DNA of 64,000 nucleotides, taken from positions 248,001 to 312,000 of the forward strand of contig NZ_JADOEL010000002.1 in the NCBI RefSeq assembly GCF_015645465.1, written 5' to 3'. Position numbers and translations under genes: made by a program. Under the pieces are notes generated by a model. That model was not told the DNA's origin. It made no database searches and saw only the letters and a program-made list of their open reading frames with translations. Positions within the stretch are counted from its first letter, which is position 1. Each line of letters opens with the position of its first letter. This stretch comes from Herminiimonas contaminans. Its GTDB lineage: Bacteria; Pseudomonadota; Gammaproteobacteria; Burkholderiales; Burkholderiaceae_D. Below, piece after piece: positions 1 to 64,000 of this stretch.

Positions 1-380
1 CAAGGAGCACCGCGCAGTTCTTTCGGCGCCATGTCCCAGATCGACTTCACGAGCGAACCCAGGCCCATGATGTCCTTGAAACCTTTCGGTGGTTCCGGCT
101 CCTTCAGCATGGCCAGCACGTGGCCAATTTTGCGTAATTCACTCACATCCGTGGCACCCATGCCGAGTGCGACGCGATGCGGTGTCCCGAAAAGATTGCC
201 GAGCACGGGAATCTTTTGACCGGTCGGTTGCTCGAACAGCAGTGCCGGACCAGCAGCCCGCAAAGTGCGGTCGCAGATCTCCGTCATCTCTAAATAAGGC
301 GAAACCGGCACGTTTATGCGCTTAAGTTCGCCCATTTGTTGCAATTGAGAAATGAAGTCGCGTAAATCAGAATATTTCAT
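1..380 (-). CDS. ubiD: UbiD-family 4-hydroxy-3-polyprenylbenzoate decarboxylase (5' part, runs off the window)
   Basis: Translating the minus strand from the ATG at 380 gives an open frame of about 126 residues that runs off the left edge. It begins [19 protein letters not shown] and continues with [20 protein letters not shown] and [17 protein letters not shown], the conserved N-terminal blocks of UbiD. UbiD removes the carboxyl group of 4-hydroxy-3-polyprenylbenzoate in ubiquinone synthesis, using prenylated FMN made by UbiX. Only the N-terminal domain is visible, so the catalytic region cannot be checked. The start is supported by agreement with the usual family N-terminus. The forward open frames in the same stretch are shadows. 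Confidence 0.9.
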
Positions 381-513
381 ATTTTTTTCGCCGTTTTGTA
401 CTTTGGACTTGATTATTCAATTAAAACGCCCAAGTACCTGATTCCTTTGGCTTTTACCGGGTCTGGACTAAAAATGTTAGATTCAAAAGTTATAGAATAT
501 TGATTTTATAGTG

Positions 514-542
514 TTGACTTGATATAAACCGCCTCCTACAAT
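514..542 (+). promoter_or_regulatory. Sigma70-type promoter for the lytic transglycosylase gene
   Basis: TTGACT (514-519) and TACAAT (537-542) are separated by 17 bases, matching the sigma70 consensus at five of six positions in each box. Transcription would begin near 549. No other gene lies between here and 865, so this most likely drives the transglycosylase. Confidence 0.6.
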
Positions 543-548
543 TCGCGC

Positions 549-864
549 AACTTGAAGAGCAGGCCCCGTATTTGAACACCAAACCGGGCAGAAAAGAAAC
601 TCTCTTCATTTCACGGGATCGGGGTCCCACATGACATTTTAGGAGTGTTTTCAAAAGGCGCTTAGCCTTCTCCCCGAAAAAGTTGTTTGCCAAGGGCACC
701 GCTGCAGAATGCGCGACCCTATAAGTAACCAACTCCGACGTTTGCCGTACGCCAAGCGACTGCAAACGATTTCTCTGATTCACGGCATGTGCAGGGTTCT
801 ACGAAATAATTCATTTGTTTTGTGGTGGAGCCCTTTACTTGCCGCGTCAATCCTGGAGTTTTTA
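549..864 (+). other. Long 5' leader of the transglycosylase mRNA
   Basis: If the promoter at 514-542 is used, the mRNA carries about 316 untranslated bases. The reading frame stays open upstream as far as 709, but that part has low-complexity, non-protein-like composition and no Shine-Dalgarno site, so I treat it as leader. It contains small GC-rich hairpin-like segments (for example GGGA...TCCC near 618-632). I recognise no known riboswitch class. The region 381-513 between ubiD and the promoter is AT-rich and holds nothing else I can name. Confidence 0.35.
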
Positions 865-1788
865 ATGTTAAATCGAATTACCTCGGCGATGCGTAAAGCC
901 GCCAAGCAGTCTGCACGACAGGTAATTGCGCATTCAACCGCAATGCGCACTACCAATAACAAAGTCGTCGCAACCGCACGCCACGCCGTCATGGCGCTGG
1001 GTCTGACAGCAATCGCAACCCTGGCTTTGATGTTCTTCAAGCCAGAAGTCGCAGAAAAAATCCAAGCCATCTCGCCGTTCTCGGACGCCGTAGCGGCCAC
1101 ACCATCGGATGATGACCTGTCGCCTATCGCTAACCTGATGGATGATCCAGCCTCGGCTGCAATCGAAGATGCCCCCGTCGTTAGCGCCAATCCGGCCATG
1201 CTGGGCACCGACGTGCAACAGCAACGCGTAACGCAATGGATCTCCAAGCGCTATCGCGTAGCGAACGACGCCACCAATATGCTGGTCTCGGCGGCCTACC
1301 TGACCGCCAAGGAAATCAACCTCGATCCGCTGTTGATCCTGGCTGTGATGGCAATTGAATCGCGCTTTAACCCGTTTGCCGAAAGCCCGGTGGGCGCGCA
1401 AGGCCTGATGCAAGTCATGTCTAAAGTGCATCACGACAAGTTTGCTGAAATGGGCGGCACACAAGCAGCGCTGAACCCGGTTGCCAACATCCGCGTCGGT
1501 TCGCTGATCCTGAAAGAGTACGTCTCACGCGGCGGCTCGGTAGAAGCTGGCCTGAAACGCTATGTAGGCGCTGCAGGCATGGATAGCGACGCTGGTTACG
1601 GCGCCAAAGTCCTGGGCGAGTACGACCGCCTGAAAGCAGTTGCCAGCGGCAAACGTGTTTCCGCTTTTGCAACCATGGCCAGCCGCGCAGCACCAAAAGC
1701 GCAGCCAGTCGTGATCCAGGAAAAGTCGGCAGCACTGGAAGACAAGAACACGCAGAAGCTGGATGGCGATAAATTCACTTCGCTGTAA
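865..1788 (+). CDS. Membrane-anchored lytic transglycosylase, SLT domain
   Basis: A 307-residue protein starting at ATG 865, chosen because GGAG sits 7 bases upstream. A hydrophobic segment near residues 40-56 suggests a signal anchor. The C-terminal half holds the soluble lytic transglycosylase fold: AVMAIESRFNPFAESPVGAQ contains the catalytic Glu (IESRF) and the GAQGLMQV motif. Such enzymes cleave the MurNAc-GlcNAc bond of peptidoglycan and form 1,6-anhydro ends in the periplasm. Residues after about 260 are low-complexity. The gene stands alone between ubiD and an oppositely oriented operon. Whether it serves wall turnover or an envelope machine cannot be told from context. Confidence 0.85.
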   Translation: MLNRITSAMRKAAKQSARQVIAHSTAMRTTNNKVVATARHAVMALGLTAIATLALMFFKPEVAEKIQAISPFSDAVAATPSDDDLSPIANLMDDPASAAIEDAPVVSANPAMLGTDVQQQRVTQWISKRYRVANDATNMLVSAAYLTAKEINLDPLLILAVMAIESRFNPFAESPVGAQGLMQVMSKVHHDKFAEMGGTQAALNPVANIRVGSLILKEYVSRGGSVEAGLKRYVGAAGMDSDAGYGAKVLGEYDRLKAVASGKRVSAFATMASRAAPKAQPVVIQEKSAALEDKNTQKLDGDKFTSL

Positions 1789-1815
1789 TAGCGCTGTAAT
1801 AGTAGATGCATCAAT

Positions 1816-1843
1816 AAAAAAGGAGCCTCAGGCTCCTTTTTTT
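1816..1843 (+). terminator. Bidirectional intrinsic terminator
   Basis: AGGAGCC-TCA-GGCTCCT flanked by an A-run and a T-run. The symmetry lets it stop both the transglycosylase transcript and the minus-strand riboflavin operon ending at 1869. Confidence 0.85.
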
Positions 1844-1868
1844 ACGTCTGCACTATCAGCACATCGAC

Positions 1869-3086
1869 TCAGGATTTCACATGCTGCTCGCGAAATGCCT
1901 TTAACCGTGCCACCGCTTCCTGCAGATTCTCCATCGAAGTCGCATACGAAACGCGCACATACTGATGCGCAGTAGACGGACCGAAGTCCAGCCCCGGCAC
2001 GATCACCACGCCCGCCTTATTCAATATATCCACCGTCAGCTGATCTGCATCGTCAGACCAGGCGCTGCAATCAGCATACACATAGAAAGCACCATCCGGC
2101 ATGACCGGCACCTTGAAGCCCAACCCTTCCAGCGCCGGTACTATATAGTCGCGGCGGCGCTGGAACTCAGCCTTGCGCGCTTCATAGATAGCCAATGCTT
2201 CCGGCTGGAAGCAAGCCAGCCCCGCATGTTGCGCCAGGCTCGATGCGCAGATGAACAGGTTCTGCGCCAGCTTTTCGATAGGCTGCACCAGCTCCGGCGG
2301 CACTACCAGCCAGCCCAAACGCCAGCCGGTCATATTGAAGTACTTCGAAAAACTATTAATCACGATGACATCGCTACCCAGCGACAAGGCCGAGAACGGC
2401 TCGGCGTCATAGCGCAAACCGTTATAAATCTCATCGACGATGGTAAAGCCCTGCTTGCTACGTACAGTCTCGACGATCTTGCGCAACTCACCCGCCTCTA
2501 TCGAGGTACCGGTCGGATTCGATGGCGAAGCCAGCAATACACCGCGCGTCTGCTCACACCAGTTTTGCTCAACCATCTCAGCCGACAACTGGAAACGATG
2601 CTCGGGACCACTGGCTATCATTTTGGCCCGGCCGTCAAAGGCCGCGACAAAGTGGCGATTGCACGGATAAGACGGGTCCGACATCAGGACTTGCGCATCC
2701 TTTTCCACCAAGGCAGCACATGCCAGCAACAAGGCCGCCGAGGCACCCGCCGTCACGATGATGCGCGCAGGATCGACTTCGACGCCATAGACAGTCTGAT
2801 AATGCGCCGCGATAGCCGACCGCAATTCAGGCAAGCCGGTAGCCGACGTGTATTGCAATTTGCCATCCGCCATCGCGCGCGTCGCCGCGTCTATGACCGG
2901 CTGCGCCGCCGTGAAGTCCGGCTCGCCTATGCCCATGTGGATGATGTGTCGCCCTTGCCGCTCCAGCTCGGCCGCCATCTTCGCCAGCTCCATGACATGG
3001 AAAGGCGCGATGTTTTGCAGACGGGAGGCAAGTTGTGCGAGATGCGAAGACAAAGCAGATTCCTCAATGAAAACCGCCACCGGCAT
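1869..3086 (-). CDS. Class I/II PLP-dependent aminotransferase
   Basis: A 405-residue fold-type I aminotransferase of the aspartate aminotransferase superfamily. Visible marks are the substrate-loop GIGEPDF (52-58), SPSNPTG with the conserved Asn (about 190), VDEIY (Asp 218, Tyr 221), the PLP lysine in SFSKYF (Lys 248) and MTGWRLGW. The amino donor and acceptor cannot be read from sequence. It is the last gene of the ribBX-ribH-nusB group, 78 bases after nusB. The ATG at 3086 has a weak ribosome site. A TTG at 3053 preceded by GAGGAA at good spacing would give a protein starting at SSHLAQLASR, which fits the family better, so the true start is uncertain. Confidence 0.85.
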   Translation of the reverse strand: MPVAVFIEESALSSHLAQLASRLQNIAPFHVMELAKMAAELERQGRHIIHMGIGEPDFTAAQPVIDAATRAMADGKLQYTSATGLPELRSAIAAHYQTVYGVEVDPARIIVTAGASAALLLACAALVEKDAQVLMSDPSYPCNRHFVAAFDGRAKMIASGPEHRFQLSAEMVEQNWCEQTRGVLLASPSNPTGTSIEAGELRKIVETVRSKQGFTIVDEIYNGLRYDAEPFSALSLGSDVIVINSFSKYFNMTGWRLGWLVVPPELVQPIEKLAQNLFICASSLAQHAGLACFQPEALAIYEARKAEFQRRRDYIVPALEGLGFKVPVMPDGAFYVYADCSAWSDDADQLTVDILNKAGVVIVPGLDFGPSTAHQYVRVSYATSMENLQEAVARLKAFREQHVKS

Positions 3087-3164
3087 CCGTTACAGCCTGA
3101 AATGAGGCTAACGGAGCAGGTGGCGACCGAACTTACTGACTATATAAATAGCGGAAGTGTGTGA

Positions 3165-3635
3165 TCAGCCTTTGCGTCCGGCGTTGATTTCCACTTCGCG
3201 CGCGCTGACAGCAAACTTATCCAGCACGCCATTCACATATTTATGGCCGTCTATGCCGCCAAAGGATTTGGTCAGCTCAACTGCTTCGTTGATGACTACC
3301 TTGTACGGGATTTCGATGTGATTCTTCAATTCAAACGCGCCTATCAGCAAAGCGGCGTGCTCTACTGGCGACAACGCCGAAATTTCACGGTCTATCAATG
3401 GTGCCAGGCCGGCGCGCAATTCGCCGACTTGCTTGACGGTGCCATACAGCAGCGCGTCGAAATGCTCAGCGTCAGCCTTGTCGAAACCATGGGCCTGGCG
3501 GATATGCGTTTCAATCACGCGTACATCTTCATTATTCAGCAGCCATTGATACAGGCCTTGCAAGGCAAATTCACGGGCGCGATGACGCGGCGTACGGTTT
3601 TTGCTCGGATTAGCGTGGTCGGTTTTTTGGGTCAT
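3165..3635 (-). CDS. nusB: Transcription antitermination factor NusB
   Basis: 156 residues, the usual NusB length. The N-terminal [16 protein letters not shown], the central [17 protein letters not shown] and the C-terminal [19 protein letters not shown] blocks are typical. NusB binds NusE (ribosomal protein S10) and boxA RNA during antitermination of rRNA operons. It lies 103 bases downstream of ribH, the widespread ribH-nusB arrangement, and probably shares its transcript. Confidence 0.97.
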
Positions 3636-3738
3636 GGCTCACAAACAGCGCACCTGCATATATATAGAAGCCAGGCGCGCATCAAAGGTTAACAATACTT
3701 GCGCCGCATGCCTGCTGCGCAGTTCTTAAGGTGCAGGA

Positions 3739-4227
3739 TTACTGCTGGTCGTCGGCGGCGTCAGCCAGGTCTTCCAGCGCGATCGTCAGGTTCGCCATTT
3801 CAACTGCGACACGAGCCGCGTCCGCGCCTTTTTCTTCCATCCGTGCTTCAGCCTGCTCGTCGGTGTCGGTGGTCAGCACTGCATTCGCGATCGGCAAGCC
3901 GAAGTCGAGGCCTACGCGGGTGATGCCAGCGCCGGATTCGTTCGAGACCAGCTCGAAGTGGTAAGTCTCACCACGAATCACCGCACCGATAGCGATCAGC
4001 GCATCGAACTGCAGGGTTTCAGCCATTTTGCGCAGGGCCAATGGGATTTCCAGCGCGCCCGGCACCGTGACATGCAAGACATCTTCGTCTTCGACACCCA
4101 GGTGTTTCAACTCAGCCAGGCAAGAAGCCAGCAAACCGTGGCATACATCCTGATTGAAACGCGCCTGCACGATACCGATGCGCAAACCCTGTCCTGCCAA
4201 ATTCATTTCGTAGCTGCCTACTGTCAT
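3739..4227 (-). CDS. ribH: 6,7-dimethyl-8-ribityllumazine synthase
   Basis: About 162 residues. RibH condenses 5-amino-6-ribitylamino-uracil with 3,4-dihydroxy-2-butanone 4-phosphate, the penultimate step of riboflavin synthesis. The sequence shows VQARFNQDV near the N-terminus, [10 protein letters not shown] and [14 protein letters not shown], which carries the catalytic His region. I chose ATG 4227 because AAGGGGA lies at proper distance; the in-frame ATG at 4242 overlaps that ribosome site. It follows ribBX by 116 bases and precedes nusB, so substrate supply and use are encoded side by side. Confidence 0.96.
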
Positions 4228-4343
4228 GGTGTTCCCCTTCATGCGACTAGCGCGTTTAATTCAACTAATTCTTTTCGACTTTACTACCAGCACCAACAAG
4301 TTATTGAAATGATTGCTCAATTCAATAAAATTTGAACGAATGT

Positions 4344-5456
4344 TCAATCGTCTGTGCGCGCTTGATAACCAGTCACTTCCAGATCAAAACCGGCCATCGA
4401 AGGCATCTTGCGCTGGTTCGCCAGCAGCTTCATCTTACCTACCGACAGATCCTTCAGGATTTGTGCGCCTATACCGTAGGTACGCAAATCCATATGGGCC
4501 GCACGTTGTTGCGGGCGCGTTTCCGGATTGTTCAGTGCCTCGAACTGGGCAAAAAACTCATCGGCCGATTCTTCGCAATTGAGCAAGACCATTACACCGC
4601 GCTCGGATTGCTTGATCGCCGCCATCGCCGAAGCCAGGTTCCACGAGTGGGTAGTCGCCTTGGTTTCCAGCCAGTCCAGCACCGACACCGGTTGATGCAC
4701 ACGCACCAGGGTTTCCTTGTCTGCCGAAATATCGCCATGCACCAGCGCCAGATGCGCACCGCCGCTAGGCTTGTCACGATAGACGATAGTCTTGAAGCTG
4801 CCGTACACGGTTTCCATCGTACGCTCGCCGACGCGGTCGACGATGGTTTCGTGCTGGCTGCGGTAGTGGATCAGGTCGGCAATGGTGCCGATTTTTAAAT
4901 CATGTTCTTTGGCGAATTCAATCAAATCCGGCAGGCGCGCCATGGTGCCGTCGTCTTTCATGATTTCGCAAATCACCGCTGCCGGGGTCAGGCCTGCCAG
5001 TTCGGCGAAGTCACAACCTGCTTCGGTATGACCGGCACGCATCAGCACACCGCCCTTTTGCGCTTTCAGCGGGAAGATGTGACCCGGCTGCACAATATCG
5101 GATGGCTTGGCATTTTTGGCAACGGCGACCTGGATGGTCTTGGCGCGATCCGCTGCCGAGATACCGGTGGTCACGCCTTCGGCCGCCTCGATAGAGACAG
5201 TGAAGTTGGTGCCGTAAGAGGTCCCGTTGCGCGTTGTCATCATGGTCAGCGCCAGCTGGTCGCAACGCTCTTCAGTCAGCGTCAGGCAAACCAGGCCGCG
5301 GCCGAACTTGGCCATGAAATTGATCGCTTCCGGGGTCACGAACTCGGCGGCCAATACCAGGTCGCCTTCGTTTTCACGGTCTTCTTCGTCGACCAGAATC
5401 ACCATGCGACCGGCACGCAATTCGGTAACGATTTCTTGGGTAGTTGAAATGGACAT
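4344..5456 (-). CDS. ribBX: RibBX: DHBP synthase fused to a degenerate GTP cyclohydrolase II-like domain
   Basis: 370 residues. The N-terminal domain (about 1-200) is a complete 3,4-dihydroxy-2-butanone 4-phosphate synthase: [11 protein letters not shown] at 23-33 (acidic metal site) and [17 protein letters not shown]. It makes the four-carbon unit from ribulose 5-phosphate for RibH. The C-terminal part (about 205-370) aligns with GTP cyclohydrolase II, but the zinc motif CxxGD...RCDC is replaced by [10 protein letters not shown] and only one Cys remains in the domain. This matches the RibBX variant described for Proteobacteria, so GTP cyclohydrolase II activity is not expected here. I looked for an FMN riboswitch in the 146-base upstream gap and did not see its conserved blocks. 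A TAAAAT box lies just upstream of the start. Confidence 0.92.
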
Positions 5457-5580
5457 AGATAATCTCGGAGTAGGCCGCTATTTTAAAGGATTTGCGCCCT
5501 TCCAGACCGCCAATTGACGGATCAATTACACATCCGGCAAGCAAACGGCCAGGCATGGGCTGATTTGACCCATGCAGCAG

Positions 5581-5596
5581 GTGTTGCGTGCAACAC
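5581..5596. promoter_or_regulatory. Palindrome GTGTTGC-NN-GCAACAC upstream of ribBX
   Basis: GTGTTGC-GT-GCAACAC, a perfect 7-2-7 palindrome about 125-140 bases before the ribBX start. The same arms occur at 15355-15370 in the leuA leader, with CC at the centre. It could be a protein operator or an RNA hairpin; no T-run follows on either strand. Confidence 0.4.
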
Positions 5597-5602
5597 AACC
5601 CC

Positions 5603-6517
5603 CTACCAGGAATCGCCCAACTCCGACAGGTGCGATGCAAAGCGCGCACTCATGAAATCAACAAAAGCCGTCACCTTGGCAGACAGGTTCAGGCGCTCCG
5701 GGTAGACCGCATAGATATCCGAAGGCGGCAGACTCCAGTCCGCCAACACCTCGACCAGCCGCCCCGAACGCAAATAAGCCGCCACATCCCATTGCGAACG
5801 CATCAGGATGCCATGTCCGGCCAGCGCCCAGGCCAGTGTGGCTTCGCCATCATTGCTGCTCAGCGCGCCACGCACCTTGATGCTTTCCTGCCGCTTGCCA
5901 CGGTGCAAATGCCAGCTGCCATAGGCGGCATCATTCTCGCGCAACACGATGCATTGCTGTTTCTGCAAGTCGCGCGGTACCGAGGGCTGGCCATGACGCT
6001 TGATGTAGGCGGGTGCCGCGCACAGCAGGCGGCGGTTGGAAGCAATCTTGCGCGCAATAATGCGGGCGTCCGGCATCTCGCCTATCCGTATGCCGACGTC
6101 GTAAGCCTGGTCTATCAGGTTCACAGGCCGGTCGGACAGCTGCAGCTGCACCTCTATTTCCGGATATTTTGCGATGAAGTCGGATACCGCCGGCACGATG
6201 TGTTTGCGCCCGAAACCAAAGCTGGCATTGATGCGCAGCAAGCCTTTGGGCACGGCCCGGCTGCGACTGACGGTACGCTCCAGCTCCTCGATCTCGGACA
6301 GGATGCGCGCACCCTCGGCCAGGTAGATCTCACCTTCATGCGTCACGCTCATGGTGCGGGTGGTGCGATTCAGCAAGCGCACACCCAGCCGCTGCTCCAG
6401 ATTGGCCAGCCGCTTGGTCACCGCCGGCGGCGTCACGCCCAGCTCACGCGCGACCGCAGCCAGGCTGCCCTGCTTTACCAGGACTGAGAAAAACGCCAGA
6501 TCAGAGAGCTCATTCAT
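5603..6517 (-). CDS. LysR-family transcriptional regulator
   Basis: 304 residues. The N-terminal winged helix-turn-helix is clear (SLAAVARELGVTPPAVTKRL, then LEQRLGVRLLNRTTRTM). The rest is a LysR substrate-binding domain ending in WSLPPSDIYAVYPERL, typical of the large DsdC/CrgA-like subgroup. It is divergent from the hydrolase-leuCD genes starting at 6622, with 104 AT-rich bases between. By the usual LysR logic it probably controls that operon. The inducer is unknown. It is followed on the same strand by ribBX but need not share its transcript. Confidence 0.92.
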   Translation of the reverse strand: MNELSDLAFFSVLVKQGSLAAVARELGVTPPAVTKRLANLEQRLGVRLLNRTTRTMSVTHEGEIYLAEGARILSEIEELERTVSRSRAVPKGLLRINASFGFGRKHIVPAVSDFIAKYPEIEVQLQLSDRPVNLIDQAYDVGIRIGEMPDARIIARKIASNRRLLCAAPAYIKRHGQPSVPRDLQKQQCIVLRENDAAYGSWHLHRGKRQESIKVRGALSSNDGEATLAWALAGHGILMRSQWDVAAYLRSGRLVEVLADWSLPPSDIYAVYPERLNLSAKVTAFVDFMSARFASHLSELGDSW

Positions 6518-6621
6518 TATTAAATTAAAAGAAATAATAGACTGAATAAAGATGAATTATATGCCGCTTTAACAGCTATACAATCCTCTACACGATAAGC
6601 CGCCGCCGTCAGGAGTCAACT

Positions 6622-7518
6622 ATGTTAGAAGGGTTTCCAGGATTCGCTGGATTTGAACGACACACCGCAGAAGTCAACGGTGTCAGGATCGCCTACATCA
6701 AAGGCGGCAGCGGCCCCGCACTGCTCCTGCTGCACGGTCACCCACAAACCCATGTGATCTGGCACAAAGTTGCCCAGACCCTGGCGCAGCACTACACCGT
6801 CATCGCCAGCGACCTGCGCGGCTATGGCGACAGCGACAAACCGCAAGGCTTGCCCGACCACAGCAATTACTCAAAACGCGTAATGGGTGTAGACCAGATC
6901 AAATTGATGGCGCATCTGGGCTTCGATCAATTCCTGTTGATGGGACATGATCGCGGTGGCCGCGTCGCCTATCGCATGGCACTCGATCATCCGGAAGTCA
7001 TACGCAAGCTGGTGGTGCTCGACGTCGCCCCTACCCTCGCCATGTATGAAAAAGCAAATCGCGCCTTCGCCACCGCTTACTACCACTGGTTCTTCCTGAC
7101 GCGCCCGGCACCATTCCCGGAAACACTGATCAACTCGCATCCGGACGTCTACCTGCAACACACCATCGCCGGACGCAGCGCCGGGATGAAGCCATTTACA
7201 CCTGAAGCCTATGCCGAATACCTGCGCTGTCTGCGCGACCCGGCCACCATACACGGCATTTGCGAAGACTATCGCGCCAGCGCCGGCATAGACCTCGAAC
7301 ACGAACGGGAAGACCTCGCCGCCGGTAACAAGATACAAGCACCTATGCTGACCTTGTGGGGCAAACATGGCGTGATCGAACAATGCTTCCAGCCACTCGA
7401 AGAATGGCAGCACCTCGCCGCCAAGGTACACGGCCATGCGCTCGATTGCGGCCACTACATACCGGAAGACGAGCCGCAGCTCTTGCTCGATGAAGTGCTG
7501 CCCTTCCTCTCCAACTAA
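6622..7518 (+). CDS. Alpha/beta hydrolase of the fluoroacetate/haloacetate dehalogenase type
   Basis: 298 residues. The fold shows LLLLHGHPQTH (oxyanion loop) and GHDRGGR, where the nucleophile is Asp 110 rather than Ser. Asp 134 (VVLDVAP) and His 278 (DCGHYIPE) complete the triad, and His 155-Trp 156 in YYHWFFL match the halide-binding pair of fluoroacetate dehalogenases. HGICEDYRA is also a family signature. Expected reaction: hydrolysis of a 2-haloacid to the hydroxyacid; epoxide hydrolases of this clan are the alternative. AGGAG precedes the ATG. The gene leads a transcript with leuC and leuD homologues (22-base gap), suggesting its natural substrate enters a hydroxyacid dehydration pathway. 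Confidence 0.85.
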   Translation: MLEGFPGFAGFERHTAEVNGVRIAYIKGGSGPALLLLHGHPQTHVIWHKVAQTLAQHYTVIASDLRGYGDSDKPQGLPDHSNYSKRVMGVDQIKLMAHLGFDQFLLMGHDRGGRVAYRMALDHPEVIRKLVVLDVAPTLAMYEKANRAFATAYYHWFFLTRPAPFPETLINSHPDVYLQHTIAGRSAGMKPFTPEAYAEYLRCLRDPATIHGICEDYRASAGIDLEHEREDLAAGNKIQAPMLTLWGKHGVIEQCFQPLEEWQHLAAKVHGHALDCGHYIPEDEPQLLLDEVLPFLSN

Positions 7519-7540
7519 GCACCAGCCAAGAACACGCACC

Positions 7541-8947
7541 ATGTCTACACGCACGCTATACCAAAAACTGGTGGACTCGCACACAGTCAGCCGTCTCGAT
7601 ACACAGCACGTGCTGCTGTATGTCGACCTGCACATCATGAATGAATACACCAGCCCGCAAGCCTTCGCCGGTTTAAAGGCTCAGGGACGCACAGTGCTGC
7701 GCCCGCGCCAGCAACTGGCCGTCGTCTCGCACATCATTCCTACCCATCCTGTACAGGTCGGCCAACGTGTCATCTTCGATCCGCCATCTGCGCTGCAGGC
7801 CAGCAACCTGAAAAAGAATTGCCGCGAATACGGCATCAAGCTGCTCGATACCAACGATGCCGAACAAGGGATAGAACACATCATCGCGCCGGAACACGGC
7901 TGGGTCCGTCCGGGCATGGTGGTGCTGTGCGGCGATAGCCACACCACGACTTATGGCGCACTGGGCGCACTCGGTTTCGGCATCGGTACCTCAGAAGTCG
8001 AACATATACTTGCGACGCAGACCCTGGTCTATCGCCTCGCCGATAACATGCGCATACGCGTCGATGGCACTTTACCTGTCGGCACTTCGGTCAAGGATCT
8101 GGTCTTGCTCATCATCAGCCGTATCGGTGCACAAGGCGCACGCGGCTATGCGGTGGAATTCTGCGGCAGCACCATAGATGCACTGTCGGCAGAAGCACGC
8201 ATGACCTTATGCAATATGGCAGTCGAAGCCGGTGCGCGTGCCGCATTGATACGTCCCGATGCAACGACCTTTGCTTACATCCGCGAACACGCGCTCGAAC
8301 TCGACGAAGCTGCGTTTGCACAGGCGCAGCAAGACTGGCTGACACTGTACTCAGATCAGGATGCACAGTTTGAAGCTGACCATCATTTCAACGCCACTGA
8401 AGTCGCACCCTACATCACCTGGGGTACCAGCCCGGATCAGGCGATACCGGTCGACGGCCACATACCGGACACCGCACACAACGACAACAAGGCACTGCAC
8501 TACATGGGCTTGTCCGCTGGCGCATCCTTGCTCGGCATGCCGATAGAACGCGTCTTCATCGGCTCCTGCACCAATGGTCGCATCGAAGACTTGCGTAGCG
8601 CCGCCAGCATCATCGCCGGTCGCCATGTCGCCAAAGGCGTACGTGCAATGGTGGTACCAGGTTCCGGTACAGTGCGACGCCAGGCCGAACAGGAAGGCCT
8701 GGCCGATATTTTCATCAAAGCCGGTTTTGAATGGCGCCAGCCAGGTTGCTCGATGTGCCTGGCAATGAATGACGATGTGCTGACACCGGGTGAGCGCTGT
8801 GCGTCGACCACCAATCGTAACTTCGAAGGACGCCAGGGACGCGAAGGCCGCACCCATTTAATGAGTCCGGCGATGGCGGCAGCAGCAGCGATACGCGGCT
8901 GCATCTCGGATGTACGTGAACTGGATAAGGAGCTGGCCCATGTCTGA
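7541..8947 (+). CDS. leuC: 3-isopropylmalate dehydratase-type large subunit (LeuC family)
   Basis: 468 residues from ATG 7541, beginning TRTLYQKLVDSHTVSRL. The [4Fe-4S] ligands are visible as Cys 343 (FIGSCTNGR), Cys 403 and Cys 406 (GCSMCLAMN). These hydro-lyases isomerise or dehydrate 2- or 3-hydroxy dicarboxylates together with a LeuD small subunit. It overlaps leuD by 8 bases, so translation is probably coupled. Because it sits with a dehalogenase and a LysR gene, and not with leuA (15.6 kb) or leuB, it may be a paralogue acting on another substrate such as citraconate or malate-like acids. Leucine synthesis remains possible. Confidence 0.88.
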   Translation: MSTRTLYQKLVDSHTVSRLDTQHVLLYVDLHIMNEYTSPQAFAGLKAQGRTVLRPRQQLAVVSHIIPTHPVQVGQRVIFDPPSALQASNLKKNCREYGIKLLDTNDAEQGIEHIIAPEHGWVRPGMVVLCGDSHTTTYGALGALGFGIGTSEVEHILATQTLVYRLADNMRIRVDGTLPVGTSVKDLVLLIISRIGAQGARGYAVEFCGSTIDALSAEARMTLCNMAVEAGARAALIRPDATTFAYIREHALELDEAAFAQAQQDWLTLYSDQDAQFEADHHFNATEVAPYITWGTSPDQAIPVDGHIPDTAHNDNKALHYMGLSAGASLLGMPIERVFIGSCTNGRIEDLRSAASIIAGRHVAKGVRAMVVPGSGTVRRQAEQEGLADIFIKAGFEWRQPGCSMCLAMNDDVLTPGERCASTTNRNFEGRQGREGRTHLMSPAMAAAAAIRGCISDVRELDKELAHV

Positions 8948-9557
8948 CGCAACATTAATGCAAGGAGTCGCAGCACCATTGTTGCTGGCCAATCTCGACA
9001 CCGATCAAATCATGCCCAAACAATTCCTGCGCATCATCGACAAGGCAGGTCTGGCGCAAGGTGTACTGTACGACTTGCGCTTTCATCCGGATGGCAGCCC
9101 GCGCCCGGACTTCATCCTGAATCAGTCCGACTTCCGCTCCAGCAAGTTCCTGGTCGGCGGCCCCAACTTCGGTTGTGGTTCCAGCCGTGAACATGCAGTC
9201 TGGGGACTGCAGCAACTAGGGATAGAGGCCATTATTGCGCCCAGCTTCGGTGAAATTTTCTTTGGCAATGCATTGAATAATCGCCTGCTGCTGATCGCAC
9301 TCGAAGAAGAAAAAATCGCAGCATTGTTAGCCGACATGGATGATGGCAATCATCAACTGACGATAGACCTTGATGCGATGACAGTCAGCAGTGCACAGCA
9401 CAGCTTCCCGTTTACGCTGGGAGCTCGTCACCGTCAAATGATAGTTGAAGGGCTGGACATGATAGGTGCGACCATGCAGCTATTACCCGAGATAGAACGC
9501 TTCGAGGCCGGACACGATGCGCGCTACCCATGGGCCAAGGTATTGCCCGCCGCCTAA
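8940..9557 (+). CDS. leuD: 3-isopropylmalate dehydratase-type small subunit (LeuD family)
   Basis: 205 residues from ATG 8940, overlapping the leuC stop. The swivel-domain motifs are present: NLDTDQIMPKQFL, NFGCGSSREHAVWGL and AIIAPSFGEIFFGNALNNRLL. It forms the heterodimer with the LeuC protein encoded upstream; the GCGSSREHA loop contributes substrate-binding residues. Substrate specificity cannot be read safely from sequence. The operon ends here, 18 bases before an oppositely oriented gene, with no clear intrinsic terminator. Confidence 0.9.
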   Translation: MSDATLMQGVAAPLLLANLDTDQIMPKQFLRIIDKAGLAQGVLYDLRFHPDGSPRPDFILNQSDFRSSKFLVGGPNFGCGSSREHAVWGLQQLGIEAIIAPSFGEIFFGNALNNRLLLIALEEEKIAALLADMDDGNHQLTIDLDAMTVSSAQHSFPFTLGARHRQMIVEGLDMIGATMQLLPEIERFEAGHDARYPWAKVLPAA

Positions 9558-9575
9558 GCAGCAAGCCACACAAAA

Positions 9576-10448
9576 TCAGGGCAAGTCCCGCACGATCTGA
9601 TAATCCTTGTCGCTGACCGGGACAAAGCGCGTCACGTTCAGTTTGCGCATCAGATTTTCATTCGCATTGCCACCGCTATCGAGGAAGACGCCTATGATCT
9701 TTTTCTTGATATCGGCGCACAAGCGACTGCGCAAGACAAAAGGATTACGCGGGATTGCGGCCGAACGCCACAGCACCCGGAAGTCTTCTTTTTTGACGCC
9801 ACTGTTTTCTATCGGCATCGCCAGGCTGGCACTGGAAATGAAAGCAGCATCTATCTTGCCCTTCTTCAGGTTTTGCATCGACTGATCGTGCGCACCGCTA
9901 TATATCAACTGACCAAAGTATTTTTCCAAAGGCGTCTGGATCACGCGAGGAAAAACATGGCGCGGTATCAAGGCGCCCGAAGTGCTATCCGGATCAACCA
10001 GCGCCACGCTCCTGCCACGCAATGATTCTATGGTCTGGTATGGACCATTGCTGCGCACAATCAGGACTGAGTGATAGAAGGTGTCTTCTTCGTTCTGCCC
10101 CGGCATCTTGCGCGACACCGTCGCAAAGGCAGTGATACCCGGGTCCTGTTTTTTCGCCGATACATAAGCAGCAGGCCCCAGGCGTGCCAGATCAACCGCG
10201 CCCGACAATAAATCCTCTATCACAGCGCCATATGAAGTCGGCATCACCACCTCCACCGGTATCCCGAGTGCAGTCTGCAAATCGGCAAACAAGGGCTTGA
10301 GTGAGGCCACATCTTTTTGCAAATCACTTTGCGGCACCAGCGAAAAATGCAGACGTGCTGGTCGCTCGCATTCAGCGGCATATACCGATGTCGTCAGCAA
10401 TAACAGACCCCAAGCCAGGGCGCGGAACATATCGCTTATGGTGTGCAT
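9576..10448 (-). CDS. PhnD-like periplasmic phosphate/phosphonate-type binding protein
   Basis: 290 residues from ATG 10448, chosen for the AGGGGAG ribosome site 5 bases upstream. A signal peptide (ALAWGLLLLTTSVYAAECE) is followed by a type 2 periplasmic binding fold of the PhnD family: LHFSLVPQSD, LARLGPAAYVSAKK and SVALVDPDSTSGALIPRHVF. No ABC permease or ATPase genes are nearby. It starts 10 bases after a GGDEF-EAL gene, so it likely serves as a ligand-sensing partner for that enzyme rather than for transport. The ligand is unknown: phosphonate, phosphate or another small anion. Confidence 0.82.
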   Translation of the reverse strand: MHTISDMFRALAWGLLLLTTSVYAAECERPARLHFSLVPQSDLQKDVASLKPLFADLQTALGIPVEVVMPTSYGAVIEDLLSGAVDLARLGPAAYVSAKKQDPGITAFATVSRKMPGQNEEDTFYHSVLIVRSNGPYQTIESLRGRSVALVDPDSTSGALIPRHVFPRVIQTPLEKYFGQLIYSGAHDQSMQNLKKGKIDAAFISSASLAMPIENSGVKKEDFRVLWRSAAIPRNPFVLRSRLCADIKKKIIGVFLDSGGNANENLMRKLNVTRFVPVSDKDYQIVRDLP

Positions 10449-10458
10449 GTAATCTCCC

Positions 10459-12873
10459 CTATGTAGGCGTGAACCTGCCACGACGCAAAATCTCGACTAT
10501 TCCAGCGGCTTCTACCGGCCGCTTGAAATAAAAACCCTGCACCTGATCGCAACCCGCTGTCTTCAGGTGCACCAATTGCTCCTTGCTTTCCACGCCTTCG
10601 GCAACGACCTGCAAGCCGAGGTTATGTGCGAGCGAAATGGTAGATGCGACAATCACCGCATCACTATTGTCATTGCGGATATCGCGGACGAATGAGCGAT
10701 CGATCTTGATCGCGTAGATAGGTAGTTTCTTCAGATTCTTCAAACCGGAAAAACCGGTGCCATAATCGTCGAGAGCAATTCGCAAACCGTTCGCTTTCAA
10801 CTGCTCGAGTACGCGATTCGCGGTATCGAAGTCTTCGATGAAACAACCTTCAGTAATTTCTATTTCCAGCAATTCGGGTTCTATCTGATAGCGCGCCAGC
10901 GTATCCATCACGGTTTCCAGCAAGGCGCTGTCTTTCAGCTGCTTGGGCGAGACATTGATCGCAACCGGCACCAAAGGCAGACCCGCAGCCCGCCATTCGG
11001 CTATCTGTCTGCAGGCAGCATCGATTACCCAACGGCCCAGCAACACGATCAGGTCATTGTCTTCCGCCAGTGCGATGAAGTCGTTAGGGAAAATCAAACC
11101 ATGTTCCGGATGCTGCCAGCGCACCAGTGCCTCCAGACCAACCAGGCCGAACTCCTGCAACTCCACACGCGGCTGGTAGTGCAGGCAAAACTCATCATCA
11201 CGTATCGCACGCTTGAAGCGTGTCAGCAATTCCACGTCACGTGCCGACGATGCATTCAGCGAACTATCAAAGAAGCGATAGGTTCCGGCCCCGGCTGCTT
11301 TCGCGTTATACATCGCTGCGTCAGCATGGGTTAGCAGGGTCTCCACGTTTTGTCCGTCACGCGGATACAGCGCGATACCTATGCTCGGGCTGATTTCAAT
11401 ATCGTGGCCATCGAGGTCAGGGAAAGGCGCACGTACCACCTCCACCAGCTTCGCTGCAACCTTGGCGATATCGTTTTCAGATGTCATTTCCGAAATCAGC
11501 ATGACGAACTCATCACCACCAAGACGGGCCAGCAAATCGTATTCCCGCAGCGATTCGCGCAAACGGCGCGCCACGCCCTGCAGCAGCAGATCGCCCACGG
11601 CATGACCCAGCGTATCGTTGATCAACTTGAATTTATCGAGATCGAGAAAGAACATCCCGTACAACTTGCGACTACGCCTCGCGCGTGCCAGTTCGGCGGC
11701 AGCCAGTTCATAAAACAGCATGCGGTTGGGAATGCCAGTCAGGTAATCATGCGAAGCCTGCAGCAGCGCACGTCCTTTTTCTTGCTCCAGTTGCCCGATC
11801 AGACTGCGTTTTTCCTGTTCTGACGCGGCCAATACGTTGTACAGGCGACGCTGGCGGTATGCGATCACCAACAAACCAAACATCAACAAGACTACCGCGA
11901 TCGAAACCACGATTGCCCGCTGCAGGTAATCGCGATGCCGCGCGGTCAGGCGTGCCATTACATAGCTTTGGTCGCGGGTGACGACAACCGTAAACGGATA
12001 ACTGGCCAACATGCGGAACACGGCAATTTCCTGCTCTGCTGCACCAGGCCGGTTGGCGCTGATTACGCCCTCCTCATCCTGACCCAGCAGGAATTTGCCG
12101 TAATCCGACCCGGCATAGTCGACACCGGCAGCCAGGCCCGCGCCGTTTAGTTCAGCCAATTGGTATGCGTCACGCGTCAGGATCTCTATGCGACCGCCAT
12201 GACCCAGATGAATGTCCTTATACAAACGCAAAAAATAGCCGAGATCGATTACCGCTGCCAAAAATCCTTGCTGCCGGTCTGCTGTTGCAAATGGAATCAC
12301 AATCGGTACACGCCATGCCGAGCTATCGCTAACCGATGGCCGCCCTACTATCAGCTGGATATCATTCCCGCTCGCTAATGACTTTTCTTGGACCGTCTGT
12401 ACCAGTTGCATCAGCTCTGGTTCCGACTGGCGGTTGGCGGATGATTGCAGCAGCCTGGCTTGCCCGTCAAAGATTGCTATCCGCAGATAAGCCGGGTCGC
12501 CACTGAGTAAAGGTTTGAGTTGCAGCTCGGAGAAGCGCTCCTCTTCCATCATGGAACGCCCTATCCTGGCGTAATGGCTGGCGCGCTCCAATACCTCATT
12601 GAGATTGGTGGCGACAATGGATGCGATATTCTGACCGTCTGAAATCGAGCTTTCCAGCACCAGCTCTTTCTCATGCGCCATGCGTGACAAAGTGCCCCAC
12701 CAAATGATCGCCAGCATCGCGAACGCCAGCAAAAAGGTAACGGGAACCAGACCTTTTTCCCCGAGGATCAGATTATTGCCGTGCTTTTTCAGGAAGTGGA
12801 GGACGGATTGCAAGGTGGCGGATGCGAATATGAATGACGCGTGGATGCTGGATGAATGGCGCTGTGAGCGCAA
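10459..12873 (-). CDS. Membrane-bound GGDEF-EAL cyclic-di-GMP enzyme with periplasmic sensor
   Basis: 804 residues. Transmembrane helices near 42-60 and 319-339 enclose a periplasmic region of about 255 residues resembling a Cache/PAS-type sensor. A short coiled linker leads to GGDEF (LGGDEF, 452-456) with an inhibitory RxxD site (443-446) five residues before it. The EAL domain begins near 545, with EALVRW at 581-586, then INVSPKQL, EITEG, DDYGTGFSGL and VAEGVE. Both active sites look intact, so it could make or degrade c-di-GMP. The neighbouring PhnD-like protein probably binds its periplasmic part. Confidence 0.9.
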   Translation of the reverse strand: MRSQRHSSSIHASFIFASATLQSVLHFLKKHGNNLILGEKGLVPVTFLLAFAMLAIIWWGTLSRMAHEKELVLESSISDGQNIASIVATNLNEVLERASHYARIGRSMMEEERFSELQLKPLLSGDPAYLRIAIFDGQARLLQSSANRQSEPELMQLVQTVQEKSLASGNDIQLIVGRPSVSDSSAWRVPIVIPFATADRQQGFLAAVIDLGYFLRLYKDIHLGHGGRIEILTRDAYQLAELNGAGLAAGVDYAGSDYGKFLLGQDEEGVISANRPGAAEQEIAVFRMLASYPFTVVVTRDQSYVMARLTARHRDYLQRAIVVSIAVVLLMFGLLVIAYRQRRLYNVLAASEQEKRSLIGQLEQEKGRALLQASHDYLTGIPNRMLFYELAAAELARARRSRKLYGMFFLDLDKFKLINDTLGHAVGDLLLQGVARRLRESLREYDLLARLGGDEFVMLISEMTSENDIAKVAAKLVEVVRAPFPDLDGHDIEISPSIGIALYPRDGQNVETLLTHADAAMYNAKAAGAGTYRFFDSSLNASSARDVELLTRFKRAIRDDEFCLHYQPRVELQEFGLVGLEALVRWQHPEHGLIFPNDFIALAEDNDLIVLLGRWVIDAACRQIAEWRAAGLPLVPVAINVSPKQLKDSALLETVMDTLARYQIEPELLEIEITEGCFIEDFDTANRVLEQLKANGLRIALDDYGTGFSGLKNLKKLPIYAIKIDRSFVRDIRNDNSDAVIVASTISLAHNLGLQVVAEGVESKEQLVHLKTAGCDQVQGFYFKRPVEAAGIVEILRRGRFTPT

Positions 12874-13032
12874 AGTTGCTGTTGGCCAATGTTAGTCAGC
12901 AAACATTTCAACTTAATGACAATTGCCCCAAGTCTTGTGCCGGATGAGGCTAGAGCACCACAACTGGCAAAGGCAGCGAGCGGGATTCTATGTCGGATAG
13001 GGAGCAGCGTCCATCTGGGTGACAGTCTGGGC

Positions 13033-13146
13033 ATGATGCGATCAGACAGGAAAAATTTTTACCTGACCACTGCCGCTGTCATCGTACTGTCATTTTCGGT
13101 CTGTACAGTACACCTGTTTGCCACACTCCACTATAGGTTTGGGTGA
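13033..13146 (+). CDS. Possible small single-span membrane protein
   Basis: A 37-residue frame starts with two Met codons at 13033 and 13036. A charged start (MRSDRKNF) precedes a hydrophobic stretch TTAAVIVLSFSVCTVHLFA. The stop is 10 bases before a terminator-like hairpin, which argues for a real transcript end. The ribosome site is weak (GGG a few bases upstream) and nothing is known of homologues. The rest of the 460-base gap 12874-13333 shows no other gene. Confidence 0.25.
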   Translation: MMRSDRKNFYLTTAAVIVLSFSVCTVHLFATLHYRFG

Positions 13147-13156
13147 ACGCAACACC

Positions 13157-13188
13157 AGCCTGCCTCCTCACCGATGCGGGCTTTTTTT
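13157..13188 (+). terminator. Intrinsic terminator with a C-rich loop
   Basis: AGCCTGC pairs with GCGGGCT (one G-U pair), followed by seven T. The loop contains CTCCTCACC, complementary to a Shine-Dalgarno sequence. It ends either the small frame at 13033-13146 or a short RNA started from a TATAGG box at 13132-13137. Confidence 0.55.
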
Positions 13189-13333
13189 ATTTCTGCGTGA
13201 CTTCGCTTGCGGCTGCCGCCGTTTACAGTCGGCCGCAGAATTCGTAACAATTGTAAGCAGATGAATACTTTGCTTAAATATCTCTGGCAGAGGCTATATA
13301 GTTTAGCTATCAACACTCTCAACACTCAACACC

Positions 13334-13765
13334 ATGAAACGTCTACTTTTAGCCTTGGCCGCAGTTGCCGTCACCAGCAGCGCAGTCGTACCTATGCAAG
13401 CGATGGCGCAAGTCAGCGTCAACCTGAATATCGGTACCGCTCCGCCACCACTACGTTATGAACAAGTGCCGCCACCACGCAGTGGTTACGTATGGGCACC
13501 GGGTTACTGGAACTGGAATGGTCACCAGCACGTATGGGCGCAGGGTCACTGGGTAACGGCTCGTCCTGGCTACGTCTATCACCGCCCGGAATGGCGTCAG
13601 GATAATGGGCGCTGGTATCTGCAGAATGAGAGATGGCAGCAAAGCCGCTACGACCGTCCGCATCATAAAGACAAACACTATGATAAGCACTACAAGGACA
13701 AACATTACAGGGATGATCACGGCTATCACTGCCCACCGGGACAAGCAAAAAAAGGTAACTGCTAA
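13334..13765 (+). CDS. Secreted YXWGX/WXXGXW repeat protein
   Basis: 143 residues with an N-terminal signal peptide ending near AMAQ. The central part carries the repeats YVWAPGYWNW and HVWAQGHWV of the YXWGX repeat family common in Burkholderiales envelopes; no biochemical role is established to my knowledge. The C-terminus is a striking His/Lys/Asp/Tyr stretch (KDKHYDKHYKDKHYRDDHGY), which could bind metal ions, an inference. It is monocistronic, with a terminator 29 bases after the stop. The 143 bases upstream back to 13189 contain only promoter-like AT-rich DNA. Confidence 0.8.
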   Translation: MKRLLLALAAVAVTSSAVVPMQAMAQVSVNLNIGTAPPPLRYEQVPPPRSGYVWAPGYWNWNGHQHVWAQGHWVTARPGYVYHRPEWRQDNGRWYLQNERWQQSRYDRPHHKDKHYDKHYKDKHYRDDHGYHCPPGQAKKGNC

Positions 13766-13793
13766 TCCAGGAACCTGAACCCGAACACAACAC

Positions 13794-13829
13794 AGCACGC
13801 CTGCGAGCCACTCTCAGGCGTGCTGTTTT
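13794..13829 (+). terminator. Intrinsic terminator
   Basis: AGCACGCCTG (13794-13803) pairs perfectly with CAGGCGTGCT (13815-13824), followed by GTTTTC. Confidence 0.8.
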
Positions 13830-14067
13830 CATTTGATGGTGCATTTTCACGCACCTCAAACACGACTCTCAAATCCCCGCAGTAACACGCATTGATATCC
13901 GCGCCGCCTTGCATTGTTCCCCAAACGCATGCACGAGATAGTCGATTGCACTACACTCGCAATCACCAGTTCATTTATTAATCCGGACAACGGTCCTTAT
14001 TTGCACCTTGCAGAAAATAAATTTCAATCAGCGTACAAGACTGCAACAGCATCCTTAAAGAGATCAA
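13830..14067. other. Intergenic region before selD
   Basis: About 240 bases between the terminator and selD. It contains a small hairpin GGTGC...GCACC near 13840-13857 and AT-rich DNA before selD. I see no gene, tRNA or recognised riboswitch. Confidence 0.4.
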
Positions 14068-15114
14068 ATGAATACGACCATCAAACTCACTTCCTTTTCC
14101 CACGGCGGCGGTTGCGGCTGCAAGATCGCGCCCGGCGTGCTGGCTGATATCCTCAAGAACTCAAGCGGCTTTCCGGTTCCCAAGGAGTTGATGGTCGGGA
14201 TAGAAACCTCCGATGATGCTGCCGTCTACAAACTCAATGATGAGCAGGCACTGATTGCGACTACCGATTTTTTCATGCCTATCGTTGATGATCCTTATGA
14301 CTTTGGCCGCATCGCAGCGACCAATGCGATCTCCGATGTCTACGCGATGGGTGGCACGCCGATCATGGCACTCGCGCTGGTCGGCATGCCTATCAATCAG
14401 CTACCACTGGACACCATAGGCCAGATCATCAAAGGTGGCGAATCCATCTGTGCCGAAGCCGGTATTCCGATCGCTGGTGGCCACACCATCGATTCGGTCG
14501 AACCTATTTATGGCTTAGTCGTACTCGGCCTGGTCCATCCATCCAAAGTCAAACGCAATGCCGATGCCAAAGCGGGCGACAAACTGATACTCGGCAAACC
14601 ACTGGGTGTAGGCATACTGTCTGCGGCACTAAAGAAAAACGTCCTGGATGACGCTGGCTACGCCGCGATGATCGCCAACACTACCAAACTGAATAAACCC
14701 GGCATGGCTTTATCGAGACTGGATGGCGTGCATGCGTTGACGGACGTCACCGGTTTCGGCCTGCTCGGCCATTTGCTGGAACTGGCGCGCGGCGCAAATC
14801 TGACGGCGACGCTGCAAATGCCGTCCATCCCCTTGTTGCCTGGCGTGCTGCAACTGGCTGAGCAAGGTTGCGTCACCGGCGCTTCAGGCCGCAACTGGGA
14901 TGCCTATGGTCATGATGTGACATTGGCAACGGGTGTCAGCGCCGTAGAAAAAGCCTTGCTGAGCGATCCGCAGACTTCGGGGGGGTTGCTGGTGGCCTGC
15001 GATCCGGCCGCAGTGGACGAGGTATTGGCATTATTCCAACGCGAAGGTTTTGCCCATGCGGCGGTCATAGGGGAAATGTCGCCAGGAGCTGCCAGCGTCG
15101 AAGTGCAGGCCTGA
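14068..15114 (+). CDS. selD: Selenide, water dikinase (selenophosphate synthetase)
   Basis: 348 residues. SelD makes selenophosphate from selenide and ATP, the selenium donor for selenocysteine tRNA and 2-selenouridine tRNA. The N-terminus has SHGGGCGCKI with the catalytic Cys 16 and Lys 19, so this is the Cys form rather than the selenoprotein form. ATP-binding signatures follow: TSDDAAVY, TTDFFMPIVDDPYDFG, ATNAISDVYAMGG, TDVTGFGLLGH and SDPQTSGGLL. It stands alone: no selA, selB, selC or mnmH gene lies in the window, so which selenium product is made cannot be decided here. Confidence 0.97.
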   Translation: MNTTIKLTSFSHGGGCGCKIAPGVLADILKNSSGFPVPKELMVGIETSDDAAVYKLNDEQALIATTDFFMPIVDDPYDFGRIAATNAISDVYAMGGTPIMALALVGMPINQLPLDTIGQIIKGGESICAEAGIPIAGGHTIDSVEPIYGLVVLGLVHPSKVKRNADAKAGDKLILGKPLGVGILSAALKKNVLDDAGYAAMIANTTKLNKPGMALSRLDGVHALTDVTGFGLLGHLLELARGANLTATLQMPSIPLLPGVLQLAEQGCVTGASGRNWDAYGHDVTLATGVSAVEKALLSDPQTSGGLLVACDPAAVDEVLALFQREGFAHAAVIGEMSPGAASVEVQA

Positions 15115-15218
15115 AAACGGCCTGCCTTTTGCACATAGACAAGAGCGAAACCAGGCCTGGCGCGGCCTGGTTGCATTATCAAATCTACAACGCAACACTG
15201 CGCTAAGCTATATCGGGC

Positions 15219-15248
15219 TTGACAGTGCGCCCCTGCATCACCTAAAGT
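15219..15248 (+). promoter_or_regulatory. Promoter of the leuA leader
   Basis: TTGACA (perfect, 15219-15224), an 18-base spacer and TAAAGT (15243-15248). The expected start point is 15254-15256, which coincides with the ATG of the first leader peptide at 15256. Confidence 0.6.
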
Positions 15249-15255
15249 TAGCCCT

Positions 15256-15342
15256 ATGTTTTCTGCACACCACATTCCTTCCGCATCCAAGCACATCGCT
15301 GGCATCTCGCTATCGACGCTGCTATCGCTACTACTAGCTTAG
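15256..15342 (+). CDS. Leucine-rich leader peptide 1 of leuA, possibly leaderless
   Basis: A 28-codon frame, MFSAHHIPSASKHIAG then ISLSTLLSLLLA. Six of the last ten residues are Leu, and five of these six use CTA, a codon sparingly used in the neighbouring genes. It lies between a good promoter and leuA. Leucine-rich leader peptides control leucine genes by ribosome stalling in many bacteria. There is no ribosome site, and the predicted mRNA start falls on the ATG, so translation may be leaderless. The stop is TAG at 15340-15342. Confidence 0.6.
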   Translation: MFSAHHIPSASKHIAGISLSTLLSLLLA

Positions 15343-15354
15343 TAGCGTGCCCCT

Positions 15355-15370
15355 GTGTTGCCCGCAACAC
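15355..15370. promoter_or_regulatory. Palindrome GTGTTGC-NN-GCAACAC in the leuA leader
   Basis: GTGTTGC-CC-GCAACAC, 12 bases after the stop of leader peptide 1. As RNA it forms a 6-bp hairpin with a CCCG loop. It lacks a U-run, so it is not an intrinsic terminator by itself. The arms match those at 5581-5596. Confidence 0.45.
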
Positions 15371-15426
15371 ACCAGTAATACCGTCGCAGTAAATACAGCA
15401 GTACAACCGAGTTATCCGTAACCATC

Positions 15427-15537
15427 ATGCCTATCAAGCCGATTTCAGCAGTGCGCATCAATGGCGATTTGTTCGCCGGGATGAGCTTCGCTCGTTCATT
15501 GGCTTTGCTATTGCTACCGATCGGTTACCTGACCTAG
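15427..15537 (+). CDS. Leucine-rich leader peptide 2 of leuA
   Basis: A 36-codon frame, ending ARSLALLLLPIGYLT, with a run of four Leu codons (TTG CTA TTG CTA) and more Leu either side. An inner ATG at 15481 would give 18 residues. No strong ribosome site precedes either ATG. Its final codons and stop overlap the left arm of an 11-bp RNA stem (15523-15533), the layout expected if ribosome position on the Leu codons decides which RNA structure forms before leuA. Confidence 0.5.
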   Translation: MPIKPISAVRINGDLFAGMSFARSLALLLLPIGYLT

Positions 15538-15575
15538 CGCACGTGGCAGTCAGGTAGCCCATCGCCACCCCTGAC
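15523..15575 (+). promoter_or_regulatory. Mutually exclusive RNA stems before leuA
   Basis: Segment 1 (15523-15533, GGTTACCTGAC) pairs with segment 2 (15549-15559, GTCAGGTAGCC) over 11 bp with one G-U pair. The first six bases of segment 2 can instead pair with segment 3 (15570-15575, CCTGAC). Segment 1 lies 7 bases after the Leu codon run of leader 2. No U-run follows segment 3, so Rho-dependent or translational control is more likely than intrinsic termination. Confidence 0.5.
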
Positions 15576-15612
15576 GCTTACCCCGATTGAACGAAGAATT
15601 TAAGGACTTATC

Positions 15613-17271
15613 ATGATGTTGACTAACCCGGCTGCGAAATACCGCGCCTTCCCTCCCGTGCAACTCAAGGACCGCACCTGGCCAAACCGCGTGATCAGCA
15701 CACCGCCGATCTGGATGAGCACCGATTTGCGTGATGGCAACCAGGCTTTGATCGAACCGATGAACCATGAAAAGAAGCTGCGCTTCTTCGACATGCTCCT
15801 GAAAATCGGCCTGAAAGAAATTGAAGTCGCCTTCCCTTCCGCTTCGCAAACCGATTTCGATTTCGTGCGCAAGCTGATCGACGAAAAGCGTATCCCGGAC
15901 GATGTCACCATCGAAGTCCTGACCCAGGCACGCGAAGATTTGATCCGCCGTACCGTGAACTCCGTAGTTGGCTCACGTCGCGCCATCGTGCATATGTATA
16001 ACGCGACGGCACCTGCATTCCGCCGCATCGTTTTCAATATGTCGAAAGAAGAAGTCAAGGCACTCGCGGTCGCCGGTACCAAGCTGATCCGTGAATTGAC
16101 CGATGCACATCCTGAAACTGAATGGGTATTCCAGTATTCGCCGGAAACCTTCAGCATGACCGAACTCGATTTCGCCAAGGAAGTCTGCGACGCCGTATCC
16201 GAAGCATGGCAGCCTACACCTGAGCGCAAGATGATCATCAACTTGCCAGGCACGGTTGAAGCCAGCACCCCTAACGTCTACGCCGACCAGGTTGAATGGA
16301 TGCATCGCAACCTGGCGCGCCGCGACTCCATCATCCTCAGCGTGCACCCACACAATGACCGTGGTTGCGCAGTCGCTGCTGCCGAGCTGGCAGTGATGGC
16401 TGGTGCCGATCGTATCGAAGGCTGTTTGTTCGGCAATGGCGAACGTACCGGCAACGTCGACCTCGTCACGCTTGCACTGAATCTTTATTCGCAAGGCATC
16501 AATCCTGGCCTCGACTTCTCCGACATCGATGAAATCCGTCAATGTGTGGAAGAGTGCAACCAGATCCCGGTCCATCCGCGTCACCCATATGTCGGCGACC
16601 TGGTCTATACCGCCTTCTCCGGCTCGCACCAGGATGCAATCAAAAAAGGTTTTGCCAAACAAAAGCCGGATGAAATCTGGGAAGTGCCATACATGCCGGT
16701 TGATCCGGCCGATCTCGGCCGTAGCTACGACGCCGTGATTCGCGTCAACAGCCAGTCCGGTAAAGGCGGCATGACTTATTTGCTCGAACAGGAATATGGC
16801 CTGGTCTTGCCACGCCGGCTGCAAATCGAATTCAGCCGCGCCGTGCAACGCATCACCGATGAAACCGGCGGCGAAGTCGCAGCCAACGACATCCACACCA
16901 TCTTCAACAGCGAATACCTGAACGCGGTCACGCCTTACCACTACCGCAACCACCACATCGACGACTCGAAAGACGGCGAAGTGCAAATCAAGGTAGAACT
17001 GGAAAAAGATGGCCAGCCGGTCTCGATGGAGGGTAGCGGCAACGGTCCTATCGACGCCTTCATCAATGCACTCGGCCTGAACATCAAATTGATGGATTTC
17101 CATGAGCACGCAATTGGTGCAGGTGCCAGCGCGAATGCCGCCAGCTATGTAGAACTGCGCGTCAACAACGGCGTCACCCGCTTCGGTGTCGGTATTGATG
17201 GCAACATCGTCACAGCCTCCTTCCGCGCCGTACTGAGCGCGGTTAACCGTGACATCGCCCTGGCCAGCTAA
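15613..17271 (+). CDS. leuA: 2-isopropylmalate synthase (long form)
   Basis: 552 residues. LeuA joins acetyl-CoA and 2-oxoisovalerate, the committed step of leucine synthesis, and is feedback-inhibited by leucine. The catalytic barrel shows [11 protein letters not shown] (metal-binding Asp and acceptor Arg), [13 protein letters not shown] and SVHPHNDRG (metal His pair). [11 protein letters not shown] follows. The C-terminal part (about 430-552) is the regulatory domain with [10 protein letters not shown] and [10 protein letters not shown]. Length and motifs fit the class-2 IPMS common in Actinobacteria and many Burkholderiales. AAGGA is 6 bases before ATG 15613. The upstream leader peptides suggest leucine-dependent control. 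Confidence 0.96.
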
Positions 17272-17289
17272 TCAGCTACGTCAGCAAAC

Positions 17290-17319
17290 AAAAAGCCGCT
17301 GCCTGTCAGCGGCTTTTTT
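17290..17319 (+). terminator. Intrinsic terminator after leuA
   Basis: AAAAAGCCGCTG-CCTGT-CAGCGGCTTTTTT, starting 18 bases after the leuA stop. Confidence 0.9.
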
Positions 17320-17390
17320 ACGCCTGTAAATTGACACCTGGCACGAAATACGGCAAGGTCACCTCACCTCCAGTTTCCACGGTAAGTCGT

Positions 17391-19748
17391 ATGCGCCGGA
17401 TTTTCCTCTTACCTGTAATCCTCCTGATCGCTGCCTGCGGCACCTTGCTCAGCACGCAGCTGGACAGCCTGTACGGCCCGCCCGATCCGACCCGCTTTGA
17501 CGTGCCCTTGAAGCCAGCAGCCGACGCGTCCTATCTGCAAACCATACAACCGATACTCAACCAGCGCTGCGTCGTCTGTCATGCCTGCTATGACGCTCCG
17601 TGCCAGCTTAAAACCACCAGCTGGGATGGCCTGGCGCGCGGCGCCAATAAGACCACTGTGTACGATGCGTCGCGCCTGCTGGCGGCAGATCCTTCGCGCC
17701 TCTACATCGATGCGCAAAAACCTTCGGAATGGCGCCAGCGTGCCTTCTTCCCGGTCATGAATGAACACATGTCTACGCCGGAAGCGAATCGCGCGGTAGG
17801 TCTGATTCATCGCATGCTGATGCTGAAAAAGCAGCATCCGTGGCCGGCAGAAGCCGACCAGCACAGCAAGCTGGATATCTCGGCAGACCGCGCCAATATG
17901 TGCCCGACCGATTTTGAAATGGCAGCCTACGAACGCAAGGAGCCACTGGCAGGCATGCCTTTCGGCCTGCCCGGCCTGTCGCCGGAAGAACATCGCAAAG
18001 TGACGACATGGCTGGAACAAGGCGCGCCGTATGAAGGACAGCCTGCGGTACCGGCAGCAGTAACAGCCAAGGTTCGCCTGTGGGAAAAGTTCCTCAACGG
18101 CGACACGCTGAAGGAGCAGCTGTTCGCACGCTATGCCTACGAGCATCTATTCCTCGCGCACCTGTACTTCGGTGACGGCATCAGCAACGACAAGCTGCGT
18201 AACTACTTCAAGCTGGTGCGCTCAACTACACCGCCGGGACAGCCTGTCAACATCATCGCGACAGCAAGGCCGGTCGACGATCCCCAAACCAGCCGCGTCT
18301 ACTATCGCCTGGTGGAAGAACGCGAAACCATCGTTGCGAAAACGCATATGCCATATCGCCTCGATGCAAAGCGCATGGCACGCTGGCGTCAGCTCTTCTT
18401 TGCAGCACCGTATGACGTGAACAAGCTGCCGGGCTACAGTGAAGAAACCGCGGCCAATCCATTCGCCACCTTCGCCCAGCTACCGGTCGGTGCGCGTTAT
18501 CGCTTCATGCTGGATGAAGCGGAATTCACCATCATGGGTTTCATCAAAGGCCCGGTATGTCGCGGCCAGGTCGCGCTGAATGTGATCCAGGATCAGTTCT
18601 GGGTCACCTTCCTCGCACCTTCCGACAACTATGACAAGGATGTCGACGCCTTGCTGCAGCAAAGCTCGGAACTGGCACGCCTGCCGACAGGCAACCGCAC
18701 GACCGGCATCCTCGCGCCGTGGCTGGCTTACGGCAAACTGGAAAACGAATATCTGAAAGCACGCTCCGAGTTGTTGGCCAAAGTCATCAAGAAGCCGGCT
18801 GATGTGAACCTCAATCTGATCTGGGATGGCGACGGCAACAACGACAATGCCGCACTCACCGTATTCCGTCATTTCGACAATGCGAGCGTGGTCAAAGGCT
18901 TTGTCGGTGACACACCGAAGACTGCCTGGGTCATAGGCTATCCGCTACTGGAACGCATCCACTATCTGCTGGTTGCCAACTACGATGTGTATGGCAACGT
19001 CGGCCATCAACTGGCGTCCAGGCTGTATATGGATTACCTGCGTTCGGAAGGCGAATCGACTTTCCTGATGCTGCTGCCGAAGGCACAACGCAACGCAGTC
19101 CGTGACAGCTGGTATCGCGGTGACAGCCAGTCGGTGCGCGAACAAGTCTATGGCGGACCGGCGACCACCCTGAATGTCGATAGTGGCATACGCTATGCCA
19201 GCAATGATCCGAAAAAAGAATTGCTGGAGCTGATGCGCAAACGACTCGCTCCCGTCATCGCTACCAATCTGGACTGGCGCAAACAAACACCGGCATCCTT
19301 GCAGGCACCGCTACAAAAACTCGCTGCCAGCAAAGGCCTTGCTTTGCAATGGCTGCCTGAAACTGCGGTACTGGTGGTCGAAGCACCGGATGGCAAGGCA
19401 CGCAGCTACAGCATCATGCGCAACACTGCACACGCCAGCGTCTCGCATCTACTGGGTGAAAGCAAAGCATTGGTACCCGAGGAAGACACACTGACCCTGA
19501 CTCCCGGCATAGGCTTCAGCTATCCGAATGCCTTCTATCGCGTCAGCGCGACGGATTTACCGGCCATGGTCACAGCACTGCAAGGCTTGCGCTCGGAACG
19601 TGACTACGCCGCCTTTACGCAACGTTGGGCAGTACGACGGGATAACAAGGATTTCTGGGCGTTCAGCGATACGCTGCACCAGCGCTATTTCACTGAGCAG
19701 GCACTGGAAGCAGGCATACTGGATTACAACCGACTGGAACTGCGCTAG
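17391..19748 (+). CDS. cti: Fatty acid cis/trans isomerase, lipoprotein-like
   Basis: 785 residues from ATG 17391. CTI converts cis to trans double bonds of membrane phospholipid fatty acids in the periplasm, stiffening the membrane under solvent or heat stress. The N-terminus MRRIFLLPVILLIAACG looks like a lipoprotein signal with Cys 16. CVVCH at 60-64 is the haem c-binding motif of CTI, with TIQPILNQRC just before. Later blocks NPFATFAQLPVGARYRFM and VGHQLASRLYMDYLR are CTI-like. The gene is monocistronic behind the leuA terminator and converges on egtB with a 21-base gap. The first in-frame start at 17331 would spoil the signal peptide, so I rejected it. Confidence 0.88.
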   Translation: MRRIFLLPVILLIAACGTLLSTQLDSLYGPPDPTRFDVPLKPAADASYLQTIQPILNQRCVVCHACYDAPCQLKTTSWDGLARGANKTTVYDASRLLAADPSRLYIDAQKPSEWRQRAFFPVMNEHMSTPEANRAVGLIHRMLMLKKQHPWPAEADQHSKLDISADRANMCPTDFEMAAYERKEPLAGMPFGLPGLSPEEHRKVTTWLEQGAPYEGQPAVPAAVTAKVRLWEKFLNGDTLKEQLFARYAYEHLFLAHLYFGDGISNDKLRNYFKLVRSTTPPGQPVNIIATARPVDDPQTSRVYYRLVEERETIVAKTHMPYRLDAKRMARWRQLFFAAPYDVNKLPGYSEETAANPFATFAQLPVGARYRFMLDEAEFTIMGFIKGPVCRGQVALNVIQDQFWVTFLAPSDNYDKDVDALLQQSSELARLPTGNRTTGILAPWLAYGKLENEYLKARSELLAKVIKKPADVNLNLIWDGDGNNDNAALTVFRHFDNASVVKGFVGDTPKTAWVIGYPLLERIHYLLVANYDVYGNVGHQLASRLYMDYLRSEGESTFLMLLPKAQRNAVRDSWYRGDSQSVREQVYGGPATTLNVDSGIRYASNDPKKELLELMRKRLAPVIATNLDWRKQTPASLQAPLQKLAASKGLALQWLPETAVLVVEAPDGKARSYSIMRNTAHASVSHLLGESKALVPEEDTLTLTPGIGFSYPNAFYRVSATDLPAMVTALQGLRSERDYAAFTQRWAVRRDNKDFWAFSDTLHQRYFTEQALEAGILDYNRLELR

Positions 19749-19769
19749 TCTGCGGCAGGAAGCTAGCGT

Positions 19770-20981
19770 CTAGCGCGCCAGCCGGATACCGCTGAATTGC
19801 CAGCGTGCAGAGGAAGGAAAGAAGTTGCGGTAACTGATGCGCGCATGACCGACCGGCGTCACACACGATGAACCGCGCAATACATACTGGTTGGACATGA
19901 ACTTGCCGTTGTACTCGCCCAGCGCACCAGCGGCAGTCTGATAGCCGGGATATGCAGCGTAACTGCTGCTGGTCCATTGCCAGCACGTGCCTAACAGCTG
20001 CGTTAATTCCACCGAACTCTGAGCCGCATGCTCCCACTCCGCCTCGGTCGGCAAGCGCGCGCCACTCCAGCGCGCATAAGCATCCGCTTCAAAATAGGAA
20101 ACATGCGTCAACGCCGCGTTCAGGTCGAGCGGCCGCAAACCGTGCAAGGTAAACGCATGCCAGCCACGGTCGTGCTGCCAGTACAGCGGATGTGCGGCTT
20201 GCTGGGTCTGCACCCAGTCCCAGCCTTCCGATAACCATAAGGCCGGGTCTTCATAACCACCCGCTTCGACGAAAGCCAGGTATTCGCGATTCGTCACCAA
20301 CCGTGTCGCCAGCGCATACGCTTCTACAAACTGGCGGTGCCGCGGCACTTCATTATCAAAACAAAAGCCGCCGCCTTCATGCCCGACCTGCACTACCCCG
20401 CTATCGAATGACAACCACTCCAATGCCGGTGGCAGGTCCGCCATCGCATAGGGAGTTGCAGCATAGGCTGGCTTTAAGGGATTACGCGAAAACAAATGCA
20501 AGACATCGGTCAGTATCAATTCCTGATGCTGCTGCTCGTGTTGCAAACCCAGTTCCAGCAAAGAGTTGATTTCTGCCTGCTGTGATGCCGACCACGTTTG
20601 CGACAGCAAAGTCTGTATACGTGCATCCACAACGCGGCGATAAGCCAGCACTTCATCAAATGGCGGACGCGTCAACAAGCCGCGCTGCGCACGTGCATGC
20701 TTGTCACCGACACCGTTGTAGTAGGAATTGAAAAGCACACGAAACGCCGGATGATGCGGCTGGAAATTGGCTTCGTAGCGCTCGAGGATGAAGGTTTCAA
20801 AAAACCAGGTGGTATGCGCCAGGTGCCATTTGACCGGGCTCGCATCCGGCATCGACTGCGCGGCGCAATCCTCTTCCGACAGTGGCGCGGCCAGCGTCAG
20901 TGTATGTGCGCGCACTGCCAGATAACGCGTAAGGCTCTGATGCGGTAGCAGCAGATGGATGGTTTCTGTCTGTACGTTCAT
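19770..20981 (-). CDS. egtB: EgtB-type ergothioneine sulfoxide synthase
   Basis: 403 residues. The N-terminal DinB-like domain carries the iron site: HLAHTTWFFE near 53-62 and HEQQHQE at 148-154 (HxxxHxE). The C-terminal half is a formylglycine-generating-enzyme-like domain (VTNREYLAFVEAGGY, ARLPTEAEWEHAA, YVLRGSSCVTP, ARISYRNFFP). EgtB uses O2 to join hergynine (trimethylhistidine) to Cys or gamma-glutamylcysteine. It follows egtD by 89 bases on the same strand. No egtC or egtE homologue lies beside it, so the thiol donor and the final C-S lyase step cannot be assigned from this locus. Confidence 0.92.
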   Translation of the reverse strand: MNVQTETIHLLLPHQSLTRYLAVRAHTLTLAAPLSEEDCAAQSMPDASPVKWHLAHTTWFFETFILERYEANFQPHHPAFRVLFNSYYNGVGDKHARAQRGLLTRPPFDEVLAYRRVVDARIQTLLSQTWSASQQAEINSLLELGLQHEQQHQELILTDVLHLFSRNPLKPAYAATPYAMADLPPALEWLSFDSGVVQVGHEGGGFCFDNEVPRHRQFVEAYALATRLVTNREYLAFVEAGGYEDPALWLSEGWDWVQTQQAAHPLYWQHDRGWHAFTLHGLRPLDLNAALTHVSYFEADAYARWSGARLPTEAEWEHAAQSSVELTQLLGTCWQWTSSSYAAYPGYQTAAGALGEYNGKFMSNQYVLRGSSCVTPVGHARISYRNFFPSSARWQFSGIRLAR

Positions 20982-21070
20982 TGCAATCCGTCATGTTATT
21001 GATAGAACAGTTACGGGATGCCGCTTGCTACAGTCTACTGCTGTCCGACGCAGTTCGCACAATCGCATGT

Positions 21071-22021
21071 TCAGTTCACATGTGCATGGCACACCATGAA
21101 CCACTGCTGCGGGTCAGCCCAAAAAGACAGGCGGCCGAATCCTGCCTGCTCCAGCAAATCTGTAAAGCTGCGCTGTGTGTACTTATAACTATTTTCTGTA
21201 TGGATGCGTGCACCGCGTTCAAAGTGCCGCTCACCTTGCGGCCAGCGTACCGTGAGTGCGGATACAGCTTCCAGATGCATTTCTATCCGGCTTTCCTGCG
21301 CATTGAAAAAGCCACGATGCCGCCATGCCTGTACGTCGAAATCCGTACCTAGCAAATGATTCAGATGACGCAACAGGTTCAGGTTAAACGCCGCCGTCAC
21401 ACCCAGCGCGTCATCGTAAGCTGCATCGAGTATCGCCTTGTCCTTGACCAGGTCCACGCCTATCAGCAAGCCACCGTCGTCGTCGCAGGCAGCGCGTATG
21501 CGTTGCAGGAACAGCAGCGCTTCATCCGGCGTGTAATTGCCTATCGACGAACCGGGATAAAAGAACAAACGTTTGGCCTCGCGCACGCTATCCGGCAGTA
21601 GCAGCTCATGGGAAAAATCCATGCCTATACCGGTCATGACGATGGATGGGAATTGCTGCTGCAAACGCTGCAAGGCATCGCGCAGGAAATTGACTGAAAT
21701 ATCGACCGGCACATATTGCACCGGTTGCAGCACCGGGAACAGGCGCGCGGCCTTGGCGCAATTACCGGCACCGAGATCAATCAGGGTGCTGCCACTGCCT
21801 ACTGCTTGCGCAATCGCGCTGGCATGCGAGCGAAAGATAAGCGCTTCAGTACGGGTCGGGTAATACTCGGGCAGCTCGCAGATTGCTTCAAACAATTTGG
21901 AGCCAAGCGCGTCGTACAGATACTTGGGTGAGGTAAAAGGCTGTGCTGCGCTCAGGCCCGCGAGCAGTTCGTCACGGACATTCTGGTCATTCTGTTCGGT
22001 ACACTGGATGAATTGCAGCAA
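21071..22021 (-). CDS. egtD: L-histidine N-alpha-methyltransferase
   Basis: 316 residues. EgtD trimethylates histidine to hergynine with three S-adenosylmethionine, the first step of ergothioneine synthesis. Visible motifs are PKYLYDALGSKLFEAIC, YPTRTEALIF, the SAM loop TLIDLGAGNCAKAARL, VPVDIS, and FFYPGSSIGNY. The C-terminal block with NSYKYT and FSFW-like residues (LSFWADPQQWF) closes the substrate pocket in the family. It is the promoter-proximal gene of an egtD-egtB pair. Confidence 0.94.
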   Translation of the reverse strand: MLQFIQCTEQNDQNVRDELLAGLSAAQPFTSPKYLYDALGSKLFEAICELPEYYPTRTEALIFRSHASAIAQAVGSGSTLIDLGAGNCAKAARLFPVLQPVQYVPVDISVNFLRDALQRLQQQFPSIVMTGIGMDFSHELLLPDSVREAKRLFFYPGSSIGNYTPDEALLFLQRIRAACDDDGGLLIGVDLVKDKAILDAAYDDALGVTAAFNLNLLRHLNHLLGTDFDVQAWRHRGFFNAQESRIEMHLEAVSALTVRWPQGERHFERGARIHTENSYKYTQRSFTDLLEQAGFGRLSFWADPQQWFMVCHAHVN

Positions 22022-22321
22022 TCTGCGCTCCCGTGATGCGTGAATCTGAATGACCCCGTTTAGCGATGACAGTTCCGGGATGACAGTTTATTTATCCGGC
22101 CAAGATAACGGTTGCAGCTGGATAAGCTGCCCCCATATTGCCTGAGAAGCAGCGCTTTTCGGTATTTTTTACACGGTTTGCAGGAAAAATAGCGCGCCTC
22201 GACTGGTGTTAAGCTACGCCTGCACGCCCGCCGCAGCGCAGTATATTAAATAAGCGTTAAATCCTGTGACAGGACGCCAGTTATAGGTCTTCATTCATCA
22301 GTACATCAAAACACGGTATCC
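22022..22321. other. Divergent intergenic region between egtD and the ABC exporter
   Basis: 300 bases that must hold both promoters. A TATATT box at 22242-22247 has no good -35 partner. A short palindrome CCTGTGACAGG is at 22264-22274. I see no RNA gene or recognised operator. Confidence 0.35.
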
Positions 22322-24109
22322 ATGGCCATCCAGACGTCCAGAGAATTGCAAAAAGGTAGTATCGCCACCCTGCGCGGTTTGCTTAAATTTTTGTTGCCTT
22401 ACAAGAAGCAGTTTGTACTGGCCGGCATCGCGCTGATCGTTGCGGCCGCTGCCACGCTGGCGATACCTTATGCCTTCCGCCAGATGATAGACCTCGGCTT
22501 CGGCGCGAACGGCATGCACGATACTTCCAGCATCAATACTTACTTCATCGCATTGTTCGGCGTGGCCTGTGTGCTCGCCATCGCGACCGCGGCACGTTTC
22601 TATATGGTGTCCTGGCTGGGCGAACGCGTGACTGCCGATGTGCGTAATGCTGTGTATTCACATGTGGTCACTCAAAGCCCGCAATTTTTTGAGACCACGC
22701 AAAGCGGTGAAGTGCTATCGCGCATCACCACTGATACCACGCTGATACAAACCCTGATCGGCACCAGCATCTCGATGGCATTGCGTAATGCGCTGCTGTT
22801 CGCCGGTGGTTTGGTGATGCTCTTCATCACCAGCATCAAGCTCTCCTCCATCATTCTCGTCACGCTGGCTTTTGTGGTGCTCCCTATTGTCTGGTTTGGT
22901 CGCCGCGTGCGCAGCCTGTCGCGCGATTCACAGGATCGTGTCGCCGATGCCTCGGCACTGGCCGGGGAGATCCTGAATGCGATGCCGACCGTGCAAGCCT
23001 ATACCCATGAAAAAATCGAAGCGCAGCGCTTCGGCAAAACCGTAGAGAACGCATTCAAAACGGCGATGCGCCGCATACGCGCCCGTTCGCTGCTGACCAT
23101 GATCGCTATCCTGCTGGTATTCGGCGCGATTGTTTTCGTACTGTGGCTGGGCGCACATGCAGTGATAGACGGCACCATGAGCGGCGGCCAGCTCGGCCAG
23201 TTCATCTTGTACTCGGCTATCGTGGCTGGCGCGATAGGCGCCTTGTCGGAAGTACTGGGCGATGCGCAACGCGCCGCTGGCGCCACCGAGCGCCTGCTGG
23301 AATTACTGTCGGTACAGTCACCGATTTCATCGCCGGCCCAACCACGTGCATTGCCGCCACGCCGCGCCAATGGTGCGGCACTGACGCTGGACCTGGTGAC
23401 CTTTCACTATCCTTCACGTCCGTTGACACCGGCCTTGTCGAATCTGTCGGTCGCGATACAGGCCGGTGAAACCGTCGCCATCGTCGGTCCGTCCGGTGCC
23501 GGTAAAACTTCATTGTTCCAATTGCTGCTGCGTTTCTACGATCCGCAGGAAGGCGTAATCGAACTCGACGGCATCGATATTCGTGAACTCGATTTGCATG
23601 CGCTGCGCAACACCATAGGCATCGTGCCGCAAGACACGGTGATTTTTTCCGCCAACGCGATGGAAAACATACGCTATGGTCGGCCGCAAGCGACGGATGA
23701 TGAAGTGATCGCGGCTGCCCGTCTGGCCGCCGCGCACGAATTCATAGAACGCCTGCCTGAAGGTTATCAATCTTTCCTCGGCGAACGCGGCGTACGTTTA
23801 TCCGGCGGTCAAAGACAGCGCATCGCCATCGCCCGCGCCTTGCTGAAAAATCCACCGCTACTCCTGCTGGACGAAGCCACCAGCGCACTCGATGCCGAAT
23901 CCGAACGCCTGGTACAAGGCGCGCTGGAAGCCGCGATGGTGGGACGTACTACCCTGGTAATCGCCCACAGGCTGGCCACGGTACAACGTGCCGACCGCAT
24001 TATCGTCATGGAACATGGTCGCATCGTGGAAACCGGCACCCATGCCTCACTGGTCGCCGCTGGTGGCCTGTACGCCAGCCTCGCCGCACTCCAGTTTGGC
24101 CAGCATTGA
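22322..24109 (+). CDS. ABC exporter, fused permease and ATPase (ABCB/MsbA type)
   Basis: 595 residues, a half-transporter. Six membrane helices lie in about residues 20-300 (for example FVLAGIALIVAAAATLAIPY). The ATPase part has Walker A GPSGAGKTS, the Q-loop GIVPQDT, signature LSGGQRQR, Walker B LLLLDEATSALD and the switch His in VIAHRL. It would act as a homodimer in the inner membrane, exporting a lipid, peptide or drug. The substrate cannot be told from sequence. It is divergent from egtD and about 100 bases upstream of thyA, with no clear functional link to either. Confidence 0.9.
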   Translation: MAIQTSRELQKGSIATLRGLLKFLLPYKKQFVLAGIALIVAAAATLAIPYAFRQMIDLGFGANGMHDTSSINTYFIALFGVACVLAIATAARFYMVSWLGERVTADVRNAVYSHVVTQSPQFFETTQSGEVLSRITTDTTLIQTLIGTSISMALRNALLFAGGLVMLFITSIKLSSIILVTLAFVVLPIVWFGRRVRSLSRDSQDRVADASALAGEILNAMPTVQAYTHEKIEAQRFGKTVENAFKTAMRRIRARSLLTMIAILLVFGAIVFVLWLGAHAVIDGTMSGGQLGQFILYSAIVAGAIGALSEVLGDAQRAAGATERLLELLSVQSPISSPAQPRALPPRRANGAALTLDLVTFHYPSRPLTPALSNLSVAIQAGETVAIVGPSGAGKTSLFQLLLRFYDPQEGVIELDGIDIRELDLHALRNTIGIVPQDTVIFSANAMENIRYGRPQATDDEVIAAARLAAAHEFIERLPEGYQSFLGERGVRLSGGQRQRIAIARALLKNPPLLLLDEATSALDAESERLVQGALEAAMVGRTTLVIAHRLATVQRADRIIVMEHGRIVETGTHASLVAAGGLYASLAALQFGQH

Positions 24110-24160
24110 AGCGGTTCTGCTAGACCCGGGCCGGAACCCGTTAAAATAGCGAATTCCCGG

Positions 24161-24184
24161 GAAATATAGAAATACCTATATTTC
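24161..24184. promoter_or_regulatory. Perfect inverted repeat upstream of thyA
   Basis: GAAATATAG (24161-24169), six bases, CTATATTTC (24176-24184): nine perfect pairs, 30 bases before the thyA ATG. It is AT-rich and lacks a T-run, so it looks more like an operator or a 5' UTR hairpin than a terminator. Confidence 0.4.
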
Positions 24185-24214
24185 TGACAACTCAACCAAG
24201 AAAACGGACTACGC

Positions 24215-25189
24215 ATGAAACAGTATCTTGACCTGGTGCAAACAGTACTCGATACAGGCACCTGGCAGGAAAATCGTACCGGCATCCGCACCATCAGCAT
24301 CCCAGGCGCAATGTTGCGCTTCGATCTGCAAAAAGACGGCTTCCCCGCGATCACCACCAAACGCCTCGCTTTCAAATCAGTGATAGGCGAATTGATAGGA
24401 TTCCTGCGCGCGACACGCAGCGCTGCTGACTTCCGCGCGCTCGGTTGCAAGGTGTGGGACCAGAATGCCAATGAAAATACCGACTGGCTGAACAATCCTT
24501 ACCGTACCGGCCCGGACGACCTGGGACCGGTGTATGGCGTGCAATGGCGTCAGTGGCCAGCCTATAAATTGCTGGACGCCGATCAGCAGGCGCAAATCGC
24601 CGATGCGCAAAAGCGCGGCTTCCGCGTAGTGTCGGCTGTCAGCGATGAAGGCAAGGACAAGGTCTTGCTGTACAAGGCGATCGACCAGTTGCGTGATTGC
24701 CTGGACACCATCATCAAGAATCCGGGCAGCCGCCGCATCCTGTTCCACGGCTGGAACTGCGCCGACCTGGATGCGATTGCACTGCCAGCCTGCCACTTGC
24801 TGTACCAGTTCATCCCGAATGCGACCACCAGGGAAATCTCGCTCTGCCTCTACATACGCAGCAACGATATCGGCCTCGGTACGCCATTCAACCTGGCCGA
24901 AGCCGCTGCCCTGCTACACGTAGTCGGCCGCCTGACCGGTTATACGCCGAAGTGGTTCACCTACTTCATAGGCGATGCGCATATTTACGAGAATCACCTG
25001 GACATGCTCAAAGAGCAACTGACCCGTGAACCACATCCGGCTCCGAAGCTGGTGCTGTCGGACCGGATTCCCGATTACGCTGTCACCGGCAAATACGAAC
25101 CAGAGTGGCTGGAAAAACTCGAACCGAGCGATTTCAGCCTGGAAAACTATCAACACCACGCGCCGCTGACCGCGCCTATGGCTGTTTAA
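24215..25189 (+). CDS. thyA: Thymidylate synthase
   Basis: 324 residues. ThyA methylates dUMP to dTMP with methylenetetrahydrofolate, producing dihydrofolate. The active-site Cys is residue 193 ([11 protein letters not shown]). [37 protein letters not shown] and the dUMP/folate-binding [14 protein letters not shown] are present. It is about 60 residues longer than the 264-residue E. coli enzyme; the main insert (about 114-155) follows VYGVQWRQW and is known from other thymidylate synthases. folA starts 12 bases downstream, pairing the enzyme that makes dihydrofolate with the one that recycles it. Confidence 0.97.
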
Positions 25190-25201
25190 TCAGAAGAGAC
25201 T

Positions 25202-25690
25202 ATGCCTGCACACCTGACCATCGTCGTCGCTACCGATAGCAATAACGGCATCGGTATCAACAACACCCTGCCCTGGCATCTGCCGGAAGACCTGGCGCAT
25301 TTCAAGCGCACGACCTCGGGCCACCCTATCATCATGGGTCGCAAGACCTTCGATTCGATCGGCCGTCCGCTGCCGAATCGCCGCAATATTGTTATCACCC
25401 GTAATGCAGAGTGGCAACATGCAGGCGTGGAAGCCGTCACCTCGCTGGACGCTGCCAAGGCGCTGGTCGGCGACAACCAGGCTTTCATCATCGGTGGCGC
25501 GCAAATCTACGCCGACACGGTGGGACAGGTAGACCGCCTGATCGTGACCAAAATCGACAAGTCCTTTGATTGCGACGCCTTCTTCCCTGCCATAGACCCA
25601 AAACTGTGGCAGGAAACCGCCCGTGAACAGCACCATTCAGAGGCCAATGGCTACGATTACGCCTACGTCACTTACGAACGTATCCGCTAA
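25202..25690 (+). CDS. folA: Dihydrofolate reductase
   Basis: 162 residues. FolA reduces dihydrofolate to tetrahydrofolate with NADPH. It shows GIGINNTLPWHLPEDLAHFK with the catalytic Asp 30, IIMGRKTFDSIGRPLPNR and IIGGAQIYAD. GAAGAGAC lies before the ATG as ribosome site. It is co-transcribed with thyA and followed by a clear terminator. Confidence 0.97.
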   Translation: MPAHLTIVVATDSNNGIGINNTLPWHLPEDLAHFKRTTSGHPIIMGRKTFDSIGRPLPNRRNIVITRNAEWQHAGVEAVTSLDAAKALVGDNQAFIIGGAQIYADTVGQVDRLIVTKIDKSFDCDAFFPAIDPKLWQETAREQHHSEANGYDYAYVTYERIR

Positions 25691-25735
25691 TCTGAACGGT
25701 TTTGTAACACTGGCGTCACAGTAGGGACGCACTAT

Positions 25736-25765
25736 GCCGCCTATCCTTTGATTGGCGGCTTTTTT
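25736..25765 (+). terminator. Intrinsic terminator of thyA-folA
   Basis: GCCGCC (25736-25741) pairs with GGCGGC (25754-25759), with further inner ATC/GAT pairing, then six T. Confidence 0.9.
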
Positions 25766-25862
25766 CTCCCCAAATCGCACACATATCTGCGAAAATTCGC
25801 ATTCTTTATCTGACGTACCAGATTAGCTGGTGCGCCGCACTTTTCGTCTTGTTGGAGACCTC

Positions 25863-28115
25863 ATGAAATTTCGCTTCCCCATCGTCATCATCGATGAAGA
25901 TTTCCGTTCCGAGAACACGTCCGGGCTCGGTATCCGCGCGCTGGCCGAAGCGATCGAGAAAGAAGGCATGGAAGTGCTGGGCGCGACCAGTTATGGCGAC
26001 CTGTCGCAGTTCGCGCAGCAGCAATCACGCGCGTCCGCTTTCATCCTGTCGATCGATGATGAAGAGTTCGGCGCCGGTTCGTTTGAAGAAACCGATTACG
26101 CATTGAAATCGCTGCGTGCCTTCGTCGAAGAAATCCGCCACAAGAACGCCGATATCCCGATTTACCTGTATGGCGAAACCCGCACCTCGCGCGATATCCC
26201 TAACGACATCCTGCGCGAACTGCACGGCTTCATCCATATGTTTGAAGACACGCCGGAATTCGTCGCGCGCCACATCATCCGCGAAGCCAAGTCCTATATG
26301 GATGGCCTGTCGCCACCATTCTTCCGCGCACTGGTGCACTACGCACAGGACGGTTCCTACTCATGGCACTGCCCGGGTCACTCCGGCGGCGTCGCTTTCC
26401 TGAAATCGCCTATCGGTCAAATGTTCCACCAATTCTTTGGTGAAAACATGCTGCGTGCTGACGTCTGTAACGCGGTGGAAGAACTTGGCCAGCTGCTCGA
26501 CCATACCGGTCCGGTCGCCGCTTCCGAACGCAATGCTGCGCGCATCTTCAATGCTGACCACTGCTACTTCGTCACCAACGGTACCTCGACCTCGAACAAG
26601 ATGGTCTGGCACTCGACCGTTGCACCTGGCGATATCGTCGTGGTTGACCGTAACTGCCATAAATCCATCCTGCACTCCATCATCATGTGCGGCGCGATCC
26701 CGGTCTTCCTGATGCCGACCCGTAACCACCTCGGCATCATCGGCCCGATTCCACTGTCGGAATTCTCGATGGAAAACATCCGCAAGAAAATCGAAGCGAA
26801 TCCATTTGCGCGCGAAGCGGCGAATAAAAAGCCACGCATCCTGACCATCACGCAATCGACCTATGACGGCGTGATCTACAACGTTGAAACCCTGAAAGAC
26901 TTGCTGGACGGCGAAATCGACACCCTGCACTTCGACGAAGCATGGTTGCCGCACGCGACCTTCCACGATTTCTACAAAGACATGCACGCGATCGGCAAGG
27001 ACCGTCCACGCGCCGAGAAATCGATGATCTTCTCGACCCAATCAACCCACAAATTGCTGGCTGGCCTGTCACAGGCATCGCAAATCCTGGTGCGCGAATC
27101 GCAAACCGTGAAGCTGGATCAGGACGCGTTCAATGAAGCCTATCTGATGCACACCTCGACTTCACCGCAATACTCGATCATCGCGTCCTGCGACGTCGCG
27201 GCGGCGATGATGGAAGCACCAGGCGGTACCGCACTGGTGGAAGAAAGCATTCTTGAAGCGCTGGACTTCCGCCGCGCGATGAAAAAAATTGATCAGGAAT
27301 GGGGTCAGGATTGGTGGTTCCAGGTCTGGGGACCGGACAGCTTCTCGGAAGATGGCATAGGCTCGCGCGACGACTGGATGATACGCGCCGAAGACGCATG
27401 GCACGGCTTTGGCGACCTGGCTCCGGGCTTCAACATGCTGGACCCGATCAAGGCGACCATCGTCAATCCGGGCTTGTCACTCGATGGCAAATTCAGCGAA
27501 TCAGGTATTCCTGCATCCATCGTCACCAAATACCTGGCAGAGCACGGCGTCATCATTGAAAAATGCGGCCTGTACTCATTCTTCATCATGTTCACCATCG
27601 GCATTACCAAAGGCCGCTGGAATACCTTGCTGACTGCGCTGCAACAGTTCAAGGACGACTACGACAAGAACCAGCCTATGTGGCGCATTCTGCCGGAATT
27701 CGCAGCTGCGAATCCACGCTACGAGCGCATCGGTCTGCGCGACCTGTGCCAGCAGATTCATGACTTCTACAAAGCCTATGACGTGGCACGCCTGACGACA
27801 GAGATGTATCTGTCCGACATGCAGCCAGCGATGAAACCGTCGGATGCATTTGCAAAAATGGCGCACCGTGAAATCGATCGCGTACCTATCGACGAACTGG
27901 AAGGTCGTGTTACTTCCATCCTGTTGACACCGTATCCACCGGGCATTCCTTTGCTGATCCCGGGCGAACGCTTCAACAAGACCATCGTCGACTACCTGCG
28001 CTTTGCACGTGACTTCAATGAAAAATTCCCGGGCTTCGAAACCGATGTCCACGGTCTGGTCACACGCGAAGTCGACGGCAAACGCGGTTACTTCGTCGAT
28101 TGCGTCCGTCAATAA
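25863..28115 (+). CDS. PLP-dependent Orn/Lys/Arg decarboxylase, large form
   Basis: 750 residues from ATG 25863, near the length of biodegradative arginine decarboxylase AdiA. An N-terminal receiver-like wing domain (FPIVIIDEDFRSENTSGLG) is followed by the PLP domain: SWHCPGHSGGVAF, LHFDEAWLPHATF and the PLP lysine in STQSTHKLLAGLSQASQ. It removes CO2 from arginine, lysine or ornithine, consuming a proton and yielding a polyamine precursor. Exact substrate is uncertain. No antiporter gene is adjacent, so a biosynthetic role is as likely as acid resistance. A VOC-family gene follows after 12 bases. Confidence 0.88.
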   Translation: MKFRFPIVIIDEDFRSENTSGLGIRALAEAIEKEGMEVLGATSYGDLSQFAQQQSRASAFILSIDDEEFGAGSFEETDYALKSLRAFVEEIRHKNADIPIYLYGETRTSRDIPNDILRELHGFIHMFEDTPEFVARHIIREAKSYMDGLSPPFFRALVHYAQDGSYSWHCPGHSGGVAFLKSPIGQMFHQFFGENMLRADVCNAVEELGQLLDHTGPVAASERNAARIFNADHCYFVTNGTSTSNKMVWHSTVAPGDIVVVDRNCHKSILHSIIMCGAIPVFLMPTRNHLGIIGPIPLSEFSMENIRKKIEANPFAREAANKKPRILTITQSTYDGVIYNVETLKDLLDGEIDTLHFDEAWLPHATFHDFYKDMHAIGKDRPRAEKSMIFSTQSTHKLLAGLSQASQILVRESQTVKLDQDAFNEAYLMHTSTSPQYSIIASCDVAAAMMEAPGGTALVEESILEALDFRRAMKKIDQEWGQDWWFQVWGPDSFSEDGIGSRDDWMIRAEDAWHGFGDLAPGFNMLDPIKATIVNPGLSLDGKFSESGIPASIVTKYLAEHGVIIEKCGLYSFFIMFTIGITKGRWNTLLTALQQFKDDYDKNQPMWRILPEFAAANPRYERIGLRDLCQQIHDFYKAYDVARLTTEMYLSDMQPAMKPSDAFAKMAHREIDRVPIDELEGRVTSILLTPYPPGIPLLIPGERFNKTIVDYLRFARDFNEKFPGFETDVHGLVTREVDGKRGYFVDCVRQ

Positions 28116-28127
28116 CAGGGATATGCA

Positions 28128-28550
28128 ATGAAGCCTCGTATCAGCGTCATCACATTAGCTGTCGATGACCTGGAACGAGCGCTGCGTTTCTATCGCGACG
28201 GTCTGGGATTGGCCACACAAGGCATCATAGGCAAAGAATTCGAACACGGCGCCGTCGCCTTCTTCGATTTGCAGGCCGGTCTCAAACTGGCATTGTGGCC
28301 ACGCGCCAGCCTGGTACACGATGCCGGCATCCCCCGCTCTCCCGCCAGCTCCAGCGAACTCAGCCTCGGCCACAATGTCTCATCGAAAGCCGAAGTGGAT
28401 GCGGTGATGTTGCAAGCCAGGAATGCCGGTGCCGAAATCGTCAAGGCGGCACACGATACTTTCTGGGGTGGCTACGCAGGCTACTTCAAGGACCCCGACC
28501 AGCATCTGTGGGAAGTCGTCTGGAACCCGGCATGGGATGCACCGGACTGA
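28128..28550 (+). CDS. VOC-family (glyoxalase/bleomycin-resistance fold) protein
   Basis: 140 residues. The start KPRISVITLAVDDLERALRF and the end GYAGYFKDPDQHLWEVVWNP are characteristic of a single-domain VOC protein with the paired beta-alpha-beta-beta-beta modules. Members are metal-dependent lyases, dioxygenases or binding proteins, and the reaction here is unknown. It is close behind the decarboxylase and probably shares its mRNA. A separate exported protein gene follows after 32 bases. Confidence 0.8.
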   Translation: MKPRISVITLAVDDLERALRFYRDGLGLATQGIIGKEFEHGAVAFFDLQAGLKLALWPRASLVHDAGIPRSPASSSELSLGHNVSSKAEVDAVMLQARNAGAEIVKAAHDTFWGGYAGYFKDPDQHLWEVVWNPAWDAPD

Positions 28551-28582
28551 ACACAGCAGCATCAGTCAATCAGAAATGTTTT

Positions 28583-29032
28583 ATGAAAAAAATCGCACTC
28601 TTACTCGCTGCGCTGATCGCTACAGCCAGCAGCTTTGCAGCCGACAACGGCGGTCGTGTCATCAAGAGCGGACTCTTCCCTGCGACCAAAGGCATGGTAG
28701 TCGTCGCCGAAGGGGACTATGAACCGCGTGGTATAGGCAGCTACACGCTGCGCGTCTATGCAAAGAATGATCCGGCCTATCCATACGATGAATTCCTCAC
28801 CGGCACCATACGCCCGCGTAACGGCACGGTGGAAAGCCTGACGTTCGCCGACATCGACCGCGACGGCACACCGGAAATCATCGTCACCACACGCTATGTC
28901 GGCAGCGGCAACTACGTCACGGTCGACGCCTTCCGCCTGCGCAAGAAGAACCTGCAACTCGTCACCTCGATTGCAGGCATGGATGCCGGCAAGGATGCGA
29001 TACAGGCCTTGAAGAAAAAGCTCGGCAAATAA
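28583..29032 (+). CDS. PliI-like periplasmic protein (I-type lysozyme inhibitor family)
   Basis: 149 residues with a signal peptide (KKIALLLAALIATASSFAAD). The mature part contains VVVAEGDYEPRGIGSYTLRV, TGTIRPRNG, ADIDRDGTPEIIV and YVGSGNYVTVDAF, which resemble the PliI family that blocks invertebrate-type lysozymes. Assignment comes from recalled family pattern and is moderate. No SD-like site is obvious before ATG 28583. It may be the last gene of the decarboxylase transcript, though the functions seem unrelated. Confidence 0.6.
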   Translation: MKKIALLLAALIATASSFAADNGGRVIKSGLFPATKGMVVVAEGDYEPRGIGSYTLRVYAKNDPAYPYDEFLTGTIRPRNGTVESLTFADIDRDGTPEIIVTTRYVGSGNYVTVDAFRLRKKNLQLVTSIAGMDAGKDAIQALKKKLGK

Positions 29033-29070
29033 GAAATGAAACAGACGGGTGAGACGCTACTTTCATCCGT

Positions 29071-29601
29071 TCACACCCAGCTATTCCCCAGCAAAGCCAC
29101 CAGGCTACCCACCAGCAGCAACCACAGCGGATGGATGCGCGTCTTCCACGCCAGCAAAGCGCTGACGACTGTAATCACGGTCAGTAGCCAGTTGCTATCC
29201 GATGCATGTGCAATCACTGCCGCACTGGCCGCCACGATCCCAGCCGTCACCGGCACCATGCCTGACTGTATGTAAGCACGCCACGGTTTATCCTTGAAAC
29301 GCTCCCATGCGTGTAGCGACATGATGGTCAGCAACGACGATGGACCGAATTTGGCAATCGCAGTCACCAGCATCCCGGCCCAACCCGCCACCTGCCAGCC
29401 AACCAGATTTACTATCATCATGTTCGGCCCCGGCGCAGCCTGGCTCAAGGCAAACAAGGCACTGAATTCCTTGGCCGTCATCCATTGATGCACCTCGACG
29501 ACCTGGCGCTGCATCTCCGGCAGGATGGCATTGCCGCCACCAAAAGCCAGCAGCGACAGTTGCGAAAAAATGAGGAATAAGGCGATCAGGGTCTGCGTCA
29601 T
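29071..29601 (-). CDS. Chromate transporter family protein, second half
   Basis: 176 residues from ATG 29601. LLAFGGGNAILPEMQRQVV and FALSQAAPGPNMMIVNLVGW are the signature of a CHR domain. Several hydrophobic helices fill the rest. It overlaps the upstream half by 4 bases (ATGA), so the two short proteins are made together and should pair with opposite membrane topology. CHR proteins export chromate, or sulfate-like anions when not linked to resistance. No other chromate resistance gene is nearby. Confidence 0.88.
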   Translation of the reverse strand: MTQTLIALFLIFSQLSLLAFGGGNAILPEMQRQVVEVHQWMTAKEFSALFALSQAAPGPNMMIVNLVGWQVAGWAGMLVTAIAKFGPSSLLTIMSLHAWERFKDKPWRAYIQSGMVPVTAGIVAASAAVIAHASDSNWLLTVITVVSALLAWKTRIHPLWLLLVGSLVALLGNSWV

Positions 29602-30173
29602 TTCTTGCTCCTCGCGGTGACCCAGATACTCAGCGGCGTCATCACCAGCATCACCCACAGCAAAGGCCAGCGTAGCAATGCGATCGCGATGAAACAAAGT
29701 ATCGCCACCAGCGCCATCAAATATTTTCCACGCAGCTGCACGATTATCTTCAGCGCCATCGCCACCAGCAAGCCGGCTGCGGCTGCCGCCAAGCCGGCAA
29801 ATACATGCGCAACCTGCGCATCATTCTGGAAACGTTCATACAACATGCCGAGCAACACCAAGACTACAGACGGCATTGCGACCAGGCCCATGATGGAAAC
29901 AAAAGCTCCTCTCACTCCGTGAAAACGCATACCGACCGCGACCGACAGATTAATCATATTTCCGCCGGGCAGAAACTGACACAGACCGAGTAATTCAGTG
30001 AACTCGGCTTCACTCAGCCAGCGCTTGTCTTCGACCAGCATGCGATGCGCAAGCGGCAAGGCGCCGCCGAAGGCCATCATGCCCAGCCCCAGGAAGCCGA
30101 GGAATAGTTGCCGCAACGTTGGTGCTGCGCCCTGCTCCATCGCGACTTCTGCTGTGTGTGTACTGCTTTCCAT
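29598..30173 (-). CDS. Chromate transporter family protein, first half
   Basis: 191 residues. GLGMMAFGGALPLAHRMLVE and LCQFLPGGNMINLSVAVG are the N-terminal CHR domain motifs; four to six helices follow. It is the partner of the downstream half, forming a split short-chain transporter. A LysR gene is divergent with 98 bases between, so inducible expression is likely. Confidence 0.88.
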   Translation of the reverse strand: MESSTHTAEVAMEQGAAPTLRQLFLGFLGLGMMAFGGALPLAHRMLVEDKRWLSEAEFTELLGLCQFLPGGNMINLSVAVGMRFHGVRGAFVSIMGLVAMPSVVLVLLGMLYERFQNDAQVAHVFAGLAAAAAGLLVAMALKIIVQLRGKYLMALVAILCFIAIALLRWPLLWVMLVMTPLSIWVTARSKK

Positions 30174-30271
30174 AATCTTGCTTCCGTCTCACATCTCAAT
30201 AGGCGGAAGTTTACGCTTGCCGAGTCATTCAGTCTAATATATGGAATCGTCATTAAGCATACATAAAATAT

Positions 30272-31177
30272 ATGTCATCCATAGACCTGCGCCTGCTGCG
30301 CTACTTTGTCGTGGTAGCGGAAGAAGGCCATCTGACCAAAGCCGCGCAGCGTATAGGCATACAGCAGCCGCCGCTGAGCCAGCAAATCCGTGCACTGGAA
30401 AACGAGCTGGGCGTCACCCTGTTCCGCCGTATGCCACGCGGGATGGAACTAACCGAAAGCGGTCAGGCGCTACTGATCGATGCGCGCCTGATACTGGAGC
30501 AGGTCAACACGACGATAGAAGGCGTACGCCGCATCTCGCTCGGTGAAAGCGGCCGCCTCGCAGTCGGCTTCACCGAGTCGGCGGCACTGCATCCTTTCAT
30601 TCCGGCCGTGATACGCGCGTTCCGGCAAAAATCGCCGGGCGTCATCATGGCGGTCGAAGAAAGCAACACCAATGAGCTGGTCGAGGACTTGCGCCACAAT
30701 CGCCTCGACGTCGCCTTCATACGCTCGCCTATAGGCAGCGCTGCTGGCCTGAAAATGGAAACCATGCTGGTGGAAGAAATGATCGTCGCGCTGCCGATCA
30801 CCCACAAGCTGGCACAACGACGCAAGAGCCTGCCGCTGACGGCATTAGCTGAAGATGACTTCATCCTCAACCGTCGCCCGAGCGGTCCCGGCCTGTACGA
30901 CAGTGTGATCGCTGCGTGCCGTGCGGCCGGATTCAGCCCGCGTGTCGTACAGGAAGCAAAAAAGAATTTATCGACGCTGAGCCTGGTCGCAGCAGGACTG
31001 GGAGTCTCTATCGTGCCCGCCTCGATGCGGCACGTACAATTGAAGGAAGTGGTTTACCTGAAACTAGAACAGGCACCCGACTTACGTGCGCCGCTGCATC
31101 TGGCATATCGCGATGAAGCGCAATCGGGTGCTGCGGAGAAGATGATTATCGAAGCGAGGAAGCTGGCGCAGCGTTGA
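30272..31177 (+). CDS. LysR-family transcriptional regulator
   Basis: 301 residues. HTH in HLTKAAQRIGIQQPPLSQQI, followed by LENELGVTLFRRMPRGMELT. The effector domain has VGFTESAALHPFIP and VAAGLGVSIVPASM, as in the BenM/CatM-like group. It is divergent from the split chromate transporter and likely regulates it. In the shared promoter ACATA-AAATA-TATGT (30259-30274) overlaps its own start codon, a possible autoregulatory site. Confidence 0.92.
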   Translation: MSSIDLRLLRYFVVVAEEGHLTKAAQRIGIQQPPLSQQIRALENELGVTLFRRMPRGMELTESGQALLIDARLILEQVNTTIEGVRRISLGESGRLAVGFTESAALHPFIPAVIRAFRQKSPGVIMAVEESNTNELVEDLRHNRLDVAFIRSPIGSAAGLKMETMLVEEMIVALPITHKLAQRRKSLPLTALAEDDFILNRRPSGPGLYDSVIAACRAAGFSPRVVQEAKKNLSTLSLVAAGLGVSIVPASMRHVQLKEVVYLKLEQAPDLRAPLHLAYRDEAQSGAAEKMIIEARKLAQR

Positions 31178-31188
31178 AGATATTAAAT

Positions 31189-31593
31189 CTATTCCTGGAA
31201 ACTGCGATCATACAAAGCAGTCAGCTCTTGCTCTGAAAGTTTATGGTCTGCACAAATACAATAGCCGCTACGCGACACAATCTTGTACGGGATCAAACCC
31301 AAAAAAGCTGGGACGAAATCATAATCATAGGAGTCGATCATGGTTTCGCTATACTCCACGCCCTTACACGCTAAAGCAGCTTGTTCATTCCACATGGTTT
31401 GCGCGGAGCCATAATTGGGAATAGGTCCCGCATTGGTTTGTACTTTGACATAGTACAAACCAGGCTTGACCAAACGAGTGGCCACACCACCTCCCAAAGG
31501 AGCGCGTTCTCCCGTACTAAGGTTATAACTGGAGGCACACCCTGCCAGCGCAGCAGACAAGGTTAAGAGAAGCAAAAATCTGGGGGACATCAT
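31189..31593 (-). CDS. Small lipoprotein of unknown function
   Basis: 134 residues with a lipoprotein signal (LLLLTLSAALAGCASSY; lipobox LAGC). The mature domain has four further Cys residues (one in ALACKGVEY, and CIC near the C-terminal end among them). I do not recognise the family. It is convergent with the LysR gene and 68 bases downstream of another exported protein gene. A second Met directly follows the first, so the start could be 31590. Confidence 0.65.
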   Translation of the reverse strand: MMSPRFLLLLTLSAALAGCASSYNLSTGERAPLGGGVATRLVKPGLYYVKVQTNAGPIPNYGSAQTMWNEQAALACKGVEYSETMIDSYDYDFVPAFLGLIPYKIVSRSGYCICADHKLSEQELTALYDRSFQE

Positions 31594-31661
31594 GGTGACA
31601 GCTATACCTTCTCTGAAGTATTTAAAACCTGCTCATGGAATTTAGTGCGACGCTGATACTT

Positions 31662-32384
31662 TTAGCCGCGCACTTCTTCTTCGGCTTCTGCCGGTTGCAC
31701 AGCAGGCTGTGCTTCTGGTTTCACTTCTGGTTGCGCTTGCGGCTGCACTTCAGGCTGCACCTGATTCGGTGCTTCGGTCTGTACTACCGGAGGTTTGGCC
31801 GTATGTTTGGCAACCTGCACGCCTTCGATAAAGCTTGCTGCATCTTTGGCCAGATCCTCAACCACCGCGTCGCCGCGGTGCGACATGCCGACCATGAAGC
31901 CTACACCTGGCACCGTAGGATGCTGGCAGTACAGCGAATTAAACTGCAGCATCAACTTCACGGTTTCAGTCGCTGAAGTAGCGGTCTTTGCCTTCATGTC
32001 TTCGGTTACACCGACATACTTTACGCATGGGTAACCACGCTGTTCGGTATATTCAAAATCAGCCGAGACTGGCTTGAAGCGCTCGACTGGCGAATCGGCT
32101 TGCACGCCTTGTTTCACCAGCTCCTCAAACTCACGCTTGCCCTGGAAATCGGGCAAGGCAAACAAACTGACTTGTGCGATAAAGCTTTCATTGACGGCCT
32201 CACCGGGACGGGCAAAAGCCAGCTCTGCCTGCGATGACTTGGCGATCATCCAGTCACCGGTCAGCGGTGCACGCACGTCCAGGAAAGCATTGGAAAACAT
32301 CTTCCCGGCCGGTACCAACGCTTGTGCATGCGACAGCGCAGGCAGCGCGCACAGCAACGCGACCATGCGCGCATATTTCTTCAT
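31662..32384 (-). CDS. Secreted protein with Gln/Pro-rich tail, unknown function
   Basis: 240 residues from ATG 32384, where a clean signal peptide begins (MKKYARMVALLCALPALSHA). The globular part (about 25-185) contains RGYPCVKYVGVTEDM and YCQHPTVPGVGFMVGMSHRG, suggesting one disulfide. The C-terminal 45 residues are an imperfect QPEVQPQAQPEVKPEAQP repeat rich in Pro, Gln and Glu, probably disordered. It starts 20 bases after dcd. No function can be given. Confidence 0.65.
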   Translation of the reverse strand: MKKYARMVALLCALPALSHAQALVPAGKMFSNAFLDVRAPLTGDWMIAKSSQAELAFARPGEAVNESFIAQVSLFALPDFQGKREFEELVKQGVQADSPVERFKPVSADFEYTEQRGYPCVKYVGVTEDMKAKTATSATETVKLMLQFNSLYCQHPTVPGVGFMVGMSHRGDAVVEDLAKDAASFIEGVQVAKHTAKPPVVQTEAPNQVQPEVQPQAQPEVKPEAQPAVQPAEAEEEVRG

Positions 32385-32404
32385 GGGGAAACCGCTCAGA
32401 GGCA

Positions 32405-32971
32405 TCAGGTTTTAGGCAGGGTCACACCGTGTTGGCCTTGATACTTGCCGCCACGATCTTTGTACGATGTTTCGCAGACTTCATCGCTTTCAAAAAACAG
32501 CACCTGGGCGCAACCTTCACCGGCATAAATCTTCGCTGGCAATGGTGTGGTGTTGGAGAACTCCAGAGTCACATAGCCTTCCCATTCAGGTTCGAATGGC
32601 GTCACGTTGACGATGATGCCGCAGCGTGCGTAAGTTGATTTGCCGAGGCAGATGGTCAACACATTGCGCGGGATGCGGAAGTACTCGATGGTACGCGCCA
32701 GTGCGAAAGAGTTAGGCGGGATGATGCAGACATCGCTCTTGATATCGACGAAAGAGTTTTCATCGAAGTTTTTCGGATCGACTATGGTGCTGTTGATGTT
32801 CGTAAAAATCTTGAATTCATCGGCGCAGCGTATATCGTAGCCGTAAGATGAGGTGCCGTAGGAGACGATCTTCTGGCCGTTGGACTGACGCACCTGACCC
32901 GGCTCGAACGGTTCGATCATGCCGGTTTGCTCTGCCATGCGGCGTATCCATTTATCGGATTTGATGGTCAT
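32405..32971 (-). CDS. dcd: dCTP deaminase
   Basis: 188 residues. Dcd deaminates dCTP to dUTP, feeding dUMP to ThyA. The family blocks [55 protein letters not shown] and [13 protein letters not shown] are all present, including the catalytic Glu in VTLEFSN. Length matches the bacterial enzyme. Two exported proteins of unknown function flank it. Confidence 0.97.
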
Positions 32972-33024
32972 ATTCTTCGATTTAAGTGAGTGTTGTAAGG
33001 AATTTCCGCAATTTTACGCGTTTT

Positions 33025-33693
33025 TTACTGCTTCACGGCATAACTCAGCTTGCAGGCAGCTTGTCCGGCACCACCGCACAAGGTGTATTTTTTCATCGCA
33101 TTCAGATACTGTGCGGCTTTTTCCGGCGCAAGTCTCCACGGCAGGTTCATGGCTCGCTGCTCCACCGTCGCCGGCCTCCAGCCATATTGAATCTGAAAAA
33201 AATAATCCCTGCCCTCGGCATAGGCAATGAATGCCCCTTCCCCGTGTGGCGCGGCAGGACCATACGCATCGCAAAAACCACCACTCACGGCAAATGGAAT
33301 GCCATTGAAGGTATTTATTCTTTGCACCATTTGGGCATTTTTACCGGGACAAGCTTTTTGCGCATCTTCCATGAATTTTTGCAAAAGAATCGCCGCGAAA
33401 TTCATTTTCTGGTCCCTGATCTGCTGCAGGATTTCAGGATCTGGATACTTGAATCGCCTGACCAATAAATAACCGCCACGCCAAGATTCGATTGTTTCAT
33501 CTTGAGGGATGTATTCAACGTAGTAATTACCGTCAGCCTCGCCTTCCATCCATGCCAGCCGCCATCCAGCAGGAGGCTCGAAATCAAGTCGTTCGCCTTG
33601 CACAGCGAAACTATCACCATCCGCTGCAGCAACACTACCCGCCAGCATGCATGAAATGATTGCCGCCAGGGCCACCTTACTCACTGTTTTCAT
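33025..33693 (-). CDS. Exported protein of unknown function
   Basis: 222 residues with a signal peptide (VALAAIISCMLAGSVAAAD). The mature part begins with FAVQGERLDFEPPAGWRLAW, common in uncharacterised exported proteins, and ends with four Cys-bearing segments that could form disulfides (KKYTLCGGAGQAACKLSY). The layout resembles the secreted protein at 31662-32384: signal, then an aromatic-rich domain with a stress-like name only. I do not recognise a family with known activity. Confidence 0.65.
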   Translation of the reverse strand: MKTVSKVALAAIISCMLAGSVAAADGDSFAVQGERLDFEPPAGWRLAWMEGEADGNYYVEYIPQDETIESWRGGYLLVRRFKYPDPEILQQIRDQKMNFAAILLQKFMEDAQKACPGKNAQMVQRINTFNGIPFAVSGGFCDAYGPAAPHGEGAFIAYAEGRDYFFQIQYGWRPATVEQRAMNLPWRLAPEKAAQYLNAMKKYTLCGGAGQAACKLSYAVKQ

Positions 33694-33739
33694 TTGTCCC
33701 GCTTATTAAAATCAATATCGAATACCTGAAACCCGAAAC

Positions 33740-36700
33740 TTAGCGCTGCATAGATTCCCACACCTTTTGCAAACGCTTGACCGATACCGGCATAGGCGTA
33801 CGCAATTCCTGCGCAAACAGGGACACCCGCAACTCTTCCAGCAACCAGCGGAACTCCGTCATCTTCGGATCGCCATGGCGTTCCTTCAACGCCCGTTGCC
33901 ACGGTGCTGCCGCCTGCTGCCATTCGGCCATCGACCGCATATCACGCGCCGGATCGGCACGCAATTTATCGATACGTACATTGATGGCTTTCAGGTAGCG
34001 CGGGAAATGCGTGAGATTGGTGTAATCGTTGTCCGCGATAAAACGTTTGCCCACCAGGCCCTGCAATTGCGCCTGCATATCGTTCACAGCCTGCATATGT
34101 GCTTTCACCGTTTGCAGCTTCTTCGGCAAAGCATGGTACTCAGTCAGCACCAGGCCCACCAGACGAGCAATCTCATTTACCAGCAAACCTAGCCTTGATT
34201 TGCCTTCATCCTTGCGTGCATTGAATTGCTCTGCCGTTTTCGGCAAAGGCTCTTGCAGGCAAGCGCGTTCCAGTCCGGCGTGGATGATCTGCTCACGCAA
34301 TTCTTCCTGCGAACCCAGCGCCATGAACTGCATGCCCATTTGTTGCAAACCGGGGATATTCTTTTCCAGGTACTTCAGCTGTTCTTTCAACTGCAAGGCC
34401 AGCAAGCGGCGCAACCCGATCCGGTGCACACGCGCCGCTTCATTCGGATCATCAAACACTTCCAGGTCGCAATACGTGCCTTTGTCGACCAAGGCCGGGA
34501 AGCCGATCAGCGTTTGCTTGCCCTGCTGGATTTCCAGCAATTCCGGCAATTCGCCAAAGGTCCAGCTCGTCAGGTTTTGATGGATGCCGGTTGCGGCCGA
34601 CATTGGTGATGTTGCCTTGTTGTTCGTTGCAGGTGTAGCCGCTTTACCAGGTACTTGCACTTGTGCCGCCTGCGCCATCGGTGCAGCCGTCTTTTCCGCG
34701 ATGCGCTGGAAACTTTCGCGCGCCTGCCCACCAAACTCGTTACGCAAGGAAGCGAGGTTACGCCCCATTTCCAACTGGCGTCCATGCTCATCAATCACTT
34801 TGAAATTCATGAATTGATGGGCGGACAGGGTTTCCAGTTTGTAGTCTGTGGTCTTGCTGGCGATGCCGGTTTGTTCACGTACGTCAGCAATCACTGCATC
34901 CAGCAGGCTGCCTTTACCGAAGGCATGTGCTTCCTGCACGCGATCACAGAAACCAGCCGCGTAATCCGGCAGCGGTACGCAATGACGACGCAGCTTTTGC
35001 GGCAAGGACTTCAGCAGCAGATGCACTTTTTCCTTCAGCATGCCCGGCACCAGCCATTCGCAACGATCAGCCGATACCTGATTCAACGCATACAGCGGCA
35101 CGGCCAGCGTTACGCCATCACGCGGCGTACCCGGTTCGAAGTGATAGGACAAGGCCATATCGACGCCAGCGACATTCATCACTTTCGGGAATAGCTCGGT
35201 GGTGACACCGGCTGCTTCATGCCGCATCAGGTCATCGCGATTCAGGTAGAGCAACTTCGGCTCTTTGGCCGTCGCATCCTTGTGCCACTTCTCGAAGCTG
35301 ATGCCATTGTGGACATCAGCCGGGATCAGCTTGTCGTAGAACGCGGCGATCAGCTCATCATCGACCAGCACGTCGAGGCGACGTGATTTGTGTTCGAGGT
35401 TTTCTATCTCGCGCACCAACTTGTGGTTATGCGCAAAGAAAGGCGCGCGCGTTTCAAAGTCACCGCCTACCAGTGCATCACGAATAAAGATTTCACGTGC
35501 ATCGGAAGGATTGATCAGGCCGTACTGGATGCGACGCTGGCTATACACCACGAGGCCATAAAGAGTCGCACGCTCATAGGCGGATACCTGAGCCGTACGT
35601 TTTTCCCAGCGCGGTTCGCCATAGGATTTCTTCAGCAAATGACCGGCCACACGCTCCAGCCATTCCGGCTGTATCTGCGCAATGCAGCGCGCATACAGAC
35701 GCGTGGTGTCGACCAGCTCGGCCGCCATCACCCATTTGCCTGCTTTCTTGATCAGGCTGGAGCCCGGCCAGATATGGAATTTGATACCGCGGGCACCTAG
35801 GTAATGCGGCTCATCCTCAGCCTTGAAGCCGATATTGCCGAGCAAACCGGTCAACAGTGCGGTGTGCAACTGTTCATAGGTAGCTGGCGCTTCGTTCAGA
35901 CGCCAGCCTTGCTCGCGCACGATAGTCAGCAGCTGCGAATGCACATCGCGCCATTCACGCAGGCGTAATTGCGACAGGAAGTTGGCGCGGCATTCTTCCT
36001 GCAGCAAGCGATTCGATTTCTTGTGCGCGATCGCATCTTCAAACCATTTCCAGATTTTCAGATAGCTACTGAATTCCGATTTTTCATCGGCGAATTTTTT
36101 GTGTGCATTGTCCGCCGCAGCCTGTGCTTCCATCGGCCGGTCACGCGGGTCCTGCACCGACAAGGCGGCAGCGATGATCAGTACTTCAGTCAGGCAGACA
36201 TTGTCTTTCGCCGCCAGGATCATGCGCCCTACGCGCGGATCCAGCGGCAGTTTGGCCAGTTCACGACCCAGGCGTGTCAGCTTGTTTTCATCATCGACTG
36301 CGCCCAACTCTTGCAGCAACTGATAACCGTCGGCGATCGCACGGCCCAGCGGCGGTTCGATGAAGGGGAAAGTTTCCACATCGGTCAGATGCAGCGACTT
36401 CATGCGCAGGATGACGGAAGCCAGCGACGAGCGCAGGATTTCCGGCTCGGTGAATTTAGGTCGCAGCAAATAATCCTGTTCGTCATACAGACGGATACAG
36501 ACACCAGCCGAGACACGACCACAACGACCGGCGCGCTGGTTCGCTGCCGATTGTGCAATCGGTTCTATCTGCAGCTGTTCAACCTTATTCCGATAGCTGT
36601 AGCGCTTGACGCGTGCCAGCCCGGCATCGACCACAAAGCGGATACCAGGCACAGTCAGCGACGTTTCGGCGACGTTGGTAGCCAGCACGATACGACGTGC

Positions 36701-37699
36701 ATTCGATATCTTGAATACGCGCTCCTGCTCCTGCACCGACAGACGGGCAAACAGCGGCAGGATTTCGACATGCGGCGGATGATGCTTGCGCAATGCCTCA
36801 GCAGCATCGCGTATCTCGCGCTCGCCGGGCAGGAACACCAGCACATCGCCGGAACCTATACGCGCCAGTTCATCAACTGCATCGACCACAGCGTCCATCA
36901 GGTCGCGCTGACCACGCTCCTTGGCAGCAAGCGCAGAGCGTCGTGCTGCCGCTGCATCCGAGGTTGCATTCGGGTTGCTATCGGCATTCTTGTCAAACGG
37001 CTCGACCGGGCGATAACGCACCTCAACCGGATATAAACGACCTGACACTTCTATCACTGGTGCCAGCTTGCCGTTGCTGCCAAAGTGGCGCGCAAAGCGA
37101 TCGGCATCGATAGTCGCCGAGGTGATGATCACTTTCAGGTCGGGACGCTTGGGCAACAACTGCTTCAGGTAGCCGAGCAGAAAGTCGATGTTCAGGCTGC
37201 GTTCATGCGCCTCATCGATGATGATGGTGTCGTACTGACGCAGCAGCGGATCAGTTTGCGTTTCCGCCAGCAAAATACCATCGGTCATCAGCTTGATCCA
37301 CGCACCCTTGGTCAGGGTGTCGTTGAAGCGCACCTTGAAGCCGACGTGCTCGCCCAGCGGCGTACCGATTTCCTGCGCAATGCGCTTGGCAGTCGATGAC
37401 GCCGCGATACGACGTGGTTGGGTGTGACCGATCAGGCCGTTCAGGCCGCGCCCGAGCTCCAGGCAAATCTTCGGCAATTGCGTGGTTTTACCGGAGCCGG
37501 TTTCACCGCTGACGATGATGACCTGGTTGTTTTGGATCGCGCGCGCGATATCGTCGCGCTTGCCGGAAACCGGCAGCTCTTCGGGAAAGCTGATCGCCGG
37601 CAAAGGGTTGCGTACCGGCGGAGCGGATGGAGCCTGTGCCCTGGGCGCAGGACGCCGGGATGGAGCACCCGGCTTGGACTTGGATTCTGGAGCGGACAT
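33740..37699 (-). CDS. hrpA: ATP-dependent RNA helicase HrpA
   Basis: 1319 residues, the usual size for HrpA. Walker A GETGSGKTT at 65-73, DEAH at 162-165, SAT at 194-196 and QRAGRCGR mark a DEAH-box helicase. The long C-terminal half contains the HA2/OB domains and DUF3418. HrpA remodels RNA and rescues ribosome collisions in E. coli. The gene is monocistronic and divergent from argA. A TATAAT box on the minus strand (37710-37715) would place the mRNA start only about 4 bases before the ATG. Confidence 0.96.
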   Translation of the reverse strand: MSAPESKSKPGAPSRRPAPRAQAPSAPPVRNPLPAISFPEELPVSGKRDDIARAIQNNQVIIVSGETGSGKTTQLPKICLELGRGLNGLIGHTQPRRIAASSTAKRIAQEIGTPLGEHVGFKVRFNDTLTKGAWIKLMTDGILLAETQTDPLLRQYDTIIIDEAHERSLNIDFLLGYLKQLLPKRPDLKVIITSATIDADRFARHFGSNGKLAPVIEVSGRLYPVEVRYRPVEPFDKNADSNPNATSDAAAARRSALAAKERGQRDLMDAVVDAVDELARIGSGDVLVFLPGEREIRDAAEALRKHHPPHVEILPLFARLSVQEQERVFKISNARRIVLATNVAETSLTVPGIRFVVDAGLARVKRYSYRNKVEQLQIEPIAQSAANQRAGRCGRVSAGVCIRLYDEQDYLLRPKFTEPEILRSSLASVILRMKSLHLTDVETFPFIEPPLGRAIADGYQLLQELGAVDDENKLTRLGRELAKLPLDPRVGRMILAAKDNVCLTEVLIIAAALSVQDPRDRPMEAQAAADNAHKKFADEKSEFSSYLKIWKWFEDAIAHKKSNRLLQEECRANFLSQLRLREWRDVHSQLLTIVREQGWRLNEAPATYEQLHTALLTGLLGNIGFKAEDEPHYLGARGIKFHIWPGSSLIKKAGKWVMAAELVDTTRLYARCIAQIQPEWLERVAGHLLKKSYGEPRWEKRTAQVSAYERATLYGLVVYSQRRIQYGLINPSDAREIFIRDALVGGDFETRAPFFAHNHKLVREIENLEHKSRRLDVLVDDELIAAFYDKLIPADVHNGISFEKWHKDATAKEPKLLYLNRDDLMRHEAAGVTTELFPKVMNVAGVDMALSYHFEPGTPRDGVTLAVPLYALNQVSADRCEWLVPGMLKEKVHLLLKSLPQKLRRHCVPLPDYAAGFCDRVQEAHAFGKGSLLDAVIADVREQTGIASKTTDYKLETLSAHQFMNFKVIDEHGRQLEMGRNLASLRNEFGGQARESFQRIAEKTAAPMAQAAQVQVPGKAATPATNNKATSPMSAATGIHQNLTSWTFGELPELLEIQQGKQTLIGFPALVDKGTYCDLEVFDDPNEAARVHRIGLRRLLALQLKEQLKYLEKNIPGLQQMGMQFMALGSQEELREQIIHAGLERACLQEPLPKTAEQFNARKDEGKSRLGLLVNEIARLVGLVLTEYHALPKKLQTVKAHMQAVNDMQAQLQGLVGKRFIADNDYTNLTHFPRYLKAINVRIDKLRADPARDMRSMAEWQQAAAPWQRALKERHGDPKMTEFRWLLEELRVSLFAQELRTPMPVSVKRLQKVWESMQR

Positions 37700-37709
37700 G
37701 TAGGGCAGA

Positions 37710-37715
37710 ATTATA
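37710..37715 (-). promoter_or_regulatory. -10 box for hrpA
   Basis: TATAAT on the minus strand, predicting a start near 37703 and an almost leaderless hrpA mRNA. The -35 region is weak. Confidence 0.4.
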
Positions 37716-37771
37716 CAGAGCAGTGTCGCATTTCGTCGTCAGTTCGCACAATCGATACGGGTTGCCGTGGT

Positions 37772-37777
37772 TATAAT
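37772..37777 (+). promoter_or_regulatory. -10 box for argA
   Basis: Perfect TATAAT, 7 bases before the argA ATG at 37785. The expected transcription start is on or next to the start codon. No good -35 is visible. Confidence 0.45.
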
Positions 37778-37784
37778 GCGTCTC

Positions 37785-39095
37785 ATGGAAAACCAAGATC
37801 AATTCGTCCAGTGGCTGCGTTCGGTCGCGCCGTACATCCACGCCTTTCGCGGCAAGACCTTTGTGGTCGCCTTTCCGGGTGAACTGGTCAAGGATGGCGC
37901 GCTGCCGGTGCTGGCACAGGATCTGTCCCTGCTGCACGCGCTCGGCATCAAGGTCGTCATCGTGCATGGCTCACGCCCGCAGGTCGAAGAACAACTGGCG
38001 CTGCGCCATGTGGAAGCACGCTTCCATGACGGCGTACGGATTACCGACGCCGCTGCGCTGGAGTGCGCGAAAGAAGCCGCCGGTGAATTACGCCTCGATA
38101 TCGAAGCCGCGTTCAGCCAGGGCTTGCCGAATACACCGATGGCGCATGCCGCGATCCGCATTATTTCCGGCAACTTCGTCACCGCTCGTCCGGTCGGCAT
38201 CATAGACGGCGTAGACCTGGAATTAACAGGCGTTACGCGCAAGATCGCGTATGAAGCCATCCACCCCATCCTGAATGCCGGTGGCCTGGTCTTGTTGTCG
38301 CCACTCGGCTTCTCGCCTACCGGCGAAATTTTCAACCTGACGATGGAAGACGTTGCGGTGAATGCCGCCGTCGCGCTGCGCGCCGACAAACTGATTTTCA
38401 TCACCGAAACACCAATGATCAAGGATATGGCCGGGGCCGATATCCATGAGCTGTCATCGCACCAGGTCGACGCCGTACTACAGCACGACTGCGTGCCAGC
38501 CGACGCCGCCTTCTATTTGCAACATGCGATGCAAGCCTGTAACGCCGGCGTGCCGCGTGCGCACATCGTGCCGTACTCTACCGATGGCTCAGCCTTGCTG
38601 GAATTGTTTACGCATGATGGCGTCGGCACCATGGTTTCTTTCGAGAACCTGGAAAGCCTGCGTGATGCGACGATTGAAGACGTCGGCGGTATCCTGAAAC
38701 TGATAGAACCGTATGAAGCCGACGGTACGCTGGTCAAGCGTGGTCGCGAACTGATAGAACGCGAAATTGATTACTTCTCCGTCATCGAGCATGACGGCGT
38801 GATCTTTGCCTGTGCTGCGCTCTACCCTTTCCCGGCCGAAAAAATGGCCGAGATGGCTTGCCTGATCGTCAATCCGGAAGTGCAGACGCAAGGCGATGGC
38901 GAGCGTTTGCTCAAGCATATGGAAAACCGCGCCCGTGCCGCTGGCCTGAAGAAACTGTTCGTGCTGACGACCCGTACCGCACACTGGTTCCTGAAACGCG
39001 GCTTCGTCCCGGCGACCGTGGACAGCCTGCCGAAAAATCGTCAGCAAATGTATAACTGGCAGCGAAAATCCCTGGTTTTCACGAAAAACCTATAA
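37785..39095 (+). CDS. argA: N-acetylglutamate synthase
   Basis: 436 residues. ArgA acetylates glutamate with acetyl-CoA, the first step of arginine synthesis. The N-terminal amino-acid-kinase-like domain (VVIVHGSRPQVEEQL, GLVLLSPLGFSPTGEIFN) binds arginine for feedback control. The C-terminal GNAT domain includes GDGERLLKHMENRARA and FVLTTRTAHWFLKRGF. The ATG at 37785 fits the family; it has no Shine-Dalgarno site and lies 7 bases from a TATAAT box, so the mRNA may be leaderless. An upstream GTG (37767) lies inside the promoter and was rejected. Confidence 0.95.
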   Translation: MENQDQFVQWLRSVAPYIHAFRGKTFVVAFPGELVKDGALPVLAQDLSLLHALGIKVVIVHGSRPQVEEQLALRHVEARFHDGVRITDAAALECAKEAAGELRLDIEAAFSQGLPNTPMAHAAIRIISGNFVTARPVGIIDGVDLELTGVTRKIAYEAIHPILNAGGLVLLSPLGFSPTGEIFNLTMEDVAVNAAVALRADKLIFITETPMIKDMAGADIHELSSHQVDAVLQHDCVPADAAFYLQHAMQACNAGVPRAHIVPYSTDGSALLELFTHDGVGTMVSFENLESLRDATIEDVGGILKLIEPYEADGTLVKRGRELIEREIDYFSVIEHDGVIFACAALYPFPAEKMAEMACLIVNPEVQTQGDGERLLKHMENRARAAGLKKLFVLTTRTAHWFLKRGFVPATVDSLPKNRQQMYNWQRKSLVFTKNL

Positions 39096-39240
39096 TGTCG
39101 CCTTCTTACCCGATATATGTCGGCGCGCCGGGTGCTTAAGCCCCTGACGCGACGAGATGGATAATCAACACTTATCAACACCCGCCGTACCCGCGTGACC
39201 TGAACGGCAACGCGATGTGGCTATAGAAAAGGACAGCACC

Positions 39241-39513
39241 ATGACACGCATGATTCATTGCATCAAACTCGACAAGGAAGCGGAAGGCCTGGACTTCCCA
39301 CCGTACCCGGGCGAGTTGGGCAAACGTATTTACGAAACCGTATCGAAAGAAGCGTGGGCTGCCTGGCTCAAACACCAGACCATGCTGGTCAATGAAAACC
39401 GCCTGAACCTGGCCGACGTACGCGCCCGTAAATACTTGGCAACGCAAATGGAAAAACACTTCTTCGGCGACGGTGCCGATGCAGCACAAGGTTACGTGCC
39501 ACCAACCTACTGA
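39241..39513 (+). CDS. yggX: YggX-type Fe(II)-trafficking protein
   Basis: 90 residues from ATG 39241, with AAAGGA upstream. Nearly every position follows the family pattern: [53 protein letters not shown], then the variable tail. The single Cys (Cys 6) is the conserved one. YggX protects iron-sulfur clusters and is linked to oxidative stress in enterics. It stands alone between argA and a terminator. Confidence 0.96.
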
Positions 39514-39527
39514 TTTGTTTCAGACAC

Positions 39528-39557
39528 AAAAAAGCCCGCAAATCGCGGGCTTTTTTA
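39528..39557 (+). terminator. Bidirectional intrinsic terminator
   Basis: AAAAAAGCCCGC-AAATC-GCGGGCTTTTTT. It can serve yggX and the convergent gene ending at 39578. Confidence 0.88.
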
Positions 39558-39577
39558 TTTGCATACGAGCGTAAAAA

Positions 39578-40030
39578 TCACGGACGCGCTATCGGTTCTA
39601 TCCTGCGTTCATACAAGGAGCCGGTCGCCGCCAGAATTTCACGCAAGAGCATGACGAAGCTGGATACCAGGCACAGCATGGCCATGATGAAGAAGACCGC
39701 GATGAACTTGGATAACTCTATGCTGAGTGCATCGCCGAGGAATAGCGAGATGATGACCAGGCTGACCATCAGTGCGCACGCAGTACTCAGCACAATCGCG
39801 CGATTGATCAGGTGCGCCCGCGGATACAGGGTCACCAGTTCTGCGTTCAGATCCGCATGATGGATAGGATCCACCGTACGCAATTTGTCTTCCAATACAC
39901 GTGAGCGATCAGTAATCCGGCCCAGACGATTGGTCAGGACCATCAGGTTGGTACCGACGCCGGTGAGCAAGAACACCGGTGCGACCGATAACTGGATAAT
40001 GTGACCGATATCCCCGACTTGAATTTCCAT
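39578..40030 (-). CDS. DUF2721 family membrane protein
   Basis: 150 residues with three hydrophobic helices (about 10-30, 78-98 and 106-130). The first part IGHIIQLSVAPVFLLTGVG and the motif LMVLTNRLGRITDRSRVLED are characteristic of DUF2721. The function of the family is unknown. It is monocistronic. Confidence 0.8.
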   Translation of the reverse strand: MEIQVGDIGHIIQLSVAPVFLLTGVGTNLMVLTNRLGRITDRSRVLEDKLRTVDPIHHADLNAELVTLYPRAHLINRAIVLSTACALMVSLVIISLFLGDALSIELSKFIAVFFIMAMLCLVSSFVMLLREILAATGSLYERRIEPIARP

Positions 40031-40167
40031 GGCAGTACTCTAAAAAATTAAACGGGATAAATGTAGTGGCACAGGCCGTATAACGCCCTGTTAACACCAC
40101 GATATCATGCCTGAAGCAGGCCGCGACAGGCAAGAGACGGGCAGAAGCCCATCCCCGCCCTTACGTA

Positions 40168-41070
40168 TTATTTTTTCTCGACTTCGCCACCCAGTGCCAC
40201 CACCAGGTCGCCCAGCATCTGGCTCAGTTCACCGGTCATCAGCATGATGTCGGAATCGAAGCGTTCATCATCATTTTGCGAGCTGGTTTCTGCATTTTCC
40301 TTGAGCACGTCCAGCGGTGTCACGCGTTTGATGGTCAGCGATTCAGTCAACACAAACGAAATCTTGTCAGCCCAGGTCATGGCCAGACGCGTACATTGCT
40401 TGCCGGAAGCGATATGGCGACGCACATCTTCCGGCTCCAGCGTGTGGCGTACATAACGCACGGTCGCCTTGCCTTCGCTGGTGGCGCGCAATTCGGTGTC
40501 CTGATCCACGGTGAAACCATGTGGCGCGATATCGGCCGCCAGCCATTCGGTCATGGCGGTGACCGGCGATAGAGCAACGTGCAGCGTTTCCAGCGGCAAT
40601 TTGTCGACCGATTTGACCAGCAGCTTGATCACTTCGTCGGCCTTGGCCGGGCTACCTGCGTCGACTACCATCCAGCCATTGACCGGATCAATCCAGACCC
40701 AGGTCTGGCGCCAGACGCTGAAAGCACGCGGCAACAAGTCGTCGATGACCTCTTCCTTGAGTTCCTTCATTTGCTTGCGGCCCGGCTTGAAGCCTTGCTG
40801 CTCTTCGATTTCTGCTGCCTTGATCTTGGTGACCTGGTTAATCACGGTAGTCGGCAACAGCTTCTTCTCGGTACCGAGCAAGAGCAGCATTTGTTTGTTC
40901 AGTGCGTATACCAGCTCGCCGTTTTCGCGTGGTGAAACCCAGCCCTGGCTTTGCATTTCCAGGCTGGAGCAAGGCTGGAATGCGTGCGGCGCGAGATCAG
41001 CCGCCAATTGTTCTGCTGTAATGGCCCACGGCGCAGGAAGACGATATATCTGAAGATTCTTGAACCACAT
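40168..41070 (-). CDS. rdgC: Recombination-associated protein RdgC
   Basis: 300 residues from ATG 41070, where the family start [11 protein letters not shown] occurs; the Met at 41085 adds five unlikely residues. Further marks are [25 protein letters not shown] and [16 protein letters not shown]. RdgC is a ring-shaped dsDNA-binding protein that modulates RecA. It is a single gene between DUF2721 and the divergent min operon. Confidence 0.96.
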
Positions 41071-41396
41071 GGCTAGCCCCGGCAAAAAAAGGGGCTATTC
41101 TACACGCGACACCCTGCTCTGCCGCACACAAAATTTCATAAAACGGCGGGCATACCAGGCGGCAAAACCGGATAAGGCGCGGCCAGAACAAGATCCGTGA
41201 TTACCTGCGGGAAAGCTCGTAAAAATGCCATCTTCTGCTGGCAAACACCGCGGAAACACTCACGGTAACGGGTATAATAGCGCTCACTTATCATCTGGCC
41301 GCCAGCCCTGCACGATGCAGCACGCACGGGCAAGCTTGATAGCCAGAAATTGATTACGGATTTTTTAAGTACACAGCATCAATAATTATCATCCCA
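41071..41396 (+). promoter_or_regulatory. min operon promoter region
   Basis: A 326-base gap. A perfect TATAAT at 41273-41278 has a weak -35 and would give a leader of about 110 bases for minC. CTGCA-CGA-TGCAG (41308-41320) makes a short hairpin in that leader. Nothing else was identified. Confidence 0.4.
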
Positions 41397-42194
41397 ATGT
41401 CCAAAAGCCCATCTCGCAAGCCGATCGAAATCAAGATTTCCACCGTCGTCGCCGTCTCGGCCATCCTGCGTGATGCCAACCTCGCCGTGCTCGATGCAGC
41501 CATGCAGGAAATGACCGGCGGCAACGCCGACTTCTTTGATGATGAATTCGCTGTGATCGACGTCGGCTCACTCGAACCTGCGGGCCAGGTCATCGACTGG
41601 CCAGCCATTACCGCCCTGCTCAAATCGTATCGCCTGAACGCCGTAGCAGTACGCAATGCGACGCCGGAAATGGCGAGCGAAGTACTGGCACACGGCCTGA
41701 GCCTGGATGGTTCGGTCAAGGAACGTGCTGCGGCAGCACCGAGCACACCGCAGCAAGCTGAAATCGAACTGGCACCGCCAGTCGCTGTCGCCGAACCGGA
41801 ACCAGTCGTGGTGCAAACCGCGGCCCCTGCTCCGGCTGCGACCCAGTTCGCGGCCAACACCATGATCGTCGATACCCCGGTACGTGCCGGTCAGCGCATT
41901 TATGCGCGTGGTGCCGACCTGATCATCACTGCCGCAGTCAACAATGGCGCCGAAGTCATTGCTGACGGCAGCATCCATATTTACGCGCCGCTGCGTGGGC
42001 GCGCGCTGGCTGGTGCCAGCGGCAATACCGAAGCACGTATTTTCACCCTCAGCATGGAAGCCGAACTGGTGTCCATCGCTGGCATGTATCGCACTTTTGA
42101 AAATGGCTTTCCACAGGATCGCGCACAACAGGCGACGCAAGTCCGCCTGGTTGGCGATCGTATCGACATGCTGCCTATCAAGGCAGCGGCATAA
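41397..42194 (+). CDS. minC: Septum site-determining protein MinC
   Basis: 265 residues. The N-terminal domain (about 1-105) inhibits FtsZ polymerisation; the C-terminal beta-helix domain (about 155-265) binds MinD and shows VRAGQRIYARGADLIITAAV, GAEVIADGSIHIYAPLRGRA and ARIFTLSMEAELVSIAG. An Ala/Pro-rich linker joins them. It leads the minCDE operon that places division at midcell. Confidence 0.96.
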   Translation: MSKSPSRKPIEIKISTVVAVSAILRDANLAVLDAAMQEMTGGNADFFDDEFAVIDVGSLEPAGQVIDWPAITALLKSYRLNAVAVRNATPEMASEVLAHGLSLDGSVKERAAAAPSTPQQAEIELAPPVAVAEPEPVVVQTAAPAPAATQFAANTMIVDTPVRAGQRIYARGADLIITAAVNNGAEVIADGSIHIYAPLRGRALAGASGNTEARIFTLSMEAELVSIAGMYRTFENGFPQDRAQQATQVRLVGDRIDMLPIKAAA

Positions 42195-42233
42195 TAACTT
42201 AGCAGTTCTAATAAATAACGAAAGGGGTTTCCT

Positions 42234-43049
42234 TTGGCAAAAATCATCGTTGTAACGTCAGGTAAAGGCGGCGTCGGCAAAACGACCTCGAGCGCAAGCT
42301 TTGCATCTGGTTTGGCCATGCGCGGACATAAAACAGTCGTCATCGACTTTGACGTCGGCCTGCGTAACCTCGATTTGATCATGGGCTGCGAACGCCGCGT
42401 GGTGTATGACCTGATCAATGTCGTCAACAAAGAAGCAACGCTGAACCAGGCACTGATCAAGGACAAGCACTGCGACAACCTGTTCGTGCTGCCTGCTTCG
42501 CAAACCCGCGACAAGGATGCATTGAGCGAAGACGGCGTAGAACGCGTGCTGCAAGACCTCGCTGCAATGGACTTCGAATTCATCATCTGCGATTCGCCTG
42601 CAGGTATCGAACACGGTGCCGTGATGGCGCTGACCTTTGCTGACGAAGCCATCATCGTCACCAATCCTGAAGTGTCGTCGGTACGCGATTCGGATCGCAT
42701 CCTCGGCATCATCCAGGCCAAATCGCGTCGCGCACTGAATGGCGGCGAACCAGTCAAGGAACACCTGCTGATTACCCGCTATGTACCTAAGCGCGTAGAA
42801 GCGGGTGAAATGCTGTCCTACACCGACGTGCAGGAAATCCTGCGCATACCGCTGGTCGGCATCATCCCTGAATCGGAATCCGTCCTGCACGCATCGAACG
42901 CAGGCAATCCGGCTATCCATATTGAAGGCAGTGAAGTTTCGGAAGCATATAAAGATGTCGTCTCGCGTTTCCTCGGAGAAGACGTTCCGCTGCGATTTAC
43001 CGACTACGAAAAACCTGGCTTTCTGCAGAGAATTTTTGGAGGTAAGTAA
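42234..43049 (+). CDS. minD: Septum site-determining ATPase MinD (TTG start)
   Basis: 271 residues. The deviant Walker A motif GKGGVGKTT begins at residue 10, and [27 protein letters not shown] and [15 protein letters not shown] follow. The C-terminal amphipathic helix ([10 protein letters not shown]) is the membrane-targeting sequence. The start codon is TTG at 42234, preceded by AAGGGG at 6 bases; [12 protein letters not shown] follows directly, so no other start is possible. minE begins 3 bases after the stop. Confidence 0.97.
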
Positions 43050-43051
43050 TC

Positions 43052-43321
43052 ATGGCGCTTTTGTCTTTTCTCTTCAATAGCAAGCCGAAGACTGCGAGTG
43101 CAGCCAAGGAACGCTTGCAGATCATCATCGCGCGTGAGCGCAATGGTCGTGCCGGTCCCGACTTCCTGCCTGCGCTACATCAGGAACTGATCGCGGTGAT
43201 CTCGAAGTACGTCAAGGTCAATCCTGACGACATCAAGATCTCGCTCAACAGCCAGGGCAACCTGGAAGTCCTGGACGTCAACGTCGTGCTGCCTGACGAC
43301 GCAATTGAAGCAGTCAAGTAA
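43052..43321 (+). CDS. minE: Cell division topological specificity factor MinE
   Basis: 89 residues. MinE stimulates MinD ATPase and drives pole-to-pole oscillation. It shows the N-terminal membrane-contacting [20 protein letters not shown], the anti-MinCD segment [11 protein letters not shown] and the dimerisation part [28 protein letters not shown] before the ATG overlaps the minD stop. Confidence 0.97.
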
Positions 43322-43365
43322 TCCAGGCCGTACTCATCACTGATTACGTCTATTACGTTTGATAG

Positions 43366-43390
43366 CGGATTCCGGCCAGCCCGGAATCCG
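43366..43390 (+). terminator. Hairpin after minE
   Basis: CGGATTCCGG-CCAGC-CCGGAATCCG, a perfect 10-bp stem 44 bases past minE. Only a weak T-run follows (AATTTC), so it may be an inefficient terminator or an mRNA 3' stabiliser. Confidence 0.5.
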
Positions 43391-43484
43391 GCAATTTCTC
43401 CCGCAGTGTCAAAAAATAGCAGCGCCGTCAGCCTGCCCGCAGATGACGTATCATTTCACCTCCTTTATTAAGTGAGACCCCACC

Positions 43485-44591
43485 ATGAAAACCAAAGCCG
43501 CCGTCGCCTGGAAAGCAGGACAACCGCTGACTGTCGAAGAAGTGGAACTGGGTGGTCCACGTGAAGGCGAAGTGCTGGTCGAGATCAAAGCCACCGGCAT
43601 TTGCCATACTGATTACTACACCCTGTCAGGTGCCGACCCTGAAGGTATCTTCCCTGCCATCCTCGGCCATGAAGGCGCGGGCGTGGTGGTAGAAGTCGGC
43701 CCGGGCGTAAAAAGCCTGAAGAAAGACGATCACGTCATTCCGCTCTACACACCAGAATGCCGCGAATGCAAATTCTGCCTGTCGCGCAAAACCAATCTGT
43801 GCCAAAAAATCCGCTCAACCCAGGGTCGCGGCCTGATGCCGGATGCAACCAGCCGCTTCTCCATCGATGGCAAGCCGCTGTTCCACTACATGGGCACCTC
43901 GACCTTCTCGAACTACATCGTGGTACCGGAAATCGCTCTGGCGAAAATTCGCGAAGACGCGCCGTTCGATAAAGTCTGCTACATCGGTTGCGGCGTCACC
44001 ACTGGTGTAGGCGCCGTACTGTTCACCGCGAAAGTGGAAGCTGGCGCGAATGTAGTCGTGTTCGGCCTCGGCGGTATCGGCCTCAACGTGATCCAGGCTG
44101 CCAAGATGGTAGGTGCCGACAAGATTATCGGTGTTGATTTGAATCCGGCGCGTGAAGCAATGGCACGCAAATTCGGCATGACGCATTTCATCAATCCGAG
44201 CAAAGTCGAAAACGTAGTTGACGCGATCGTGCAATTGACCGACGGCGGCGCAGACTACAGCTTCGAATGCATAGGCAATGTACACACCATGCGCCAGGCG
44301 CTGGAATGTTGTCACAAGGGCTGGGGCCAATCGATCGTGATCGGCGTGGCTGAAGCCGGTGCAGAAATCAGCACCCGTCCATTCCAGCTGGTAACTGGTC
44401 GCGAATGGAAAGGCTCCGCTTTCGGCGGCGCACGTGGCCGCACCGACGTACCGAAGATTGTCGACTGGTACATGGAAGGTAAACTGAATATCGATGATCT
44501 GATCACGCACACGCTGCCGCTGGACCGGATCAATGAAGGTTTTGACTTGATGAAGAGCGGTGAATCGATACGCTCGGTTGTTATTTACTAA
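43485..44591 (+). CDS. frmA: S-(hydroxymethyl)glutathione dehydrogenase / class III alcohol dehydrogenase
   Basis: 368 residues. It oxidises S-hydroxymethylglutathione (the formaldehyde-glutathione adduct) to S-formylglutathione with NAD. Catalytic zinc ligands are seen in [12 protein letters not shown] and GHEGAGVV; the structural zinc is held by [32 protein letters not shown] is the NAD-binding loop. The S-formylglutathione hydrolase gene follows after 10 bases. No frmR-type regulator is present in the window. Glutathione for this route comes from GshA (52.3 kb). Confidence 0.96.
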
Positions 44592-44601
44592 TACGGGGAA
44601 G

Positions 44602-45447
44602 ATGGTGGAACTGATCAGCCAACACGTATGCTTTGATGGCGTACAAGGATTTTATAAACAACAATCGAAAGAGACCGGCTTGCCGATGACTTTTTCGGTG
44701 TACCAGCCGCCACAGGCGAAGCACAAGAAAGTACCGGTGCTGTTCTATCTGGCCGGACTGACCTGTACCGAAGAAACCTTCATGATCAAGGGTGGCGCAC
44801 AGCGCTACGCAGCTGAGCACGGCATCATGCTGGTCTCGCCAGATACCAGCCCGCGTCGCACCGGCATCAAGGGTGCCAGCGACGCCTGGGATTTCGGCCA
44901 TGGCGCAGGTTTCTATATCGACGCCACACAAGCACCGTGGTCGGATCATTTCCGCATGTACTCGTATGTCGTGCATGAATTGCGCAATACCATCATCAGT
45001 AACTTCCCTGCCCTCGCCGACCGCATTGGTGTGTTCGGTCATTCGATGGGTGGTCATGGCGCACTGACGCTGGCCTTGAAGAATCCGGACATCTACAAAT
45101 CGGTTTCCGCATTTGCGCCTATCACTGCGCCTAGCCAGTGCCCTTGGGGTGAGAAGGCATTCTCCAACTACCTGGGCGCAGACCGAAGCACCTGGCTGGA
45201 TCATGACGCCAGCGCGCTGATGCGGGCTCGCAAGACGCCATTCCCGCAAGGCATCCTGATCGACCAGGGCCTGGACGATCAATTCCTGGATACGGAATTG
45301 CTGCCACATCAATTCGAAGCCGCGTGCTGGGCCGCCGATCAACCGCTGACCCTGCGTCGTCATCGCGGTTACGACCACAACTACTATTTCATTTCGACCT
45401 TCATGCAGGATCACATCGCCTATCACAGCGCGATCCTGAATAAGTAG
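44602..45447 (+). CDS. fghA: S-formylglutathione hydrolase
   Basis: 281 residues from ATG 44602, with GGGGAAG just upstream. An esterase-D-type serine hydrolase: nucleophile in GHSMGGHGAL, His in the C-terminal RGYDHNYYFISTF, and the N-terminal FSVYQPPQAKHKKVPVLFYL and LAGLTCTEETF. It releases formate and glutathione in the second step of formaldehyde detoxification. Co-transcribed with frmA. Confidence 0.95.
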   Translation: MVELISQHVCFDGVQGFYKQQSKETGLPMTFSVYQPPQAKHKKVPVLFYLAGLTCTEETFMIKGGAQRYAAEHGIMLVSPDTSPRRTGIKGASDAWDFGHGAGFYIDATQAPWSDHFRMYSYVVHELRNTIISNFPALADRIGVFGHSMGGHGALTLALKNPDIYKSVSAFAPITAPSQCPWGEKAFSNYLGADRSTWLDHDASALMRARKTPFPQGILIDQGLDDQFLDTELLPHQFEAACWAADQPLTLRRHRGYDHNYYFISTFMQDHIAYHSAILNK

Positions 45448-45487
45448 GCTGAAATAGCAGGACGCACGCAAGGTTCTGCGAGACAAA

Positions 45488-45526
45488 TAAAAAAGGGAGG
45501 GACAGAATTTCTGTCCCTCCCTTTTT
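45488..45526 (+). terminator. Strong bidirectional terminator
   Basis: A perfect 15-bp stem (45491-45505 with 45511-45525) with arms AAAAGGGAGGGACAG and its complement, A-run before and T-run after. It separates fghA from the convergent chemoreceptor gene. Confidence 0.9.
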
Positions 45527-45551
45527 GTATTACCGGCTTACGAACGACTGC

Positions 45552-47273
45552 TTAAAACTCTTCCCAGTCGTCGTTATTGCCCTGCACTGATGCTTTGCTC
45601 GGCGCCGCTTTTCTTGTTTCAGCAACGGGTGCCGGTGCGCGTGTCACTGCCGCCACCGGTGCCGGAGCACGTACTGCGGTCGACTGTACCGTGCGCGGCG
45701 CAGCTACATGCCCTGCGGCGTAGCCACTACCGATCTGGAACACGCTGACCGCCTGTGCCAGGTTGCGCGCCTGATCCTGCAAGGACTCAGCAGCTGCCGC
45801 CGCTTCCTCCACCAGCGCAGCATTTTGCTGGGTGACCTGATCCATCTGACCGATAGCCTGGTTCACCTGCTCGATACCGTCGCTTTGCTCCTGGCTGGCA
45901 GCAGTGATTTCTGCCATGATGTCAGCCACGCGTTTCACGCCGTCGACGATCTCATCCATGGTGCTACCCGCTTCTGCCACCAGCTTGCTACCGGCATCGA
46001 CTTTCTCTACCGAGTCACCGATCAGCGCCTTGATTTCCTTCGCTGCCGCTGCCGAACGTTGCGCCAGATTCCGCACCTCGGTAGCCACCACCGCGAAGCC
46101 ACGACCTTGTTCACCGGCACGCGCTGCTTCGACGGCGGCATTCAGTGCCAGGATGTTGGTCTGGAAAGCAATGCCATCGATCACGCCAATGATGTCGACG
46201 ATTTTCTTTGCCGAATCATTGATGGAGCCCATGGTGTTGACCACTTCCGACACTACGGTACCGCCCTTGACTGCAACTGCCGAAGCCGCCACTGCCAGCT
46301 GATTGGCCTGGCGCGAGTTGTCCGCATTTTGTTTTACGGTCGAGGTCAGCTCTTCCATCGAGGAAGCGGTTTCTTCGAGCGAGCTGGCTTGCTGTTCGGT
46401 ACGCGACGACAGATCCAGGTTACCGCTGGCGATTTCGCTGGAGGCGGTCGCTATGGTGTCGGTACCCATACGGATTTGCGTGACGGTTTTGGCCAGGCTG
46501 TCCTGCATGCGGCGCAAGGCTTTCAGCAAAAGACCTGCTTCATCATCACCCACCACCATGGTGCTGCGTGCAGTCAGATCGCCTTCGGCAACTGATTCCG
46601 CCATCGACAGCGCTTCCTGCAATGGTTGGGTAATGCCTACCGTCAGACGCCATGCGATCAATGCGCCGAGTATCAATGCGATCACGGCGCCGATGATTAG
46701 CGTCATGCGACCTGAACCGTAATCGGCTGTAATCGATTGATCCGCCAGTTTCACTTCGTTCTGGTAATACGCCAGCACGTCACGCACGCTGTCTACATAA
46801 GCATCCAGCGCCGGGATCATTTTGCTATCGATCAGCTGTCTGGCTTCTGCCTCGTTGCCCTTGTCCTTAACGGCAAAGATCGCTTTACGCAGGTCTACAT
46901 AGACTGCGCGCTTCTTGCCGACTTCGGCAAAGAGCTGCTTTTCTTCAGGGGTAACGAGCGAGGCTTCGACACCGTTCTGGAGTTCGGTAATTTGCTTGCT
47001 CTGGGCGGTAATTGCTTTCTGGAAGAATTGCTGTGTTTCCGGATCAGCACTCTTGACCAGGGCGAGGGTACGTATGCCGTTGACACTGGTTGCCAGCAGC
47101 CAGTCTTCCGCCGCCTTTTGTTTTTTCAGGGAATGATCAACCAGATTGCGGCTGGCATCATTAATATTTTCCAGTCGCATGATGCCGGTTGCGCCCATAG
47201 CAGCCACCAGCAACAAAATCAGGCCGAAACCCAGGCCCAGCCGTACACCTATTTTCATATTCGCGAAGCGCAT
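45552..47273 (-). CDS. Methyl-accepting chemotaxis protein, Tsr-like
   Basis: 573 residues. Transmembrane helices near 10-30 and 191-211 enclose a four-helix-bundle periplasmic sensor. A HAMP domain follows ([20 protein letters not shown]), then the signalling hairpin whose tip reads [20 protein letters not shown]. The end DDWEEF resembles the NWETF tether for CheR/CheB. The ligand is unknown. The region before the tail is Ala/Pro-rich and may be a flexible linker. The gene is monocistronic, and no other chemotaxis gene is in the window. Confidence 0.94.
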
Positions 47274-47748
47274 CGTTTCTCCTTCAATATTTTATTTTTG
47301 TAATGCAAAAAACATTGTGTCTATTTCATCTTCCAGACCAAAATCGATGCACACCATACATCTGCAAAACCAGGAAAAGTCCATTATTTCCATTACCACT
47401 AAAAAATAGGAGTAATCTTCCACCATGCTTGTAAGTGCAATACCGACAACATGACATTCTGAAAATAAGTATGAAAACAAAGATAAATCTCATGTCATAC
47501 GTAAGTCATTAACGGCAGCGAACCAGCAATATTGATGGTCAGGCACAAAAATAGTGCATGCTTATAAGAAAAACAAATATGAATAAATGCACAAAAAAAT
47601 CCCTGCCACGCGACGGGCAGCGAAAAACATCATTGGGAATGTGAATTTGGTGACTCTATGAGGCCTGGATATACACTCAAGACTCCGCGTGTTTTATAGC
47701 GTAGTTAAGCCTGTGCAAGGCTGAGCAAATCTGACAAGACTGCCAGAC
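47274..47748. other. AT-rich non-coding region
   Basis: 475 bases upstream of the chemoreceptor and downstream of the pseudouridine synthase gene. Base composition is clearly richer in A and T than the genes around it. It has stretches such as AAAACAAATATGAATAAATG and no convincing reading frame. A small inverted repeat AGCCT-GTGCA-AGGCT is near 47708-47722. I found no sigma28 promoter, although one could be expected for the chemoreceptor. Confidence 0.4.
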
Positions 47749-48468
47749 TCAGAAGCGCTCATAGCCTTTCAGGTAACGCCATTGGCCGACCGGCAAAGCT
47801 GCCATCGGCATGCGCGCCATGCGTATGCGCTTGAGGCCGACCAGTGTCAGCCCGACTTGTTCACACATGTATGCGATCTGGCCGCGCTGTATGCCCTTGC
47901 CAGCGAAACGCAGGCGCGTCTCGTTTTGCCAGCTCACCTTGACCGGGGCCAGAGCTTTGCGGTTCATGCTCAGACCATGGTTGAGCAACACCAGTCCACC
48001 GACCACCAGCTCACCGCTTACTTCTGCGATGTACTCCTGCTCTATGCTGGCAGCGTCGTCGACCAGCTTGCGCGCGACGTGCCAGTCCTGCGTCAACACC
48101 AGCAAACCACTGGCCATGGTTTCCAGCTGGTCGGTAGCCTTCAAGTCTGTCGTGTGTTTTTTCAGGAAACGGATGCCGGAACGATCATCTGCATAGAGGT
48201 TTTCCGGCGTAATGCATTGCAGCACCGCATCGGCCTCCATACCGGCCGGTTTGTGCAACAAGATGGTGACAGGTGCTATCGCGACCAGGGTCGCATCCGG
48301 TGCCAGCACGACCTGCTGCTGCGGATCTACCCGATGTCCTGCTTCCTCGATCACCTTCCCGTCCACGCTGATCCAGCCGCCTTCTATATATTGCTCGGCG
48401 ACGCTGCGCGAGCAGGCCAGTACTTCGGCAACACGTTTGGAGAGGCGGATAGAGTCAACCATGATCAT
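47749..48468 (-). CDS. RsuA/RluF-family pseudouridine synthase with Glu in place of the catalytic Asp
   Basis: 239 residues. An S4 RNA-binding domain (about 5-50: RLSKRVAEVLACSRSVAEQY, IEGGWISVDGKVI) precedes a pseudouridine-synthase domain with ILLHKPAGME. The family's catalytic motif GRLDxxSxGLL appears here as DQLETMASGLLVLTQD, so the invariant Asp is Glu 116 and the preceding Arg is Gln. The codon is GAA in the sequence. The protein may be inactive, changed in chemistry, or only RNA-binding. Fold conservation elsewhere argues against a simple pseudogene. An ATG at 48462 is an alternative start. Confidence 0.82.
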   Translation of the reverse strand: MIMVDSIRLSKRVAEVLACSRSVAEQYIEGGWISVDGKVIEEAGHRVDPQQQVVLAPDATLVAIAPVTILLHKPAGMEADAVLQCITPENLYADDRSGIRFLKKHTTDLKATDQLETMASGLLVLTQDWHVARKLVDDAASIEQEYIAEVSGELVVGGLVLLNHGLSMNRKALAPVKVSWQNETRLRFAGKGIQRGQIAYMCEQVGLTLVGLKRIRMARMPMAALPVGQWRYLKGYERF

Positions 48469-48557
48469 GCAATCTGAAAAAGATGTGTATTGTCAGCTTG
48501 CCGCACAGTCGCTGCAAGCCTTTTAGCGCACAACGTGCAGATAAAGGATTGAATATA

Positions 48558-48590
48558 AAAAGAAAACGGCTCCACGAGGGAGCCGCTTTT
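48558..48590 (-). terminator. Intrinsic terminator (minus strand)
   Basis: Read on the minus strand, CGGCTCC-(CTCGT)-GGAGCCG is followed by TTTTCTTTTTAT. It ends the gene at 48613-49266. Confidence 0.8.
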
Positions 48591-48612
48591 ATGTCGATGC
48601 GCTAAAGCGTAT

Positions 48613-49266
48613 TCAGGCTGCTTTTGCTTGCGAGCTATCTGCCTGGGCAGAAATATCGACCGCCTCAGGTATGCCATCACTTTGCCAGCGATCGAATTCA
48701 GCCATGATCGCCTTGTGTGTTTTCTGGCTGATTTCCGGCAAAACACCACCCAGCATTTCAGTCGCTTCCTTGAAACCCTTCTCAACTGCAGCACGTATCG
48801 CTTCCAGTTTGGATGGATCACCACCGATCACGCTCTTGGCAAAATTCAGTATGCGCTCAGCGACTGCCTTGATACCGAATTCACCATCCTCCGCAATCGC
48901 AGCTTGCGCTTCCTCTATGGTCGCCGCATCCGTCGTCAGCTTTTGCTCACCGCTGACGACCTTGGCCAGGTTCAGGCCTTGCTGTTCGACCAAAGGCAGG
49001 ATCAGGTTGATGATTTCCTTTACCTTGCGGTTCGATTCTTCCAGCATGGCCGCAACATCCGCCGGACGTGCCTGCGTGGTATTAGCTGCACTAGCGGCAT
49101 TGCGCAAATCACCGTAAGTACCGTCTTCTGCGGGCTGCGCGCCCAGCGTGACTTTGTCGGTAGCAGCAGCGTCACTTTTATCGGCCGGACGCTGGGCAGC
49201 CTCGCGCGCTGGAGTAGCAGGGACAGTCGATGGTCTTTGCGTACTATTTAAAATACTAATGCTCAT
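48613..49266 (-). CDS. Unknown helical protein, possibly DUF5610-like
   Basis: 217 residues from ATG 49266, chosen for AAGGAG 5 bases upstream. The first 60 residues are low-complexity and rich in Ala, Thr and Pro (STVPATPAREAAQRPADKSD). The rest is mostly helical, with two repeated themes, GEFGIKAVAERILNFAKSVI and GFKEATEMLGGVLPEISQKT. The last resembles the DUF5610 pattern by memory only. No signal peptide or membrane segment. Its own terminator shows it is an independent transcript. No function can be given. Confidence 0.6.
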   Translation of the reverse strand: MSISILNSTQRPSTVPATPAREAAQRPADKSDAAATDKVTLGAQPAEDGTYGDLRNAASAANTTQARPADVAAMLEESNRKVKEIINLILPLVEQQGLNLAKVVSGEQKLTTDAATIEEAQAAIAEDGEFGIKAVAERILNFAKSVIGGDPSKLEAIRAAVEKGFKEATEMLGGVLPEISQKTHKAIMAEFDRWQSDGIPEAVDISAQADSSQAKAA

Positions 49267-49579
49267 GTGAACTCCTTCATTCATCAGTTCATTCGTAAAA
49301 AATGATCGCATTGACAACACCGTACTGAAATTCGCCGCAATCGTATAAGGATTAACGGCTGAAAACAAGAAAAGCTGAGTAACACGCAAAACAGGTCGTG
49401 CGCTTTATTGCTGCAAAAGCAACATCAGATAAAAATATCCATGTAAATCAAGGTGCTACCCGACGTTAAGCCTCGTCGCCAAGCAGCAAAGCTGTCATAC
49501 TGTCGCCTTCCTCGCCTGACGTGAAATGGCGTAGTCCCGGCGTTTGTAAGCTGGCCCGCTGTTTCCACCTTTGCATCTC
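49267..49579. other. Divergent promoter region before ygiQ
   Basis: 313 bases between two divergent genes. No strong sigma70 pair or palindrome was found, and no ribosome site precedes ygiQ. Confidence 0.35.
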
Positions 49580-51841
49580 ATGAGCGCACAGCCAAAAAAC
49601 CTGTTTTCCTATACCAGCCAGCGCCGCCGCGACCTCAAGCCCGCGCCCTTCCTGCCTATGTCACGTGCAGAAATGGACAAGCTCGGCTGGGATAGCTGCG
49701 ATGTGATCCTGGTGACAGGCGATGCATATATTGATCACCCCAGCTTCGGCATGGCGCTGGTCGGTCGTTTGCTGGAATCGCAGGGCTTCCGCGTCGGCAT
49801 CATCAGCCAGCCGGACTGGCTATCGGCAGAACCTTTCCGTGCGCTCGGCAAACCGAACCTGTATTTCGGCATCACCGCTGGCAATATGGATTCGATGGTG
49901 AATCGCTACACTTCCGACCGCAAGATACGCTCGGACGACGCCTACACACCGCACGGCGAACCCAACAAGCGCCCGGATCGCGCCGTCACGGTGTACGCAC
50001 AACGCGCACGTGAAGCCTATCCCGGCGTCAATATCGTCATCGGCAGCATAGAAGCCAGCCTGCGCCGCATCGCCCATTACGATTACTGGTCGGACAAGGT
50101 ACGTCGCTCGGTACTGCCTGACTCCAAGGCCGACATCCTGATCTTCGGCAATGCTGAACGTGCACTGGTCGACCTCACCCACCGCGTCGCCGCGGGTGAA
50201 CCGATTTCATCGATACGTGATCTGCGCGGTACTGCCTTCATGGTGCCGCCCGGCTGGAAGCCAACACCGGAATGGACCGAAGCCAACTCGACCCGCGTCG
50301 ATACGCCGGGCAAGGTAGAGCCACATCCTGATCCGTATGAAATGAAGATGAAGGATCCGGAAGGCTGCAAAACTGAAAATGCAGCACCACCGGAACCCGC
50401 GGTCAAAGTCATCAAAATCATGAGCCGCGAAGAGCGCCGTCAAGCCGAACGCGAAGTGCGCAACAAAACAGTCGTACGCCTGCCTGCATATGAAGTGGTC
50501 AAGGATGATCCGGTGCTGTACGCGCATGCATCGCGCGTCTTCCATCTCGAATCCAATCCGGGTAATGCCCGTGCGATGGTGCAGGCACACGGTGAACGTG
50601 ACGTCTGGCTCAATCCGCCTCCGCTGCCGCTGGCGATGGATGAGATGGATGGCGTGTACGACATGAACTATGCACGTGCGCCCCACCCCAGCTATGGCAA
50701 GGCACGCATACCGGCGTGGGAAATGATCCGCTTCTCGGTCAACATCATGCGCGGCTGCTTTGGCGGCTGCACCTTCTGTTCGATCACCGAACATGAAGGC
50801 CGCATCATCCAGAGCCGTTCCGAACCGTCCATCCTGCGCGAAATCGAATTGATACGCGACAAGGTCAAAGGCTTTACCGGCACCATCTCCGACCTCGGCG
50901 GCCCGACTGCGAATATGTATCGCCTCGCCTGCAAGGACAAACGCATCGAGGAATCCTGCCGTCGCCTGTCTTGCGTTTACCCGAGCATCTGCTCCAACCT
51001 CGGCACCGACCACAGCAAGCTGATCCAGTTGTATCGCAAGGCGCGCGCAATTCCGGGCATCAAAAAAATCCTGGTCAGCTCAGGCCTGCGTTACGACCTC
51101 GCAGTGCGTTCACCTGAATACGTCAAGGAACTGGTATCGCATCATGTCGGTGGCTTGCTGAAAATCGCGCCTGAGCATTCGGAAGAAGGCCCATTGTCGA
51201 AGATGATGAAGCCGGGCATGGGTGCTTACGACAAGTTCAAGGAATTGTTTGAAAAGTATTCGAAGGAAGCAGGCAAGGAACAATACCTGATCCCTTACTT
51301 CATCGCGGCGCATCCGGGCACCACCGATGAAGACATGCTGAACCTGGCGCTGTGGCTGAAGAAAAACAATTTCCGCCTCGACCAGGTGCAGACCTTCATG
51401 CCGACGCCTATGGCTTTGGCGACCACCATGTACCACACGCGCAAGAATCCTTTGCGCAAGGTGACGGAAGAATCGGAAGCGGTAGAAACCGTACGTACCG
51501 GCAAAATCCGCAAACTGCACAAAGCCTTCCTGCGTTATCACGATCCGGAAAACTGGGAAATCCTGCGCGAAGGCTTGCAACGCATGGGGCGCAGCGACCT
51601 GATAGGCAGCGGTGAACATCATCTGGTGCCGCGCCATGCGGCACCGTCACGCGCCATCATCGCCGCCGAGCACCGCCGCGAAACACCCGGCCCTAACCAG
51701 CTGGCGAAGAAATTCGGGCAAAACAAGCCGCGTCCAGGTGCCGCCGTGGTCCGTACCCCGGTCGCACGCAATGCCGGCAACCGTGGCACCAACACTACCC
51801 GACCTGCGCGCACTGCCAGCACCCGCGGCGGCCGCAAGTAA
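49580..51841 (+). CDS. ygiQ: YgiQ-family radical SAM protein
   Basis: 753 residues from ATG 49580. The radical SAM cluster motif is [12 protein letters not shown] (CxxxCxxC, near residue 392). Flanking blocks typical of YgiQ are [28 protein letters not shown]-like [22 protein letters not shown] and [19 protein letters not shown]. The reaction of this family is not established. The last 60 residues are basic and low-complexity (Arg, Thr, Asn, Gly), which could contact nucleic acid. The gene is monocistronic and followed within 4 bases by a palindromic repeat element. Confidence 0.92.
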
Positions 51842-51844
51842 TAG

Positions 51845-52116
51845 CTAGAACTCATTTCACAAATATCCGTGAGATGCGTTCTTACCAAAAGCGGTGCTGG
51901 CAAGGCGTACGACGCGTCGCATAGCGGGGCTATGCGCAAGGAGCACAACGCGGCCAGCGCCGCTTTTGGTAAGAACCCGAAGGGAACGGGCTATTTGGGC
52001 GTATTGCTGCGTTGCGCCGCTTGCCAAGGGGACCACCCTTGGCAGCGCGACACGCCTTGCACTACCTCCCAAATAGCCGCGTTCGCACTCGCGGATATTT
52101 ATGAAATGAGTTCTAG
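51845..52116. repeat. Compound palindromic element, 272 bp, nested inverted repeats
   Basis: The ends are 25-base inverted repeats (51845-51869 and 52092-52116) with one mismatch. Inside are a 24-base pair of arms (51878-51901 and 51953-51976, one mismatch) around an 8-bp hairpin (51918-51925 with 51929-51936), then an 11-bp pair (51989-51999 with 52068-52078) around a 9-bp hairpin (52022-52030 with 52036-52044). This is a cruciform or multi-arm layout with no protein-coding sense. Its translated fragments (KSGAG..., ASAAFGKN) recall spurious proteins often annotated in Burkholderiales, so it is probably a dispersed repeat family. Confidence 0.8.
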
Positions 52117-52294
52117 TAACGGCGGGCGCTGGCGCCTGCCGCTTACTCGTTTTTGCCTCACGGCGAGCGCAATTAAGCACATTTTTTGCACTCGCACAAA
52201 ATCTCACCGTCCCACCTCGTTTCCGATTTTCGGTTATTCTTCCGCCAAAGTTACCGCGCTTGAAATGGCGGAAGTATCGATAGGGGATCACCAA

Positions 52295-53881
52295 TTGAGC
52301 AATTTATACACGCGCCGACTCGCACTACTCGCAGACGACGCGCATCGCGGCCTGCTAAACCAGGGACGCCGCGGCATAGAGCGGGAGACGCTACGCGTAG
52401 ACGCGCAAGGCCAGCTCGCACTGGGGCCGCATCCACGTGCGCTAGGCTCGGCGCTGACCAATCCGCAAATTACGACCGACTATTCCGAATCCCTGCTGGA
52501 ATTCATTACCCCAGCCGAGCACGATGTGGCTACCGCGCTGGAAGAACTGGATCGCATACACCGCTTTGCCAATGCCAAGCTGGACCATGAACTACTGTGG
52601 AGCCAATCCATGCCATGCACACTGCCGGAAGAAGCCGACATCCCTATCGCCTGGTACGGCACTTCGCACATCGGCATGATCAAGCATGTGTATCGCCGCG
52701 GCCTGGCGGTACGTTATGGCAAAGCGATGCAATGCATCGCCGGTCTGCACTACAACTACTCGCTGTCGGAAGATTTGTGGCGCGTTATTAAGAAAAATGA
52801 AGCCAGCCAGCTGGACGACAAGTCCTATCAATCCGAAAGCTATATCGCACTGATCCGCAACTTCCAGCGCTATAGCTGGTTGCTGATGTATCTGTTCGGC
52901 GCTTCTCCAGCACTATCCACGCATTTCCTGCGTGGTCGCCAGCACGAACTGGCAACCTTGTCCGACGATACGCTGTACCTGCCATATGCAACCAGTTTGC
53001 GCATGAGCGACCTCGGTTACCAGAACAATGCGCAAGCGGGACTGATGCCGCCGTATAACGATCTGGAAAGCTATATGCGCAACCTGTCACGCGCAGTACG
53101 CCAGCCCTACCCTGCGTATGAAGCGATAGGCACACGCCGCGATGGTGAGTGGATACAGCTCAACACCAATCTGCTGCAAATCGAAAACGAGTATTACGCC
53201 ACCATCCGTCCTAAACGCGTCATCAACAGCGGCGAGCGTCCGGTCGAAGCATTGTGCGCACGCGGTGTGCAGTACATAGAAGTACGCTGCATGGATATCG
53301 ATCCGTTTGAACCACTCGGCATCAGCCTGCCGACTTCGCGTTTCCTTGATGCCTTCCTGTTGTTCTGCGCACTGGACGATAGTCCGTTTACGGATGAAGC
53401 TAACAATCGTGAACGCACCGAAAACTTTGCCCGCACCGTCAAGGAGGGACGTCGTCCTGGCCTGCAACTGCAACGCGATGGCGTAGCAATCAAGCTGCAG
53501 GACTGGGGACTGGAATTACTGGAACGCATACAGTCAGCCGCCGATCTGCTGGACGCACAGCGCAATGACCAGCAACACGCGCAAGCACTGGCAGCGCAAA
53601 AAGAAAAACTGCTGGATGCCAGCCTGACGCCATCGGCGCGTGTACTGGCGGAACTGCAAGCGACCGATAAATCATTCGAGCAATTCGGCTTGCGCCAAAG
53701 CGTGGCACATGCGGAATACTTCCGTGCGCGTCCCTTGAATGCTGAAGAGAATGCCTATTTCGATACGCTGGCAAAGACTTCTATTGCCGAGCAGGAAGAA
53801 ATGGAACGTACACAATGCGGTGACTTTGACGCCTTCGTTGCCGCATACAATCAAAGGACACCACAGCAATTGTGTGACTGA
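52295..53881 (+). CDS. gshA: Glutamate-cysteine ligase
   Basis: About 528 residues from TTG 52295, close to the 518 of E. coli GshA. GshA makes gamma-glutamylcysteine, the first step of glutathione synthesis. Motifs: [43 protein letters not shown]-like [18 protein letters not shown]. The TTG is preceded by AGGGGA at 8 bases. ATG 52265 would add ten residues without a ribosome site. The frame stays open into the repeat element upstream, but that extension is not protein-like. gshB is not in the window. Confidence 0.93.
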
Positions 53882-53911
53882 TGTCCTGAACGACTACTGA
53901 GCTGATCAGAC

Positions 53912-53946
53912 AGCCCCTGCACTACACGGTGCAGGGGCTTTTTTAA
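53912..53946 (+). terminator. Intrinsic terminator after gshA
   Basis: AGCCCCTGCAC (53912-53922) pairs with GTGCAGGGGCT (53929-53939), then six T. Confidence 0.92.
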
Positions 53947-54036
53947 TGGTCGCAAACAAAGTACAAATTCCGTGCAGCAAGAAAATTAACACGCAGCTTT
54001 AATGCACAGCTGCAAGCAATTGCCATTTTGATCTTG

Positions 54037-54052
54037 TGTACGCTAACGTACA
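54037..54052. promoter_or_regulatory. Inverted repeat TGTACG-CTAA-CGTACA
   Basis: A perfect 6-4-6 inverted repeat 125 bases before the BON lipoprotein gene, in the 230-base gap 53947-54176. It looks like an operator; the regulator is unknown. Confidence 0.4.
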
Positions 54053-54176
54053 GACCCCCTCATTGCAGGTCAGTAATCTCTCTCCATCGACGACGACATG
54101 ATTGCGTCGTAGCTGATACCCAACCATATGCATCGGACACCTGTCCCCTGCTGATAAATCAACCGGAGAGTAAATT

Positions 54177-54500
54177 ATGATCCTGAATAAATCCAAATCG
54201 AAATGGATGACCGCATTGTTTACCGCCGTTATGCTGACAGCTGTCGTCGGCTGCGCTTCGACCTCAAAAACAGAAGGCACAGGCGAATACGTCGATGACT
54301 CGTGGATCACCACCAAAGTAAAAGCGGCTATCGTCAATGAGCCGACTTTAAAAGCCACCGAGATCAATGTCGAAACATTTAAAGGTACAGTCCAACTGAG
54401 CGGCTTCGTCAAACAGGCACAAGACATTCCGAAAGCAACCAGTGTTGCGCGTAGTGTCAAAGGCGTACAGGCTGTTAAAAACAATCTGATCGTCAAGTAA
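54177..54500 (+). CDS. BON-domain lipoprotein (OsmY-like)
   Basis: 107 residues. The signal MTALFTAVMLTAVVGCASTS has a lipobox with Cys 26. One BON domain follows (DDSWITTKVKAAIVNE, then EINVETFKGTVQLSGFV and VKGVQAVKNNLIVK). BON domains bind phospholipid and occur in osmotic or envelope stress proteins. GGAGAG lies 7 bases before the ATG. It is monocistronic with its own terminator and neighbours another envelope lipoprotein. Confidence 0.9.
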   Translation: MILNKSKSKWMTALFTAVMLTAVVGCASTSKTEGTGEYVDDSWITTKVKAAIVNEPTLKATEINVETFKGTVQLSGFVKQAQDIPKATSVARSVKGVQAVKNNLIVK

Positions 54501-54510
54501 GCGCAATAAA

Positions 54511-54538
54511 AAAGAGGCCACGCTCGTGGCCTCTTTTT
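54511..54538 (+). terminator. Intrinsic terminator
   Basis: AAAGAGGCCACG (54511-54522) pairs with CGTGGCCTCTTT (54525-54536), ending in a T-run. Confidence 0.88.
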
Positions 54539-54562
54539 CGTCTGAAAATATACACCAACGAC

Positions 54563-54672
54563 ATTCCAGATCTGGAATAGTTCCCACTTGAATTATCAAG
54601 TCGCGTGTCAACGTATCGTAGTGAAAAACCGTTATTTGCGCTGTACCAGCATCGAACAAATAAACGATGCTG
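54563..54672. promoter_or_regulatory. Three palindromes upstream of the OmpA-like lipoprotein gene
   Basis: ATTCCAGATCTGGAAT (54563-54578) is a perfect 16-base palindrome. ACTTGA-ATTA-TCAAGT is at 54586-54601, and CAGCATCG-(10)-CGATGCTG at 54647-54672. They fill the 310-base gap between the terminator and the next gene at 54811. They could be operators or RNA stems. Confidence 0.4.
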
Positions 54673-54810
54673 CACATGGATACAGCATGCAGAACTGCAC
54701 TGTCATTTGCCGGAAACTGCATTATGATGAATGTTCAGCGCTGCGGCGTGTACCTGGCCAACGAATACTCATTACGCGTTGTTAAACCATATCTTTTATA
54801 AGGAATCATC

Positions 54811-55494
54811 ATGCGCACATTAATGATCGGCAGCCTTGCCGCAGTACTAGCCCTCTCCGGCTGTGCCAATATGTCTGAAACAGAACGCGGTACCGCACAA
54901 GGTGCAGGTATAGGCGCAGGCGTGGGTGCGCTGCTCGGCGGCATCACCGGCGGCTCGCGCAACATCGCAGGCGGCGCAGCAATCGGTGGCGTGATTGGTG
55001 CAGTCGCAGGTAACGTCTGGTCCAGCCGCATGGAAAATCAAAAGCGTCAGATGGAACAGGCAACCCAGGGCACTGGCGTACAAGTCAGCCAGACCGCAGA
55101 CAATCGCCTGAAGTTGGAAATCCCTAGCGACATTTCGTTTGCTACCGGCCGCTCCGATATCAATCCTAGCCTGCAACCTATCCTTGATCGCTTTGCTTCC
55201 GGCCTGGTAGAAAACCCAACCGCTACCGTCACCATCATTGGTCATACCGATAGCACTGGTACCGATGCGATCAACAATCCATTGTCCTTTGATCGTGCTG
55301 CGCGTACCCGCGATTACCTCGCCGGTCGTGGCGTCTCGCCACAACGCATCCAGGTAGATGGCCGCGGCAGCCGCGAACCGATCGCCAGCAATGGTGATGC
55401 AGCCGGTCGTGCACGCAATCGTCGCGTTGAAATCTTCGTCGCTGAACCACAGCAACAACAACCGCAACAACATCAGCCACAGCCTTTGCGCTAA
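54811..55494 (+). CDS. OmpA-family lipoprotein with glycine zipper (YiaD-like)
   Basis: 227 residues. Lipoprotein signal with lipobox LSGC (Cys 18). A glycine-zipper segment (GAGIGAGVGALLGGITGG and GGAAIGGVIGAVAGN) spans about 30-70, likely membrane-inserting. The C-terminal OmpA domain binds peptidoglycan: TVTIIGHTDSTGTDAINNPL, SFDRAARTRDYLAGRGV and RGSREPIASN. The tail is Gln/Pro-rich. It would link outer membrane to cell wall, as in YiaD or Pal-like proteins. Confidence 0.93.
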   Translation: MRTLMIGSLAAVLALSGCANMSETERGTAQGAGIGAGVGALLGGITGGSRNIAGGAAIGGVIGAVAGNVWSSRMENQKRQMEQATQGTGVQVSQTADNRLKLEIPSDISFATGRSDINPSLQPILDRFASGLVENPTATVTIIGHTDSTGTDAINNPLSFDRAARTRDYLAGRGVSPQRIQVDGRGSREPIASNGDAAGRARNRRVEIFVAEPQQQQPQQHQPQPLR

Positions 55495-55515
55495 TCCGCA
55501 TTAGTTGGCACCCAC

Positions 55516-55543
55516 AAAAAAGCCCCGCATGCGGGGCTTTTTT
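55516..55543 (+). terminator. Bidirectional intrinsic terminator
   Basis: AAAAAAGCCCCGC-AT-GCGGGGCTTTTTT, a near-perfect palindrome between convergent genes. Confidence 0.9.
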
Positions 55544-55559
55544 CATATGCGGCAACAAG

Positions 55560-56408
55560 CTAGTTTTTCAGCAAGCCTTCATACACTTTCTTGATGCCCG
55601 CATAGCACTCGCAGATATGTGCTTCCAGGCCATCGCGATCCAGCACGGTAATCTGGCCACGGCTGTATTGAATCAAACCTTCATCCTGCAATTTGCGCGC
55701 TGCTTCGGTCACGCTCTCACGGCGCACACCCAGCATATTGGCAATCAGGTCTTGCGTCATGCTGATCTTGTCACCGGGCAGCCTGTCCAGGCTGAGCACC
55801 AGCCAGCGACAGAGTTGTTGCACGATGGTGTGGTGACGGTTGCAAGCAACGGTATGCGCCATTTGCGTGAACAAAGCCTGCGTGAAGCGCAACAGCAATT
55901 GTTGCAAGGCGCCGCCGCGCGCAAATTCTTCGTTCAGGATGGAAGCCTTGATACGGAAACCGTAACCGGCGCTTTTTACAAAAGCACGGTGCAAGGATGC
56001 ACCACCACCCATGAATACATCCGCACCTACGATGCCTTCGTAACCGATCACTGCGGTTTCCGAAGATGCACCGTCGGCAGTTTCATACAGCAGCGACACG
56101 ATGCTGCTGGTGAGGAAGTAGACATACTGCATCTGCTCACCAGCTTCACATATCGTCGTACCAAAAGGCATGTCGACGAATTCCAGATGCTGCGACAGGC
56201 GCGCATAGTCTGCTTCCGGCAAGGCTGCCAGCAAACCGTTATGTTGCGGGTGATGACCATGCAAACCGGCCAAAGCCCTCGGTGCTACCGGCCTGTGCTG
56301 TAGCGCATCGTAGGCAACATCACCTTTCATCCTCAACGCCGCAATCGCGTTGGAGTTCACAATCTGATGGCTTGCAACGGTATTTCGATGGTTAGCGATC
56401 TGTGCCAT
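55560..56408 (-). CDS. Crp/Fnr-family transcriptional regulator
   Basis: 282 residues. An N-terminal extension of about 55 residues precedes the cyclic-nucleotide-binding fold (FGTTICEAGEQMQYVYFL). The HTH is MTQDLIANMLGVRRESVTEA, followed by RKLQDEGLIQYSRGQITVLD. FNR's N-terminal cysteine cluster is absent, so iron-sulfur oxygen sensing is unlikely. GGGAGGA precedes the ATG. Its promoter region has two direct repeats and a palindrome, consistent with self-control. Confidence 0.92.
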   Translation of the reverse strand: MAQIANHRNTVASHQIVNSNAIAALRMKGDVAYDALQHRPVAPRALAGLHGHHPQHNGLLAALPEADYARLSQHLEFVDMPFGTTICEAGEQMQYVYFLTSSIVSLLYETADGASSETAVIGYEGIVGADVFMGGGASLHRAFVKSAGYGFRIKASILNEEFARGGALQQLLLRFTQALFTQMAHTVACNRHHTIVQQLCRWLVLSLDRLPGDKISMTQDLIANMLGVRRESVTEAARKLQDEGLIQYSRGQITVLDRDGLEAHICECYAGIKKVYEGLLKN

Positions 56409-56460
56409 GTGTTCCTCCCTGGATAGTCAAAATTTCCACGGTTTCATCATTGCACTGGCT

Positions 56461-56508
56461 AGCGCATATCAAAATCAGCGCATATCCCATTCTCGTGTGA
56501 GATCACAC
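56461..56508. promoter_or_regulatory. Direct repeats and palindrome upstream of the Crp/Fnr-type gene
   Basis: AGCGCATATC occurs at 56461-56470 and 56477-56486, 16 bases apart. GTGTGA-GA-TCACAC (56495-56508) follows; it resembles half-sites of CRP but with a 2-base rather than 6-base centre of TGTGA/TCACA. They sit 50-100 bases before the gene start on the minus strand. Confidence 0.45.
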
Positions 56509-56592
56509 TGACAAAAAGATAACAAAAACATGTTTTTCGTTTTCATCCGGAAACTTTAATTCTCGCTTGGCAACATTTCCCTGCGAACAGGC

Positions 56593-56656
56593 AAAAAAAT
56601 AGCCCGCGTCCTTGTGGGAGCGGGCTGAATCCAATTCTTGAGGAGTTGGAGGAGAC
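56593..56656 (-). ncRNA. Candidate CU-rich small RNA with anti-Shine-Dalgarno motifs
   Basis: Predicted 64-nt transcript starting at 56656 on the minus strand. It opens with GUCUCCUCCAACUCCUC, followed by a CCAA...UUGG hairpin that shows CUCCUC in its loop. It ends with a terminator: AGCCCGC (56620-56626) pairs with GCGGGCT (56601-56607), then a run of seven U. The promoter at 56663-56691 has near-consensus boxes. It lies alone in the 367-base gap between two minus-strand genes. The only reading frame across it is not protein-like. Confidence 0.6.
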
Positions 56657-56662
56657 AGAGCC

Positions 56663-56691
56663 ACTATACTGCACCGCAACATATAACCCAA
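56663..56691 (-). promoter_or_regulatory. Promoter of the candidate sRNA
   Basis: On the minus strand, TTGGGT (56686-56691) and TATAGT (56663-56668) with exactly 17 bases between. The start is expected at about 56656. Confidence 0.6.
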
Positions 56692-56775
56692 GGATCAATT
56701 AATTATTTGCATAGTTGCGAATTCATATAACGTTGTCTTACCCCATGGCAAAGCTGCCCCTCTCCCTTGTGCTCA

Positions 56776-58134
56776 TTAATTAAACTGGGACAACATCGGA
56801 AATGCTTCTATCAGGAAACCTATCAGCGGTTTCGCGACAAACGCACCGACGATGCCCACCACCGAAATCGACAGCATGGCGATAGTCAGTCGCAAGGTCA
56901 GTCCACGATTGTGCGCGCGCAATACCAGCGGCAAGTTAATCAGGACACTCGCCAGCGAAGCGATCACCGCGCCGGTCGAGGCAACGTGCTCGGGTATCGA
57001 ACCACCGGTCACCAGGCTGGCAGCTGCCGCCACCGCACTGGCGCTGGACACCACACCACCAATCAGGCTGACCGCATAGAATCCGGCTTCACCAAAACCT
57101 TGCTGTGCGATCACGCCCGCGATATGCAGGATCAGGAACAGCAAACCATATTTCAACGCAGCACTTAAAGAGAACGGCAAAGGCAGTGCAACGGTTTGCG
57201 TCTGCGCCTCTGCTGTCTTCTTCACGGTATCGGTATCGATGAAGAACCAGACTGCATTGATGACCAGCATCAGGACGAACGGAATCAATGCCGAGAATGC
57301 CGCCGCTGGTGCCAGTATCAATAGCAAGCCGCCGTTACGGATCAGCATCGCGGCGGTAGCCAGCAAAATACCGCGATAAGCTGCGCTGACAGTATCACGC
57401 TGATTATCACGCGCCCGCGAAGCCAACTCGCTGACGGTAATGCTGCTATTCACCAGACCACCGAGGAAGCCCGTCATCACAATGCCGCGCGTGCCGTACA
57501 ACTTCCACAACACATAGTTGACGAAGCCGATACCGGCAATCAGGATCACTGTCACCCATGCCGCGCGCGGTTCTATCAGCTTCCACGGCCCTATCGCACC
57601 AACGGGCAGTGCCGGATAAATCACGATCGCCAGAATCGCCAGCAACAGCGCCGAGCGCATTTCATTTTCTGTCAGGCCGAGACTAAAACCGGTCAGTCTA
57701 TCTTTCCACGCCAGCAGTGCGGTGACGATAACGATGATGGAAGCCGGTGTTGCGGTATGTCCCTTGCCGCACAAAATCCCCGCCACGCAGGTAATCAGCA
57801 TCGCTGCTGAAGTCGTCAGCTCGCTGCTGTCATCGGTGCGCAAGCGCTGCACGTTAAGAAAAACGGTGAGGATACCAACCAGGAACAGGATCAGGTAAGC
57901 ATAGTTATCGCCGAGCGTGCCACCCATCGCACCCAATAGCGCAATCAGCGAAAACGTGCGCAGCCCTGCTTCCTTGCCGCGACGCTCGCGCTCGAGGCCG
58001 ATCAGCAAACCCAGTGCCAAAGCCAGACTTAAACGGGTGAGGCTGACCAGGTAAGGCCATTTAATTTCAGGCAGCGACATGCCGACCTGTATCAATGGTT
58101 CGACGACGGCGTTGGCAGTGTGTGGATCAGTCAT
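56776..58134 (-). CDS. MgtC/DUF4010-family membrane protein
   Basis: 452 residues from ATG 58134. The N-terminal part has the MgtC-like motif LALGLLIGLERERRGKEAGLRTF followed by LIALLGAMGGTLG; the rest is a DUF4010 domain with about ten further helices (for example GFGEAGFYAVSLIGGVVSSA). Function is not established: related MgtC proteins affect magnesium or phosphate homeostasis. An upstream Met at 58179 would add a hydrophobic 15-residue extension with no ribosome site. The sRNA candidate lies downstream. Confidence 0.85.
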   Translation of the reverse strand: MTDPHTANAVVEPLIQVGMSLPEIKWPYLVSLTRLSLALALGLLIGLERERRGKEAGLRTFSLIALLGAMGGTLGDNYAYLILFLVGILTVFLNVQRLRTDDSSELTTSAAMLITCVAGILCGKGHTATPASIIVIVTALLAWKDRLTGFSLGLTENEMRSALLLAILAIVIYPALPVGAIGPWKLIEPRAAWVTVILIAGIGFVNYVLWKLYGTRGIVMTGFLGGLVNSSITVSELASRARDNQRDTVSAAYRGILLATAAMLIRNGGLLLILAPAAAFSALIPFVLMLVINAVWFFIDTDTVKKTAEAQTQTVALPLPFSLSAALKYGLLFLILHIAGVIAQQGFGEAGFYAVSLIGGVVSSASAVAAAASLVTGGSIPEHVASTGAVIASLASVLINLPLVLRAHNRGLTLRLTIAMLSISVVGIVGAFVAKPLIGFLIEAFPMLSQFN

Positions 58135-58309
58135 GGGACATAAACAGAAAAAAACGTGTAACAAGCGACTATAAACCACCGGGTGGCAATTGTCCGCTCG
58201 GAGTCCGCATATGCATACGCACTTATGGCATACGCATCATTGTTCGCGAACGATTATTCAAGTAGCGGATGCAGACTACTAGCAAGGCTTGCGCCAGGGA
58301 CTGCGCAAT

Positions 58310-58546
58310 TTAAATCGGTTGCGCCAGCAAGTCGTCTATCTTTTGTTTGGTATCTGCGATCACCAGAGCCTTCGCTTCATCGCTGCTATGCGCTTCAAAA
58401 GGACCGGCAAAACCTTGCGATATTTCTTCGCCCTGCGCACCATGCACTTCTATCTCGCTGGTGGCAGACCACAGGTTCTCGCTGACAGGCACAACGATGG
58501 TGAAAATCTCATATCCCTTATAAACAGCATCAGGCACTCGACTCAT
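58310..58546 (-). CDS. Small acidic protein of unknown function
   Basis: 78 residues with GAGGAG before ATG 58546. The sequence MSRVPDAVYKGYEIFTIVVP is followed by SENLWSATSEIEV, then an acidic helix rich in Ala (SSDEAKALVIADTKQKIDDL). The layout Y-E-I...W-A...acidic Ala-rich helix is shared with the next gene upstream (58636-58887). No signal peptide. No known function. Confidence 0.6.
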   Translation of the reverse strand: MSRVPDAVYKGYEIFTIVVPVSENLWSATSEIEVHGAQGEEISQGFAGPFEAHSSDEAKALVIADTKQKIDDLLAQPI

Positions 58547-58635
58547 GATTCACTCCTCAAATAAGTGTGCATCACTAATTGCACATGCATTTACACAGTG
58601 AGAACGGAAAGTACAGTGGTGCTACGTCTATTCAA

Positions 58636-58887
58636 TCAGTGTTCGCCTGGACCATTGCTATTCGGCGTCAGCATGGTCAGTGCCACCCGATGTGCTTCCG
58701 CTTCTGCTTCTTCTTTGGTGGGGAACACTGCATCCAGCGACACACGCTGATCGGGAAATACATTATTTCTGTGCATGGGATTATGTGAATGCCCGTAAAT
58801 CGCCAGGTGTGCGACCCAGCCTGGTGCGCCTATCAACTCGACGGCGGAACATTCGACTTCATATTCACCAATTTTTTCAGACGGCAT
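58636..58887 (-). CDS. Small protein of unknown function, possible paralogue of the downstream gene
   Basis: 83 residues with AAGGAG before ATG 58887. It shows GEYEVECSAVELIG, PGWVAHLAIYGH and an acidic helix FPTKEEAEAEAHRVALTML, matching the architecture of the 78-residue neighbour, though sequence identity is low. Ribosome sites and codon use support both as real genes. They lie 89 bases apart, so may be one transcript. Confidence 0.58.
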   Translation of the reverse strand: MPSEKIGEYEVECSAVELIGAPGWVAHLAIYGHSHNPMHRNNVFPDQRVSLDAVFPTKEEAEAEAHRVALTMLTPNSNGPGEH

Positions 58888-58983
58888 CTCTGTCTCCTTG
58901 TCAGCCTGACCATCCTAACATGGACCGCATTTACAGATTCGATGCCATCGCTGAAGCGACTATTCACGCATGAGCATGTGCCT

Positions 58984-59006
58984 GACAGATTTAGTCTGTC
59001 TATAGA
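58984..59006 (+). promoter_or_regulatory. Promoter-operator before RNA-like unit A
   Basis: TATAGA (59001-59006) is a -10 candidate; the -35 is weak. The inverted repeat GACAGA-TTTAG-TCTGTC (58984-59000) fills the spacer and touches the -10, as an operator would. Confidence 0.4.
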
Positions 59007-59012
59007 AAACCA

Positions 59013-59132
59013 CGATATCCCATACACATGGGATCGCTATTGCCAGCGAGACACCCGATAATCACAAACAAATTACAACTCCATTGATGTCTCTTCGGGC
59101 CGCCCTGGCAACAAGGCGGCCCATGTTTTTTT
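59013..59132 (+). ncRNA. RNA-like unit A
   Basis: Predicted transcript of about 120 nt. It starts with hairpin ATCCCAT-ACAC-ATGGGAT (59017-59034), has an unstructured middle, then GATGTCTCTTC, and ends with GGGCCGCC (59097-59104) pairing with GGCGGCCC (59115-59122), then ATG and seven T. Unit B (59372-59485) repeats this order with similar sequence. It might instead be the leader and terminator of a lost gene. Confidence 0.5.
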
Positions 59133-59230
59133 CGGCTGCTTTCAAACATGGCTTTGAATTTACAAGTGTTGATATCTTGAAGTGGCTCATCCAGTTGAGG
59201 ACAGCGTACAACTCACCCACCCATACAGAC

Positions 59231-59265
59231 TTATCCCCGCATTCTGTGGACAGTCCTGTGGATAA
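59231..59265. promoter_or_regulatory. Cluster of DnaA-box-like 9-mers
   Basis: TTATCCCCG (59231-59239), TGTGGACAG (59245-59253) and TGTGGATAA (59257-59265, a perfect DnaA box) lie within 35 bases. No dnaA, rpmH or AT-rich unwinding region is nearby, so this is not obviously oriC. Confidence 0.5.
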
Positions 59266-59371
59266 GCATGTGGCTAGTGAGCTAAGCGTTTGATCTCAAA
59301 GAAATTATTTGTCCTGCTTAAAATGAAGATATCCACCGACGCGCCAACAAATAAATGAAAAATAAATGAAA

Positions 59372-59485
59372 AAATCCCATGTACATGGGATCGTCAAGCA
59401 AAAAAGATTCAGTGATACTCGACCTGCATCTTTTCCTTCGATACTCTTTGGGGCGACTTCCTTACCGGAGCCGCCCTATTTTTTT
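59372..59485 (+). ncRNA. RNA-like unit B
   Basis: About 114 nt. It begins with the perfect palindrome ATCCCATGTACATGGGAT (59374-59391), then GATACTCTTTG, then hairpin GGGCG-A-CTTC (59451-59460) with GGAG-C-CGCCC (59467-59476) and a T-run to 59485. It parallels unit A in order, length and end sequences. The promoter is not clear; the upstream DNA is AT-rich with ATAAAT repeats. A long open frame crosses it but does not look like protein. Confidence 0.48.
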
Positions 59486-59606
59486 ATCCGCAGCCTGGCG
59501 AATCTCCCGCTTACATTCCTGCTTAGCCTTACCCAGCCAGTGTTTCGCTGTGCAAACGAAATAGTCGACAGCTGTACACCTCACGCAACACCAGCCCCGA
59601 TACAAA

Positions 59607-59649
59607 TTGACGTGGCATGCGCATCTTGCAATAATGAGAATCATTCTCA
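59607..59649 (+). promoter_or_regulatory. Fur-controlled promoter of the FecI-type sigma gene
   Basis: TTGACG (59607-59612), 17 bases, AATAAT (59630-59635). Over the -10 and start point lies TGAGAAT-C-ATTCTCA (59635-59649), a perfect Fur-box core. Transcription would start near 59642 in iron-starved cells, giving an 86-base leader to GTG 59728. Confidence 0.75.
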
Positions 59650-59727
59650 ACAAAGCCCAGCCAGCGTCTCTCGGATTGCAAGCCAGCTTAACGATGTCCG
59701 CCAGACATCGCACCACTGGAGCAAACC

Positions 59728-60234
59728 GTGCATCCCGCCAGTCATTCCGATTCAGTCGCCCATATATACAGCCATCATCATGGCTGGCTGGTCGGCTTGC
59801 TACGCCAGAAGCTGGGGAATGCAGACAATGCCAACGACCTGGCGCAAGACACCTTCACACGCTTACTAACCATACGTAGTGAAGAACTGATACGCGAACC
59901 GCGCGCCTATCTCACCACCGTGGCATCCCGCCTCACTGCTCAATATTTCCGTCGGCTTGCACTGGAACGCGCCTACCTGGATGCACTGGCCGGGATGCCG
60001 GAAGACACCGTCCCCTCACCTGAAGCAAGGATGCTGGTAGTCGAAGCGCTGACTGCAATCAGCCGTGTACTCGATGGCTTGTCGCCACGCGTGCGCGAGA
60101 TCTTCCTGCTGGCACAACTGGATGGGCTGACCTATGCAGAGATCGCCGCACAGTACGACATGTCCGTCAATGCGGTACAGAAATCCATGATCCGCGCCTT
60201 TCAACACTGTTATGCGGCCGTCTATGCCGCTTAA
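59728..60234 (+). CDS. FecI-family ECF sigma factor (GTG start)
   Basis: 168 residues. Sigma region 2 is LLRQKLGNADNANDLAQDTF and region 4 is LSPRVREIFLLAQLDGLTYA with HTH EIAAQYDMSVNAVQKSMIRA. GTG 59728 is preceded by GGAG at 7 bases. FecI-type factors transcribe a TonB receptor gene after a signal passes from the receptor through FecR. The gene is under a Fur box, overlaps fecR by 11 bases, and is followed by a receptor gene, a complete three-gene surface-signalling set. Confidence 0.94.
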   Translation: MHPASHSDSVAHIYSHHHGWLVGLLRQKLGNADNANDLAQDTFTRLLTIRSEELIREPRAYLTTVASRLTAQYFRRLALERAYLDALAGMPEDTVPSPEARMLVVEALTAISRVLDGLSPRVREIFLLAQLDGLTYAEIAAQYDMSVNAVQKSMIRAFQHCYAAVYAA

Positions 60235-61282
60235 GCAAAATACTTCCGACCATCGTCATCCGATGCACATCCGCACACTATTCTCGCCACACGTCGAACG
60301 CGATGACGACACCGACAGCGCGATCGACTCGACTATCGTCAAACAGGCGATCGTCTGGCTCGTCACGTTGCAATCCGGTAGCGCCAGTCCGTCTGAGCGT
60401 CAGGCATGTGCCGCCTGGCGTGCGTCCGACAGCAGGCATGAACAAGCATGGCAACGCCTGCATGCACTCGGACAGGATTTGCGCAGCAGCGGTGACTACC
60501 TGGCACCACCTGTGTTGCGTTCGGTATTGCGCAACAGCGAACACGGCAATCGCCGCATCGTCCTGAAATCGCTGTTCGGCCTGGTTCTGCTGGGAGCAAG
60601 CGCTGCGGTAGTACGCAAGCAGCCAGTCTGGCAAACGGCAATGGCCGAGCACCAGACTGCAACCGGTGAGCAACGCAACATCGTCCTCGCCGATGGCACG
60701 CACATCATGCTCAACACGGCGACAGCGATCGACGTCTATTTCAATGATGAATTACGCCAGGTCGTGTTGCGTCGTGGCGAGATCATGGTCGAAACTGCAA
60801 AAGATCAAACGGGTCGTCCATTCGAACTGGTCACCAGCAATGGCCACATCCGCCCTATCGGTACTCGTTTCACAGTGCGCTATAACGAAAGCCCGTCGTC
60901 CACCGCAGTGGCAGTACTGGAAGGTGCAGTCAATGTCACACCCGCTGACGGCATCAGCCAACGCGTTAACGCGGGGGAACAAACCCACTTCACCGACCTC
61001 GCAGCATTTACTCCATTTGCACTTGATAACAGCAGCGCCGCGTGGACAGATGGCGTGCTGGTAGTCGAGCGCATGCGCCTGGCCGATTTCGCCGCAGAGC
61101 TGGATCGCTATCGCCCCGGCGTACTACGCTGCGATCCGGCGGTAGCCGATCTGCTGGTCAGCGGTTCCTATCCGCTGCGCGATCCGGACGCCGTGCTCAC
61201 ATTGCTGGAAGAAACCCTGCCTTTGCAAGTGCGCAGCATGACCCGTTACTGGACCACGATAGTGGCCAGCCCACAAACTTAA
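60224..61282 (+). CDS. FecR-family anti-sigma/sigma regulator
   Basis: 352 residues from ATG 60224, overlapping the end of the sigma gene, so translation is probably coupled. The cytoplasmic N-terminal part has QAIVWLVTLQSGSASPSERQ and AWRASDSRHEQAWQRL (FecR N-terminal domain). A membrane helix is near 113-131 (SLFGLVLLGASAAVV). The periplasmic FecR domain shows VLADGTHIMLNTATAIDVYF and RPIGTRFTVRY. It senses the loaded receptor and controls the FecI-type sigma. Met at 60263 is a possible alternative start. Confidence 0.92.
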   Translation: MPLKQNTSDHRHPMHIRTLFSPHVERDDDTDSAIDSTIVKQAIVWLVTLQSGSASPSERQACAAWRASDSRHEQAWQRLHALGQDLRSSGDYLAPPVLRSVLRNSEHGNRRIVLKSLFGLVLLGASAAVVRKQPVWQTAMAEHQTATGEQRNIVLADGTHIMLNTATAIDVYFNDELRQVVLRRGEIMVETAKDQTGRPFELVTSNGHIRPIGTRFTVRYNESPSSTAVAVLEGAVNVTPADGISQRVNAGEQTHFTDLAAFTPFALDNSSAAWTDGVLVVERMRLADFAAELDRYRPGVLRCDPAVADLLVSGSYPLRDPDAVLTLLEETLPLQVRSMTRYWTTIVASPQT

Positions 61283-61426
61283 GACCATTTCTGACCGTCA
61301 TCCACTCCGGATAAAAATATTTTCAATTGTGTAGGCAGGTTTACCGATTTCGCGCATCAACCAGGATAGAGGTGCTGCAAATACAAGCGGCACCGCATCT
61401 TCAGCTTGATACGAAAAGGAAACACC

Positions 61427-63916
61427 ATGCCCCTGTACCACCAGTCCGATGCCGGTCTGCATCGCCCCGCGCCGCTAACCCTGACGCCGATTGCCCATGC
61501 TGCGCGTATCGCACTATGCGGCGTACTGCTGCTGGGCGGCTCAACGCTGATACCAGCGATGGCGCAAAGTACAGCAGACGCAACAGCACAATCGGACCAA
61601 GTGCGGTCATACAATATTCCGGCAGGTTCGCTGGATCAGGTATTGGGCAGCTTCGGTCGTGCAGCAGGCGTGATGATCGCCATCGATCCTGCGCTGACCA
61701 GTGGTTTGCGCAGTGATGGTTTGCAAGGCAAACAAAGTGTCGCCAGTGGCTTGAGCATTTTGCTCACACCCCACAAGCTGGAAGCCATACCGGGTGCCAA
61801 CGGCGGCTATAAAGTACGTCGCCAGACTGTCAGCGACACCACCCTGCCGACTGTATCCGTCATCGCACCAACACTAGACGCCAATTCGGAAGGCAGCCGC
61901 TCCTACGCTGCGCGTGCCACCACCGTAGGTAAATCAACCAGAACCCTGCGCGAAACACCGCAGCCTGTCACGGTGCTGACTCGTCAGTTGATTGAAGATC
62001 GGGGCTTGCTGGATCTCACCGATGTATTGCAGAACACACCCGGCGTTACCGTCGACTACACCGATAGTGAACGCGTCACCTACTTCTCGCGCGGCTTCCA
62101 GATCGACGCCCTGCAAATCGATGGCCTCACCATGAACCAGAGCGGCTCCATCTTCGTGCAGCCAGACACGGCGGTACTGGATAGGGTTGAAGTCTTGCGC
62201 GGTGCATCGGGCATGATCCGTGGCTCAGGCAATCCATCTGCCACCGTCAACATGGTGCGCAAACGCCCTACTCATGAATTCCAGGCTTCCGCCGCGTTGA
62301 CGCTGGGCTCCTGGGATCGTCGCCGCCTCGAAGCGGACATCTCCGGGCCATTGAATGAAGCAGGCACATTGCGCGGCCGTATAGTCGCAGTCGATGACTC
62401 CAAAGATTTCTTCCAGAAAGCACGGCATGAAGACCGCAAGGTGTTCTACGGTGTACTCGAAGCTGACCTCGGTCCGCGCACCACTCTCACCGCCAGCCTG
62501 CAACACACCGACCTGAACGCCACCGGCGCGTGGGGTAATCTGCCGGGCAACTTCGACGGCACCCCATTGAATCTGCCGCGTGACATGTATCTGGGCGCAG
62601 CATGGAATACCTGGAACCGTTATAACCAGCAGGCACTGACCGAGCTGGTACATCGCTTCGATAACGACTGGACCTTCAAGGCAAGTGCGGCATACACCCG
62701 ACTACGCATGAAGGATAACGGCTTCAAGCAAAGCTACTTCACGCGTGCAAGTACTACCAACCCTTATCTCTTTGATGTCACGACATCCATGTACACCGGC
62801 GATGCCAGCGACCAGCTCGTATTGGCTACCAGCGCCAACGGACCGTTCACACTGTTCGGCCGTAAACATGAATTAGTCGTCGGCGCTGAATCACTGCGCA
62901 ACAAAGCGGTCGCGACCAATGGTGTAGGTAATCAGAACAAACTTGCAGGTGTCGACATCCGTAACTGGGACCCATACACCAGCTATCCTGAGACCTTCCC
63001 GACCATCACAGGCACGGGCGCACCGTCCACGACCAGTCAGCAAGGCATTTATGGAACAGCCCGTCTCTCACTTACCGATCCGCTCACGCTCATCATCGGT
63101 GCACGCGTAAGCTGGTGGGATTACAAGGCACCGCATACGCCAGCCAGCAACTATGAAGTCAACAAGGAAATCACACCTTACGCTGCCCTGACCTACGAAT
63201 TGTCGAAACAACTCAGCGCCTATGCCAGCTACACTGAGATATTCACGCCGCAAGATGCCAAGGATGCCAATGGCAACATCCTGCCCCCAGTCACCGGCCA
63301 GGATTATGAAGCTGGTGTCAAAGGCGAATTCTTTAACGGCCGCCTCAACGCATCGCTGGGTATCTTCCGCATCAACAACAATGGCAAAGCAGTAGAAGAC
63401 AGCAGTTCATACAGCCCGTGCCTGCCTTACTACACCACTGGTTACTGCCGTGTCGCTGGCGGCAAACAGCGTAGCGATGGCTGGGAAATGGAACTGTCGG
63501 GTGAGTTGGCTCCAGGCTGGCAAATGATGGCGGGCTATACGAACACACGCACCAAGTATCTGAAGGATACGGTTGCCAACACCGGACAACCGCTGCGCAG
63601 CATAGATCCGCGGCACCAGTTGCGCGTCTTCACCAGCTACCGCATCGGCGGTGAAACCCAAGGCTGGACCATCGGCGGCGGCGCGCAGATGCAAAGTGAC
63701 TCCTTTGTCCGTTCCGGTGCCATCACCTCGCGCCAGGGTGGTTATGCTGTCTACAACGCCATGGTTGGCTATCGCTTCGACAAGACTTATTCGATACAAA
63801 TGAACGTGAACAACGTATTTGATAAGGTCTACTACAAGAAATATGGACCTACCGGTATCAGCTATTACTACGGCGACCCGCGTAATGTGATGGTGACTTT
63901 GCGGGCTAATTTCTAG
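61427..63916 (+). CDS. TonB-dependent siderophore receptor with signalling domain
   Basis: 829 residues from ATG 61427 (AAAAGGA upstream). A long signal peptide ends near AMAQ. The STN signalling domain (about 55-115: YNIPAGSLDQVLGSFGRAAG) is the part that contacts FecR. The plug has ETPQPVTVLTRQLIEDRG, LQNTPGVTVDYTD and VEVLRGASGMIRGSGNPSA, and the barrel ends in VTLRANF with terminal Phe. It imports a ferric siderophore across the outer membrane; the FpvA/FoxA/FhuE-like subgroup fits best, the ligand is unknown. Expression likely depends on the adjacent sigma factor. Confidence 0.94.
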   Translation: MPLYHQSDAGLHRPAPLTLTPIAHAARIALCGVLLLGGSTLIPAMAQSTADATAQSDQVRSYNIPAGSLDQVLGSFGRAAGVMIAIDPALTSGLRSDGLQGKQSVASGLSILLTPHKLEAIPGANGGYKVRRQTVSDTTLPTVSVIAPTLDANSEGSRSYAARATTVGKSTRTLRETPQPVTVLTRQLIEDRGLLDLTDVLQNTPGVTVDYTDSERVTYFSRGFQIDALQIDGLTMNQSGSIFVQPDTAVLDRVEVLRGASGMIRGSGNPSATVNMVRKRPTHEFQASAALTLGSWDRRRLEADISGPLNEAGTLRGRIVAVDDSKDFFQKARHEDRKVFYGVLEADLGPRTTLTASLQHTDLNATGAWGNLPGNFDGTPLNLPRDMYLGAAWNTWNRYNQQALTELVHRFDNDWTFKASAAYTRLRMKDNGFKQSYFTRASTTNPYLFDVTTSMYTGDASDQLVLATSANGPFTLFGRKHELVVGAESLRNKAVATNGVGNQNKLAGVDIRNWDPYTSYPETFPTITGTGAPSTTSQQGIYGTARLSLTDPLTLIIGARVSWWDYKAPHTPASNYEVNKEITPYAALTYELSKQLSAYASYTEIFTPQDAKDANGNILPPVTGQDYEAGVKGEFFNGRLNASLGIFRINNNGKAVEDSSSYSPCLPYYTTGYCRVAGGKQRSDGWEMELSGELAPGWQMMAGYTNTRTKYLKDTVANTGQPLRSIDPRHQLRVFTSYRIGGETQGWTIGGGAQMQSDSFVRSGAITSRQGGYAVYNAMVGYRFDKTYSIQMNVNNVFDKVYYKKYGPTGISYYYGDPRNVMVTLRANF

Positions 63917-63941
63917 TAATTGGCCGGTAGAACCTAAGATG

Positions 63942-63966
63942 AAAAGCCCGCATGTGCGGGCTTTTT
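63942..63966 (+). terminator. Intrinsic terminator of the iron cassette
   Basis: AAAAGCCCGC (63942-63951) pairs with GCGGGCTTTT (63956-63965) in a T-rich context. Confidence 0.88.
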
Positions 63967-64000
63967 ATTAGAAGCTGGGATTCGCCTACATCCTGCAGGC

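Follow-up and report, generated by a model that had tools for sequence, protein, structure and literature searches.

Two leucine-rich leader ORFs and a covarying RNA element before leuA in Herminiimonas contaminans and its relatives, with a probable role in leucine sensing

The window analysed here is a 64,000-nucleotide stretch of the genome of Herminiimonas contaminans (contig NZ_JADOEL010000002.1, positions 248,001 to 312,000). In the region upstream of leuA it carries a promoter, two short leucine-rich open reading frames (ORFs) and two interleaved RNA helices, which we call P1 and P2. The features are listed below in window coordinates.

15219..15248 (+): promoter; -35 box TTGACA (15219-15224), 18-nt spacer, -10 box TAAAGT (15243-15248)
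15256..15342 (+): leader ORF 1 (type A), MFSAHHIPSASKHIAGISLSTLLSLLLA; 28 codons, ATG 7 nt past the -10 box
15343..15426 (+): inter-leader region; identity of 100%, 84%, 81%, 48% and 36% in five pairwise comparisons
15427..15537 (+): leader ORF 2 (type B), MPIKPISAVRINGDLFAGMSFARSLALLLLPIGYLT; 36 codons, TAG stop within the P1 loop
15505..15516 (+): Leu run of ORF2, TTG CTA TTG CTA; the CTA at 15514-15516 is the fixed-distance Leu codon, 9 nt before P1
15516..15525 (+): 10-nt perfect palindrome ACCGATCGGT, at the foot of P1
15523..15533 (+): P1 5′ arm GGTTACCTGAC, from alignment and covariation
15543..15547 (+): P2 5′ arm GTGGC, within the P1 loop and adjoining the P1 3′ arm
15549..15559 (+): P1 3′ arm GTCAGGTAGCC, from alignment and covariation
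15564..15568 (+): P2 3′ arm GCCAC, 4 nt past P1
15570..15575 (+): CCTGAC, the third pairing segment proposed in an earlier note on this DNA; can pair with GTCAGG
15602..15606 (+): likely leuA Shine-Dalgarno sequence AAGGA, read from the sequence
15613..17271 (+): leuA, long-type 2-isopropylmalate synthase of 552 aa, a type found in Actinobacteria too

The earlier note had given the promoter boxes, the codon counts of both ORFs and the coordinates of the RNA segments, all of which are correct as read from the sequence. The window promoter is rated strong, and the leader-1 promoter of relatives is of the same kind and has the same spacing. The same genome encodes a second LeuA-like protein, 29% identical (G000:C2:80371-81858, minus strand). 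Elsewhere in the window, positions 56594-56657 (minus strand) match the Rfam family RF02278, Betaproteobacteria_toxic_sRNA, with 58.7 bits (gathering score 50).

Six of the last ten residues of ORF1 are Leu, and five of these are encoded by CTA, the rarest Leu codon of the window's genome (359 of 12,075 Leu codons, or 3.0%, in 292 long ORFs from 444 kb). Among 1594 small ORFs lying outside long ORFs in the same 444 kb, ORF1 alone has more than three CTA codons in 12. Leu density alone sets neither leader much apart, as at least five Leu in ten codons are found in 25 of these small ORFs, ORF1 and ORF2 among them. The Leu density of ORF2 being unremarkable, the case for this ORF stands on conservation. 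Type A leaders were gathered with a 4-12 nt limit and a minimum of four Leu; in the 56 non-redundant ones, 212 of the 360 Leu codons among the final 16 codons are CTA.

In near relatives the leader ORFs are better conserved than the third codon positions of leuA. ORF1 is 87/87 identical in the relatives L002 and L003, where the 5′ part of ORF2 and the part from the Leu run through P1 and P2 are 98-100% identical; the corresponding values against the window are 80% and 74% at leuA third codon positions, and 54% and 62% for sequence lying before the -35 box. L005 is a further relative, in which both of these parts are 97% identical and leuA third positions 62%. ORF1 identity is down to 44% in L004, where that of the Leu run, P1 and P2 is still 86%. 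Alignment gaps among near relatives are commoner between the ORFs and after P2 than within the ORFs; the codon-position figures for L008 were computed without gaps and are too low for that reason.

The position of the first ATG relative to the promoter was compared across loci. A promoter-like site was found at 71 of 114 loci, and the ATG scored was the first after the best such site, with no limit on distance. In 48 of the 49 family loci that bear both leaders in tandem, this ATG lies 5-9 nt past a strong -10 box (6 nt in 37 loci, 7 nt in eight, 5 nt in one and 9 nt in two), the exception being L015, with an ATG at 2 nt and the next at 6 nt. Transcription usually starts about 7 nt past the -10 box, so that the start would coincide with the leader-1 ATG itself. 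Because of this placement in 48/49 loci, leader 1 is predicted to be probably leaderless, with its ATG as the start of the mRNA. The leaderless trpL of Sinorhizobium meliloti, as described in available passages of PMC7298713, provides a precedent for leader ORFs of this kind, in that its ATG is the RNA 5′ end, a property predicted from sequence in our case. The two differ in that trpL serves Trp in an alphaproteobacterium, while the leuA leader has a second leader downstream.

The end of ORF2 runs into P1, an 11-bp helix in the window (15523-15533 with 15549-15559, one G-U pair). The earlier note had proposed an RNA stem at exactly this place, and it is conserved with compensatory changes. Two alignments were assembled: A1 holds 54 copies picked up by a scan in which both P1 and P2 were required, with near-duplicates such as L002, L044, L048, L057, L065 and L070 left out, and A2 holds 42 more diverse copies, cut at hand-picked P1/P2 anchors. 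In A1 the nine central pairs of P1 and the five of P2 are paired in 98.8% of 755 cells (91.9% in shuffles, 22-60% in slid versions), and in A2 pairing reaches 96.3% of 670 cells (97.8% for P1 and 92.8% for P2), all of these percentages for the alignments being inflated because the selection of rows itself used P1 and P2. Within P2, alignment A2 shows four pairs disrupted in 3-4 of the 42 copies each and the remaining pair in two. Double changes are better evidence than percent paired; they occur at 7 of 14 pairs in A1 and at 9 of 16 in A2, where 59 such cells compare with 14.1 in shuffles. We see that P1 carries many compensatory changes, and that P1 and P2 covary. Matches of the P1 and P2 finder in L020, L024, L085 and L097 were dropped, as they lack the conserved sequence, and an additional helix P1b (GCC with GGC) was uninformative, two of its three pairs being invariant.

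Three RNA segments that pair in alternative ways had been proposed in the earlier note. The first two are P1, and RNAalifold stretches P1 in A1 to 11 pairs that are exactly those of segments 1 and 2. Segment 3 has a counterpart in five of the 69 loci compared (0.56 expected by shuffling; L121 is absent from this set, its row being unplaceable) and was rejected as a family feature on that count. The generally conserved partner helix is instead P2, which was absent from that note. P2 alone is weak: the stretch left when the P1 5′ arm is taken away has a median of -8.2 kcal/mol, compared with -21.3 for P1, and in the window this stretch prefers pairing of segments 2 and 3. The connector between P1 and P2 is 4-10 nt long, and 4-7 nt in 58/69 loci. 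Taking about 8 nt as the connector limit, a simple H-type pseudoknot with full P1 is unlikely given 4-7 nt connectors against an 11-bp stem. The palindrome ACCGATCGGT recurs in many Burkholderiales copies, is absent from distant ones and is not accounted for by base pairs inside the element. Two of its codons, CCG at position -2 and ATC at -1, are seen in 43/69 and 42/69 loci respectively, again not in distant ones.

A Leu codon begins 8-9 nt before P1 at all 69 loci, against 16.3 expected by shuffling, the loci being related so that these are not 69 independent events. The earlier note had suggested a comparison for conserved Leu codons and compensatory stem changes, and both were found, in this spacing and in the double changes of P1 and P2; its broader claim of Leu-codon leaders before leuA gains support from the same comparison across loci. 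The third codon before P1 is a Leu codon in 61 of the 69 loci and CTA in 47. The other eight loci form one Herbaspirillum clade in which a CTA lies 8 nt before P1 in another frame; here the ORF starts with ATG, stops right at the CTA and ends in PPLAL, LLLAL or PLLAL. In this clade (L038, L042, L047, L050, L052, L054, L058 and L086) the stop of the Leu ORF overlaps the ATG of a mini-ORF (ATGA). The mini-ORF (M[TK]GCLA..) reads into P1/P2, and it is possible that the leader was reshaped here into coupled ORFs.

The frame that runs through P1 stops within the P1 arm or loop in 45/69 loci and further on, but before the end of P2, in three. In 14 loci the stop falls in the stretch separating P2 from leuA, and in seven it lies beyond the first base of the leuA start codon. 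This frame thus extends beyond P2 in 21 loci, where ribosomes would unfold P1/P2; in eight of these 21, the Leu ORF lies in another frame and stops before P1. In L117, L122, L123 and L126 the ORF2 frame crosses P1/P2 and its terminal TGA overlaps the leuA start (ATGTTGA), which suggests translational coupling to leuA at these four loci.

The standard ribosome footprint was used to place a stalled ribosome against P1. When the final Leu codon occupies the A site, the ribosome would reach no further than 3-4 nt into P1, and at the earlier Leu codons it would not touch P1 at all, so that a stall would leave P1 mostly free. The masking of segment 1 by a stalled ribosome, as claimed in the earlier note, would therefore extend to about 3-4 nt, with the rest of P1 left free. 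It would be the ribosome at the stop codon, and not the one stalled on Leu, that covers the P1 5′ arm.

Of 40 relatives' genomes searched, 39 had leuA matches, with 30 loci in all, and the 25 loci that encode the long LeuA were used; a second search, in named genomes, yielded the top 80 of 431 relatives. Both Leu-rich leaders and P1 recur before leuA outside Oxalobacteraceae too. Type A leaders (called by hand) and a type B leader or B-type RNA occur in series in Herminiimonas, Oxalicibacterium, Herbaspirillum, Noviherbaspirillum, Collimonas and Methylophilaceae. B alone is seen in Alcaligenaceae, a Pandoraea bin and Cupriavidus, and A alone in Paraburkholderia and some further lineages, while the B element is missing from family loci L020, L025, L087 and L106. 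Two leader peptides in series, which the earlier note had called unusual, are thus real and widespread in this leuA lineage. In the type-A-only loci L074, L075, L082 and L084, inspection by eye shows a hairpin with a T-run before it, not after. L137, on a Sphingomonas plasmid, has another Leu-rich short ORF upstream of leuA, whose stop lies in a long hairpin unlike P1/P2, again judged by eye.

With a covariance model, the window's genome gave one site (E 1.9e-14; next best E 0.45). Counting this genome each time, matches were found in 14 of 200 genomes of the order, all 14 just before leuA on the same strand; in eight of 369 of the class, where six of the seven others precede leuA (two of them being the same leader in one genus) and the weakest does not; and in six of 398 of the phylum, with L141 new. 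Most scanned genomes are thus without a match, in scans of a size that loses weak copies and that counts genomes with and without long LeuA together. Among 35 loci without an obvious B element, the sole match was L131 (27.9 bits with model R1, 26.0 with R2; next best locus 15.3 bits), which is a probable false positive, as no leuA was detected on that locus.

A LeuA tree was made from 107 proteins with hand-assigned labels (56 AB, 14 B, 12 A and 25 neither), the last class including L077, where hardly any upstream DNA is present, and four actinobacteria that carry an element of their own. Of the first 110 loci, 24 are absent from the tree, namely near-duplicates, distant paralogues and three that are divergent or truncated; six loci found by model hits are absent as well. 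The leader labels need 12 changes on this tree, compared with 45.7 in shuffles, and AB occurs on distant branches. This distribution fits either an ancient tandem that was lost in places or the movement of leuA between lineages together with its leader.

The closest known system is the LEU element of actinobacterial leuA, which the leuA leader resembles in build and of which it is at most a candidate member. In the available text of Seliverstov et al. 2005 (PMC1262725), the LEU element comprises a leader ORF with Leu codons, followed by RNA that can form a pseudoknot or fold in an alternative way, and a base stem that involves the Shine-Dalgarno sequence of leuA; its mode of control is called unknown there, and Streptomyces mutants at odds with classical attenuation are cited. 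Like that element, the present one lies before leuA and has a leader ORF with a Leu run followed by interleaved helices. In four actinobacterial loci from plasmid records we find the Leu run, P1 5′ arm, stop in the loop, P2 5′ arm, P1 3′ arm and P2 3′ arm in this order; shuffles scored as high in 7, 0, 0 and 2 of 60, and 7-8 nt separate the first base of the last Leu codon from P1 (read by hand). We assume that the helices scanned are the published LEU helices. Homology was not detected by covariance model, R1 and R2 giving background only (at most 10.9 bits) upstream of leuA in the actinobacterial loci L132-L135. In contrast to the LEU element, the Leu run pairs with the Shine-Dalgarno region in some lineages only, the window's duplex missing the Shine-Dalgarno sequence itself, and the proteobacterial leaders have conserved loop bases and a second, probably leaderless Leu leader upstream.

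Other known systems share fewer of these parts. Attenuation of the Escherichia coli leu operon relies on a 28-aa leader with four Leu, according to the portion of PMC6123439 available; the enterobacterial attenuator likewise places a Leu-codon leader peptide before leuA, with one peptide and a terminator where the present leader has two ORFs and no U-run terminator that we could see. The ermB system, as far as it is described in the available text of PMC8274638, also has two leader ORFs acting on one gene, but these share DNA, are drug-induced and translational, and involve no amino acid sensing. Rfam 15, searched at the gathering score over the whole window, has no family in the leader, and at E<=10 over 601 bases the only match was a chance plant microRNA family on the other strand (15.1 bits). 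No description of the leuA element was found in the accessible parts of the open-licence PMC literature, a scope that leaves out a 2004 survey of proteobacterial attenuation, and the available portion of PMC8632094, a survey of new bacterial RNAs, does not mention leuA; the element may have been described earlier elsewhere.

From these comparisons we consider it probable that leucine is sensed by ribosomes at two checkpoints in series before leuA. Comparison across loci shows both ORFs, the promoter, the Leu codons and their spacing, P1, P2 and the link to leuA. Sensing of Leu-tRNA by the ribosome is suggested by the placement of the Leu codons, the stop codon and the stems, and we infer the leaderless start, the stalling, the switch and its sign, with starvation turning leuA on. 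Checkpoint 1 would be the probably leaderless 28-codon ORF, rich in the rare codon CTA. Checkpoint 2 would be the 36-codon ORF, in which the last codon of the Leu run starts 9 nt before the 11-bp P1. When Leu-tRNA is scarce, a ribosome would halt upstream of P1, leaving P1 formed or opened at its foot only; when Leu is ample, it would move on as far as the stop codon, which lies in the P1 loop, and thereby sit on the P1 5′ arm. Since P1 and P2 are interleaved and joined by a connector of 4-10 nt, full P1 and full P2 would not easily form together, and the position of the ribosome would decide between P1 and P2, and hence the output of leuA. That starvation would raise leuA is a sign assumed from the pathway.

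A more specific form of this model, which we hold tentatively and regard as somewhat unlikely, is a gated pseudoknot. A ribosome waiting at the Leu codon 9 nt before P1 would open the bottom 3-4 pairs of P1, and the longer connector would let P2 form on the shortened P1; the knot, not a terminator, would set leuA output. The leaderless leader 1 would be a separate, initiation-sensitive Leu checkpoint, and the actinobacterial LEU element would be the other branch of one ancient leuA switch.

How the ribosome's position might be turned into leuA output is where the alternatives differ. One possibility, open to doubt, is Rho-dependent attenuation like that of tnaC, in which stalled ribosomes shield C-rich RNA and, once they are gone, Rho stops transcription before leuA. 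This would agree with the lack of a visible U-run terminator in the window, which the earlier note had also reported: the leader's one terminator-like site (15479-15497) lies inside ORF2, and a scan of 2.4 kb gave four sites, compared with 2.3 ± 1.4 in shuffles. The 40 nt past the type A stop have a C content of 0.37 and a G content of 0.20-0.24 in 53 loci; however, C exceeds G only modestly here, and the leader ORF itself has just as much C (C 0.37, G 0.20). Rho would in any case supply the output step of the two-checkpoint model and not deny that model.

Translational control of the LEU type, with the Leu run paired to the leuA Shine-Dalgarno region until a ribosome on the run frees it, seems unlikely. 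The order of parts is identical in 4/4 actinobacterial loci examined, and strong duplexes between the Leu run and the Shine-Dalgarno region are seen in Cupriavidus L136 and L138, in L116, and in L004 and L006 from the window's own genus. Against non-cognate partners, 11 of 66 loci pass the 5% level (3/69 for a control region), but against shuffles this level is reached by only 10/66 loci, where about three are expected, with a median rank of 0.35, and a general base stem of this kind was rejected for the family as a whole on that result. The window's own duplex lies upstream of the Shine-Dalgarno sequence and has a rank of 0.09. No general terminator or lock-up of the Shine-Dalgarno sequence was found across the loci.

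It is quite unlikely that P1/P2 binds a protein or small molecule and that the ORFs are incidental. In its favour, lineages poor in Leu codons still retain the RNA structure, as do L090, L094 and L127 with a single Leu in the 12 codons before P1, and the loop bases are well conserved. The near-fixed distance of the Leu codon from P1 in 69/69 loci, including the frame-changed clade of eight, speaks against this reading, as does the lack of an Rfam family in the leader at the gathering score, which leaves room for an undescribed one. Classical attenuation with an intrinsic terminator is very doubtful. A hairpin followed by a T-run precedes leuA in the distant loci L020, L021 and L023 (by eye), and at least five T in eight bases occur no more than 22 nt past P2 in 20/69 B loci, eight of them from Oxalobacteraceae, a count made with no shuffled control; in the window, however, there is no such terminator, and P2 is a 5-bp stem. 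Chance or artefact, in whose favour Leu-rich short ORFs are not rare (the 25 of 1594 given above), is contradicted by the covariation, the placement before leuA and the conservation, and is extremely improbable.

The P1/P2 element is a well-supported addition to the regulatory RNAs of leucine synthesis in Beta- and Gammaproteobacteria. Its covarying, mutable parts may offer a way into the poorly understood, terminator-less leuA leaders of the LEU type, and the locus would present a case of two Leu checkpoints in series, one of them probably on a leaderless mRNA.
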